A DNA stretch of 39,669 nucleotides from Planctomycetota bacterium (GTDB lineage Bacteria > Planctomycetota > Planctomycetia > Planctomycetales > Planctomycetaceae): positions 1 through 39,669 of the forward strand of contig QWQG01000039.1 in the NCBI GenBank assembly GCA_003670925.1. Reading direction: 5' to 3'. The position numbers and the translations under genes are program-made. The notes under the pieces were generated by a model. The model was not told the origin of the DNA. It searched no databases and saw only the letters and a program-made list of their open reading frames with translations. Shown here piece by piece: positions 1-39,669 of the stretch; the stretch's first letter is position 1, and every line of letters starts with the position of its first letter.

Positions 1-27
1 CTCACTCGAAACCGTCGTCGCTTGCCA

Positions 28-1287
28 ATGAAAAAACGCGTACTGTTTCTGACGCTGATCGGCACAGCACTTGTCTTGTTCCTAGAAGGAGTTTCTGCCA
101 TCGGACTTTGGGTCTCCGACGGCCATATTTCATTCCCTGAACTCCACGACCAACAGGAATTGTGTTCCACAAGCCCTGCGCACGACTCGTTTGACACGGA
201 GGTCCTGCATCCCTATCTCGGGTGGGTCCTGAACCCGGACGTTTCGGGTGGTGTTTCACTTCTAAGCGATCAAAAGTATCCAATTAACGAATACGGTTTT
301 TTGGATACTGGAGGCGACATTGTCAAGCGGTCACCAGGCAAGTTTGTGGTCGCCATTTTGGGGGGATCGGTGGCGTGGTATTTTTCAATTGAGGGTGCTG
401 AAACCTTCCGGGAGGAATTAGCGAAGTCGCCGCAGTTTTCTGATCAAGAGATTATCATTGTGCCGTTAGCGTTGAGTGGGTTTAAGCAACCTCAACAACT
501 CTTCACGCTGCAGTATTTTCTCATGCTGGGTTTCGAGTTTGACGCGGTGATCAATCTTGATGGGTTTAACGAGGTCGCGCTCCACCCAGCTGAAAATGCT
601 CTCCGAAACGTTTCGATTGTCTATCCACGGACGTGGTATCATCGAGTCCATGAGCTGGCGACTCCGGAAAATGTTGAATCGGTCTATCGCATCCTCTCTC
701 AACGCAGGTCACGGCAGGAATGGGCAACGAGATTCGTTCGCATGCCCTATCGTTATTCGACCACACTGAATTGGATCTGGCGTTTACGCGATACCGCATT
801 CGGTCACACGATCCAGACTGAACAGCAGGTAATCATGGCGAAAAAGGTGAGTGGTAAAATCCCCTTTCTGCAGACCGGGCCGCGCCGTGATTACGCGACT
901 GAACAAGAGTTGTTCCTCGCGTTAGCGGAGTTGTGGAAGAACTGTTCACTGCAGTTGCACGGCATGTGCGAAGCGAACGATATCGCTTACTATCACCTCC
1001 TCCAACCCAACCAGTACTTTGACGGCTCAAAGCCGATGAGTGCAGAGGAACGGGCAATTGTGATTCTTCCCGGACACCCTTACAGCAAAGGGGTTATTCA
1101 GGGATATCCGTTCCTTAAACTCGCGGGAACTGAACTTCTCAAGCAAGGGGTGCGATTCACTGATTTGACGATGCTATTTAAGAACACTCAGGAGCAAGCG
1201 TACCGGGATAATTGTTGTCATTGCAATGAACTTGGGAGCACACTGCTGGCCCGAGCTGTTGCAAATGCCGTGATGTCCAAGGATTGA
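28..1287 (+). CDS. SGNH/GDSL-like hydrolase or acyltransferase, exported or membrane-anchored
   Basis: A 419-residue protein opening with a basic and then hydrophobic stretch (residues 2-25), which is either a signal peptide or a single membrane anchor, so the rest should lie outside the cytoplasm. The SGNH signatures are degenerate but in order: GGS with Ser114 (block I, nucleophile), an Asn in the motif DGFNE at Asn181 (block III), and a C-terminal Asp-Asn-Cys-Cys-His ending at His398 (block V). Families of this kind hydrolyse or transfer acyl groups, often on exported polysaccharides beside an MBOAT acyltransferase; no MBOAT gene is visible here, but the window begins just upstream. A second SGNH gene follows. 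I chose the ATG; an in-frame TTG lies two codons earlier. Substrate unknown. Confidence 0.8.
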   Translation: MKKRVLFLTLIGTALVLFLEGVSAIGLWVSDGHISFPELHDQQELCSTSPAHDSFDTEVLHPYLGWVLNPDVSGGVSLLSDQKYPINEYGFLDTGGDIVKRSPGKFVVAILGGSVAWYFSIEGAETFREELAKSPQFSDQEIIIVPLALSGFKQPQQLFTLQYFLMLGFEFDAVINLDGFNEVALHPAENALRNVSIVYPRTWYHRVHELATPENVESVYRILSQRRSRQEWATRFVRMPYRYSTTLNWIWRLRDTAFGHTIQTEQQVIMAKKVSGKIPFLQTGPRRDYATEQELFLALAELWKNCSLQLHGMCEANDIAYYHLLQPNQYFDGSKPMSAEERAIVILPGHPYSKGVIQGYPFLKLAGTELLKQGVRFTDLTMLFKNTQEQAYRDNCCHCNELGSTLLARAVANAVMSKD

Positions 1288-1407
1288 AAAGCGATCCGCT
1301 GCTGGCCACGACGTCTGGGGCCTGAGGGGTACGGAACCTAGACAAGAATTCAAATTTACTGATCTTTGCTTTATGGGAACAACCCCACCAAGGAATTTTG
1401 GGCAACC

Positions 1408-3351
1408 ATGTCAGCGTCCGTCAAGTCAGCCACCGCAACGACACCATTGACTGTCCGCCGCAAGAATCGCATGCGTTGCTTTCTGACGAGCACGCTGTTA
1501 TTGACTTTGGCACTACCTTTCGTGCCACCCTCCGCCTTGCTGTTAGAACTGATGGAAGTGTGGCATGAATTGCTGTTTTTACTGGCAGTCGTGCTGAATT
1601 TGTTAGTCGTAATTCGGCGTTGGCGTCACAGAAAAACACAGTTGTTAAAGTCAGGCTTGGACGTCCGGGAGGAATGCAGCACGGGGTTTTCATTGTTGGA
1701 GATAATAGTTTGGAATTTTGTAGCGTTTGCTTTGATCGTGCTCTTGATTCAATTGGCGATTAGACCTGCGGTTGCTTGGGGACTTTTGATCAGCCTTCGG
1801 ATCAGCATTGCGTTTGTTTATGTGTGTGTGATGCTCGCGGCTCCCTTCGCCTTCCGCCAGATTTACCATCGTCGAATTTTGCCTGTTGCGAAGTGGGTCA
1901 AATCATGGTTTTCGCTAAGCCTGCTGCTGGTATTAAGTGAAGCGGCGTGTTCGCTGATTCTGTCATTTCCACCCAACGTGACACCGCTCACGTTTCCCGA
2001 ACATCTTCCACAGCCCCATGACAACAATTTGCATATCGCCAGTACTGGAGGATCGACATCACTGGGATGGCCATGGCATCCGCATTACAGCATCTCAAGA
2101 GTGGCCGAGTGGCAATTGAACCGACTTCTCAATTCAGTCCGAAATTCATCCACCGCAGGGCCACCGCATGTCGACGCAGTTCCGAGATATCGCAACGCAA
2201 TCGTGCACAATGTGGCGCAGGCTGGCGATTCCTTGAAACTCGACATCGCGCAACTTCATCGCCTGCCAGTGAAGCCCGACGTCCTGATGGTGTGTACCGG
2301 GCACAACGAAGTTTACCACGAAATCGATTCACAGCTGCGAGCGAGTGGAAACGTGGTGCCAGCGGTGGATCGATTTTTAAACTGGTCCCCCACGTTCTGC
2401 CTCATCGACAAAGTTATGACCGAACGCATCAGCGTTCTTTGGCGCATCGTCCAAAGAGAACGCGGATTGGTGGATGATCCTTACCTGACGGATGACCAAA
2501 GAAAACAGCGTCTCAACGTTTTTACTGATCGACTGCGAGCTTTGTCACAGTACTGCCAGCGGCAAAACATCCTGTTGATCTGGTTCATTCCCGCTGGCTC
2601 CGAATCAACCTGCCCGCCGAATCGTTCAACTATTCGTACCCACAACCACTCTGCGCGGGATCTTGTCGCTGTCAGGGCGCACCAGCAAGCCGCGCTTCTC
2701 GAACAACAGCAGGCATGGATTCAGGCGGCTGAGGTTTATCGATTGGTGCTTAGTGACCATCCGGACATGGCCGAGTTTCATTTTCGCCGAGGGCACTGCT
2801 TACTGCACATGAACCAGCCCGAGGCCGCCGCTGTCAGTTTTCAGCGTGCGCTCGAAACTGATGCATTTCCGGTTCGCGCGCAGGCCGACCATCGGGATGC
2901 TGTAGCGCAGGTCGCTCGGGAATATGGCAACGTCACGATTGACACGGCAGCGATTCTCAGACGCATGACACCGCACGGAATCCTCGACGATTCCGTCATC
3001 ATGGACGATGTTCACCCAAGCCTGAGAGGTGTTTTTGCGCTCGGGACAGAATCAGCTTCTCTTATGCAGCATCTCATTCTCAAAGACATCGACACAAGCG
3101 CCGCCGAAAAATTCGGCTCGTTCCGGGAATCCCTCACCGATCTCAAAGTCGATCCGACCGTCATTGCCAGCGGCTATGAACTGATGGCTGCTGCGATGCT
3201 GAACCGCGGATGCCTGCGTTTCGAGCAAAGCCACTGGAACTCACTTTCAGACCGCCTTCGAACCGCAGCTTTGGAACTGCGGGAGCGAACGTCGTTACCC
3301 GAAAGCACGCAGATTGAATCGCTCCGGGATTTTCACTCGAGCCAGAAATAA
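1408..3351 (+). CDS. Multi-pass membrane SGNH hydrolase-like protein with inserted TPR
   Basis: A 647-residue protein. The first 190 residues hold about five hydrophobic segments. A GDSL/SGNH-type catalytic region follows: GGSTSLGW with Ser216 (block I), GHNE with Asn300 (block III), and DDVHPS with Asp534 and His536 (block V). Between blocks III and V, near residues 425-490, is a helical stretch with TPR character (EVYRLVLSDHP and RRGHCLLHMNQPEAA), so the catalytic fold is interrupted by a likely protein-binding repeat. It follows another SGNH gene by 120 bp on the same strand, suggesting joint work on one envelope or exported polymer. Start set at the ATG beginning MSASVK; an in-frame TTG exists 42 bp upstream. 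Activity is inferred from motifs; the substrate is not visible. Confidence 0.8.
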   Translation: MSASVKSATATTPLTVRRKNRMRCFLTSTLLLTLALPFVPPSALLLELMEVWHELLFLLAVVLNLLVVIRRWRHRKTQLLKSGLDVREECSTGFSLLEIIVWNFVAFALIVLLIQLAIRPAVAWGLLISLRISIAFVYVCVMLAAPFAFRQIYHRRILPVAKWVKSWFSLSLLLVLSEAACSLILSFPPNVTPLTFPEHLPQPHDNNLHIASTGGSTSLGWPWHPHYSISRVAEWQLNRLLNSVRNSSTAGPPHVDAVPRYRNAIVHNVAQAGDSLKLDIAQLHRLPVKPDVLMVCTGHNEVYHEIDSQLRASGNVVPAVDRFLNWSPTFCLIDKVMTERISVLWRIVQRERGLVDDPYLTDDQRKQRLNVFTDRLRALSQYCQRQNILLIWFIPAGSESTCPPNRSTIRTHNHSARDLVAVRAHQQAALLEQQQAWIQAAEVYRLVLSDHPDMAEFHFRRGHCLLHMNQPEAAAVSFQRALETDAFPVRAQADHRDAVAQVAREYGNVTIDTAAILRRMTPHGILDDSVIMDDVHPSLRGVFALGTESASLMQHLILKDIDTSAAEKFGSFRESLTDLKVDPTVIASGYELMAAAMLNRGCLRFEQSHWNSLSDRLRTAALELRERTSLPESTQIESLRDFHSSQK

Positions 3352-3408
3352 AGCGGCTGACGGGTGATCCGCCCGCCGCAGAACTCATGGGCTCCGCCTG
3401 CATGGATT

Positions 3409-4512
3409 TCACGGCGAAACGGCTACGCCGCCGTTGTGGGCAGATTTCAAGGCTGCATCTAGAATCTGTTGGGTCTGGAGAGCAATGTTTGGCCAGTAGC
3501 TGTCCCGCGTCCCACTGAGTACCAAATCGGCAAAAGTTCGAAACTGCTGCGTTTCTTGGCTGTTACGATTGTTGTTGCTGTATTCTGCAATTGTGTGACG
3601 CTGAAAACCTTTCTCCATATTGAAGCGACAACCATCGACCGCAAACTTATGGTTTGCCACTTGAAACTCGACTTCGTTCCCGAAGTATGGGACCACGAAA
3701 TCATTCACCTGGACATAGCCTTTTGAGCCACTCACGTTGACCCACTGCTGGTGATTGGCACGAAAAGAACTGAAGAACGAGGCCGATACGCCGCTCCTGA
3801 AATGCAATTCCCCCTGAAACTCCATCGGCACTTCGTCCGCACTGTCTGCTCGCTTCGCGCCGTGCAGAATTCGACCGCGAACTTCCGTCGGCATTTCGAA
3901 ATTCAAGGCCCATAAAATAATTCGAATGGTGTACCAACCGAGGTCTCCGAGGCACCCAGCGGGCTCTAAGTGGCTGCTCGCCCGGATGTTGCTCTGAATC
4001 CATTCATCCGCAGCATAGAAACTGAAGTGACTCACGATGCGGCGAATGGTGCCGACACTGCTTCCGTCGTCCAGCACCTGTCGAAGCTGTTTCATCCGCG
4101 CGTTGTGCATGAACATGACGCCGTCCATAAACTGAACGTTGGCTTTTTGGCAGGCATCGATCATGGTTTGGACATCCGCCGCCGTCACGCCGCAGGGTTT
4201 TTCCACCATGACATGCTTGCCAGCCTGAGCCGCTTTGACAACCCATTCGGTCCGCAGTCCAGTGGGCAGCGGAATATAGACGGCATCGACATCACTCCGC
4301 GACAGCAAGGCTTCGTAGTTGCCCACGGCCTCAACCTTGTGAGCGACTGGAACAGACGCACTGCATTCCGCTATAAACTGTTGAGCCTTCTGCACGGATC
4401 GACTGGCCACAGCAGTGACTCGGCCATTTCCCGAGTTGGCAATGGCATGCCAGTTTTTTTTTCCAATCTCGGCTGTACTGAGAATTCCCCAACGGCAAAC
4501 ACTTTCACTCAT
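3409..4512 (-). CDS. Gfo/Idh/MocA family NAD(P)-dependent oxidoreductase
   Basis: A 367-residue cytoplasmic protein with the two-domain Gfo/Idh/MocA layout: an N-terminal Rossmann fold starting WGILSTAEIG, the signature EKP at residues 104-106 (EKPCGV), and the DLGWYT motif in the C-terminal domain that lies over the active site. Length and motifs fit the dihydrodiol dehydrogenase / sugar dehydrogenase branch. Family members oxidise or reduce sugars, inositols or related polyols with NAD(P). The start is the ATG giving MSESV; longer in-frame starts to 4749 would add 79 residues of low-complexity, non-homologous sequence. It is convergent with the SGNH gene on the left and divergent from the DUF2752 gene on the right, so probably a single-gene unit. 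Substrate not determinable. Confidence 0.9.
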   Translation of the reverse strand: MSESVCRWGILSTAEIGKKNWHAIANSGNGRVTAVASRSVQKAQQFIAECSASVPVAHKVEAVGNYEALLSRSDVDAVYIPLPTGLRTEWVVKAAQAGKHVMVEKPCGVTAADVQTMIDACQKANVQFMDGVMFMHNARMKQLRQVLDDGSSVGTIRRIVSHFSFYAADEWIQSNIRASSHLEPAGCLGDLGWYTIRIILWALNFEMPTEVRGRILHGAKRADSADEVPMEFQGELHFRSGVSASFFSSFRANHQQWVNVSGSKGYVQVNDFVVPYFGNEVEFQVANHKFAVDGCRFNMEKGFQRHTIAEYSNNNRNSQETQQFRTFADLVLSGTRDSYWPNIALQTQQILDAALKSAHNGGVAVSP

Positions 4513-4900
4513 CGTAACACCCTGTCTTCGTAAGATTAAACAGCCACGAACCATCGTCGCTGCAGCCCGGATCCTGAGTGATTTTAAGACAATGCTCAAG
4601 TGAACCCAACCGATCCACCAGTTCGCCTGATTTTCAGGCCAATTCTCGAGTCTCAAATCCTGCTCTGTGGAGTTACGGCTGCGGGGTGAATGACGCGATC
4701 GGCCAGAATAGGTTCCCCAGTGCACAGGGACAAGAATTGGCACATTCATGCGGCAACAGCACGCATTCGGCAGGATTTGCGCACCACTCGCTGATACTCA
4801 CCGCGCCATCAGCAGTTGCTGCCGAAGTGCGTCTCGGACCAAAATTTACTGGTGTGAAGGCCCTTGCAAGAATACGTCGTGGCTGATAACCCTTCCGGCA
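4513..4900. other. Intergenic region between divergent genes
   Basis: 388 bp between the oxidoreductase start (minus) and the DUF2752 start (plus). It must carry the promoters of both, but I see no convincing -35/-10 pair or operator-like repeat. Open frames here extend the two flanking genes upstream without recognisable protein content. Confidence 0.5.
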
Positions 4901-5338
4901 ATGTCTGAATCCTGCCCGCAAACTCGGCGTGCTTTGACTCGCACTCAACGTCTTTTGTTGGTGCTGTTGGGAGCCGGAATTGTGGTGGTCTTTGGCATTG
5001 CTGGCTGGTGTCAACCGGATCCTCGCGGATATGGGACTCACGAGCAGTTGGGAATGCCTCCTTGCACATTTCGCGAGTTAACGGGAGTCAACTGTCCGCA
5101 TTGTGGCCTGACCACCAGTTTCAGTTGGTTTGTGCGAGGGAAAATAGGCAACTCCATGCAGGCCAACCCGGCCGGTTTGATCTTGGCGAGTGCGAGTGTG
5201 GTGATTTTCATTTGGAGTGTTGTCGTCAGTCTTCGCGGGGCGTTTATCATTTTACACGAACCCGGCCGTTGCATGCTGATCAGTTTTGTGATCTGGGTGC
5301 TGTTTTCGGTGATTGTCTGGTTCTTTAGATTGTTCTGA
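4901..5338 (+). CDS. DUF2752 domain membrane protein
   Basis: A 145-residue integral membrane protein with the DUF2752 core: CTFRELTG, then CPHCGLTTSF, then a basic loop and NPAG. The conserved CPxCG pair could bind metal or form a disulphide. Three hydrophobic segments: one near the N-terminus (about 18-38), one after NPAG, one at the C-terminus ending FRLF. The family is common in Planctomycetes and other bacteria and its function is unknown. The start is the ATG giving MSESCPQ; in-frame upstream codons lack family resemblance. It lies 50 bp ahead of two paralogous lipoprotein genes on the same strand, which suggests an envelope role for the group. Confidence 0.85.
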   Translation: MSESCPQTRRALTRTQRLLLVLLGAGIVVVFGIAGWCQPDPRGYGTHEQLGMPPCTFRELTGVNCPHCGLTTSFSWFVRGKIGNSMQANPAGLILASASVVIFIWSVVVSLRGAFIILHEPGRCMLISFVIWVLFSVIVWFFRLF

Positions 5339-5388
5339 AAATCGATTTGAATCTACGTTTGATGTGTCTGTAAACGGAGTCTCGTGGC

Positions 5389-6081
5389 GTGCAACTGCTT
5401 AGCCTTCTCTCAAAGCGACATGGCGCACGTCGTGTGATCATGTTGGTGCTCGTGGCGTCCATGGTGCTGCCAGGTTGTTCGCTGGGTGTGATGGCGGGCA
5501 AGCTGTTTTTCGATGATCCTAAAATGAAATCTGTGTTTCGCAAGAACACCGGAACGGATCTGACAAAGGGTGAAAAAACGATTTTGATCGCGTGTTCTAC
5601 CAGCCATCAGATTCTGTCGAAATATCCCGGTATCAGGATCGACATTGTGGACAAGATGTCGCGCATTCTAGAGACCCGTAATGTGAGAATTGTTCCACCC
5701 GATGATGTTGCGACCTGGTTCGACGATCACGGTGAATGGGGCGATTTCACGGAGTTGGCAGATGAGTTTGACGCAGATTATGTGATGCACATTGACTTAA
5801 AATCGTTTGCCGTTGTCGTCCCTGACAGCCCCAATTTATTGCAGGGTAAAACGGAAGGCCGCGTGTCGATGATGGAAATTAAAATGGCTGAGAAAAACAA
5901 AGACAAAAAGAAGGCGTCTGTGGCGGTTGAACGCTCATTTAGCGTGATGTTTCCAACCACATATCCAGTGCCTCGGGAATCTAGGTCAGAAGAAATGTTT
6001 ACCGAAAACTTCCTCGATCGAATTTCCGCGCAATTGGCCAGAATGTTGTACGACCATCGGCCCAGTGAAATGGATCTTTAA
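5389..6081 (+). CDS. Putative lipoprotein, first of a paralogous pair
   Basis: A 230-residue protein with a lipoprotein signal peptide: basic N-terminus, hydrophobic core, lipobox LPGC with Cys30. Start is GTG with GGAG nine bases upstream. The mature domain has a hydrophobic strand (TILIAC), then VPPDDVATWF, then EFDADYVMHIDLKSF, then LLQGKTEGRVSMM. This order of strand, helix, VPP-type turn and DADYV-type strand recalls the CsgG / LpoB / TolB-N kind of periplasmic domain, but that is inference. The next gene encodes a clear paralogue with the same motif order. Likely anchored to a membrane facing the periplasm. Exact function unknown. Confidence 0.8.
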   Translation: MQLLSLLSKRHGARRVIMLVLVASMVLPGCSLGVMAGKLFFDDPKMKSVFRKNTGTDLTKGEKTILIACSTSHQILSKYPGIRIDIVDKMSRILETRNVRIVPPDDVATWFDDHGEWGDFTELADEFDADYVMHIDLKSFAVVVPDSPNLLQGKTEGRVSMMEIKMAEKNKDKKKASVAVERSFSVMFPTTYPVPRESRSEEMFTENFLDRISAQLARMLYDHRPSEMDL

Positions 6082-6129
6082 GGTTTGTCGTGAAGTGTTC
6101 GATTTTTCGGGTCAATTTGGAATAGTGCT

Positions 6130-6843
6130 ATGTCCCTTGAATCACTTGCCGAAAACAAAAAAATCGTGAAAACCGGTTGCCGGAATTGCTGGAGCTCGCG
6201 TGTCAGATTGGCACTCGCGGCGCTGTTACTGATTTCCTTACCGGGATGCAATTATTTCATTCTCCTAGGTTATTTGATCGGCGGCCCGCCGCAGATTGAA
6301 CCGCTGTTTGAGAAGGATACAACGAAATCTCTGACGGATCGCAACACACGCGTAGCGGTCGTGTGCTATGCGTCGGATGAACTGAAGTACGAGTGTGAAC
6401 ACATCGACCATATCATCGCCCGCCAGGTCGGGTATCAGTTATCCATGAATAAAATTGACGTCGTCCCAAGTGATGAAGTGCGTAGCTGGATGATTCAGAA
6501 TCCAGATTGGGATACCGCCGCCGAAGTCGGCAAGGCATTCGACGTGAATTTTGTAGTCTACATTGATGTGAGTGATTTTTCGCTGTACGAACGTGACAGC
6601 AACACGCTATTTCGCGGTCGATGTGAAGCAATTGTGAGTGTCTACGAAATGGAAACTGATGGTTCTGGAGATCGCATCTTTTCTCATGACCTCAACAGTC
6701 AGTATCCAATTCAGGTTCCACGTTCGGCGACCGATGTCAGTTACGACACGTTTCGGATGGAGTATTTTTCGCGTCTGAGCGACGAGATTGGGCGTCTCTT
6801 CTATCCGTATTTGAACGGCGACGACATCAGTAATGCGACATAA
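6130..6843 (+). CDS. Putative lipoprotein, second of a paralogous pair
   Basis: A 237-residue lipoprotein with an unusually long 22-residue n-region, then a hydrophobic core and lipobox LPGC (Cys40). It matches the preceding gene in motif order: PLFEKDTTKSLTD (compare SVFRKNTGTDLT), VVPSDEVRSWM, AFDVNFVVYIDVSDF, TLFRGRCEAIVSV, and a final FSRLSDEIGRLFY. The pair therefore arose by tandem duplication and diverged strongly. It starts 48 bp after its sister and is probably co-transcribed. The retained strand/helix pattern may be a CsgG/LpoB/TolB-N-like domain (inference). No catalytic residues are evident. Two copies suggest a hetero-oligomer or two related partners. Confidence 0.8.
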   Translation: MSLESLAENKKIVKTGCRNCWSSRVRLALAALLLISLPGCNYFILLGYLIGGPPQIEPLFEKDTTKSLTDRNTRVAVVCYASDELKYECEHIDHIIARQVGYQLSMNKIDVVPSDEVRSWMIQNPDWDTAAEVGKAFDVNFVVYIDVSDFSLYERDSNTLFRGRCEAIVSVYEMETDGSGDRIFSHDLNSQYPIQVPRSATDVSYDTFRMEYFSRLSDEIGRLFYPYLNGDDISNAT

Positions 6844-7024
6844 AGCCTCCTTTCAAAACTCAAACAACGGTGTTGACTGCTCGTCTAGGAATTCGGTGCG
6901 TGGGACCAGAGCACGGATTTCGTTGAGTAACTCGGACACATTCGAAGGGCCGTATTTTGGATGAGCGGCACCGTGCAGCAGCCCCAGTCCAGTGAGTTCG
7001 TGTTTTTTGAAGGCGATCGACTTC

Positions 7025-8068
7025 GTGTGGCATCCCGACAGACTGATTCGCACCAATCTGATCACAGGATTTCTTGGCACGGGCAAGACGACTGCGATTA
7101 TCGACCTCCTCAATCATCGTCCGGACGGCGAACGTTGGTCGGTCTTCGTCAATGAATACGGTATGGTGTCGATCGATGAACTGATGTTTGAGCAGCAGAC
7201 CCCTGAGATTCAGATTCAGGAGTTGGCGGGTGGATGTTTTTGCTGTACCACCGCGGGCATGATGGATACGGTGCTGCTGCAGTTTATTCGCCGCACGAAA
7301 CCGGATCGCCTCCTGATTGAGCCCAGCGGAGCCGGGCATCCGGCGGGAGTCATTGATGTGCTGCGAAGTCAGCGATTCAGTTCAATTTTGGAACTGCGTG
7401 CGACGATCTGTCTTGTCGACCCCAAAGACTTCGACAATCCACGCGTCACCAATAGCGAAGTGTTTCATGACCAGATTCAAATGTCCGATGTCGTCGCGGT
7501 CAACTGGCTGGATAAACGTGAAGCGGGGCAGGTCGCACGCTGCCGTGAGTGGATCGACCAGTTCGATCCGCCCAAACTGTTTGTTGGCGAAACGCAATTC
7601 GGGAAACTCAGACCGGAATGGCTGGATCTGCACGGCACGGTCGTGCGGCCGCCGCGTTTTGCTGAGGCCCATGGGGTCCATGATCATGCTCCTGAAAGCG
7701 TTCAGGCAAATGATCGCACGGAACCCGTGCTGGTTCCGTTGACTCAAGCTGCGTGTCCCGGACGGCCATTGAGGCTAGAAAACGCCGGCAACGGGCAGCG
7801 AGCTTGCGGCTGGATTTTCTCAGCGGCAGATATTTTTGACCGCGAGACGCTTTTCGATTTCCTTGGCGCAGTCCCAGATGTGCAACGCCTGAAGGGCATA
7901 TTTCACTGCTCCGATGATTGGTGGCTCATCAACCGCACGGGGCATGACGTTTCCGTTTCGCGCACGGCCTATCGTCGTGACAGTCGCGTTGAAGTGATCA
8001 CGGACAACGGGCTTTTGAATTGGTCGCAGTTGGAAGCGGAGATCACCGCGTATCTAGATTCGAAGTAA
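7025..8068 (+). CDS. YeiR-like G3E family GTPase (CobW/metallochaperone class)
   Basis: A 347-residue protein that resembles E. coli YeiR along its length from its first residues (RTNLITGFLGTGKTT). Walker A is at residues 15-22; the G3E zinc motif CxCC is Cys71, Cys73, Cys74 (GGCFCC); LIEPSG lies in the switch region; ACGWIF and VKG/LKG-like segments of the CobW C-terminal domain follow. G3E GTPases deliver metals, often zinc, to client proteins. The guanine-specificity motif NKxD reads Asn160-Trp-Leu-Asp163 here, so the usual Lys is replaced. A His-rich stretch (AHGVHDH) lies between domains. I chose GTG at 7025, with AAGG 11 bases upstream; a GTG at 6992 would add 11 residues. Confidence 0.85.
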   Translation: MWHPDRLIRTNLITGFLGTGKTTAIIDLLNHRPDGERWSVFVNEYGMVSIDELMFEQQTPEIQIQELAGGCFCCTTAGMMDTVLLQFIRRTKPDRLLIEPSGAGHPAGVIDVLRSQRFSSILELRATICLVDPKDFDNPRVTNSEVFHDQIQMSDVVAVNWLDKREAGQVARCREWIDQFDPPKLFVGETQFGKLRPEWLDLHGTVVRPPRFAEAHGVHDHAPESVQANDRTEPVLVPLTQAACPGRPLRLENAGNGQRACGWIFSAADIFDRETLFDFLGAVPDVQRLKGIFHCSDDWWLINRTGHDVSVSRTAYRRDSRVEVITDNGLLNWSQLEAEITAYLDSK

Positions 8069-8355
8069 GATTGCCGGCAGATCCATCTATTTATGGCGCG
8101 TTCAGGCCGGAGACCACGGAATTTTCAGCATTCTCGGATCGGTGCTTGCCAGATTCCCGTTGTATCAATGACGCATTGGGGATAAAACGCTGGCTTCCCC
8201 AGTTTTTGGGGGCTCCGATCCTGTTTCTGAGTTGTCATGGCAGGTTCACTCACGTGTCGGCTTAGCGACCTTGGTGGGATCGGCGGAGTCCAATTCTTTG
8301 CCTGCTCACCGTCATGTTCATGCATTGAAGTCTTTTTGGTTTAAGGTGACAGCCT

Positions 8356-8682
8356 TTGCGAAATCACACTTATCAGGCTGGTGATTTGGTCGTGTACACG
8401 CTTCCAAAACAAGGTCCGACACCTGGTCCTCGCGCCCGATCTATTCATCCGGCCCGCATGGGAGACGACTACAGTTATCTGGTCGATAAGTTCTGGATGG
8501 TGGCTGAAGTTCTGCCGGACAACAAATTGCGACTTGTGACACGACGCGGCAAGTATCGCGTGGTCGTGGCTGACGATTTGCTCCTGCACAAGGCGGGCTG
8601 GTGGCAGCGTTTTCGCAACCGAGGACGTTTTCCAGCATTGGAATTACTACAGGCGTCCAGTGCGGAAGCCCACTCGGCGTGA
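8356..8682 (+). CDS. Small conserved hypothetical protein, probably planctomycete-specific
   Basis: A 108-residue soluble protein starting at a TTG codon with AAGG nine bases upstream. It is basic and rich in aromatic residues: YQAGDLVVYTLPK, then PGPRARSIHPA, DYSYLVDKFWMV, and WWQRF near the end. The GDLVVY opening recalls small beta-barrel (KOW/SH3-like) folds, but I assign no family. I recall similar proteins of this size in other planctomycetes, unnamed. It ends 8 bp before the PBP2 gene, so the two are probably co-transcribed and translationally coupled. No signal peptide or membrane segment. Confidence 0.7.
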   Translation: MRNHTYQAGDLVVYTLPKQGPTPGPRARSIHPARMGDDYSYLVDKFWMVAEVLPDNKLRLVTRRGKYRVVVADDLLLHKAGWWQRFRNRGRFPALELLQASSAEAHSA

Positions 8683-8690
8683 AGGGCGAC

Positions 8691-10949
8691 ATGCTCAATT
8701 CACTCCACAGCCCGATGTTCGATTCCGAAGATGCGGCATCGCCTGAATTGATTGCAGCTGGAAATACGCTGCGTCTGTATGGGATTGGGTTATGCTTTGT
8801 GGCTGCCGTCTGCGTGATTCTGGTCCGCGTGTACTGGGTGCAGGCTAGGTTGCCAGCGAGGTATCTAGAGGCGTTGCAAGTCACGTCCACGGAAGACGAA
8901 TCAATTCCCGCGCGCGACGGACGCATTGTGGCTGACTCTATCGTGCTCGCTTCGGACGTCGATGTCTACGACGTGGAAGTGCATTATCGCTGGCTACAGC
9001 TTGTAATCGATCCTGAATGGCTGAAGCTGCAAGTCCACCAACGGCTTAGCAAGGAGGAACGCCGTGCTGCGGAACTGGTGGCTCACGCTGAAGCTCAAGT
9101 GCAGACGGAACGTACTGGACTCCGAGATGCGTTGTCGGATTTGACGCAGATCCCATCCGCAGAACTGACAGCAAGATTTCGCAAAGTTGAAGAACGCGTG
9201 CAAAAGATCAGCGATGCTGTTAACCGCCGTCAATCAGGATTACTGGCCAATGCTGGCGACGAAGTCCCTGCAGAAGATCATGGCGTGTTGCTAACTGTAG
9301 CTGAGTCAATTCGCGGCGCACTCACCACCCCACCGACACGGATTGCCGAGAATCGGATCGTCGTTCGGGAAGAAGAGACATGGCATCCGGTGCTGGAAGA
9401 TGTCAGCCTCGCGGTGGCAGCCGTGATTAACGAACACCCCGAGCGGTTCCCCGGAGTTCGTGTCGTCGGATCGACGCGGCGCACCTATCCAGAGCTAACG
9501 CTGGCGGCCCATGTCGTTGGTGTCCGAACCAATTTTCGAGCTCAGGATCTGGCTGATGATGCATCAATCGGTGATCTGACCCACACCGCCCCACGCGTGG
9601 GACGATCGGGTGTGGAGCGCAGCTACGAACATCAATTGCTGGGCGTGGCAGGAGTACGGCGGACAATTCGCGACCGGCGGCAGCGTGTACTTTCGTCGGA
9701 AATCGTACGGCATCCGGTGAGTGGTAGGGACGTCACTGTGACGTTGGATTCACGGCTCCAGCAGCTGGCCGAACAATTGCTGGCAGAATCGCTCGGCGAT
9801 GCACCCCGTTTGCTACTGCCCGCAGTGCCGTCACTGGAGGACAGCGAAGGAGATAAAGCAACAGCAGCGGAGCCGCAACCGATCCCGATTGGCGGTTGTA
9901 TTCTGGTGATGGAAGCTGATTCCGGACGACTGCTGGCCGCTGCCAGTGCCCCAAATTTCGACTTATCCATGTTTATCGATGGCTCTCCAGCCATGTGGAA
10001 TGCCGTTAACAGCGATACGCGGCGGCCATTTGTGCCTCGCTTTACCGCCATGGCGCTGCCGCCCGGTTCAACGTTCAAGATTGTCACCGCGATTGCGGCG
10101 TTAGAGTCTGGAACGATCACTCCCGACATGCCGTTTGAGTGCCACGGTTATCTCACGAATCCAGACGAACATCGCTGCATGATCTTCCGCCTTTTCGGGA
10201 CGACGCACGGGCGAGTCAATCTGCGAACTGCGATGGCCCAATCGTGCAATGTGTATTTCTTCGACGCCGCTCAACGCATGGGAATTGAGCCGTTGGTCCA
10301 GTGGGCGGAATTGCTGGAATTCGGTCGGGTGACAGGAGTCGATTTGCCGTTTGAGAAAACGGGCACGGTTCCGCACACCCGGCGAAGTACGGCCGTTGCC
10401 AACACCGATGCTGCTCGCAGGCGTTTTGAACGCGATGCACTTGGTTTGTCAATTGGACAGTCGCGACTCACGGTGACACCGCTGCAGATGGCACGACTCC
10501 TCGCATTCGTTGCGAACGACGGTTGGTTAGTGACACCTCACGTCGTCAGCGACGACGGCACGGCGCGCAGAACCACCGACATCGACACTTCACCGTACCG
10601 CGCAACTCGAAAACGTATCCTAGGTATCAGGCTTGAAACACTCAACGCCATACGGGCGGGACTTCAGGCGGCGATTGAGGAACCGCTCGGCACTGGATTC
10701 AAAACTGTTCGTCTGCCGGGTGTGTCAATTGCTGGCAAGACGGGAACGGCAGAGACAGCACCCGGCAAACCCGACCACGCGTGGTTCACCGGTTACGCTC
10801 CGACTGAAAATCCTCGCTACGTTGTCGTTGTCGCATTGGAGCACGGCGGCTCCGGCAGCAAAGCCGCTGGCCCCATCGCCCGAGAACTTGTCCGCTCCAT
10901 GGCCGAACGAGGCCTGCTAAACGCTGGGGCCACACACACGCCAGAATAG
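8691..10949 (+). CDS. Class B penicillin-binding protein, PBP2/MrdA type transpeptidase
   Basis: A 752-residue peptidoglycan DD-transpeptidase. One N-terminal membrane helix (about residues 25-45) is followed by the PBP dimerisation region beginning PARDGRIV, containing a long charged helical insertion, and GRSGVERSYE. The penicillin-binding domain has all three motifs: STFK (Ser460, the acyl-Ser), SCN (Ser518) and KTG (Lys683). Cross-linking of glycan stem peptides during elongation or septation is the family role. Planctomycetes have variable sets of such genes, so a complete active-site set here is notable. The start is ATG 8691 with AAGGG immediately upstream; an earlier ATG-free extension to 8601 overlaps the preceding gene. 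Which of PBP2 or FtsI it is cannot be fixed; no mre or fts neighbours are present. Confidence 0.9.
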   Translation: MLNSLHSPMFDSEDAASPELIAAGNTLRLYGIGLCFVAAVCVILVRVYWVQARLPARYLEALQVTSTEDESIPARDGRIVADSIVLASDVDVYDVEVHYRWLQLVIDPEWLKLQVHQRLSKEERRAAELVAHAEAQVQTERTGLRDALSDLTQIPSAELTARFRKVEERVQKISDAVNRRQSGLLANAGDEVPAEDHGVLLTVAESIRGALTTPPTRIAENRIVVREEETWHPVLEDVSLAVAAVINEHPERFPGVRVVGSTRRTYPELTLAAHVVGVRTNFRAQDLADDASIGDLTHTAPRVGRSGVERSYEHQLLGVAGVRRTIRDRRQRVLSSEIVRHPVSGRDVTVTLDSRLQQLAEQLLAESLGDAPRLLLPAVPSLEDSEGDKATAAEPQPIPIGGCILVMEADSGRLLAAASAPNFDLSMFIDGSPAMWNAVNSDTRRPFVPRFTAMALPPGSTFKIVTAIAALESGTITPDMPFECHGYLTNPDEHRCMIFRLFGTTHGRVNLRTAMAQSCNVYFFDAAQRMGIEPLVQWAELLEFGRVTGVDLPFEKTGTVPHTRRSTAVANTDAARRRFERDALGLSIGQSRLTVTPLQMARLLAFVANDGWLVTPHVVSDDGTARRTTDIDTSPYRATRKRILGIRLETLNAIRAGLQAAIEEPLGTGFKTVRLPGVSIAGKTGTAETAPGKPDHAWFTGYAPTENPRYVVVVALEHGGSGSKAAGPIARELVRSMAERGLLNAGATHTPE

Positions 10950-11127
10950 GCATGCAACAAGCGACAAGTCTGTAATCTGCAGACATCCTGCATGGGAATG
11001 TACGCATTAAAATGTGCCAAGCACCTGAATCTCTCGCATGGCCGCTTTGCATGTGTGATGCAGAGCGCGCAAAGCGACGCGAAGACTATGATTAAGAACT
11101 TCCACTGAGTCCTCATACACTTTCCAC

Positions 11128-11157
11128 TTGACGTATTCTGTGACGGTGCCCTATAAC
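11128..11157 (+). promoter_or_regulatory. Candidate sigma-70-type promoter for the histone-like gene
   Basis: TTGACG at 11128-11133 and TATAAC at 11152-11157 with an 18-bp spacer. Five of six bases match each consensus. Transcription would begin near 11164 and give a leader of about 125 nt before the histone-like gene. It sits in the 339-bp gap after the PBP gene; the rest of that gap shows no gene. Confidence 0.45.
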
Positions 11158-11288
11158 CCGTATCAGACTGTTACAGGTAGGTCTTGTAAGCCCCGCCGCA
11201 GTCTGCATCCGCGGTTGTTCGTGATTGGTACCGACGAACATCCTGCATTTAAAAATCGGTACTGAAATTCTCCACGGAGGAACATGGA

Positions 11289-11480
11289 ATGGCCGCAAAG
11301 AGCACCGCAGCAAAGGCAACAACCGCAAAGTCTACCAAGGCGAAGATTGCACCTGCCGCACCTGCACCAAAGTCAACGAAGGCGAAAGCTGGTGCCGCCA
11401 AGTCCACCAAAGCGAAGGCCGGAGCTGCTAAGTCTGTAACGACAGCAACAGCGAAGCCAGCTGCTAAGGCAAAGAAGTAG
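11289..11480 (+). CDS. Histone H1-like Lys/Ala-rich DNA-binding protein
   Basis: A 63-residue, very basic protein built almost wholly of Ala, Lys, Thr, Ser and Pro. It contains repeated AKSTKAKAGA units and PAAPAPK, and no acidic residues. This matches the C-terminal-tail type of bacterial H1-like (Hc1-like) nucleoid proteins, which bind DNA without sequence preference. A strong GGAGG lies 8 bases before the ATG; another ATG five bases earlier is out of frame. The repeat structure (about 10-residue units) probably expands and contracts. It has its own likely promoter, so it is probably expressed well and alone. Role as nucleoid-associated protein is by composition only. Confidence 0.8.
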   Translation: MAAKSTAAKATTAKSTKAKIAPAAPAPKSTKAKAGAAKSTKAKAGAAKSVTTATAKPAAKAKK

Positions 11481-11677
11481 TCTCCTGACTGCTTCGGCGA
11501 CTCAAACATTAACGGCCGAGTCTTCCTCTGGGATTCTCGTCCGTTTTTTTGCGCCGACTGATTTGTCAGAACGACTGCGAGGACGTTGCCGCGAGGGCTC
11601 AACAGCTGCCGTTTTATGTTGAGCGTCATTTGAACCATGCTGACCGCCGCCGCACTTTATTCTTTGAATCCAACACG

Positions 11678-12475
11678 ATGTGCCAACTCCTCGGCCTTGC
11701 CTTCAATGAATCCGTCAAGGCATCGCTCTCGTTTCGCGGGTTTCGGCATCGCGCAAGCGGTAACCCGCATGGATGGGGTCTAGCCACATACAACGGGGCA
11801 GTGGCTTCAATCATGAAAGAACCGCGTCGCGCAGATCGCAGCGATATGGCGGAAACGCTGGTCAATAATCAGCAACTCGCCAGCACCATTATGATTGGTC
11901 ATGTCCGTTACGGGAATGTTGGTGGTGTTTCCCTGGAGAACACGCACCCGTTTGTCCAAAAACTACGCAGGAAGGACTTTGTCCTCGCGCACAATGGCAC
12001 ATTAGAAAAAAATGAACTGAAACCATTTTTAGATGGTCAATTTACACCTACGGGCACGACCGATTCGGAACTAGTGCTTTGCGTGCTACTGACGTGGATG
12101 ATTACAAAGAATGTGGCATTCACTGATTTTGTCAGAATTCAGGAACGTCTGCATGAGCTTAACGGATTCGGAAATATGAATCTGCTCTTCTCCGAAGGCC
12201 AACATCTTTTCGCGTATCATGATAGTCGAGCCACCAACGGACTGTGTTTCACGCATCGAAAAGCTCCATTTAGCTGCGTCACACTCTGCGACGAAGACTG
12301 GACAGCCGACTTGCCTCAAGAAAAATCAGCGAGTCAGCATGGATACATCATTGCGACAAAACCGCTGACTCATGGTGAAAATTGGAGCAAGTTCAAGCCC
12401 GGACAATTGATCGTATTTAAGAACGGAGAAAGCGTCTTCGGTCGTCCTCCAAGTGTGGTCGACGGTTGTCGTTGA
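11678..12475 (+). CDS. Class II glutamine amidotransferase domain protein (YafJ-like)
   Basis: A 265-residue protein starting MCQLLG, placing the catalytic Cys at position 2, the new N-terminus after Met removal; this decides the start. Other Ntn-hydrolase features follow: NPHGWGLATY, IGHVRYGNVGG with the conserved Arg, ENTHPF, LAHNGTLE with the oxyanion-hole Asn-Gly, and TGTTDSE. The protein has no synthetase domain, so it is a stand-alone glutaminase-type amidotransferase of the YafJ kind; its acceptor is unknown. The chain lies 197 bp after the histone-like gene on the same strand. Identification of the domain is secure; the physiological reaction is not. Confidence 0.88.
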   Translation: MCQLLGLAFNESVKASLSFRGFRHRASGNPHGWGLATYNGAVASIMKEPRRADRSDMAETLVNNQQLASTIMIGHVRYGNVGGVSLENTHPFVQKLRRKDFVLAHNGTLEKNELKPFLDGQFTPTGTTDSELVLCVLLTWMITKNVAFTDFVRIQERLHELNGFGNMNLLFSEGQHLFAYHDSRATNGLCFTHRKAPFSCVTLCDEDWTADLPQEKSASQHGYIIATKPLTHGENWSKFKPGQLIVFKNGESVFGRPPSVVDGCR

Positions 12476-12807
12476 ATTGGTCGCTGAGTCTCCTCCGCGG
12501 GCGTCTGCTTGAGATATTTTATAGTGGCCGGATTGTCCCGATTTTTGTCATGAATGGAGGCACACCTCCGAATCCTACGACACTTCACTGCTGCCCTCGC
12601 AGGCGATCAGAGCGACGTTGGGGCGTTGTCGTCGTACAGGATTTCGCGCTCGCTTTTCACTCGAGTCTTCTGAAAGACGGCCAAAAACTTCTAGTTCAGA
12701 CAGACGCGCTACCATGACGCGGCAATTTCCGGCTACACTGTTTTCGATCAAGCCGCATGGCAGATTTAGATCCATTTTTGTGCTGTCTGGTGATAGAGGA
12801 GCAAATG
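12476..12807. other. Intergenic region with a small hairpin
   Basis: 332 bp without a supported gene. A perfect 5-bp stem with a CACA loop (GGAGG at 12556-12560, CCTCC at 12565-12569) sits 80 bp after the amidotransferase stop; no T-run follows, so I do not call it a terminator. AGAGGAG at 12795-12801 is the ribosome binding site of the next gene. Confidence 0.4.
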
Positions 12808-13962
12808 ATGTCCACTCACGATCAATTGCCGCGACGACAGATGCTCTTGGCCTCAGCGGCTGCAGTGGGCGGACCTGCCTTGGCAACGGCCGGAGCGGGA
12901 CCGGGAGCGGGGGGCGCTGATCCGCACGAATCGGATAAAGTCCTGAGGATCGGTGTCATCTCCGCGACAATTCGCGGAAAGCCTCAAACTCGCAACGGCC
13001 ATACATGGCATTTCGCCCAATATCTACATCCAACGGCTGACATCGACGCCTACTGTAAGTTCGTCGATCCGGGTTCTGCGAAATTCTTTCGCGAGTACAT
13101 GCGAAACCCCAAATTCACCTTCGATCAATTGCCGTTTCCCGATACGAAGATCACGCACTACTACGACGTCGATACGCAGGCTGCCACCGATTTCACGCAG
13201 GCCTTTCCCGGGGTAGAGGTGGCTAATTCGATCGAGGAAATGGTCGAACAGGTTGATGCGATCTGGCTCGGCGATGCGTCAGGCTTCGGTGACGACCACT
13301 TCGACCTTGTCGCCCCCGGATTGAAAAAAGGCTTGCCGACCTTCTGCGACAAACCGATCGGCGAAACTCCCGCCGGTACCCGCAAAATCTTGGAGTTCGC
13401 CACACAACACAACGCCCCGATTATGTCTTCAAGCCTCTTCCGGCACGAGTGGGGTGCGGAGGCTGCGCTGCGTAAACGGGACTCTGGCGAGTTCGGATCG
13501 ATTCAATACGTGATTGCGAGCGTCCAAGGCGGCTACTCAGAAAGCGGCTGGATGGTCTACGGTCAGCACCCCGCGTGGACGGTGATGACATTACTGGGGC
13601 CGGGCGTCGAAGCTGTAAGCATGTATGCTCGTGAAAACGTCGCTCACGCTTTGATCACGTACCCGGATCGCATGCCAGCTGAGATCTGGTTTGGACGACC
13701 TAATTCGACGTGGGAGTATTGCCACACCGAAGTTCATTTCGAAAAGATGAAGTTTGCCTACACGGCCGGGATCGAGGGAGACTTCTGGTACGGCCACCAC
13801 TACGAGATGTTTCGCATGGCCGCGACCTTCCGCGAGATGGTTAAGACCCGCCGCGAACCGATTCCACATCAGGAAATCCTAGAGGTCACCGCCATTGTCC
13901 ACGCCGCCGCAAAATCCCTCACGGAACAAAGCCGCCTCGTCAAATTGACCGAGGTGATGTGA
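12808..13962 (+). CDS. Exported Gfo/Idh/MocA family oxidoreductase (Tat signal)
   Basis: A 384-residue protein with a twin-arginine-type signal: Arg9-Arg10 in LPRRQMLLASAAA followed by an Ala-rich core. Such signals export folded, cofactor-loaded proteins and are frequent on Gfo/Idh/MocA proteins of Planctomycetes. The Rossmann part begins VLRIGVISATIRG; the EKP signature reads DKP here (FCDKPIGETPAG). The C-terminal domain holds WEYCHTEVHF and WYGHHYEM. Adjacent ATGs at 12805 and 12808 are both possible; 12808 has the better spacing to AGGAG. Probably acts on a sugar or sugar acid in the periplasm, perhaps with the convergent dehydratase. Its last 14 coding bases plus stop are the first unit of a tandem repeat. 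Confidence 0.85.
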   Translation: MSTHDQLPRRQMLLASAAAVGGPALATAGAGPGAGGADPHESDKVLRIGVISATIRGKPQTRNGHTWHFAQYLHPTADIDAYCKFVDPGSAKFFREYMRNPKFTFDQLPFPDTKITHYYDVDTQAATDFTQAFPGVEVANSIEEMVEQVDAIWLGDASGFGDDHFDLVAPGLKKGLPTFCDKPIGETPAGTRKILEFATQHNAPIMSSSLFRHEWGAEAALRKRDSGEFGSIQYVIASVQGGYSESGWMVYGQHPAWTVMTLLGPGVEAVSMYARENVAHALITYPDRMPAEIWFGRPNSTWEYCHTEVHFEKMKFAYTAGIEGDFWYGHHYEMFRMAATFREMVKTRREPIPHQEILEVTAIVHAAAKSLTEQSRLVKLTEVM

Positions 13963-14030
13963 CCGAGGTGATGTGACCGAGGTGATGTGACCGAGGTGAT
14001 GTGACCGAGGTGATGTGACCGAGGTGATGT
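13947..14030. repeat. Six perfect 14-bp tandem repeats over a stop codon
   Basis: Unit GACCGAGGTGATGT, six identical copies with no mismatch. The first unit encodes the last codons of the oxidoreductase (Thr-Glu-Val-Met), and the TGA stop is formed at the junction with the second unit. Since 14 is not a multiple of 3, each successive unit puts TGA in a different frame. The array fills the gap to within 21 bp of the stop of the convergent gene. Perfect identity implies recent slippage expansion. Confidence 0.97.
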
Positions 14031-14050
14031 ATCGGTCAGCGAGGAGTGTG

Positions 14051-15181
14051 CTACAGCAGATTGTCGATGCCCGTGTATTTTTTGACTGCGTCTGGATCAA
14101 GTTCCAAACCAAGGCCGGGTTTATCCGGGATAGCCAGCATACCGTCTGCATCCAGTTCCCAGCCGCCGACGGTGATTTCGTCGATGAAGGGGGAACCGGT
14201 GAGGTACTCCACCAGATCTGTGCCCGGAAAGGCTGATGCCAGCTGCAGATCAGCGGCCAGTCCTACGGCTGTGTTCCAGCCGTGAGGGATGAATCGCACG
14301 CCGTATTCCTGAGCCATCCATCCAATGCGGCGTTCTTCACTGATGCCGCCGACCTTCGTCACGTCGGGCTGCACAATGTCAAACGCACGGGCTTGCAGCC
14401 ACGGCTGGAACGCCTGCCGCCGCGTCAGGACTTCTCCCCCGGCGATCGGCACTGGCGAATGTTCACGAAGTTTGACGTAGTCTTCGAGGGCATCCGGATT
14501 GAGCGCTTCTTCAAACCAATGCACATCATAGTCTGCCAGCATCTTTGAAGTCTGCAGGGCCCACTTGTAGCCGTTAGTCCAATGGGCATCACTCCCACCG
14601 GCATCGACCATCAGACGCGATTCCGCGCCAACGGCTTCGCGGGCGGCTTTCACAATGGCTTCATCGGTTGCCGCATTGCGGCGACCAAACGGTCCCCAGC
14701 CAATCTTGAACGCACGAAAGCCCTGCGCCTTGACTGCCAGCAGATGAGCTCGCAGCTTGTCCGGCTCATCCATCAGCAGCGACGCATAAGGTTGCACGCG
14801 CTCCCGGTAACGACCTCCCAGAAGCCGCCCGACTGGCTGGCCAGTGGCTTTTCCGAGCAGATCCCACAATGCGATATCGATGCCGCTGATGGTGTGTGTG
14901 ATTGAGCCACCACGCCCCAGCCAAAACATGTTCTGATGGAGTTTCTCACTCACCCGTTCCGGCTCAAGTGGATTCTCACCGCGATACAGAGGCTCCAGCA
15001 TGGCCAGTGAAGCGCGGACCAATTCGTCATTCGTAAACACGCTGCCCAGTCCAACGGCACCATCGTCCGTATGCACGGCGATCAGCGTATGCACGCAGTC
15101 GTCGGGGCGTAACTCGTTACTCCAGCCACCTTCGGGAGTCGCCCCACGCAAACCAGCACAGCGAATTTCACGGATCTTCAT
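14051..15181 (-). CDS. Mandelate racemase/muconate lactonizing enzyme family protein (enolase superfamily)
   Basis: A 376-residue protein with the full enolase-superfamily layout: N-terminal capping domain, then a barrel with Lys159 (AFKIGWG), metal ligands Asp193 (MVDAGG), Glu224 (WFEEAL) and Glu250 (AGGE), then QPDVTKVGG, and a likely catalytic His300 in HGWNTAVG. These enzymes abstract a proton alpha to a carboxylate; this pattern suits sugar-acid dehydratases or racemases (for example galactonate or fuconate types). Ligands are intact, so it should be active. It is convergent with the exported oxidoreductase and has its own candidate promoter with palindromes upstream. Exact substrate unknown. 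Confidence 0.9.
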   Translation of the reverse strand: MKIREIRCAGLRGATPEGGWSNELRPDDCVHTLIAVHTDDGAVGLGSVFTNDELVRASLAMLEPLYRGENPLEPERVSEKLHQNMFWLGRGGSITHTISGIDIALWDLLGKATGQPVGRLLGGRYRERVQPYASLLMDEPDKLRAHLLAVKAQGFRAFKIGWGPFGRRNAATDEAIVKAAREAVGAESRLMVDAGGSDAHWTNGYKWALQTSKMLADYDVHWFEEALNPDALEDYVKLREHSPVPIAGGEVLTRRQAFQPWLQARAFDIVQPDVTKVGGISEERRIGWMAQEYGVRFIPHGWNTAVGLAADLQLASAFPGTDLVEYLTGSPFIDEITVGGWELDADGMLAIPDKPGLGLELDPDAVKKYTGIDNLL

Positions 15182-15246
15182 GAAGTTTCTTCCGAAACAG
15201 ATTCAGCACTCAAACTTAAACTCAAAACAGGGGTTCAGATGGACGC

Positions 15247-15275
15247 GTTATAACGTACTATTTGTCAAATGTTTA
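15247..15275 (-). promoter_or_regulatory. Candidate promoter with overlapping palindromes (enolase-superfamily gene)
   Basis: Read on the minus strand: TAAACA (15275-15270), a 17-bp spacer, then TATAAC (15252-15247), about 65 bp before the start codon. A 10-bp palindrome CGTTATAACG (15246-15255) covers the -10 and an 11-bp inverted repeat ATTTGTCAAAT (15260-15270) lies in the spacer and touches the -35. That is where a repressor would bind. The rest of the 326-bp gap to the M16 gene shows nothing certain. Confidence 0.4.
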
Positions 15276-15507
15276 GTCTCTGTGAGCATGCGCTCTGTTG
15301 GGAAAAAAATGCCGAAAAAACAGCACTCGACACACTCGACCGCGTTCATCTCAAGCGTCCTAGACCTAGGGGAGCGAAAGTTTCTTGCTGCCTTTCGACA
15401 TGACGCGTGTCCCTGTAGGATACGTGGCCGTTGCCACCACAAAAATTCGTGAGGTTTAGTACCGCAAACGGTTGGTCTCTCAACAGCAAGCAGTAAGGAT
15501 ATTTTTC

Positions 15508-18231
15508 ATGGATCGACGTCTACTTGTTGCACTTCTGATGTCTGTTGTTGTCAATCCAGCCCGTGCGGATGAAGGTCCGACATTTGTCCGTGCCGTCGAA
15601 GGGATTGTGGAACTGAAACTTGCAAACGGCTTGCAGGTCTTGTTATTTCCTGACGTCTCACGACCAACCGTCACGGTCAATCTGACACTCTTCGTCGGGT
15701 CCCGGCATGAAGGATACGGTGAAGCCGGCATGGCACATCTACTCGAGCATATGGTTTTCAAAGGTACGCCGTCTCGCCCCGCGATCCCGGCGGAACTTAC
15801 GAAACGAGGCGCACAGTTTAATGGGACGACATGGCTGGATCGCACGAACTACTACGAAACCCTGGCCGCGAGCGATGAAAATCTGGAATTTGCCATCTCC
15901 ATGGAGGCCGATCGCATGATCAACAGCTTAATCAAAGCTGAAGATCTGGCGTCAGAAATGACGGTGGTCCGGAATGAGTTTGAACGCGGAGAAAATAGCC
16001 CGCAGCGGGTGCTGATGCAGCGCGTTTTTTCCACAGCCTACGAATGGCATAACTATGGCAAGTCGACGATCGGCAATCGCGCGGATATCGAGCGCGTTCC
16101 CGTAGAAAACCTGCGGCGTTTCTACACACGATTTTATCAGCCCGATAATGCCATGCTGATCGTGGCGGGAAAATTTGATCCTAAAAAGGCCGTGGAACTC
16201 ATTCAGTTGCACTTTGGGGCGATTCCCAAGCCAGAACGGGAATTGGACAAAACATACACCGAAGAGCCTCCGCAAGACGGTGACCGGATGGTGACGGTCC
16301 GCCGCGTCGGTGAAGTGGCTGTGGCTATGCTTGCATATCATGTTCCCGCCGGTGGACATCCCGACTATGCCACAATCGACGTGCTCACCACCATCATGGC
16401 CAGCGAGCCGTCCGGACGACTTTACGATGCTTTGGTGAAGCGTCGCCTTGCTGCGTCGGTCTTAGGCAGTAGCTTCGCTCTGCACGATCCTGGCATCATC
16501 ATGTTTGGGGCCCAAGCTGCTCCCGGAACAGAAGGCTCGACCATGCTGCAGAACCTCATCGAAACGGTTGAAAGCTCCGTCGAGAAGCCATTTACTGCCG
16601 AAGAAGTCGATCGTGCGCGACAGGAAATGCTGCGGCAGCGAGAAATTCAAGTTGCCGATTCTCAGGGACTCGCCATTCAATTGAGCGACTGGGCGGCGCA
16701 GGGGGACTGGCGGCTGTTTTTTATCTACCGCGACCAACTGGAAAAAGTCACTGCTGACGAGGTCAACCGCGTGGCATCCACGTATTTGGTTCGCAGCAAT
16801 CGCACGGCGGGTTTGTTTGAACCAGCTCAGGAAGCAGAACGGGCTACCGTGCCTTCGACGCCGGATCTCGCCGAAATGATCGGCGACTACGCGGGACGCT
16901 CAGACGTTGCTCAGGGGGAAGAATTTGATGCGTCTCCGGAAGGCATCGAATCGCGACTGGAACGCAGCATGCTCTCATCAGGCATCAAGGTGACGCTCCT
17001 GCCCCGCAAGACACGAGGTTCGTCCGTCACGTTGAAACTCAATCTGCGTTATGCAAACCTTAAGGACCTCAAGGGTCTCTCTGTAGCAGCAAAACTGCTG
17101 CCGGGACTGCTCGATCGCGGTACCGAAAATCTGACTCGTCAGCAGATCAGCGACGAACTTAACAACTACCGAGCCGAAATGAGCGTGTCGGGCGATGCGG
17201 GCAATCTGTCTGTCACAGTGCAAACAAATCGCGAAAATCTAGTTCCCGTACTGCGGATCATCCAAGAAGTTCTCAGACGCCCAAAACTACCTGCAGAAGA
17301 GTTAGAACTGATTCGGGAAGAGATGCTGTCCAATGCGGCGGAACGTATTAACGACCCGGTGGCAATCGCCATGAATACTGTCACCCGAAAGATGGCACCA
17401 TATGCGGTTGATGATCCGCGTTACATCGCGGAGCTCAAAGAAGACATGGAGCGTACCAAGGCCGTTACGATTGCCCAGATCCAAGATGTCTATCAACGCC
17501 TAGTCGGGGCGTCCGTGGGTGAACTGACGATCATTGGTGACTTTGACAAGGACCTTGTGGTACCTGCCGTGGATGAATTCACAAAGGGCTGGGCCTCGAA
17601 TGTGCCATTTGAACGCATTCCTCGCATTTCTGTGAATAATCTCACCGGGGACTTCGTGCAAATCAATACGCCAGATAAGGCCAATGCTGCATACTTTGCT
17701 GCCATGACATTGCCCATGAAAGATAGTCATCCAGATTATCCCGCATTAGCCATCGGAAACTTTATCCTTGGTTCGGGTGGACTGTCGTCGCGTCTTGCCG
17801 ATCGCGTCCGTCAGAAAGATGGTTTGTCATACACTGTGCAATCCAACTTGCAGGCATCTGCCGTCGATGAACGCACGTCGTTTTACATCTTCGCCATTTC
17901 CAATCCTGCCAACGCCGGAAAACTGCACGAAGCCATCCAAGAAGAACTCAAACGCTTAGTGGCTGACGGGATCACCGAGGAAGAACTTGACCGCGCTCAA
18001 GAAGGCTATCTGCAATCACAGCAAGTTTCCCGCACCGATGAGAACTCCTTGATTCCCATGTTAGAAGCTTATGCATTCATCGGACGCGAGATGAAATATG
18101 TTGCTGAATTTGAAGCGAAAATCCGTAAACTGACCGTGGAGGATGTCAACAAGGCGTTGAAATTGCACATCCAACCAGAACGCCTCTTTGTCGTCTCCGC
18201 GGGCGACTTTGAATCACTGCCTCCAAAGTAG
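15508..18231 (+). CDS. M16 family zinc metalloprotease, two-domain, exported
   Basis: A 907-residue protein with a signal peptide (residues 1-20, cut after ARA). The N-terminal M16 unit has the inverted zinc motif HxxEH as His77-Leu-Leu-Glu80-His81, followed by FKGTP and, about 75 residues on, NEFERGENSP, carrying the third Glu ligand. A second M16-like half begins near residue 480 (LERSMLSSGIKVTLLPR) and lacks HxxEH, as expected for the inactive half of the clamshell. The segment LADRVRQKDGLSYTV is the usual substrate-binding region. Periplasmic degradation of peptides is the family role. Start chosen at the ATG with AAGGA eight bases upstream. Length is normal for pitrilysin/PqqL-type proteins. 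Confidence 0.92.
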   Translation: MDRRLLVALLMSVVVNPARADEGPTFVRAVEGIVELKLANGLQVLLFPDVSRPTVTVNLTLFVGSRHEGYGEAGMAHLLEHMVFKGTPSRPAIPAELTKRGAQFNGTTWLDRTNYYETLAASDENLEFAISMEADRMINSLIKAEDLASEMTVVRNEFERGENSPQRVLMQRVFSTAYEWHNYGKSTIGNRADIERVPVENLRRFYTRFYQPDNAMLIVAGKFDPKKAVELIQLHFGAIPKPERELDKTYTEEPPQDGDRMVTVRRVGEVAVAMLAYHVPAGGHPDYATIDVLTTIMASEPSGRLYDALVKRRLAASVLGSSFALHDPGIIMFGAQAAPGTEGSTMLQNLIETVESSVEKPFTAEEVDRARQEMLRQREIQVADSQGLAIQLSDWAAQGDWRLFFIYRDQLEKVTADEVNRVASTYLVRSNRTAGLFEPAQEAERATVPSTPDLAEMIGDYAGRSDVAQGEEFDASPEGIESRLERSMLSSGIKVTLLPRKTRGSSVTLKLNLRYANLKDLKGLSVAAKLLPGLLDRGTENLTRQQISDELNNYRAEMSVSGDAGNLSVTVQTNRENLVPVLRIIQEVLRRPKLPAEELELIREEMLSNAAERINDPVAIAMNTVTRKMAPYAVDDPRYIAELKEDMERTKAVTIAQIQDVYQRLVGASVGELTIIGDFDKDLVVPAVDEFTKGWASNVPFERIPRISVNNLTGDFVQINTPDKANAAYFAAMTLPMKDSHPDYPALAIGNFILGSGGLSSRLADRVRQKDGLSYTVQSNLQASAVDERTSFYIFAISNPANAGKLHEAIQEELKRLVADGITEEELDRAQEGYLQSQQVSRTDENSLIPMLEAYAFIGREMKYVAEFEAKIRKLTVEDVNKALKLHIQPERLFVVSAGDFESLPPK

Positions 18232-18392
18232 CCTCTTTGTTCCAATGCGGGTGTACGGAGCGACATTCGCATTGAACCACTGTGGCGGCGAATGTGCTTG
18301 CGATGCTCCAGCAAGATACTGGATCAAATCTGCCGCCAGAGGTATGATTGCTGTCAGCGTGGGTATGTCCGCAGCCAGGGAAAGGAAATGAG

Positions 18393-18743
18393 ATGACGAC
18401 TCAGACAAATTTTATCCGGCGTGATCCCGCCTTGGTTCAGCCATGGGCCGAGACCTGCGGCGAGATTCGCTGCTTAATCGAGGAATCTGACGGAGCTGCT
18501 GGCGAAGTGCACCATGTCGAAATTCAGGATGCGAAGTTGCACTACCACGAACGGACTGATGAGTTTTACTACGTCATCGACGGTCAGGGCACGATGATCC
18601 TGGATGAGACTGAAATCGAATTACACACTGGCGTTGTTGTTTACATCCCTCGCGGAGTGAAGCACAAAGCCATGGGAAACCTGAAAGTCCTGACCGTATG
18701 TATTCCGCGTGGCGTACTTAACGACATCCACGAACTGGAATGA
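18393..18743 (+). CDS. Cupin domain protein
   Basis: A 116-residue single cupin. Motif 1 is present as HYHERTDEFYYVIDGQG (two His and a Glu as metal ligands) and motif 2 as YIPRGVKHKAMG (His). The fold binds a divalent metal; the family includes isomerases, dioxygenases and sugar-binding proteins, and this one cannot be assigned further. ATG is preceded by AAGGA at six bases. It is 161 bp after the protease gene on the same strand and directly before the insertion-sequence remnants. Cytoplasmic; no signal peptide. Confidence 0.85.
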   Translation: MTTQTNFIRRDPALVQPWAETCGEIRCLIEESDGAAGEVHHVEIQDAKLHYHERTDEFYYVIDGQGTMILDETEIELHTGVVVYIPRGVKHKAMGNLKVLTVCIPRGVLNDIHELE

Positions 18744-18855
18744 ACGTCTGGAACCTCCGCCTTCAGCTGTGGTGACCGTACCCCACAACCATTGTAGACA
18801 GCCCCTGCATCCTGTGTCGGTTTGAGTTTTCTTCAACCGAGCAGAGGAATGAATC

Positions 18856-19290
18856 ATGGGGCGTCTTGTAGATCATGGGAAGCATTGCGAGTGGGCCGAG
18901 CGAATTCGGCGGCGGCGGGAGTCCGGGCTGACGGTGGCTGAATTCTGTGAGTGGGAAGGCATGTCAGTCGCGTCGTTCTACAACTGGCAGAAGAAGCTGC
19001 GAGGCACAAAATCCCGGAGGCAATCGGTGGAGTTGGTGACGCCTGAAGGCAGGTCACCGCGATCGCTGCAGAAAGCGTCGTTCCTTCCGGTTCACGTCAC
19101 GCAGGCCGCGGCCACCGCCTCACCTGCAACACGCATTGAGATCCCACTGACGAACGGCGTTCGTGTCTTCGTACCGATCTCAGATTCTGAAACGGTCGAG
19201 AACACGATCGCAGTCGCGAGTCGTCTCTCGGCTCTGAATGACAGTGCGATGAATCAGGATCGCCCACTTGCGGAGGACGCGACATGCTGA
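18856..19290 (+). CDS. tnpA: IS66 family accessory protein TnpA (helix-turn-helix)
   Basis: A 144-residue protein with an N-terminal helix-turn-helix: WAERIRRRRESG, then LTVAEFCEWEGMSVASFYNWQKKLR, the typical IS66 TnpA opening. The C-terminal part (IPLTNGVRVFVP) matches the family tail. AGAGGA is seven bases before the ATG. The stop overlaps the tnpB start by 7 bases, the normal coupled arrangement in IS66. It seems full length, yet its partner genes are broken, so it is a relic that could still bind IS66 ends. Confidence 0.85.
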   Translation: MGRLVDHGKHCEWAERIRRRRESGLTVAEFCEWEGMSVASFYNWQKKLRGTKSRRQSVELVTPEGRSPRSLQKASFLPVHVTQAAATASPATRIEIPLTNGVRVFVPISDSETVENTIAVASRLSALNDSAMNQDRPLAEDATC

Positions 19291-19511
19291 CGTGTCCGAC
19301 GCATTTGCCGATTTACTTTTGTGCGGAGCCAGTGGACTTTCGCAAGAGCTTTGATGGACTCACCGGCGTGATTGCATCCGTGTTTGAAATCAGCGTGCTT
19401 GATGGACATCTCTTCCCGTTCATCAACAAGCGGCGGGATCGCATCAAGGCGATGTGGTGGGATCGAGACGGGCTCGTGCTGTTTTACAAGCGACTTGATG
19501 ACTCACGATGA
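19284..19511 (+). pseudogene. tnpB: IS66 TnpB, C-terminally truncated
   Basis: 75 residues with clear TnpB features: FCAEPVDFRKSFDGL, GHLFPFINKRRDRIKAMWWD and DGLVLFYKRLDD. IS66 TnpB proteins are usually about 115 residues; the last third is missing, and the frame ends just where a strong hairpin begins. The downstream part of tnpB has therefore been lost. TnpB is needed for IS66 transposition in tested elements, so this copy is probably dead. Confidence 0.75.
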
Positions 19512-19550
19512 AGTCGGCAGAATTTTTATTCTGCCGACTTCTTTTCTTTA
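19510..19550 (+). terminator. Rho-independent terminator-like hairpin
   Basis: A perfect 14-bp stem, left arm GAAGTCGGCAGAAT (19510-19523), loop TTTT, right arm ATTCTGCCGACTTC (19528-19541), followed directly by TTTTCTTTA. The stem and T-run have the form of an intrinsic terminator. It coincides with the truncation point of tnpB, so it may have been brought in with the rearrangement. Confidence 0.7.
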
Positions 19551-19611
19551 CAAAATGTCTCGAACATTTTTGTGATGATGACGTACTAAGAACATGCAAG
19601 AGGCATCACAC

Positions 19612-20229
19612 ATGCCGACGGATCTGGACGCCTGCCAGTCGCTCATTGAACAGCAGGCCCGTGCCCTGGATCAGTTACTTGCCGGCTCGACGGATTACGA
19701 GTCATTGCGTGCTGATGTCTGGAAGCAGTCGCACCCTGAGGCAGTTCGCACGTATCGCTCGGACGAACGCCGCGATACCGCGGACCGTAACCGCCTGACC
19801 CGCGCTCAACGCCGACTTGCAAATGCTAAGAAGCTGGAGGCCGCAAGGCTTGCCGCGAAAACGACAGAAGCCGAACAGCAAAAATCAAGGTTCATCGACA
19901 AATTGAGTGCGCGTCGTAAGTTTCTGTCGGGGCAAGGGTTTACAGGAATTGGCCATCTGCGTTCCGGTGGCAGATGCACTCGTCAACTGACTGGCGGAGT
20001 CGAAGTTGTAGTTATAGTTGAACGTATTCAGAGAATCCGTTGCAGGGCCAGCCATGGACCGCCAAACTGCCGCAGGTTTTCCACACGGACGCCGCCTGCT
20101 TCATACCAAGCCCTCCGGCTTCATCGAGATTGCCGAGCCACGCCACCACGCGCTGCCTCGGCCCTGTGGCAGTCCGATGAGATTCCACGAGCGCCCAATA
20201 CGTTGTGCGTCGTCCATTTTCCTGCTTGA
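19612..20229 (+). pseudogene. IS66 TnpC stub fused to unrelated sequence
   Basis: Only the first 25 or so residues (MPTDLDACQSLIEQQARAL, preceded by AGAGG) look like the start of an IS66 transposase TnpC. After that the frame runs into a Lys/Arg/Ala-rich helical stretch (RAQRRLANAKKLEAARLAAK) that I do not recognise, and then across the antisense IS1634-like fragment. No zinc finger, no DDE residues. I read this as a tnpC start joined by deletion to other DNA; the C-terminal part of the frame is probably not real protein. Confidence 0.5.
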
Positions 20230-20248
20230 AATACTGTCGGATAAACAT
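20012..20248 (-). pseudogene. IS1634-like transposase, N-terminal fragment with frameshift
   Basis: Starting at 20248 the minus strand encodes MFIRQYFKQENGRRTTYWAL, VESHRTATGPRQRVVAWLG and LDEAGGLGMKQ, the typical opening of IS1634/IS4-like transposases of Planctomycetes. After KQ the reading continues in another frame as VRVENLRQFGGPWLALQRIL, ending at a TGA at 20028-20030. The next conserved piece of the family is thus out of frame and the connecting part is absent: a deletion plus frame change. The catalytic domain is missing altogether. Confidence 0.7.
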
Positions 20249-20561
20249 AGCCGGGGATGGTATCGCCGGATTTCACACCCGCCAGATACCGAGTTCTCAC
20301 TACATCATGTTTCGACTTCCCAAACACGGACGTTTTCAAATTCCCGGTTCAAAAACACGCCAATTTATTTTCCTGCGGTCACCGATTTCTTCACTTCTGG
20401 GGAAGATGGGCTAGCACACGTTTTCAACCTCGGCTTGAACTTGGGCCATACAAAAGGAAGTGGCGGTTGTTTCTCATACCCTAAACGCCGTGCCGCGCAG
20501 CGTGGTGATTCCAGTCAAGGGACGAAAGGGTGAACGCCCAGAGCACGTGAAGCTTTATTCG
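20249..20561. other. Intergenic region next to insertion-sequence remnants
   Basis: 313 bp with no supported gene. It lies between the start of the IS1634-like fragment and the end of the transporter gene; it may include the outer end of the dead element, but I could not identify an inverted repeat. Confidence 0.4.
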
Positions 20562-22940
20562 TCAGAACGGCCAAATCATTGGAATTAGAATGACGCACGT
20601 CACCCAGAGCAGGAGATTCAGCGGCACGCCAACTTTTACAAAGTCATTGAAACGATATCCACCGGGACCAAAGACCATCATGTGTGTTTGGTACCCAACC
20701 GGGGAAGCAAATGCGAATGACGCGGCTAACGCGACTGCCATTACAAATGGTCTGGCATCACAGTTCGTAAGAGCAGCCGCCTTTACGCAAAATGGAAACG
20801 CCAAAACAGCCGCTCCGTTATTGGTGATCAGTTCATTGAGAACCATTGTCACAAAGTAAATCGCCGCGAGCGTGGCATAAGGTCCATATGGCTGAGTGAC
20901 TCCGACCAGTAGTGTGGACAAGTACATAGCCGCGCCAGATTTTTCAAGCGCGGCGCCAAGTCCAAATGACGCTCCAATCGCAATCAGCACCTGCCAATCA
21001 ATCGCCTGGCGACCATCGGATGCGGACATGCACCGCGTCATAATCATAAGTCCGCCCGCGATGAATGCCCCCAGCATGGCCATTTCGCCACTTCCAAAGG
21101 ACATGACTGCTAGCAGAACGACAAAAATTAGCAGGGCGACTCCCCAGCGTTCGTGGCTCATCGGTTGCGAACCTTCCACGTCACTCACGAGATAAAAGTC
21201 GGCATTGTTTCGATGCGCTTGGACAAAATTTGGACCGGTCTGCATGAGCAGCGTATCGCCAGACTCAAGCTTTACGTCACCGATCTTGGTGGCAAGTCTA
21301 GCGCCGTTTCTGTGAATCGCGACAATTGCAGCGTTGTAGTGTGAGCGAAACTGAGCCTCTCGTACGGTTTGCCCTACAAGCGGTGACGACCGGCTGACGA
21401 CGACTTCACACAACCGTCGCCGCCGTTGCTCTTCAGCGGACTTGTCTGTCGATTCTGTGGCGGGCTCTAAGCCAGGAATTTTCTTCAAATCCACGATGGT
21501 CTCTACCACGCCTGTAAACACCAATCGGTCGTTGGCTTGTAGGACAGTATCGGGACTGACAGGCGCGATAATCGAACCGCGGCGATCGACTTCGATCAGG
21601 AATAAGCCTGGCAACCGCCGCAAACCAGCGGCTTCGATGCTTTGTCCCACAAGGCGACAAGCCGATGTAACCAACATTTCAACTAGATATTCGCGGCGGG
21701 AGTCTCCCAGTTGTTCGAGCAACTCCTTCCGCTCTGGAAGCAGCTTGCGACCAATTGTCAGCATGTACGTTAGGCCCACGATCGCGCACGGAATGCCTGC
21801 CCACCCAATCTCAAAGAAACCCATTTCTGGCATGCCGTATTTTATCATCTGCCCGTCAACGACTAGATTCGTGCTAGTGCCGATCCTAGAACAGCATCCG
21901 CCAAGAATCGTCATAAAAGACAGCGGGATCAATAGTTTTGACGGAGCCACGTGTTGGCGTCGACACCATGACATAACGACAGGGATCAGCATTGCCACAA
22001 TCGGCGTGTTATTCAAAAATGCGGAGGTGCAGATGCAGAATGACGACAACATAACTAGTCCGGCGAGTTCAGTCTTTGCTGGCCCGAGGACTCGAGCGCC
22101 GATCATGTCCACAATGCCGGTTTCTTTGAGTCCAGCCGTCACCAGAAATAAGGCCGCTACCATGAGGAGGGATTGGCTCACGAATCCACTGAACGCGTCT
22201 TGAGCCGTGATGACGCCGCAGAGTGACAGAAACACGATGGCACCTGTAAACACCATGTCGGCCGGTTTTTCATACGCGAGCGCGACAAGGACAATACATG
22301 TGACGAGAATCGTCACCCACATGGAATATTCGGCTTGGATTTTGTCCCACGTCGTGAACGGCAACAGTTCCGGGATGCTCTCGGCTGAAATCAGGAGGAC
22401 GTCGAGGCAACGGGCAACCGTCTTGGCTGTGGAGTGAACCGCGACTACGTTGTTACCTTCGCGGAGCACTGAAATCGCTTCAGGTGTCAAGAGAATGACG
22501 GCGTGTTTTTCCTGGGCATTGTCGATTTTAGCAGCGAGAAAACCGTTGATGAAGATTTCCGTTTCACCGGGTGTTTGAATGTACAATGCAGGATTCGCGG
22601 GAATCGACTTCAGGGTTATTATCTGCCGGAGCCAGATCTCCGAGGATGTCCACTCGGTGAACGTCCGTCCGGTTGCATGGTCAGCCGTTCCAAATCCGCC
22701 ATACCCTGTTTGCCATTTAACCACATCGTTCAACTTGACATCACTGTACGATTCGTCAAGCCAACCTGTCGGCTGTTTCAGCGTATAACGCCACTGTGCT
22801 TCGCCAGCGTCACCCGCTGCCGCCGACGGGATCGACCCGTAACTCAAGTACATAAACAATAATGTTGTTCGCGCCATCCAAGCACGTCGAGACACACGAA
22901 TCTTAATCCAAGATGTTTGTTGCACTTCGTTGATTTTCAT
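20562..22940 (-). CDS. SLC13/DASS-type transporter with periplasmic jelly-roll domain and two RCK_C domains
   Basis: A 792-residue fusion. Residues 1-42 form a long basic n-region and signal segment ending PSAAA. Residues about 45-187 resemble the GH2-like jelly-roll sugar-binding module common in planctomycete exported proteins: WQTGYGGFGTADH, EWTSSEIWLRQ, ETEIFINGFLAAK, GNNVVAVHS. From about 207 an SLC13/divalent-anion symporter follows, with FLNNTPIVAM in the first half and ELITNNGAAVLAF in the second, and GTSTNLVV. Between the halves are two TrkA-C/RCK_C modules (around LVGQSIEAAGL and LVGQTVREAQF). It probably imports sulphate or a carboxylate with Na+. I chose ATG 22940; GTG 22952 and ATG 22877 are alternatives. 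The gene follows an adenosine kinase-like gene by 66 bp. Confidence 0.85.
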   Translation of the reverse strand: MKINEVQQTSWIKIRVSRRAWMARTTLLFMYLSYGSIPSAAAGDAGEAQWRYTLKQPTGWLDESYSDVKLNDVVKWQTGYGGFGTADHATGRTFTEWTSSEIWLRQIITLKSIPANPALYIQTPGETEIFINGFLAAKIDNAQEKHAVILLTPEAISVLREGNNVVAVHSTAKTVARCLDVLLISAESIPELLPFTTWDKIQAEYSMWVTILVTCIVLVALAYEKPADMVFTGAIVFLSLCGVITAQDAFSGFVSQSLLMVAALFLVTAGLKETGIVDMIGARVLGPAKTELAGLVMLSSFCICTSAFLNNTPIVAMLIPVVMSWCRRQHVAPSKLLIPLSFMTILGGCCSRIGTSTNLVVDGQMIKYGMPEMGFFEIGWAGIPCAIVGLTYMLTIGRKLLPERKELLEQLGDSRREYLVEMLVTSACRLVGQSIEAAGLRRLPGLFLIEVDRRGSIIAPVSPDTVLQANDRLVFTGVVETIVDLKKIPGLEPATESTDKSAEEQRRRRLCEVVVSRSSPLVGQTVREAQFRSHYNAAIVAIHRNGARLATKIGDVKLESGDTLLMQTGPNFVQAHRNNADFYLVSDVEGSQPMSHERWGVALLIFVVLLAVMSFGSGEMAMLGAFIAGGLMIMTRCMSASDGRQAIDWQVLIAIGASFGLGAALEKSGAAMYLSTLLVGVTQPYGPYATLAAIYFVTMVLNELITNNGAAVLAFPFCVKAAALTNCDARPFVMAVALAASFAFASPVGYQTHMMVFGPGGYRFNDFVKVGVPLNLLLWVTCVILIPMIWPF

Positions 22941-23006
22941 CCAAGATGACACGTTGAAACTGATTGCACACTCAATTAAGCTGCCATCTCGCGGGTTCCG
23001 TGGCAG

Positions 23007-23993
23007 CTACTGGATCATCGCCGCGATCTCTTGAGGGGTGAACCTGTTCTGGAGCCGCGCTCCTAATTGTCCGACGATACGAGCAGCAGCGTGGGACGCG
23101 AGATGCCCTGCCTGTTTCCAGTTCATTCCGTTCGTGATCCCGTACAACAACGCACCTGCGTACATATCCCCGGCACCTGTTGTGTCCAGCGGATTCACGG
23201 AGACACCTTCGATCGGAATCACTGCTCCTTCATGCATCAAAAGTGATCCATTTGCACCAAGCGTCATCGCGACATTCTCGGCATATCGATGAAGTTCCGC
23301 CGCACATTCAATCGGGTCGATTTTACCAGTCAGGCTTTTCGCTTCTTCTTCATTGCAAAAGAAGAGATCAACGGGGCCTTTGATCAAAGCCAAGATTTCG
23401 TCACGGCACATGTTGCACAGAAACGGATCGGAGGCAGTGAAGGCCACTTTTCCGCCGCACATTTTTGCGGCAGCCATCGCTTTGTAGGCTGCCGCGCGGG
23501 TGCCGGGGTTGGTCAGCAGATAACCTTCCACATACACGTACGTTGCCTGTCGCAGTTCATCTTCGTTAATGTCATTCTCTGTGAGCGTAGCCGACACGCC
23601 CAAATTTGTAAGCATTGTACGCTGAGCATCTTCTGTGATGAGCACCGCACAGGTTCCGGTCTGGCCAGAGGCAGCCGCAGCAACGTCGATGGTGACTCCC
23701 ATCTTGCGCATATCGCGAAGAAAGAATTCCCCGACTTCATCGTTGGCGACCTTGCCAGCGTAAGCGGCTTTGCCTCCAAAATGGGCGATACCCATAATGG
23801 TGTTGGCTGCGGAACCACCCGCACAACGGTTGAGGCTGATTCCGTCGAGGCGACTTAGGACACTTTTTTGCTGCCCGTCATCAACCAGCGTCATGATGCC
23901 TTTTTCGAAACCAGTTTCTGCTACCCAATGATCTGAAACTCGTGCCTGAATATCTACGAGGGCATTGCCCACACCAAAGACATCGTATCTCAT
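23007..23993 (-). CDS. PfkB family kinase, adenosine kinase-like
   Basis: A 328-residue ribokinase-fold enzyme. The N-terminal GVGNALVDI and [16 protein letters not shown] (residues 59-74) bind the sugar; the ATP-site signature is DTTGAGD (270-276) with Asp276 as catalytic base. The sequence around [11 protein letters not shown] is closest to the bacterial adenosine kinase-like branch, which phosphorylates nucleosides or sugars using ATP. Length is normal and all key residues are kept. It is the first gene of a likely two-gene unit with the transporter downstream; a short hairpin (AGCTTT/AAAGCT at 24004-24018) lies just before its start. Confidence 0.88.
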
Positions 23994-24182
23994 GTTAAAA
24001 CATAGCTTTCAAAAAGCTTGTTGGGATCGCCCCAACCGCACGTGCCGTCGAGATCTTATGTATGCCGCAGCATAGCAAACTGCCTGAACCCTTCGAAACC
24101 CTTTCTTTCCCACCTTCTTTTTGCATCGTGAGTGGGAATTTATGAGGCCCGTGTCGTTACTATTTCCAGAATCGCGGACAAG

Positions 24183-25325
24183 ATGTTTTTCCGCCCCGCT
24201 TCAGAGTTCTGGTCGCAGAAGTTCATCGAAATGCGGTTGCCACACATTCTGTATTTTTCAACGCTGCGGAACTGGTTGCAGTTGCTCCGGCGTTACGGTC
24301 GGGAATTCGACGCGGCACAATGGCCGCGAATGCTCTGGATCACACTTTTTGTCGTTGCGACGATCCCCATTCGTGTTTATGAGCGAATGCGATTCGGACG
24401 GGCTATCTTTCGACATCAGCTTTCGGCTCCGCCGGTTTTCATCGTTGGCCACTGGCGCAGTGGTACGACCAACCTGCATAATTTATTACTGCAGGACCCA
24501 GAGTTTGCGAGCGTGACAATGCTGCATTGTGCGATTCCGAGTGGTTTTTTGACATGGGAATGGCTGGCCCGCTGGATTCTGGTGCGGCGACTTCCCAAGA
24601 TGCGCCCGATGGATGCAGTGCCGCTGGGAATTGATGAACCAATGTCAGAAGACTTTGGGCTCGCCGGACTGACTCATATGAGTCATTACCTGAACTATTT
24701 TTTCCCACAAATTGCCGAACAAACGTTTCGGGCGACCGTACTGTTTGAAGGCGTCAGCCCGCAGGATGTGGCGCACTGGTCAGACCACTATGAGTACCTG
24801 CTCCGCAAAGTTTCGTATGCCAGTGGTGGTAAACGTTTACTCCTCAAGAATCCGCCGAATCTTGGCCGCGTTCCGGAACTGCTGAAACGATATCCGGATG
24901 CGAAGTTCATTCACGTCTATCGTAATCCTTGGCTGGTTCATGCGTCTTCAATGAAACTAATGCAACGTTTCATGGAGGACTTTGCATTCCAGACACACGA
25001 TCCGGTGGCGATCGAAGATTTCATCACGCGCCGCTATGCTGCGATCATGCAAAAATGGCTCGCCGACCGAAACCTAATCCCAACCGCAAACCTAATTGAA
25101 CTGCGGCACGAGGACATCACCGCACATCCCATAGAAATCATCGAAGCAATTTACCAGCAATTTGGGCTGACCACATGGCTCACGATGCAACCCCGGCTGA
25201 AAACGTACGCAGACTCAGTGGCGGACTATCAGAACAATAAATACACCTTCGAAACCGCATACCTCACACGCATCGAACCCCAGATCACCGCGTTGGCTGA
25301 AAGGCTGGGATACTCGAGGCCATAA
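24183..25325 (+). CDS. Sulfotransferase family protein
   Basis: A 380-residue protein of the PAPS-dependent sulfotransferase fold. The 5'-phosphosulphate loop is VGHWRSGTTNLHNLL (about residues 88-102) and the 3'-phosphate site is HVYRNPWLVHASS. A helical N-terminal part with a hydrophobic segment (MLWITLFVVATIPI) suggests membrane association. Such enzymes move sulphate from PAPS onto hydroxyls of carbohydrates or lipids, and planctomycetes encode many. The start is uncertain: ATG 24183 was chosen, GTG 24132 and ATG 24231 are alternatives, none with a clear ribosome site. Acceptor unknown. Confidence 0.85.
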   Translation: MFFRPASEFWSQKFIEMRLPHILYFSTLRNWLQLLRRYGREFDAAQWPRMLWITLFVVATIPIRVYERMRFGRAIFRHQLSAPPVFIVGHWRSGTTNLHNLLLQDPEFASVTMLHCAIPSGFLTWEWLARWILVRRLPKMRPMDAVPLGIDEPMSEDFGLAGLTHMSHYLNYFFPQIAEQTFRATVLFEGVSPQDVAHWSDHYEYLLRKVSYASGGKRLLLKNPPNLGRVPELLKRYPDAKFIHVYRNPWLVHASSMKLMQRFMEDFAFQTHDPVAIEDFITRRYAAIMQKWLADRNLIPTANLIELRHEDITAHPIEIIEAIYQQFGLTTWLTMQPRLKTYADSVADYQNNKYTFETAYLTRIEPQITALAERLGYSRP

Positions 25326-25340
25326 GCTGTTGCAAAAAGA

Positions 25341-26483
25341 CTATTCTTGCGAAAGTACGACGCGATCGTCCCGCACATCGACAGTCTTGAAATGCTTGCC
25401 AAAGATAAGTGGAAATAGTTTTTCGCCCGCTTGTTTTCCTGCGCGCGTGTCCAGTTGCACGGGTTCAAGCAAGATGGCGGTCACCTCCGCTGAATCTTCG
25501 TCGCGAACCTCAATGCGGATTTTCTCAGTGCGAAAAAAAACGATCAATTGTCCAATGGTCGCTCGTTCCGCTTTTAGCTGGAAGTTCCTCGTGCGAATCG
25601 ACCCCTCCTGTGTCATCAATGTTGCGTCTGAGTTACTGCCGGAGTTCCACGCCGCATGCAATGCTGCATTGAGTAAAATATGTTGGCGTAGCGTCGTCGT
25701 AACCGTCGCGTTTGAACCCGTCCATCTGATCTCAAGATTCGGGGCCTGTTGCTGCCAAGCGTTGACAACTGTGGCTTTGAATGTACTGCCAACAGGGTAA
25801 CGATGTTCAATGGCGTCTTCCGAATCAATCTGGACGATCGTCAATTCTGCTCGATCAGTGGCGATCTCGAACGTCAGGTCGAACTGATTCAGGATCAGCG
25901 TTGTCAGGTGGGCGAAAGACATTTGGGGAAGTCGTTGTTGAGCCCACACGTCATGAGGAATGGCATCGGGATTTGTAATCACGACTCCAGCAGTCTGGGC
26001 ATGATCCAGCAGAATCTGCCGCGGCTCCGCAAGTTGCTCCCATGACGCATCCACCTTCACTGTCAGCCGCCTCAACGCCGTGGTATCAATCTTTGTGCGA
26101 AGTCCGTGCAGTTGCTCGGCGTTGGAACTGAGGAGAATTGGAAGGCGATAAATGGCATCGGACGGCCCGATGCAAGCGCAATCTTCAGTGATGCACAACG
26201 CGGCTCCAGGAATCGTGGCTGAAATCTGTTTCAGTACTTGAACACGTGGTACGAATTCCGTTTCCACGTTGATTCGGCGATGCGGATCGAGTCGGCGATC
26301 TCGCAGGATCGCGACGTTCGTCTGCGTCTGCAGATCACGGAGTTGGTCACCAAGTTCTGAGCCGATACTGACCCAACGGACGTTTGTCGCCAGAGAAGTT
26401 TTGAGTTCCTTGCCCGTGTAGAATGAGGACGGCTCGCCGGCAGGAATGCCCAAGTAAAGGAGGAGAATTGTGAGTGTCTTCAC
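25341..26483 (-). CDS. Secreted protein of unknown function
   Basis: A 380-residue protein with a short signal peptide (MKTLTILLLYLGIPAG). I recognise no catalytic family. Two stretches (QLRDLQTQTNVAILRDRRL followed by VLKQISATIPGAAL, and HLTTLILNQFDLTFEIATDR) have the helix-strand-helix pattern of secretin/TonB short N-terminal (STN)-like domains, where a segment asks for the 'best fit' of a bound element; this is a weak inference. A Cys pair (CITEDCACIG) could form a disulphide. Convergent with the sulfotransferase (15 bp apart) and divergent from the Hsp70 gene. Periplasmic or surface location is likely. Confidence 0.75.
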   Translation of the reverse strand: MKTLTILLLYLGIPAGEPSSFYTGKELKTSLATNVRWVSIGSELGDQLRDLQTQTNVAILRDRRLDPHRRINVETEFVPRVQVLKQISATIPGAALCITEDCACIGPSDAIYRLPILLSSNAEQLHGLRTKIDTTALRRLTVKVDASWEQLAEPRQILLDHAQTAGVVITNPDAIPHDVWAQQRLPQMSFAHLTTLILNQFDLTFEIATDRAELTIVQIDSEDAIEHRYPVGSTFKATVVNAWQQQAPNLEIRWTGSNATVTTTLRQHILLNAALHAAWNSGSNSDATLMTQEGSIRTRNFQLKAERATIGQLIVFFRTEKIRIEVRDEDSAEVTAILLEPVQLDTRAGKQAGEKLFPLIFGKHFKTVDVRDDRVVLSQE

Positions 26484-26739
26484 GTTAAAATCCGTCGAGA
26501 CCGCGGGGCCGTGTTTGGAGCTCCACGACCGTTCTGGCTTGCCGTGGCCTCCCTTTTATATCGGCAATACAGTCTATTCTGCCATCAAACTAGGCTTAAC
26601 TAACGATAACAACGAAAAATCTGGCAGCTGTTACGTCAGAAGTCTGTCGTTTCTGTAGTGGATCGGCGATCTCAGAAGTACCATTGATTAAAAGACTGCC
26701 ACGACGTGTCCGAAAACGCGTCGCGCCGAGTTATTGAGA

Positions 26740-28638
26740 ATGACTATGAAACAGACCCATGCCGTTGGAATTGACCTTGGCACAACGTACTCGTGCATTG
26801 CGTGGCTGAACGAGCATGGGCAGCCGGTCACAATTCCGAATCAGGAAGGTGAACTCTCAACCCCGTCGGTTGTCTTCTTTGACGGGAAACAGCCGATTAT
26901 TGGCACCGAAGCCATGCGGAACGCAATCGCCAGTCCGGAACGCGTGATCCAGCACGCAAAGCGTTTTATGGGTAGCCCGGAGAAGTTCTGGAAGATCGAT
27001 GACACAAGATACTCACCGGTGCATATTTCCGGAATGATTTTACGGAAGCTAATTGCGGCAGCGCAGGAACAGATCGGTGAAATTAGTGAAGCCGTGATTA
27101 CAGTACCTGCGCAATTCAGCGATGCACATCGGCATGCGACCATGCAGGCTGGTCATGCGGCCGGACTGGATCGCATCGAAATGATCAATGAGCCAGTGGC
27201 TGCGGCGTTGTGTCATGTGCTGGGGAATGAAGGGCTGGCATTCACTGAACTTGCAATTGATCAGCAGTTACTTGTCTTCGACCTTGGTGGTGGCACGTTG
27301 GACATGGCGATTGTGAAGTACAAGACTAACCAAGTTAAGGTTGTCGCATCTGATGGTGATCTAGAACTGGGTGGTTTGGATTTTACGCAAGTGCTTGTGG
27401 ATGCTGCCGCGGCGAAATTTATCGCGGAGTTTGGCCACGATCCCCGTTCTCATCGCGGCAGCCTGCAGTTTTTGACATTGGAAGCGGAACAAGCGAAACG
27501 CAGTCTTTCCGTGCGGTCACGAGCCGCGATTACAGTGCAACATGAAGCAAATCGCCAGACCTATCAGATCGAACAGGCCGAATTCGAATTGCTCAGCCGA
27601 AAGCTGATTCAGCGATCAGAAGAAATCACGCGGCGTATTTTGAAAGATCATAAGTTTGGTTGGGCTCATATCGATGTTGTGCTCACCACCGGCGGTGCAT
27701 CGCGGATGCCCATGATTCGTGAAAGTCTAAAGAAGCTCAGCGGTCGAACTCTGAATTCCACGCTTTCACCCGATCAATCGATCGCACATGGTGCGGCGTA
27801 TTATGCGGGTATGCTGTTGTCGAATGATCAGTATACGCGGACGGTGTTCAACAGCACGGCATCGACACGCCTCGCCAAAGTGCAGCAGCAAAGCGTAAAT
27901 GCTCGTGCCTTAGGAATTCTGGTCCGGGACAAATCAGGGAATAGAGTCCCGCATTATCTAATTCCGGCGAATACTTCTCTGCCAGCCGCCAAAACGCATG
28001 TCTTCGGCACGGTCGTGGCTCACCAGAGTCGCGTCCATGTGCGAATCGTTGAAAGTGGTGCGGGCGCTGATCGGCCGCCAACCGTGCTTGGTGACTGTGA
28101 AATTACCGATCTGCCAGCCGATCTCCCGGAAGGCACCGAAATTGAAGTCTCGATTAGTTACGATCGTCAGGCGCGTGTGCATGTCTCAGCTCGTGAACCA
28201 GTGAGTGGTCAGCACGCTGATGTAGAAATCATCCGCCAAGAAAATGTGCACTCACAATTGCAGGAAAAACCAGCGCCCGTTGCCATCAATCCGGAACTTG
28301 ACGTATTGGCGGAACTTGCGAATCTGCCATATCTCGTCGCTGAAATTGAAAATCAGCCTGTGCTGCTGTGTAATGACTGCGGCAGTCCACTGCTGCGAAA
28401 TGGACGCTGTGCAAGTTGTAAAATTGTTCCGGGGAAGCAGAGTCCGACAGGCAACCGAAAGGCTTTGCCGCAAAACTCGGCAAGCTCGCCAAAACAAGTT
28501 GAAACGAAGCCAAAATCAGACAGATCGACGCCAAACATCGCACCGTCTCGTGGACGCAGCCAAGCCTCCGATCGCAACAAGCCCAAGCCGGATCCGCATG
28601 AGGCAGAGTTCTGGGGGCTTGTGGACGGCGACGAGTGA
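26740..28638 (+). CDS. Hsp70 family protein with C-terminal zinc ribbon
   Basis: A 632-residue DnaK relative. The nucleotide-binding domain is complete: GIDLGTTYSCIAW (phosphate 1), VFDLGGGTLDMAIV (phosphate 2), TTGGASRMPMI (adenosine). A beta-type substrate domain follows (LIPANTSLPA, VHVRIVESG, VSISYDRQARVHVSA). The usual helical lid is missing; in its place is a linker and a CxxC-x9-CxxC zinc ribbon (Cys544, Cys547, Cys557, Cys560), then a basic, Ser/Lys/Pro-rich tail. No dnaJ or grpE is adjacent, so it is not the housekeeping DnaK. ATG 26740 chosen; ATG 26746 is equally possible. It probably binds specific clients. Confidence 0.88.
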   Translation: MTMKQTHAVGIDLGTTYSCIAWLNEHGQPVTIPNQEGELSTPSVVFFDGKQPIIGTEAMRNAIASPERVIQHAKRFMGSPEKFWKIDDTRYSPVHISGMILRKLIAAAQEQIGEISEAVITVPAQFSDAHRHATMQAGHAAGLDRIEMINEPVAAALCHVLGNEGLAFTELAIDQQLLVFDLGGGTLDMAIVKYKTNQVKVVASDGDLELGGLDFTQVLVDAAAAKFIAEFGHDPRSHRGSLQFLTLEAEQAKRSLSVRSRAAITVQHEANRQTYQIEQAEFELLSRKLIQRSEEITRRILKDHKFGWAHIDVVLTTGGASRMPMIRESLKKLSGRTLNSTLSPDQSIAHGAAYYAGMLLSNDQYTRTVFNSTASTRLAKVQQQSVNARALGILVRDKSGNRVPHYLIPANTSLPAAKTHVFGTVVAHQSRVHVRIVESGAGADRPPTVLGDCEITDLPADLPEGTEIEVSISYDRQARVHVSAREPVSGQHADVEIIRQENVHSQLQEKPAPVAINPELDVLAELANLPYLVAEIENQPVLLCNDCGSPLLRNGRCASCKIVPGKQSPTGNRKALPQNSASSPKQVETKPKSDRSTPNIAPSRGRSQASDRNKPKPDPHEAEFWGLVDGDE

Positions 28639-28789
28639 CCCGTCTAAACGTTTTGGACGGCGAACCAACCGAAGCGTAACTGGTCTGCGGGAAACCTCGC
28701 TTGACGCAGTGCGTCTCTCGATGGAAAACCCATCCATGATCTTGACAATCCCCGAGATGGATAGCCTAGTCTGTGATCCTCACTGGTCG

Positions 28790-28886
28790 CTGCAGCTCAC
28801 TGTCCTGCAAAACTCAGCAAGCCGAATGGCGACCTATACGAAACCGTCCGGCAAATCTTGCAACTGCAGTTCACTATCCTGCAAGA
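28790..28886. repeat. Imperfect 23-bp direct repeat at the end of purE
   Basis: CTGCAGCTCACTGTCCTGCA and following bases at 28790-28812 recur at 28864-28886 with three mismatches, 74 bp apart. The right copy is inside the purE coding end; the left copy lies after its stop. This looks like a partial duplication of the purE 3' end. Confidence 0.6.
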
Positions 28887-29355
28887 CAGCGTCCGTCTGT
28901 TGCTGCTGAAAGTGCTGTAACTTCTGATTCAGCATTGGGTTGTTAAGAGCCAGAATTCTCACGGCTAGCAGGCCGGCATTTCGCGCTCCGGAAATTCCAA
29001 TTGCGAGGGTACCAACTGGGACCCCGCTGGGCATCTGGACGATCGACAATAACGAATCAAGCCCATTCAAGGCCTTGCTTTGTACGGGGACACCGAGCAC
29101 CGGCAATATGGTTTGGGCCGCGATCATGCCGGGCAAATGCGCCGCCCCTCCAGCACCGGCGATGATCACCTTGAGGCCTCTGGATTCCGCCTCCGTGGCA
29201 TACTCTGCCATCCACGCAGGCGTGCGATGCGCTGAGACGACGCGGCATTCAAAAGAAACGCCGAACTGACGCAGGATATCTGCAGATGCAGCCATCGTGT
29301 CCCAATCGGACCGACTGCCCATAATGACACCTACGACGGGAGATTCGGAAGTCAT
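28834..29355 (-). CDS. purE: N5-carboxyaminoimidazole ribonucleotide mutase
   Basis: A 173-residue class I PurE, which converts N5-CAIR to CAIR in purine synthesis. The signatures are present: [22 protein letters not shown] with the catalytic His, [12 protein letters not shown], and PSGVPVGT. Length is normal apart from a Gln/Asp/Leu-rich tail ([14 protein letters not shown]). No purK is next to it, so the partner must be elsewhere. It is convergent with the Hsp70 gene and divergent from the Rossmann-membrane gene. A 330-bp gap lies upstream. Confidence 0.95.
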
Positions 29356-29685
29356 ATGATTTTACCGATCGTTCGAACATCACGCAGCGGAATCTGTAAA
29401 ACTCGATCTACCCCAGAGCTTACCGTTCGCAATTTGTTTTCCAATCGAATCGGCAGCGGAGTGCCCTACGTTCTCGCGTTTGTCGCTGTCGCGAGTTCGG
29501 GAAGGCATTGAAAATGCCCACAGGTCGCTCGACGATGTGTCGGTGTGACCTAAACTCTGCAGTGGAGACATGTAGCCGGCTCGATTCATGAAAAGCCGAG
29601 GCATTTCTTGGGTAGATTGCCTGCTGGAGGCTTTGCCTCAACGAACTCGAACGGAATCATAGTACTTACGTAGGATTCTTGCGGC
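29356..29685. other. Intergenic region between divergent genes
   Basis: 330 bp between purE (minus) and the following gene (plus). A short perfect hairpin GAGGC-TTT-GCCTC is at 29626-29638. I see no clear promoter pair, riboswitch or small gene. An open frame on the minus strand (29380-29604) has no recognisable content. Confidence 0.4.
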
Positions 29686-30795
29686 ATGAGATTCGCTATT
29701 GCCGGCAACAACGTCACGGCTTTTAATGTCTTGCGGGAACTTGCTGGTTCCAGTGCACACACGCTTGACCGCTGCGCGCTGTCAGGGGAATTGGCCGCCG
29801 CTGTAATTCAGGCCGGTATTCCGCTGACGCTGGTGACGACGGTCGAGGATGCGTTGCTGGCCGGTGACGTGGATGCCGTAATTGTGGCGATTGATGATCT
29901 CGACGAATCGCTGCGGGTCGTGCGCGCCGCGTCACAAGCGGATCGGTATGTGATTGTCATTCCTCCCGCGTTGTGTTCGCCCGCCTACTCGTTTGAGTTA
30001 CATCTGATCCTAGATGAATCACGATATGGTATTATGCCGCTGCTGCCACGTACGGCGATTGCTGAACTGCCATTGACTGACGTTGACCTAAGATTGGACG
30101 AACAGCCCATTCGACAGTTGTCGATCGATTTGTCGTTGTCGCAGGTCAGTCCGGCTGAACTTCGGGCGGCAGTCATCCAAGGACTCGACTATTTAGCGGC
30201 CAGCGGATTCCACTTTACGCAGGTCACAGCTTTGGAATCAAACGCTCCCGACGGAAGTCTGTTATCGCGTTTCATCACACTCAGCGCCGCGACGACGGCA
30301 GTAAAACCTTTACCTCCCGGTACTCTGACGATTAAGCCATCGACGGTGCCGCCATGCGAGAGTGTGCTTCAGATCTCCCAAAACAATGCCAGCAGCAGAA
30401 ACGTCTGCATTGTTCAGTCTGCGAATGTCGTAGAACGCATCGTGACAGTCTGCCAGTCACGTGAACTCTGCGGAAAATGGATGGAAGCTTTTTCTGTCAC
30501 ACTGGAGCTGGCAGAAGCAGTCAGCAAGTCGTTGCGGCGCCGCCGAACAGTCGATGTGCATTTCGATTCAGGCAGCGAGAAAGGCGTTTTTAAAAGTCAG
30601 ATGACGGCTATGGGCTGCGGCGTCTTGATATTCATGATGCTGGGTATGGTTGCTTATCTGATTGTGGCTCAACTGGTGCCGTTACCTAATACGATTCTGC
30701 ACATTCTTCGCATCTTGTGGATCACGCCCTTAGTGTTGTTCCTCATCGCTCAGGTTCTGCTGCCACTGGCGCGAGGCCGGGGGCGTCACGGTTGA
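29686..30795 (+). CDS. Rossmann-like (Gfo/Idh-like) protein with two C-terminal membrane helices
   Basis: A 369-residue protein. Its beginning (RFAIAGNNVTAFNVLREL, then VDAVIVAIDDLDESLRVVRAASQADRYVI) has the look of a Gfo/Idh/MocA nucleotide-binding domain, but the glycine-rich loop is reduced (AGNNVTA) and no EKP follows (VIPPALC instead), so cofactor binding is doubtful. The middle part carries a ferredoxin-like alpha/beta pattern. Two hydrophobic helices end the chain (about 305-330 and 338-362), placing the domain on a membrane. Likely a regulator or receptor derived from a dehydrogenase; the function is unknown. Its neighbours, purE and the SufE-SufS gene, do not explain it. Confidence 0.75.
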   Translation: MRFAIAGNNVTAFNVLRELAGSSAHTLDRCALSGELAAAVIQAGIPLTLVTTVEDALLAGDVDAVIVAIDDLDESLRVVRAASQADRYVIVIPPALCSPAYSFELHLILDESRYGIMPLLPRTAIAELPLTDVDLRLDEQPIRQLSIDLSLSQVSPAELRAAVIQGLDYLAASGFHFTQVTALESNAPDGSLLSRFITLSAATTAVKPLPPGTLTIKPSTVPPCESVLQISQNNASSRNVCIVQSANVVERIVTVCQSRELCGKWMEAFSVTLELAEAVSKSLRRRRTVDVHFDSGSEKGVFKSQMTAMGCGVLIFMMLGMVAYLIVAQLVPLPNTILHILRILWITPLVLFLIAQVLLPLARGRGRHG

Positions 30796-30843
30796 GACAC
30801 GTTACCGCTGGATACTGGATACAACTGCTGACTCCTGCTACGC

Positions 30844-32613
30844 CTAACGCCTCATCAGTTTCTTTAATGCAAACTCAATCGCATTCATCAACGCTGCGAT
30901 ATCGTCAGTCGAGTTGTAAGCGGCAAAGCTAATTCGCGTGGTTGCCGAAACACCAAGGTATGAGTGAAGTGGCATCGTGCAGTGGTGCCCATGCCGTGCA
31001 AATACGTCCTGCTGGTCAAGCATCGCAGCCAGATCTTCCGGGTGAATACCGTCAATGCGAAAGGTAATGATTCCACCACGATGAGCCACATCAGGACCGT
31101 AAACCGTAATGCCGGGGACAGCTTGTAGTTGTGCCATCGCTAATTTTGTCAGCAATTGTTCGTGCTGATGAATCGATTCCAAACCAGTACGTTGCACCCA
31201 TTCCGTGGCTGTCCCAAGGGCTATGGCTTGGACAATTGGCATTGTGCCCGCTTCAAATTTTGCTGGGGCCGCCGACCATGAAGATGCCGCAATCCGCACT
31301 TCAGAAATCATGTGACCGCCGAAGATGATCGGATCCATTTCTTCCAGACGTTCGGACTTTCCATAAAGAATGCCGACGCCCGTCGGACCGTACAGTTTGT
31401 GGCCACTGAAAGCGAGGAAGTCCACATCGTCGGCAATCACATCGAGCGGCAAGTGCGGCACGCTTTGGGCTCCGTCCACGACGACACAGGCACCCACCGC
31501 GCGGGCCCGCTGTACCAATTCACGAATCGGGTTGACTGTCCCCAACATATTCGACATGCCTGTAATCGCGAGGACCCGCGTGCGTTTGGTCAACACCGAA
31601 TCCAGTTGATCCATGTCCAGCCGACCGTCGGACGTCAGCGGAATAAGCTTTAACGTCGCGCCGCGATCTTTAGCCAACTGCTGCCACGGCACAAAATTAG
31701 CGTGATGCTCCATGATCGAAGTCAGGATCTCGTCGCCTGCTTGCACATGCTTGCGGCCCCATCCGGACGCAATCATATTGAGTCCGATCGTAGTCCCCGG
31801 GGTAAACACAATGTTGCTGGCTGATGGAGCGTTCAGGAATCGCGAGATCGCCGTGCGCGCACCTTCAAACTCCTCATCGATTCTTTGCCCGAATTGATAC
31901 GTGCCCCGATGCGCATTCGCAAAATACTGCTCTTCAACTTCGCGTTCTTTGTCGATCACACATTGCGGCTTCTGTGCTGACGCGCCGCTGTCCAGAAAAA
32001 TCGGCCGGGAACCACTGCGAAGCATGCGACAGAGCACCGGAAATTGTCGTCGGATGTTGTCAACATTCAGAATCCCGATTCCGTTTGGTGCTGATTGCGG
32101 TTCGCTTGCGTGCGAACCGCCCGATGACAACTCACGCACACTACGCGCATCGCCTGCTACCTGTCTCACCACATTGGGTTCGGGGCCGCCAATCTTCCCA
32201 AGGTGCATGCGGGCCAGTTTCAAAACTTGATCCACCATGCCGCGCAAGCCGTTGCGACGTTGAGGCGTAATGTGCTGCTGCAGATTGAGTCGACGAAAGA
32301 TGGAATCGATGTCGTATTCCAGAATTTCACGCGCGGTTTTCCCGTTGTACGCTGCTTCCAAGATCGCAATCAAACCGCGGACGATATTTGAATCGCTGTC
32401 AGCCACAATCGTGAATCTGGCATACTCGTTGCCACCATCGACTTGAGTAATCAGCCAAACTTGACTTTGGCATCCATGCACTTTGTTTTGCTCTGTCCGC
32501 GCAGCGTCCTCAAGTTCCGGTAATCCATCGCCAAGTTCCAGCAGATATAGCGACTGGTCTTGCCGATCCAAGTCAGCAAATTCGTCAAAGATTTCTTCAA
32601 GTGTCAAACGCAT
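30844..32613 (-). CDS. Fused SufE-SufS: sulfur acceptor plus cysteine desulfurase
   Basis: A 589-residue fusion. Residues 1-140 are SufE, with the sulfur-accepting Cys48 in VHGCQSQVW. A linker (about 140-181) leads to a complete SufS (182-589): PLP-binding Lys406 in FSGHKLYGP, and the active-site Cys545 in RHGHHCTMPL. The desulfurase removes sulfur from cysteine as a persulphide and SufE receives it; fusion puts donor and acceptor in one chain for Fe-S cluster assembly. It lies 35 bp downstream of the Mrp gene, same strand. All catalytic residues are present, so it should be active. The sufBCD scaffold genes are not in the window. Confidence 0.95.
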   Translation of the reverse strand: MRLTLEEIFDEFADLDRQDQSLYLLELGDGLPELEDAARTEQNKVHGCQSQVWLITQVDGGNEYARFTIVADSDSNIVRGLIAILEAAYNGKTAREILEYDIDSIFRRLNLQQHITPQRRNGLRGMVDQVLKLARMHLGKIGGPEPNVVRQVAGDARSVRELSSGGSHASEPQSAPNGIGILNVDNIRRQFPVLCRMLRSGSRPIFLDSGASAQKPQCVIDKEREVEEQYFANAHRGTYQFGQRIDEEFEGARTAISRFLNAPSASNIVFTPGTTIGLNMIASGWGRKHVQAGDEILTSIMEHHANFVPWQQLAKDRGATLKLIPLTSDGRLDMDQLDSVLTKRTRVLAITGMSNMLGTVNPIRELVQRARAVGACVVVDGAQSVPHLPLDVIADDVDFLAFSGHKLYGPTGVGILYGKSERLEEMDPIIFGGHMISEVRIAASSWSAAPAKFEAGTMPIVQAIALGTATEWVQRTGLESIHQHEQLLTKLAMAQLQAVPGITVYGPDVAHRGGIITFRIDGIHPEDLAAMLDQQDVFARHGHHCTMPLHSYLGVSATTRISFAAYNSTDDIAALMNAIEFALKKLMRR

Positions 32614-32648
32614 TGGATGTTCGTTGAAACAAAGTTTTACTCAAAGCT

Positions 32649-33713
32649 TTACAGGATTTCGAGGAGAGGTCCTGAAGGTGACTTGATCAATTCCTTGAAT
32701 ACCTGCATCGCGACATTCTGACAGACAGTGCGCAACGCGTCGCGGGAAGGATTGTCATCCGTGAGCATGGACATGATCTGCCCCCGATCGCAGTATTCAC
32801 GAATGCAACCATTCATCGGAATCTCGCCAAGAAATGGCACTTTGAGCTCCTGAGCCACCTTGTGGGCACCGCCGCGACCAAAGATCTCTCCTGACATATT
32901 TTCCACGAACCCAAGAATTGGCACGTTGACCTTTTGGTACATATCTACGGCTTTAATTGCATCTAGAAGCGCGACCTGCTGGGGCGTGCAAACGACAACC
33001 GCGCCCGCGAGACTGACCTGCTGAGCCAGCGTGAGTGCGACGTCACCTGTGCCCGGCGGCAGATCGATGATCAGATAATCGAGCTCACCCCACTGGGTGT
33101 CTTTTAGAAATTGGGTCAATGCCTTGTGCAGCATGGGGCCACGCCAGACGACTGACTGACCCTGCTCGATAAAGAAACCCATGGACATCAGCTTAACACC
33201 TCCGACATCGATCGGCTCCATGCGCATCACGCGATTACCTTGCTCATCCTTCATCTCAGTCGCCGCCGGCTGACCTTTCGCGTTCATCATGTGAGGAATA
33301 CTTGGACCATAAACATCGGCATCCATTAGGCCTACGCGGCAACCCATCGAATGCAATCCGCAGGCCAAAGCCGCAGCGACCGTGCTTTTGCCAACACCGC
33401 CTTTGCCACTGCCCACCGCGATGATGTTGTGCACGTTGAGCCCAATTCGACCACCAGCGTCTTTGCCGCGAACGGTCGAATGCATTTCGATCCGAGGTTC
33501 CAATTCCGCAGCGGCAAACTTGATCCGCTGTCGAATAAGTTCTTCCAGTTTCTTCGAAGCTGGATACGCGGGCGTTGGAAGTTCAATGCGAACTCGAGCG
33601 TCATTGCCGTTGATAAACGTATCGCGAACCATCCGTAAGTCGCCTAGCGACTTTTCAGTGCACGGTTCAATGACGTTGGAAACCAAAATTTTGAGTTGTT
33701 CGGGGGTTGGCAT
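32649..33713 (-). CDS. Mrp/NBP35-type ATPase, Fe-S carrier family, without CxxC
   Basis: A 354-residue protein. It has an N-terminal MIP18/DUF59 domain (PTPEQLKILVSNVIEPCTEK and following) and a P-loop ATPase with the deviant Walker A GSGKGGVGKST (residues 101-111), DADVYGPSIPH and DLPPGTGD. In the part where most Mrp proteins have CxxC before FGxGG, this one reads ENMSGEIFGRGGAHK: both cysteines are gone. Mrp proteins carry Fe-S clusters or aid their transfer using ATP. Start placed at the ATG giving MPTPEQ, where the DUF59 domain begins; ATG 33788 would add 25 unconserved residues. First gene of a likely pair with SufE-SufS. Confidence 0.9.
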   Translation of the reverse strand: MPTPEQLKILVSNVIEPCTEKSLGDLRMVRDTFINGNDARVRIELPTPAYPASKKLEELIRQRIKFAAAELEPRIEMHSTVRGKDAGGRIGLNVHNIIAVGSGKGGVGKSTVAAALACGLHSMGCRVGLMDADVYGPSIPHMMNAKGQPAATEMKDEQGNRVMRMEPIDVGGVKLMSMGFFIEQGQSVVWRGPMLHKALTQFLKDTQWGELDYLIIDLPPGTGDVALTLAQQVSLAGAVVVCTPQQVALLDAIKAVDMYQKVNVPILGFVENMSGEIFGRGGAHKVAQELKVPFLGEIPMNGCIREYCDRGQIMSMLTDDNPSRDALRTVCQNVAMQVFKELIKSPSGPLLEIL

Positions 33714-34024
33714 GGAGATGGACTGAGTAGATTCTGCGGAAGAGATGGACGGAATCAGCAACCCGGTTTCGGGGCCATGTTCCATCATCGTACGTCGGCT
33801 GGATCGCAGTTCAACCGTCGAGAGAACTCAAGTTCCCTTGATTCGCAGAAACAACTCAAACCACGCAGGGCGACTCCCTGCACTGTCGACATTCCCTGGC
33901 ATCTGGATCTCTCAGAAACCGAGAACCTATGCGCAGCCGTCAGTCTCCTGCTGCAGCCCGAAAGAGAACTGGCGAGTTAGATACATGCCAATTGAGAATG
34001 CGATGCGAACTTAGCGATGTCGCG
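33714..34024. other. Intergenic region upstream of mrp
   Basis: 311 bp between the mrp start (33713) and the end of the HesB-like gene; the outer 75 bp may belong to mrp if the longer start is used. No hairpin or promoter pair stands out. Confidence 0.4.
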
Positions 34025-34291
34025 CTACGCAGGGCGGACAAATCTTAATCGATCGCCAGCAGCCGTTTTTACAACGCCAAGCGTGCGATTCGCAATATGT
34101 TTGGCCGTTTCCAGCCCGACCAACAATAACAGTTGACCGCTTCGAGCAAAAACCAAGTCACCCTTTTGTTTCGTGTCAGGCCGGAACTGCACGTGTCCGT
34201 CCTCCACTGTGATTCGAACGGCCACACCGTCCGGCTGTTGCTCCAGTTTTCGCTTTAGACGCAATAACGCAGTTTCTGTCACCTTAACCAT
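34025..34291 (-). CDS. HesB/IscA-like protein lacking all cysteines
   Basis: An 88-residue protein with the size and opening of HesB/IscA proteins (VKVTETALLRLKRKL, then GVAVRITVEDG, and a middle strand LLLLVGLETAKH). A-type carriers use three cysteines, ending in CGCG, to hold a cluster or iron; here there is no cysteine at all and the end reads GDRLRFVRP. It may keep the fold as a binding partner or sensor but cannot bind a cluster the usual way. A run of G (GGGGGG) sits just before the ATG. Upstream of mrp and SufE-SufS on the same strand. Confidence 0.7.
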   Translation of the reverse strand: MVKVTETALLRLKRKLEQQPDGVAVRITVEDGHVQFRPDTKQKGDLVFARSGQLLLLVGLETAKHIANRTLGVVKTAAGDRLRFVRPA

Positions 34292-34364
34292 ATGCCCCCC
34301 CCATCAGCAGAACTTTGCACTACTTTGACTGTCCCAGATTCACTCCGAAGAGCATGGAACCGCT

Positions 34365-34388
34365 TTAAAAAAAGGTGCAGTCACCTTG
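34365..34388 (-). terminator. Intrinsic terminator of the RRM gene
   Basis: On the minus strand: AAGGTG, loop ACTG, CACCTT, then a T-run (TTTTT, plus-strand A at 34367-34371). A 6-bp stem plus T-run, about 80 bp after the RRM stop. Stem is short, so strength is doubtful. Confidence 0.5.
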
Positions 34389-34465
34389 TTCAAGACCTCC
34401 ACTTGTGCCCGCGCGGCCGGCACGACTTAACTACCTCCGACACATGAGCTTAACACATCCGGCAG

Positions 34466-34771
34466 CTAAAGCGAATCGAGTAAGGCTGAGCGACGACCTG
34501 TGGTGGCACCGAGCGGTTTTGCTTCATCTCGATCCCGCGCTTCGTTGACGGTCATTGAACGCCCGCCTAACGAATTCCCGTGCAGACGCGCGATCGCTTC
34601 TTCAGCGTCTTCCATGCCGGGCATGTTAACAAAAGCAAAGCCACGTGGTGATCCTGAAGCACGCTCCGTCATCAAACGGACCGTTGTCACACGACCGTAA
34701 CGTTCGAACAAATTTCGCACCTCAGACTCGGTGGTCTGGAACGAAAGGTTTCCCACAAAAATCGTAGTCAT
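34466..34771 (-). CDS. Single-RRM RNA-binding protein
   Basis: A 101-residue protein made of one RNA recognition motif: RNP2 IFVGNL (residues 4-9) and RNP1 RGFAFVNM, with beta-alpha-beta packing, then a short Arg/Asp-rich tail (NEARDRDEAK). Such stand-alone RRM proteins occur in cyanobacteria and Planctomycetes, where they bind single-stranded RNA and are often cold-induced (established for the cyanobacterial Rbp type). Start at the ATG giving MTTIFVG; earlier starts add unlike sequence. A long non-coding stretch with palindromes lies upstream, which may be its leader. Confidence 0.9.
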   Translation of the reverse strand: MTTIFVGNLSFQTTESEVRNLFERYGRVTTVRLMTERASGSPRGFAFVNMPGMEDAEEAIARLHGNSLGGRSMTVNEARDRDEAKPLGATTGRRSALLDSL

Positions 34772-35394
34772 TCCATTCTTCTTGCCTCGGTAGGCATTAC
34801 GACAAGTCAGCGTTGGTCGCAATCGATTGCGACCGCAAATAAGGGCCTCACACAGGTGAAAAGCCGTGCCGGAAAAATCCGGAGATACGCCGCGCAGACG
34901 GCGACTGACTTGCAGCGATCTCACTCGAGCCGCACATTTCAGCGGCCGTCATGCTGCGTAAAGGTCTTCAATGAGAATGACCGGCAAGCAAAATTTAAGT
35001 CGACTCTTCAGAGATCCCCAAGCCGGTCATTGGTAATCGCCGTGACTGACAGCGTCACTCGTGAGGCTCTGAATGTCTGCCAAGTGTCTGAGCATGGTAA
35101 ATGCCTGAAGGCAGAGCTAAGTCAAACCTGAGCATAACTTCTCGCGCTCAACTATTTGACTCATTCTAAGTATAGGGGTTATCGGCGAACATTGTGAGAA
35201 GAATCTTCAAATACTTCTGTCACAGTTCTGTCACGAGACCAAACAATACTCACAATCGTTTTTCATGTCTTCCGTAACCGTTCATCCCCCACATGGCCCG
35301 TACCCGGTATTTCCCCCTAGGTGGTCGTCTATGACACTGCCAAGATATGCACTAACATCAAGCGCATTTCCCAAGTCCTGACTGGTGATCATTA
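34772..35394. other. 623-bp intergenic region with inverted repeats
   Basis: Between the divergent RRM (minus) and TPR (plus) genes. It holds a perfect 20-bp palindrome GGTCGCAATCGATTGCGACC at 34815-34834 (44 bp before the RRM start); a perfect 10-bp inverted repeat AATGACCGGC (34976-34985) / GCCGGTCATT (35022-35031) with a 36-nt loop; a small GTGAC/GTCAC hairpin (35042-35058); and a Pho box (listed separately). No coding frame is convincing. The palindromes suit an RRM mRNA leader or an operator. Confidence 0.6.
35217..35250 (+). promoter_or_regulatory. Pho box (PhoB-type) with downstream -10
   Basis: CTGTCAC-AGTT-CTGTCAC at 35217-35234: two direct 7-bp repeats at 11-bp pitch, the form of the PhoB binding site (consensus CTGTCAT, 4 bp, CTGTCAT). 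Ten bases on is AATACT (35245-35250), a plausible -10, as in Pho promoters where the box replaces the -35. It faces the TPR gene, 161 bp downstream of the box. Confidence 0.55.
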
Positions 35395-35712
35395 ATGACT
35401 GCGATCAATCGAAGACAAAAACTGGAATCTATGCTGGCAGCGTCACCGCATGACCAGATGCTGCGTTATATGCTGGCGATGGAGTTGGATAAGGAATCTG
35501 ATCACGAACGCAGCCTCGAGCTGTTTCGCAGTTTAATGAGCGATACAGCGCCGTATGTACCCGCATTTCTCATGGCTGGCCAGTTATTCGCCAGATTGGA
35601 ACGCGCGGAAGAAGCCCGTGCAACGTATCAGACGGGTATTACTGAAGCACAGAAGCAGAAGAATGATCACGCCGCTGGTGAAATGACGGGGTTCCTGCAG
35701 GCGCTCGATTAG
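35395..35712 (+). CDS. Small tetratricopeptide-repeat protein
   Basis: A 105-residue helical protein with TPR spacing: AASPHDQMLRYMLAMELDKE, then HERSLELFRSLMSDTAPYVPAFLMAGQLF, then RAEEARATYQTGITEAQKQ. About two and a half repeats, no signal peptide, so a cytoplasmic adaptor. Similar short TPR proteins are common in Planctomycetes; partner unknown. No clear ribosome binding site before the ATG. If the upstream Pho box is real, phosphate starvation would raise its level. Confidence 0.75.
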   Translation: MTAINRRQKLESMLAASPHDQMLRYMLAMELDKESDHERSLELFRSLMSDTAPYVPAFLMAGQLFARLERAEEARATYQTGITEAQKQKNDHAAGEMTGFLQALD

Positions 35713-36151
35713 CACTCGTCACGATGCCTCAATGAACTCCGCTCGATTTCAAGTGCCCCGACGGCGAATTACGGAAGGCATTTCTCCTTGCAATCGGGGT
35801 TGCACTTTCCCTCGAATCCTTGCGTTCCTTCTTGAGAAGCACCATGGGAAACTTCAGGATCGGCTCCAGAAACTGACGCTGCATCAAGCGCGTGGCTCAA
35901 TCGGAGCAATTCGCAAATTCACCCGCACGATTTGTGGCCAGTTGGCTATTTTTGTCCTTGGACCCCGACCGTCTTCCCTGCAACTTGTGAATGGCAAGTC
36001 GGATGCGTGCGAACCGCATACATCCTCCTGAGGAAAGGAAGTTGCAACTCAATGCGCCCCCCTTCCTCTTTCGTTTGGTACCAACACTCAATCGCCGACA
36101 CTGCTGCCAAAATTATCTGGTTGGTCGTGTTGCACGCTCACCCAGATACGT
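35713..36151. other. Intergenic region without visible features
   Basis: 439 bp between convergent genes. Frames in both directions exist but none has recognisable content or a good start. TTAGCACTC at 35709-35717 is half of a CIRCE-like element without its partner. Nothing else seen. Confidence 0.4.
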
Positions 36152-37141
36152 TTAACCTGCGAGCGGCTTGATCCAGATATTCCGATAACGCACAGGATCG
36201 CCGTGGTCTTGGAGATAGATCGGTCCGTCTTCCGGGCCTTCCGCAACCGGTGCTGCGCGTGTCCCGCGAGGAAGTTTAACTTTTTCGTGGATGACCACAC
36301 CGTTGTGCTTGACGCTCATCCATGCGTCGTCGGTCTTCTTGCCGGTGGCGTCAAACTTCGCGGCATGGTATTCGACATCGTATGTCTGCCAGCTGAGTGG
36401 GGGAAAGCACATGTTGACGTTGGGTTTGCGAATTTCATAAATCCCACCGCATTCGTTATCTTCACCAGTTAGACCAAAAGAATCCAGCATCTGAACTTCG
36501 TAACGTCCCTGCATGTAGCAGCCGCTGTTGCTTCGACCTTGGCCGCGGGCGTTTGGCATGTACGACAGCATGAACTCAATATGGAGTTCGAAACTATTGA
36601 ATTTTTCTTTGCTCGTGACTCCCGGCAGCAACAACTTGTCTTCACTCAGTTTTCCGCCCTCAAAATGATCGGCTGTCGTTCCATCGAACAGCACGACGGC
36701 ACCTTCCGGCGGCTTGCGTCCAATTGTCGGGGACATGCGAGTTGTCTTCGCAAGCTCTCCTAACTGGACCTTGTCTGCGTTGGTAATTACCAAACTGCCG
36801 TCTTTGATTTCGCCTTGTCCTGCTTCGCCCTTGAGCTCGGCGGTCTTACCATGCACTGCACCTGCGCCGCGAATTGGTGGGTTACCGTCCCAACCATCGC
36901 CGGGCAGGCCGCCGATGTAAGCAGCCCATGCCAGTTTATTGTTGCCCTCTGCTACGACTTGAACTCCGAGCTTAACCTCATTGTCCCCAGCCTTGATCGT
37001 TCCAGTGTACTCTCCCTGCACGGCGAACTCCGGACCAGCCTCTTGGCTGGTGAGAGATGCTTTCCTTGGATCATTCGCATCGTCTGCAAAAAGACTGCCG
37101 CAAAGCATCGCAATTGCAGCAGCAACGTAGATCAATTTCAT
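36152..37141 (-). CDS. DUF1080 (3-keto-disaccharide hydrolase type) exported protein
   Basis: A 329-residue protein with a signal peptide (KLIYVAAAIAMLCGSLFA). The C-terminal two-thirds is DUF1080: AVVLFDGTTADHFEGGKL, FELHIEFMLSYMP, RSNSGCYMQGRYEVQMLDS, and PIYLQDHGDPVRYRNIWIKP at the end. The domain is a concanavalin-like jelly roll; family members split 3-keto-glycosides, taking part with Gfo/Idh dehydrogenases in sugar breakdown. The N-terminal part (GEYTGTIKAG) is a small beta domain. The start has CGGGAG upstream. First gene to the left of an epimerase on the same strand, so probably one catabolic unit. Confidence 0.9.
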   Translation of the reverse strand: MKLIYVAAAIAMLCGSLFADDANDPRKASLTSQEAGPEFAVQGEYTGTIKAGDNEVKLGVQVVAEGNNKLAWAAYIGGLPGDGWDGNPPIRGAGAVHGKTAELKGEAGQGEIKDGSLVITNADKVQLGELAKTTRMSPTIGRKPPEGAVVLFDGTTADHFEGGKLSEDKLLLPGVTSKEKFNSFELHIEFMLSYMPNARGQGRSNSGCYMQGRYEVQMLDSFGLTGEDNECGGIYEIRKPNVNMCFPPLSWQTYDVEYHAAKFDATGKKTDDAWMSVKHNGVVIHEKVKLPRGTRAAPVAEGPEDGPIYLQDHGDPVRYRNIWIKPLAG

Positions 37142-37233
37142 CGAATAGAACTCCCGGTGAGATGAATGTGACGTGACTTGCGCGTCATAGATGAGGATAG
37201 ACATACTACAGTTTAAGAACAGATACCAATGGC

Positions 37234-38082
37234 CTAAGTTCTGCCTTCCCAGCTGGACTTCATAAATTTCAATCCGTTCTTCGCAAGGTACTCCTCTGAT
37301 GGAAACATGCGGCGCCAGACTCGAGTTGCGGCGGCAAGATCCGGAAGAGCAAGGCCAAAGGCTTCGATCATTAGCCAGCCGTCGTATTTGACGTCCTTCA
37401 GCGCCTTGAAAGATTCGTCCCAGTTGACTCCGCCATCACCGGGTGTCGAACGATCATTTTCCGAAATATGCACGTGAACTAGCTGGTCAGCGCAGGCCTT
37501 GACCGCCTGAGTGATCGATTTTTCCTCAATATTTGCGTGAAATGTGTCATACATGGTTTTAACATGCGAGTGACCCAACTCACGGCAAAACAACGCAGCA
37601 TCGTCAGCACTGTTGAGGAAATAGCATTCAAAGCGATTCAGGTATTCTAATACGAGAGTCACGTCGTTCGCCTTGGCGTAGTCTCCAGCCTGCTCCAGAA
37701 TTTCCTTCGCGCGGTTCCATTCGTCTGCTGTACGACCGGCACCCGAGAATTCTCCGAGAGCCGAATGAATCGGACCACAAAGGTGAGTTGATCCAGCTGC
37801 GGCACAGCAGTCGATCGCCTTTTTCAGCCGGGTAAGCGCGGCTGCTCGAATGGCAGGGTCCGGAGAAATTGGATTTTGACCAGCCGGGCACACGGTCACT
37901 GCAGTTGATTCCAATCCGCACTGCCTCAGTTCAGCACCAATCTTCGCATACAGGTTGACATCGAAGTCAAACATGGGAAGCTCGACGCCGTCAAAGCCCC
38001 ACTCTTTGAGGTTGTTCAGCAGTGGAAAGTGCTCTGCGGTGACTCCGGCCGTCCAAAGCAGAAGATTCATACCATATTTCAT
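37234..38082 (-). CDS. Sugar isomerase/epimerase, D-tagatose/psicose 3-epimerase-like
   Basis: A 282-residue TIM barrel. The metal ligands of the D-tagatose 3-epimerase family are all present with family spacing: Glu146 (VLEYLN), Asp179 (MYDTFH), His205 (VHIS), Glu240 (MIEAFG). The enzyme shifts the C3 hydroxyl of ketoses using Mn or Co. Tip: the spacing between the four ligands (33, 26, 35) equals that of the Pseudomonas cichorii enzyme as I remember it. No signal peptide, so cytoplasmic. Between fabI (upstream) and the DUF1080 gene (downstream), same strand. Substrate inferred. Confidence 0.88.
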   Translation of the reverse strand: MKYGMNLLLWTAGVTAEHFPLLNNLKEWGFDGVELPMFDFDVNLYAKIGAELRQCGLESTAVTVCPAGQNPISPDPAIRAAALTRLKKAIDCCAAAGSTHLCGPIHSALGEFSGAGRTADEWNRAKEILEQAGDYAKANDVTLVLEYLNRFECYFLNSADDAALFCRELGHSHVKTMYDTFHANIEEKSITQAVKACADQLVHVHISENDRSTPGDGGVNWDESFKALKDVKYDGWLMIEAFGLALPDLAAATRVWRRMFPSEEYLAKNGLKFMKSSWEGRT

Positions 38083-38152
38083 CAGTCAGATTCCTTCGGC
38101 GAACAACAACAAGACTGTGAGCAATTGTGAAAACTCCAGAAGCATTCCGGAA

Positions 38153-38980
38153 TCAAGTGGCGGCCGAAATCTTACTCAGGAAGTCGGCGGGCGGCGCGCC
38201 CATGATATTGAATCCACAGTCCACATGCACAACTTCGCCCGTCATTCCGCTGGACAGCTTGCTGAGCATCACCATGCCCATGCTACCGACTTCATCGACA
38301 TCCAAATTGCGACGCAATGGAGAAATTGTGGCATTCACCATTTGCATTTTATCGAAGTCGCCTACACCACTCGAGCTGACGGTCCGCAACGGTCCAGCGC
38401 TGATCGCGTTGACTCGCGTCCCGTAAGGCCCTAGTTCACTTGCGAGGTAACGTACGCAACATTCCAATGCCGCCTTGCAGATCCCCATTAGGTTGTAACC
38501 AGGAATGACTTCCTCACCACCAAAGTAGGACAGGGTTAAAATACTGCAATCTTGGCTGAGTGCATCCTGCTTCTTCGCCGCGCCGGCAACCGCGAGCAAA
38601 CTGTAAGCACTGATTTCCATTGCCGACTTGAAGCCATTTCGACTGCACGCATAAGTTGGCCCGGTCAGGTCAGCTGGCGGAGCAAATGCAATGCTGTGCA
38701 CAATGAAGTCGATCTTTCCAAATGTGGCCACTGCTTTTTCGATCACAGCCGCAATGTGCTCATCATTACAGACATCCATCGGGATCAAAAATTTGCTGCC
38801 GATCGGGTCCACTAGCTTGCCAACCTTATTCTGATTCTTCGGACGATCTCCTGTGTCTGGAAGATGCGTAAATCCGATTTCCGCGCCTTCCCGATGCAGA
38901 TGTTCAGCAATAGACCATGCGATCGATCGATCGTTCGCAACGCCCAAAACGATTCCCTTTTTTCCCGTAAATAAACCCAT
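38153..38980 (-). CDS. fabI: Enoyl-[acyl-carrier-protein] reductase (NADH), FabI
   Basis: A 275-residue short-chain dehydrogenase of the FabI branch. The cofactor region is GIVLGVANDRSIAWSIAEHL; the active site triad is Tyr152 (SYFGGEEVIPGY), Tyr162 and Lys169 (YNLMGICKAALE), which is the Y-x6-Y spacing of FabI followed by Lys. It reduces enoyl-ACP at the last step of fatty acid elongation and is the target of triclosan. The C-terminus (DCGFNIMG) is normal. No other fab genes adjoin; 70 bp separates it from the epimerase gene downstream. Confidence 0.96.
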   Translation of the reverse strand: MGLFTGKKGIVLGVANDRSIAWSIAEHLHREGAEIGFTHLPDTGDRPKNQNKVGKLVDPIGSKFLIPMDVCNDEHIAAVIEKAVATFGKIDFIVHSIAFAPPADLTGPTYACSRNGFKSAMEISAYSLLAVAGAAKKQDALSQDCSILTLSYFGGEEVIPGYNLMGICKAALECCVRYLASELGPYGTRVNAISAGPLRTVSSSGVGDFDKMQMVNATISPLRRNLDVDEVGSMGMVMLSKLSSGMTGEVVHVDCGFNIMGAPPADFLSKISAAT

Positions 38981-39331
38981 TTGTCATCTCTGCTACAGAT
39001 TTCTGAAAACTGCTCCAAAACTGCCTCCCCATGCCGGGGACTTTCGCCCGTGCATGATAGAGCCTGACTTTGCCTCGGAAAAGCGAGTATCGGCAATCAT
39101 CGCTCAGTTCTGCCGACATGCCGAAAAGAGGATTCTCTCCGAGACCAAGGAGCTCTAGCGGAAGGCGTTGCTGCTGATTGTCATTGTTTGTGTCTTCCTT
39201 GCCGCCAGTAAACATTCGCCGAAGGCGTGGGCTGCTTCCGCAGCGTCAAGAACAAAACTGAGCATTTTTCTAGCTCAGCCACAGTCAGCAGCCGGAAATG
39301 GTGCGGGCGGGATGAAGTCCGGTCACTCCGG
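38981..39331. other. Intergenic region between fabI and an IS66 remnant
   Basis: 351 bp with no supported gene. It contains the fabI upstream region and perhaps the outer end of the IS66 element; a 6-bp stem (CTGAGC / GCTCAG) lies near 39258-39279. No inverted repeat end was identified. Confidence 0.4.
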
Positions 39332-39669
39332 TCAGGATGAGTCCTTTTGCCGTTGATCGATGGTCGAATTCTGCAATTCGGACAGGCGATCCGGCGACAT
39401 GTTCCATGGTAAAAATTCGGAAACGTCGGTCGGGGCTTTGCCGCCGGAATTGGCACATGCTTCTAGGTACAGCATCAACCAGCGACGGGGATTGATGTTC
39501 CAGAGTTTCAGTGTCGCAAAGATCGAAAACAGCCGCATCGCCAGTCGGCCCGACCATTCTGATCCGCTGCCGGAGTAATTCTTGCGTCCGACCGCAGGAT
39601 CGCGAATGAGTCGTTCGCCGTAGTTGTTATCCAGGGGAATGCGAGCGTCGTTGACGAACCGTGTCAAAC
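39332..39669 (-). CDS. IS66 family transposase TnpC, C-terminal part (cut by window edge)
   Basis: At least 111 residues; the reading frame runs off the right edge, so the 5' end lies outside. It shows the C-terminal end of the IS66 DDE transposase: RIPLDNNYGERLIRDPAVGRKNYS (the catalytic Glu region with DNN.xER), then FSIFATLKLWNINPRRWL and FLPWNMSP (compare LPWN). The piece is not continuous with the left IS66 remnant, 19 kb away. Whether this copy is intact cannot be told here. Confidence 0.75.
   Translation of the reverse strand, partial: LTRFVNDARIPLDNNYGERLIRDPAVGRKNYSGSGSEWSGRLAMRLFSIFATLKLWNINPRRWLMLYLEACANSGGKAPTDVSEFLPWNMSPDRLSELQNSTIDQRQKDSS

Follow-up and report, generated by a model that had tools for sequence, protein, structure and literature searches.

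What does an enzyme accessory domain do at the N terminus of a bacterial membrane transporter? The question is raised by a gene of a Planctomycetota bacterium of the family Planctomycetaceae (assembly GCA_003670925.1, contig QWQG01000039.1), which was studied within a stretch of 39,669 nucleotides, referred to here as the window. A first-pass annotation of this DNA had described the gene product as an SLC13-type transporter with a signal segment, a GH2-like jelly-roll domain, two transporter halves and two RCK_C modules between the halves, and had proposed that a sugar or sulfated glycan fragment may be bound by the outer domain and its presence thereby coupled to uptake. All of the listed parts were found, the signal segment in the form of a predicted export-like segment. 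The gene is a genuine, conserved fusion that arose once from two parts of known kinds, and the evidence for this, for the fate of the added domain and for its possible role is set out below. L and G numbers denote loci and genomes, respectively.

Architecture of the fused gene

The fused gene is a minus-strand open reading frame at 20562-22940, encoding a protein of 792 amino acids (P0001) plus stop; all parts given below lie on the same strand. It opens with ATG at 22940, and a GTG at 22952 in the same frame would give 796 amino acids. The ATG is likely the true start, because the starts of the fused genes in L025, L026 and L027 align with it and, in L026 and L027, the frame is closed by a stop codon immediately 5' of the aligned ATG.

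The protein begins with an export-like segment of about residues 1-42 (22815-22940), a predicted signal peptide or uncleaved anchor in which a hydrophobic stretch follows positive residues. Such a segment precedes the jelly-roll domain in all fused proteins, as computed for five of the seven and judged by eye in L029 and L038. Of the segments computed, that of the window protein is the least hydrophobic, with a mean of 1.27 against 2.2-2.8, and in L028, L029 and L038 the segment ends A-F-A before E. The GH2-related beta-jelly-roll domain follows at about residues 45-190 (22371-22808) and is recognized from a chain of homology, trees and an AF2 model. A six-residue insertion at residues 66-71 (S-D-V-K-L-N; 22728-22745), which resembles a duplication of the adjoining D-V-K, is present in the window protein and L025 and absent in the other five fusions. 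A linker of about 13 residues (residues 191-203; 22332-22370) leads up to the first transporter helix, and the W-D pair at its end (W198-D199) is invariant in the seven fused rows.

The first transporter half, at about residues 204-400 (21741-22331), was delimited by Pfam CitMHS, AF2 helices and an alignment with VcINDY from residue 37 of the latter. RCK_C module 1 lies at about residues 411-490 (21471-21710), where a TrkA_C match is accompanied by VIA Z scores of 11.5-12.1 to MthK RCK chains, with model residues up to 490. RCK_C module 2 lies at about residues 505-575 (21216-21428), the best Pfam TrkA_C stretch being 512-569. The second transporter half, at about residues 594-792 (20565-21161), was placed by Pfam Na_sulph_symp (593-790), AF2 helices and structure alignment.

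The permease and its RCK_C modules

Pfam assigned the permease to CitMHS (PF03600), of the ion-transporter superfamily, with 208.1 bits against a cut-off of 31.9, and TrkA_C/RCK_C (PF02080) was matched in two stretches with 79.9 bits (cut-off 27), while Na_sulph_symp reached 59.3 bits (cut-off 27). On comparing the AF2 model with known structures by VIA, Z scores of 34.0-34.1 over 380-396 residues were obtained for VcINDY chains and of 38.1 for NaCT, indicating the VcINDY-type elevator fold. Model residues 198-791 align with VcINDY 37-462 (Z 34) and 207-791 with ArsB 1-426 (Z 37.6). The mean pLDDT of the full-length model is 65.1 and falls below 50 for residues 1-196, so that contacts between the domain and the transporter are unreadable in it.

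The label "SLC13-type" proved to be a loose one. The fold speaks for it, as does the annotation "SLC13 family permease" of 8 of the 15 matches listed for plasmid relatives, but the DASS model TIGR00785 gave 107.3 bits against an NCBIfam cut-off of 198.6. DASS proteins carry a Ser-Asn-Thr motif in both halves; the corresponding positions of P0001 read N-N-T and N-N-G, so that the protein cannot simply be taken for a dicarboxylate carrier. The window protein thus shares its fold with VcINDY and the SLC13 (DASS) proteins, but differs from them in score and motif, aligns only from VcINDY residue 37 and adds both the RCK_C modules and the outer domain.

The permeases that come closest by structure transport small anions or arsenite. 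Lower in the structure list are TRAP permeases for sialic acid, whose partner is a periplasmic binding protein (e.g., 7qha_B, Z 22.9), and a sugar acid is therefore a possible substrate. From the families of its parts, we infer that the gene product may be an elevator-type anion permease gated by ligands of two cytoplasmic RCK_C modules. The SAC1-like/SLT transporters of algae and bacteria are alike in that a permease carries TrkA-C (RCK_C) modules, two in SAC1, in an intracellular loop; for SLT transporters with TrkA-C, Na+/sulfate transport is described, the role of TrkA-C in them being not fully understood (PMC8780407). They are unlike the window protein in that the text drawn on from this source mentions no extracytoplasmic fused domain (PMC8780407), and the substrate of the window protein is a predicted one.

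Topology

VcINDY is described as having eleven spanning helices in two halves of opposite topology (PMC6359215). The aligned part of the window protein begins opposite its residue 37. The N terminus of VcINDY is presumably cytoplasmic, with the first helix before residue 37; on this topology and alignment, the aligned first helix would therefore start on the periplasmic side. The jelly-roll domain would then be periplasmic rather than cytoplasmic, as had been proposed at first pass, and this placement, read from the model alignment and the VcINDY topology assumed here, agrees with the export-like segment and with the position of the RCK_C modules on the opposite side. Lys plus Arg counts are not decisive, with means of 1.5 in the tail ahead of the first helix (over the 10 rows that have residues in this part) and 1.22 in the loop behind it. 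In most loci read, the unfused orthologues begin, by their predicted starts, near this first transporter helix, so the fusion would extend an end that already faced outward. The unfused proteins of L035 and L037 carry a Pro-/Ala-rich C-terminal extension of about 50 residues past the last helix, which on the VcINDY topology that we assume would be periplasmic too.

Fold and relatives of the jelly-roll domain

No Pfam family was found over the N-terminal part (22344-22826) even at E 10, and PF02837, the GH2 N-terminal sugar-binding domain, stayed below its cut-off. A second protein of the same genome matches the domain with 38% identity (E 1.7e-24); it has the Pfam GH2 N, middle and TIM-barrel domains, and the matching domain sits before its own GH2 N domain. 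When the alignment of the fused domains (A1) was compared by hhalign with an alignment of 15 non-fused members (A4, the author's pick from 30), a probability of 100 was obtained (E 6.9e-42). The A4 profile in turn matched the rhamnosidase 3w5m (5.6e-11) and the GH2 domain of BgaA (1.4e-6) in the PDB, and six GH2_N domains by hhalign (95%, E 3.7e-8). The profile of the fusions alone had no GH2 entry among its four PDB hits, three of which were RecA concatemers and were judged artefacts, and its hhalign probability against the GH2_N domains was 6%. On profile comparison, the N-terminal domain is assigned to the GH2-type jelly-roll fold via intermediates, as a transitive chain of homology in which the direct link is weak, and in this form the jelly-roll noted at first pass holds. 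A lectin was also considered, since the first PDB hits were Photorhabdus PLL-type lectins at E 2e-6; it was rejected as the match is confined to a run of about 23 residues resembling a repeated motif.

The AF2 model of the domain has a mean pLDDT of 58.9, with ten-residue blocks at 59-78 over residues 71-150. With this modest model, Foldseek and VIA gave weak matches (none with E < 0.001, best Z 7.0), in which GH2 N-domains are mixed with other beta-sandwiches; GOLD-domain structures were absent among the 50 matches, all weak, listed by each program.

The domain is present in 38 of 199 Planctomycetota genomes. According to Pfam, 12 of 29 non-window loci bearing it encode GH2 proteins (two also GH127), six PSD1 (five also PSCyt2), three HZS_alpha, one a glutaminase-A-like protein and one an F5/8 type C domain, and six have nothing above the cut-off. 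No transporter family was seen on any of these 29 loci (L057-L085), each taken with about 1.5 kb of flanking DNA. A motif of the domain, H-D-E-D ... A-V-H-C-x-Q-T-G-G-G-Q-Y-I-D, recurs across them on GH2, GH127, PSCyt2/PSD1, HZS_alpha and glutaminase-like proteins. The domain family is unnamed, in that no Pfam family scores above cut-off over the domain itself in L004 or in the window.

Distribution and origin of the fusion

The architecture, called unusual at first pass, is indeed rare. It was found in 7 of 18 genomes searched in the genus, and the other 11 match from about residue 203 on; the upstream frame was inspected in eight of these 11. In a sample of the family comprising 101 genomes, a full-length fusion occurs in three, which all belong to this genus. 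The best match has an E value of 1e-60 or better in 91 of the 101, the rest giving partial matches, domain-only matches or none. When 84,980 species genomes were scanned in a pattern-seeded, non-exhaustive way, 31 relatives were obtained, six of them fused and, by sequence, from the same organisms as six of the seven. A relative is present in 308 plasmid records, and in none of these was 80% of the protein covered. L006, L007 and L086-L089 have the same sequence figures as L026, L029, L025, L027, L028 and L038, and each was treated as one genome with its counterpart. Genes of this genus occur in two public MAG records under the name Candidatus Kuenenia stuttgartiensis, and a record named Klebsiella pneumoniae contains a relative placed beside a gammaproteobacterial MAG in the tree (loci L025, L038 and L053); all these names look wrong.

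A permease tree was built from 61 rows, 49 of them different, leaving out L001, L006, L007, L056 and matches spanning fewer than 500 residues. The 11 fused rows, equal to seven distinct ones, form one clade (98/89) nested among unfused relatives with the unfused G290 as sister, and every row in the clade retains the domain. In a domain tree of 45 rows, the fused domains have as their sister the N-terminal domain from L098 (G292, same genus; 96/88), and together they group with the other N-terminal-domain rows (98/91). Twelve rows bear the label of an N-terminal domain of GH2 type, four of them (L004, L057, L058 and L059) tested with Pfam and the others, including L098, which is cut by a contig end, labelled from the GH2-like sequence that follows. 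The homologous jelly-roll of these planctomycete GH2-type exported proteins (L004, L098) occupies the same place after an export-like segment, and in L004 and most fusions the domain is followed by a comparable stretch, D-V-x-x-[VIL]-x-x-A-x-x-x-P. The fusions differ in that the permease replaces the GH2 part and two conserved loops are changed.

A phosphoglucose isomerase (PGI) gene follows the fused gene on the same strand in L028, L029 and L038, and the unfused sister G290 has the same order of transporter and then PGI. This shared tandem order argues that the 5' end was added to a resident gene in place. As read from the sequences, the fusion is a single gain, made in place and carried by seven genomes of one clade. 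An assembly artefact is ruled out by its occurrence in seven genomes, the six others being at 71-86% identity. An inversion at the locus was considered as the cause of the fusion, as PGI is divergent in six unfused loci (L032, L033, L035, L036, L037 and L052) and tandem in the three fused ones; it was rejected, G290 being already tandem.

Neighbouring genes

In the window branch (window, L025, L026 and L027), a PfkB-family kinase gene lies directly upstream of the fused gene, in the window at 23007-23993 on the minus strand with a gap of 66 bp. This neighbour of four of the seven fused loci is the only sugar-related gene beside the fused gene, and no glycan-uptake locus was seen among the scanned neighbours of the fused genes.

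Further along the window, a Sulfotransfer_3 family protein is encoded at 24132-25325, divergent from the PfkB gene, with an 82% identical neighbour in L026. The frames at 25341-26483 and 29686-30795 (380 and 369 amino acids) match no Pfam or NCBIfam model at E 0.01, the former having a 62% identical counterpart in L026, and in the frame at 30844-32613 SufE is combined with a class-V aminotransferase domain within one protein of 589 amino acids.

It could be imagined that the domain tethers the permease to a partner in the periplasm or outer membrane, beside a sulfatase or another enzyme that releases its anion. Planctomycetota carry many sulfatases, and a sulfotransferase-family gene is nearby. 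That gene adjoins the fused locus in L026 but is absent beside the gene in L028, L029 and L038, while L025 and L027 have too little upstream DNA to tell, and no partner is known; such anchoring is considered very improbable.

Selection and loop changes in the fused domain

Pairwise dN/dS values (NG86) among the seven fused genes, where computable, are 0.11-0.22 for the domain and 0.02-0.05 for the transporter. The ratio is undefined for 9 of 21 pairs in the domain and 8 of 21 in the transporter, and several other domain pairs rest on dS above 1.5; the six pairs with dS below 1.5 in both parts (among window, L025 and L026, and among L028, L029 and L038) give the same ranges. Judged from these substitution ratios, purifying selection keeps the domain. 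Identity to the window protein is 45-74% for the domain and 81-93% for the transporter.

On comparing the fusions with 30 relatives, 21 columns were found to be conserved in at least 27 of the relatives, and 16 of these are kept in all seven fusions. Of the other five, F65 has become Tyr in 7/7, Y146 is kept in 4/7, H123 in 3/7 and G175 in 1/7, and Asp at position 124, present in 29 of 30 relatives, is found in none of the fusions. H123, D124 and G175 fall in two short loops. Loop 1 (residues 123-126; 22563-22574) has an altered form of the relatives' H-D-E-D and loop 2 (residues 170-177; 22410-22433) of their C-x-Q-T-G-G-G-Q; loop 2 varies in length, and its register is uncertain owing to insertions in most fusions. 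The less strict loop positions E125, C170, Q172 and G176 are changed in all seven. From these alignments, the fused domain looks like one that has kept its frame and lost the apparent functional edge of its relatives.

The main rival to the explanation preferred below is that the domain is a tolerated passenger. A rearrangement may have put the permease under the promoter, start and signal of a GH2-type exported protein and brought the domain along with these; it would be kept only because its misfolding after export would damage the permease. This account is favoured by the orthologues without the domain in 11 of 18 genus genomes, by the two changed loops and by the dN/dS of the domain, which exceeds the transporter value by a factor of about three to eight in pairs with both computable. 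However, the domain is kept in every row of the fused clade, its framework persists at identities down to 45% and W198-D199 of the linker is invariant in seven rows, so the passenger account is regarded as possible but rather doubtful.

The loop changes also bear on the sugar-capture proposal, in which a sugar or a piece of sulfated glycan would be bound by the domain and then handed over, or signalled, to the permease. In the printed alignment, D179-N180 of 3w5m, in the first matching stretch, stand opposite the changed H-D-E-D loop, and we take these two residues to bind calcium and rhamnose. Relatives of the domain on GH2, GH127 and other exported proteins are in keeping with sugar capture, as are the profile matches to carbohydrate-enzyme jelly rolls, 3w5m first, and the sugar-acid carriers of the superfamily, such as the sialic-acid TRAP permeases. 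Against it argue the changes in the two conserved loops in all seven fusions, the existence of unfused orthologues, the small anions or arsenite carried by the structurally nearest permeases, and a neighbourhood that has PfkB as its only sugar-related gene and no glycan-uptake locus among the scanned neighbours. Hence, this part of the first-pass annotation is not upheld: sugar capture is unlikely, while a new ligand is possible.

A structural cap as the preferred explanation

The explanation given about even chances is that of an ordinary RCK_C-type anion permease bearing a structural periplasmic cap that no longer binds the ancestral ligand. A resident, widespread permease of CitMHS type would have been extended once, in place, at its 5' end by the 5' end of a gene for a GH2-type exported protein, the donated part consisting of the export signal and the beta-jelly-roll. 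The signal would export the domain, and the short linker would then hold it over the periplasmic face. The first helix of the permease is predicted to start on the periplasmic side, and therefore the added part would fit the topology. Transport and cytoplasmic RCK_C regulation would be unchanged, and the domain may act as a cap in stability, dimer contact or partner docking. With the two conserved loops lost and the folding framework kept, such a cap is likelier than a sugar-capture device; against it stands the much faster divergence of the domain than of the transporter, as would be seen in a passenger.

Comparison with Oca2 and significance

In a literature search covering open-licence PMC, no report was found of a fusion between a jelly-roll and an SLC13-like permease. 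The nearest layout is that of Oca2, the pink-eyed dilution protein, also of the ion-transporter superfamily, in which a luminal, eight-stranded beta-sandwich stands before the first transporter helix; HHpred related it to CitMHS and others (PMC10372470). As far as the text drawn on from this source goes, its authors stated that no other solved member of the superfamily has such a domain, and a trafficking role was proposed for it from modelling (PMC10372470). Oca2 is unlike the present protein in several respects. Its domain is GOLD-like by DALI, with TPP2 at the top followed by GOLD proteins, whereas the domain studied here is GH2-related and is likened to it by layout alone; Oca2 is also eukaryotic, a cytosolic disordered region precedes the domain, and no RCK_C module is named in that text (PMC10372470). 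By analogy, the likeness of the two layouts would be one of convergence. More tentatively, and with odds that are rated as poor, permeases of this superfamily may have independently gained beta-sandwich caps before the first transporter helix, in bacteria (GH2-type) and in animals (Oca2), which would suggest that this position has in both cases a regulatory influence on scaffold and dimer; with RCK_C modules inside, the present protein would have control domains on both membrane faces.

In layout, the protein is a bacterial equivalent of Oca2, which is a pigmentation protein. The fusion is also a clear-cut example of a bacterial membrane transporter onto which the accessory domain of an enzyme has been grafted. 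Since the donor type, the recipient and an unfused sister are all at hand, the effect of gaining an outer domain is testable by its removal.
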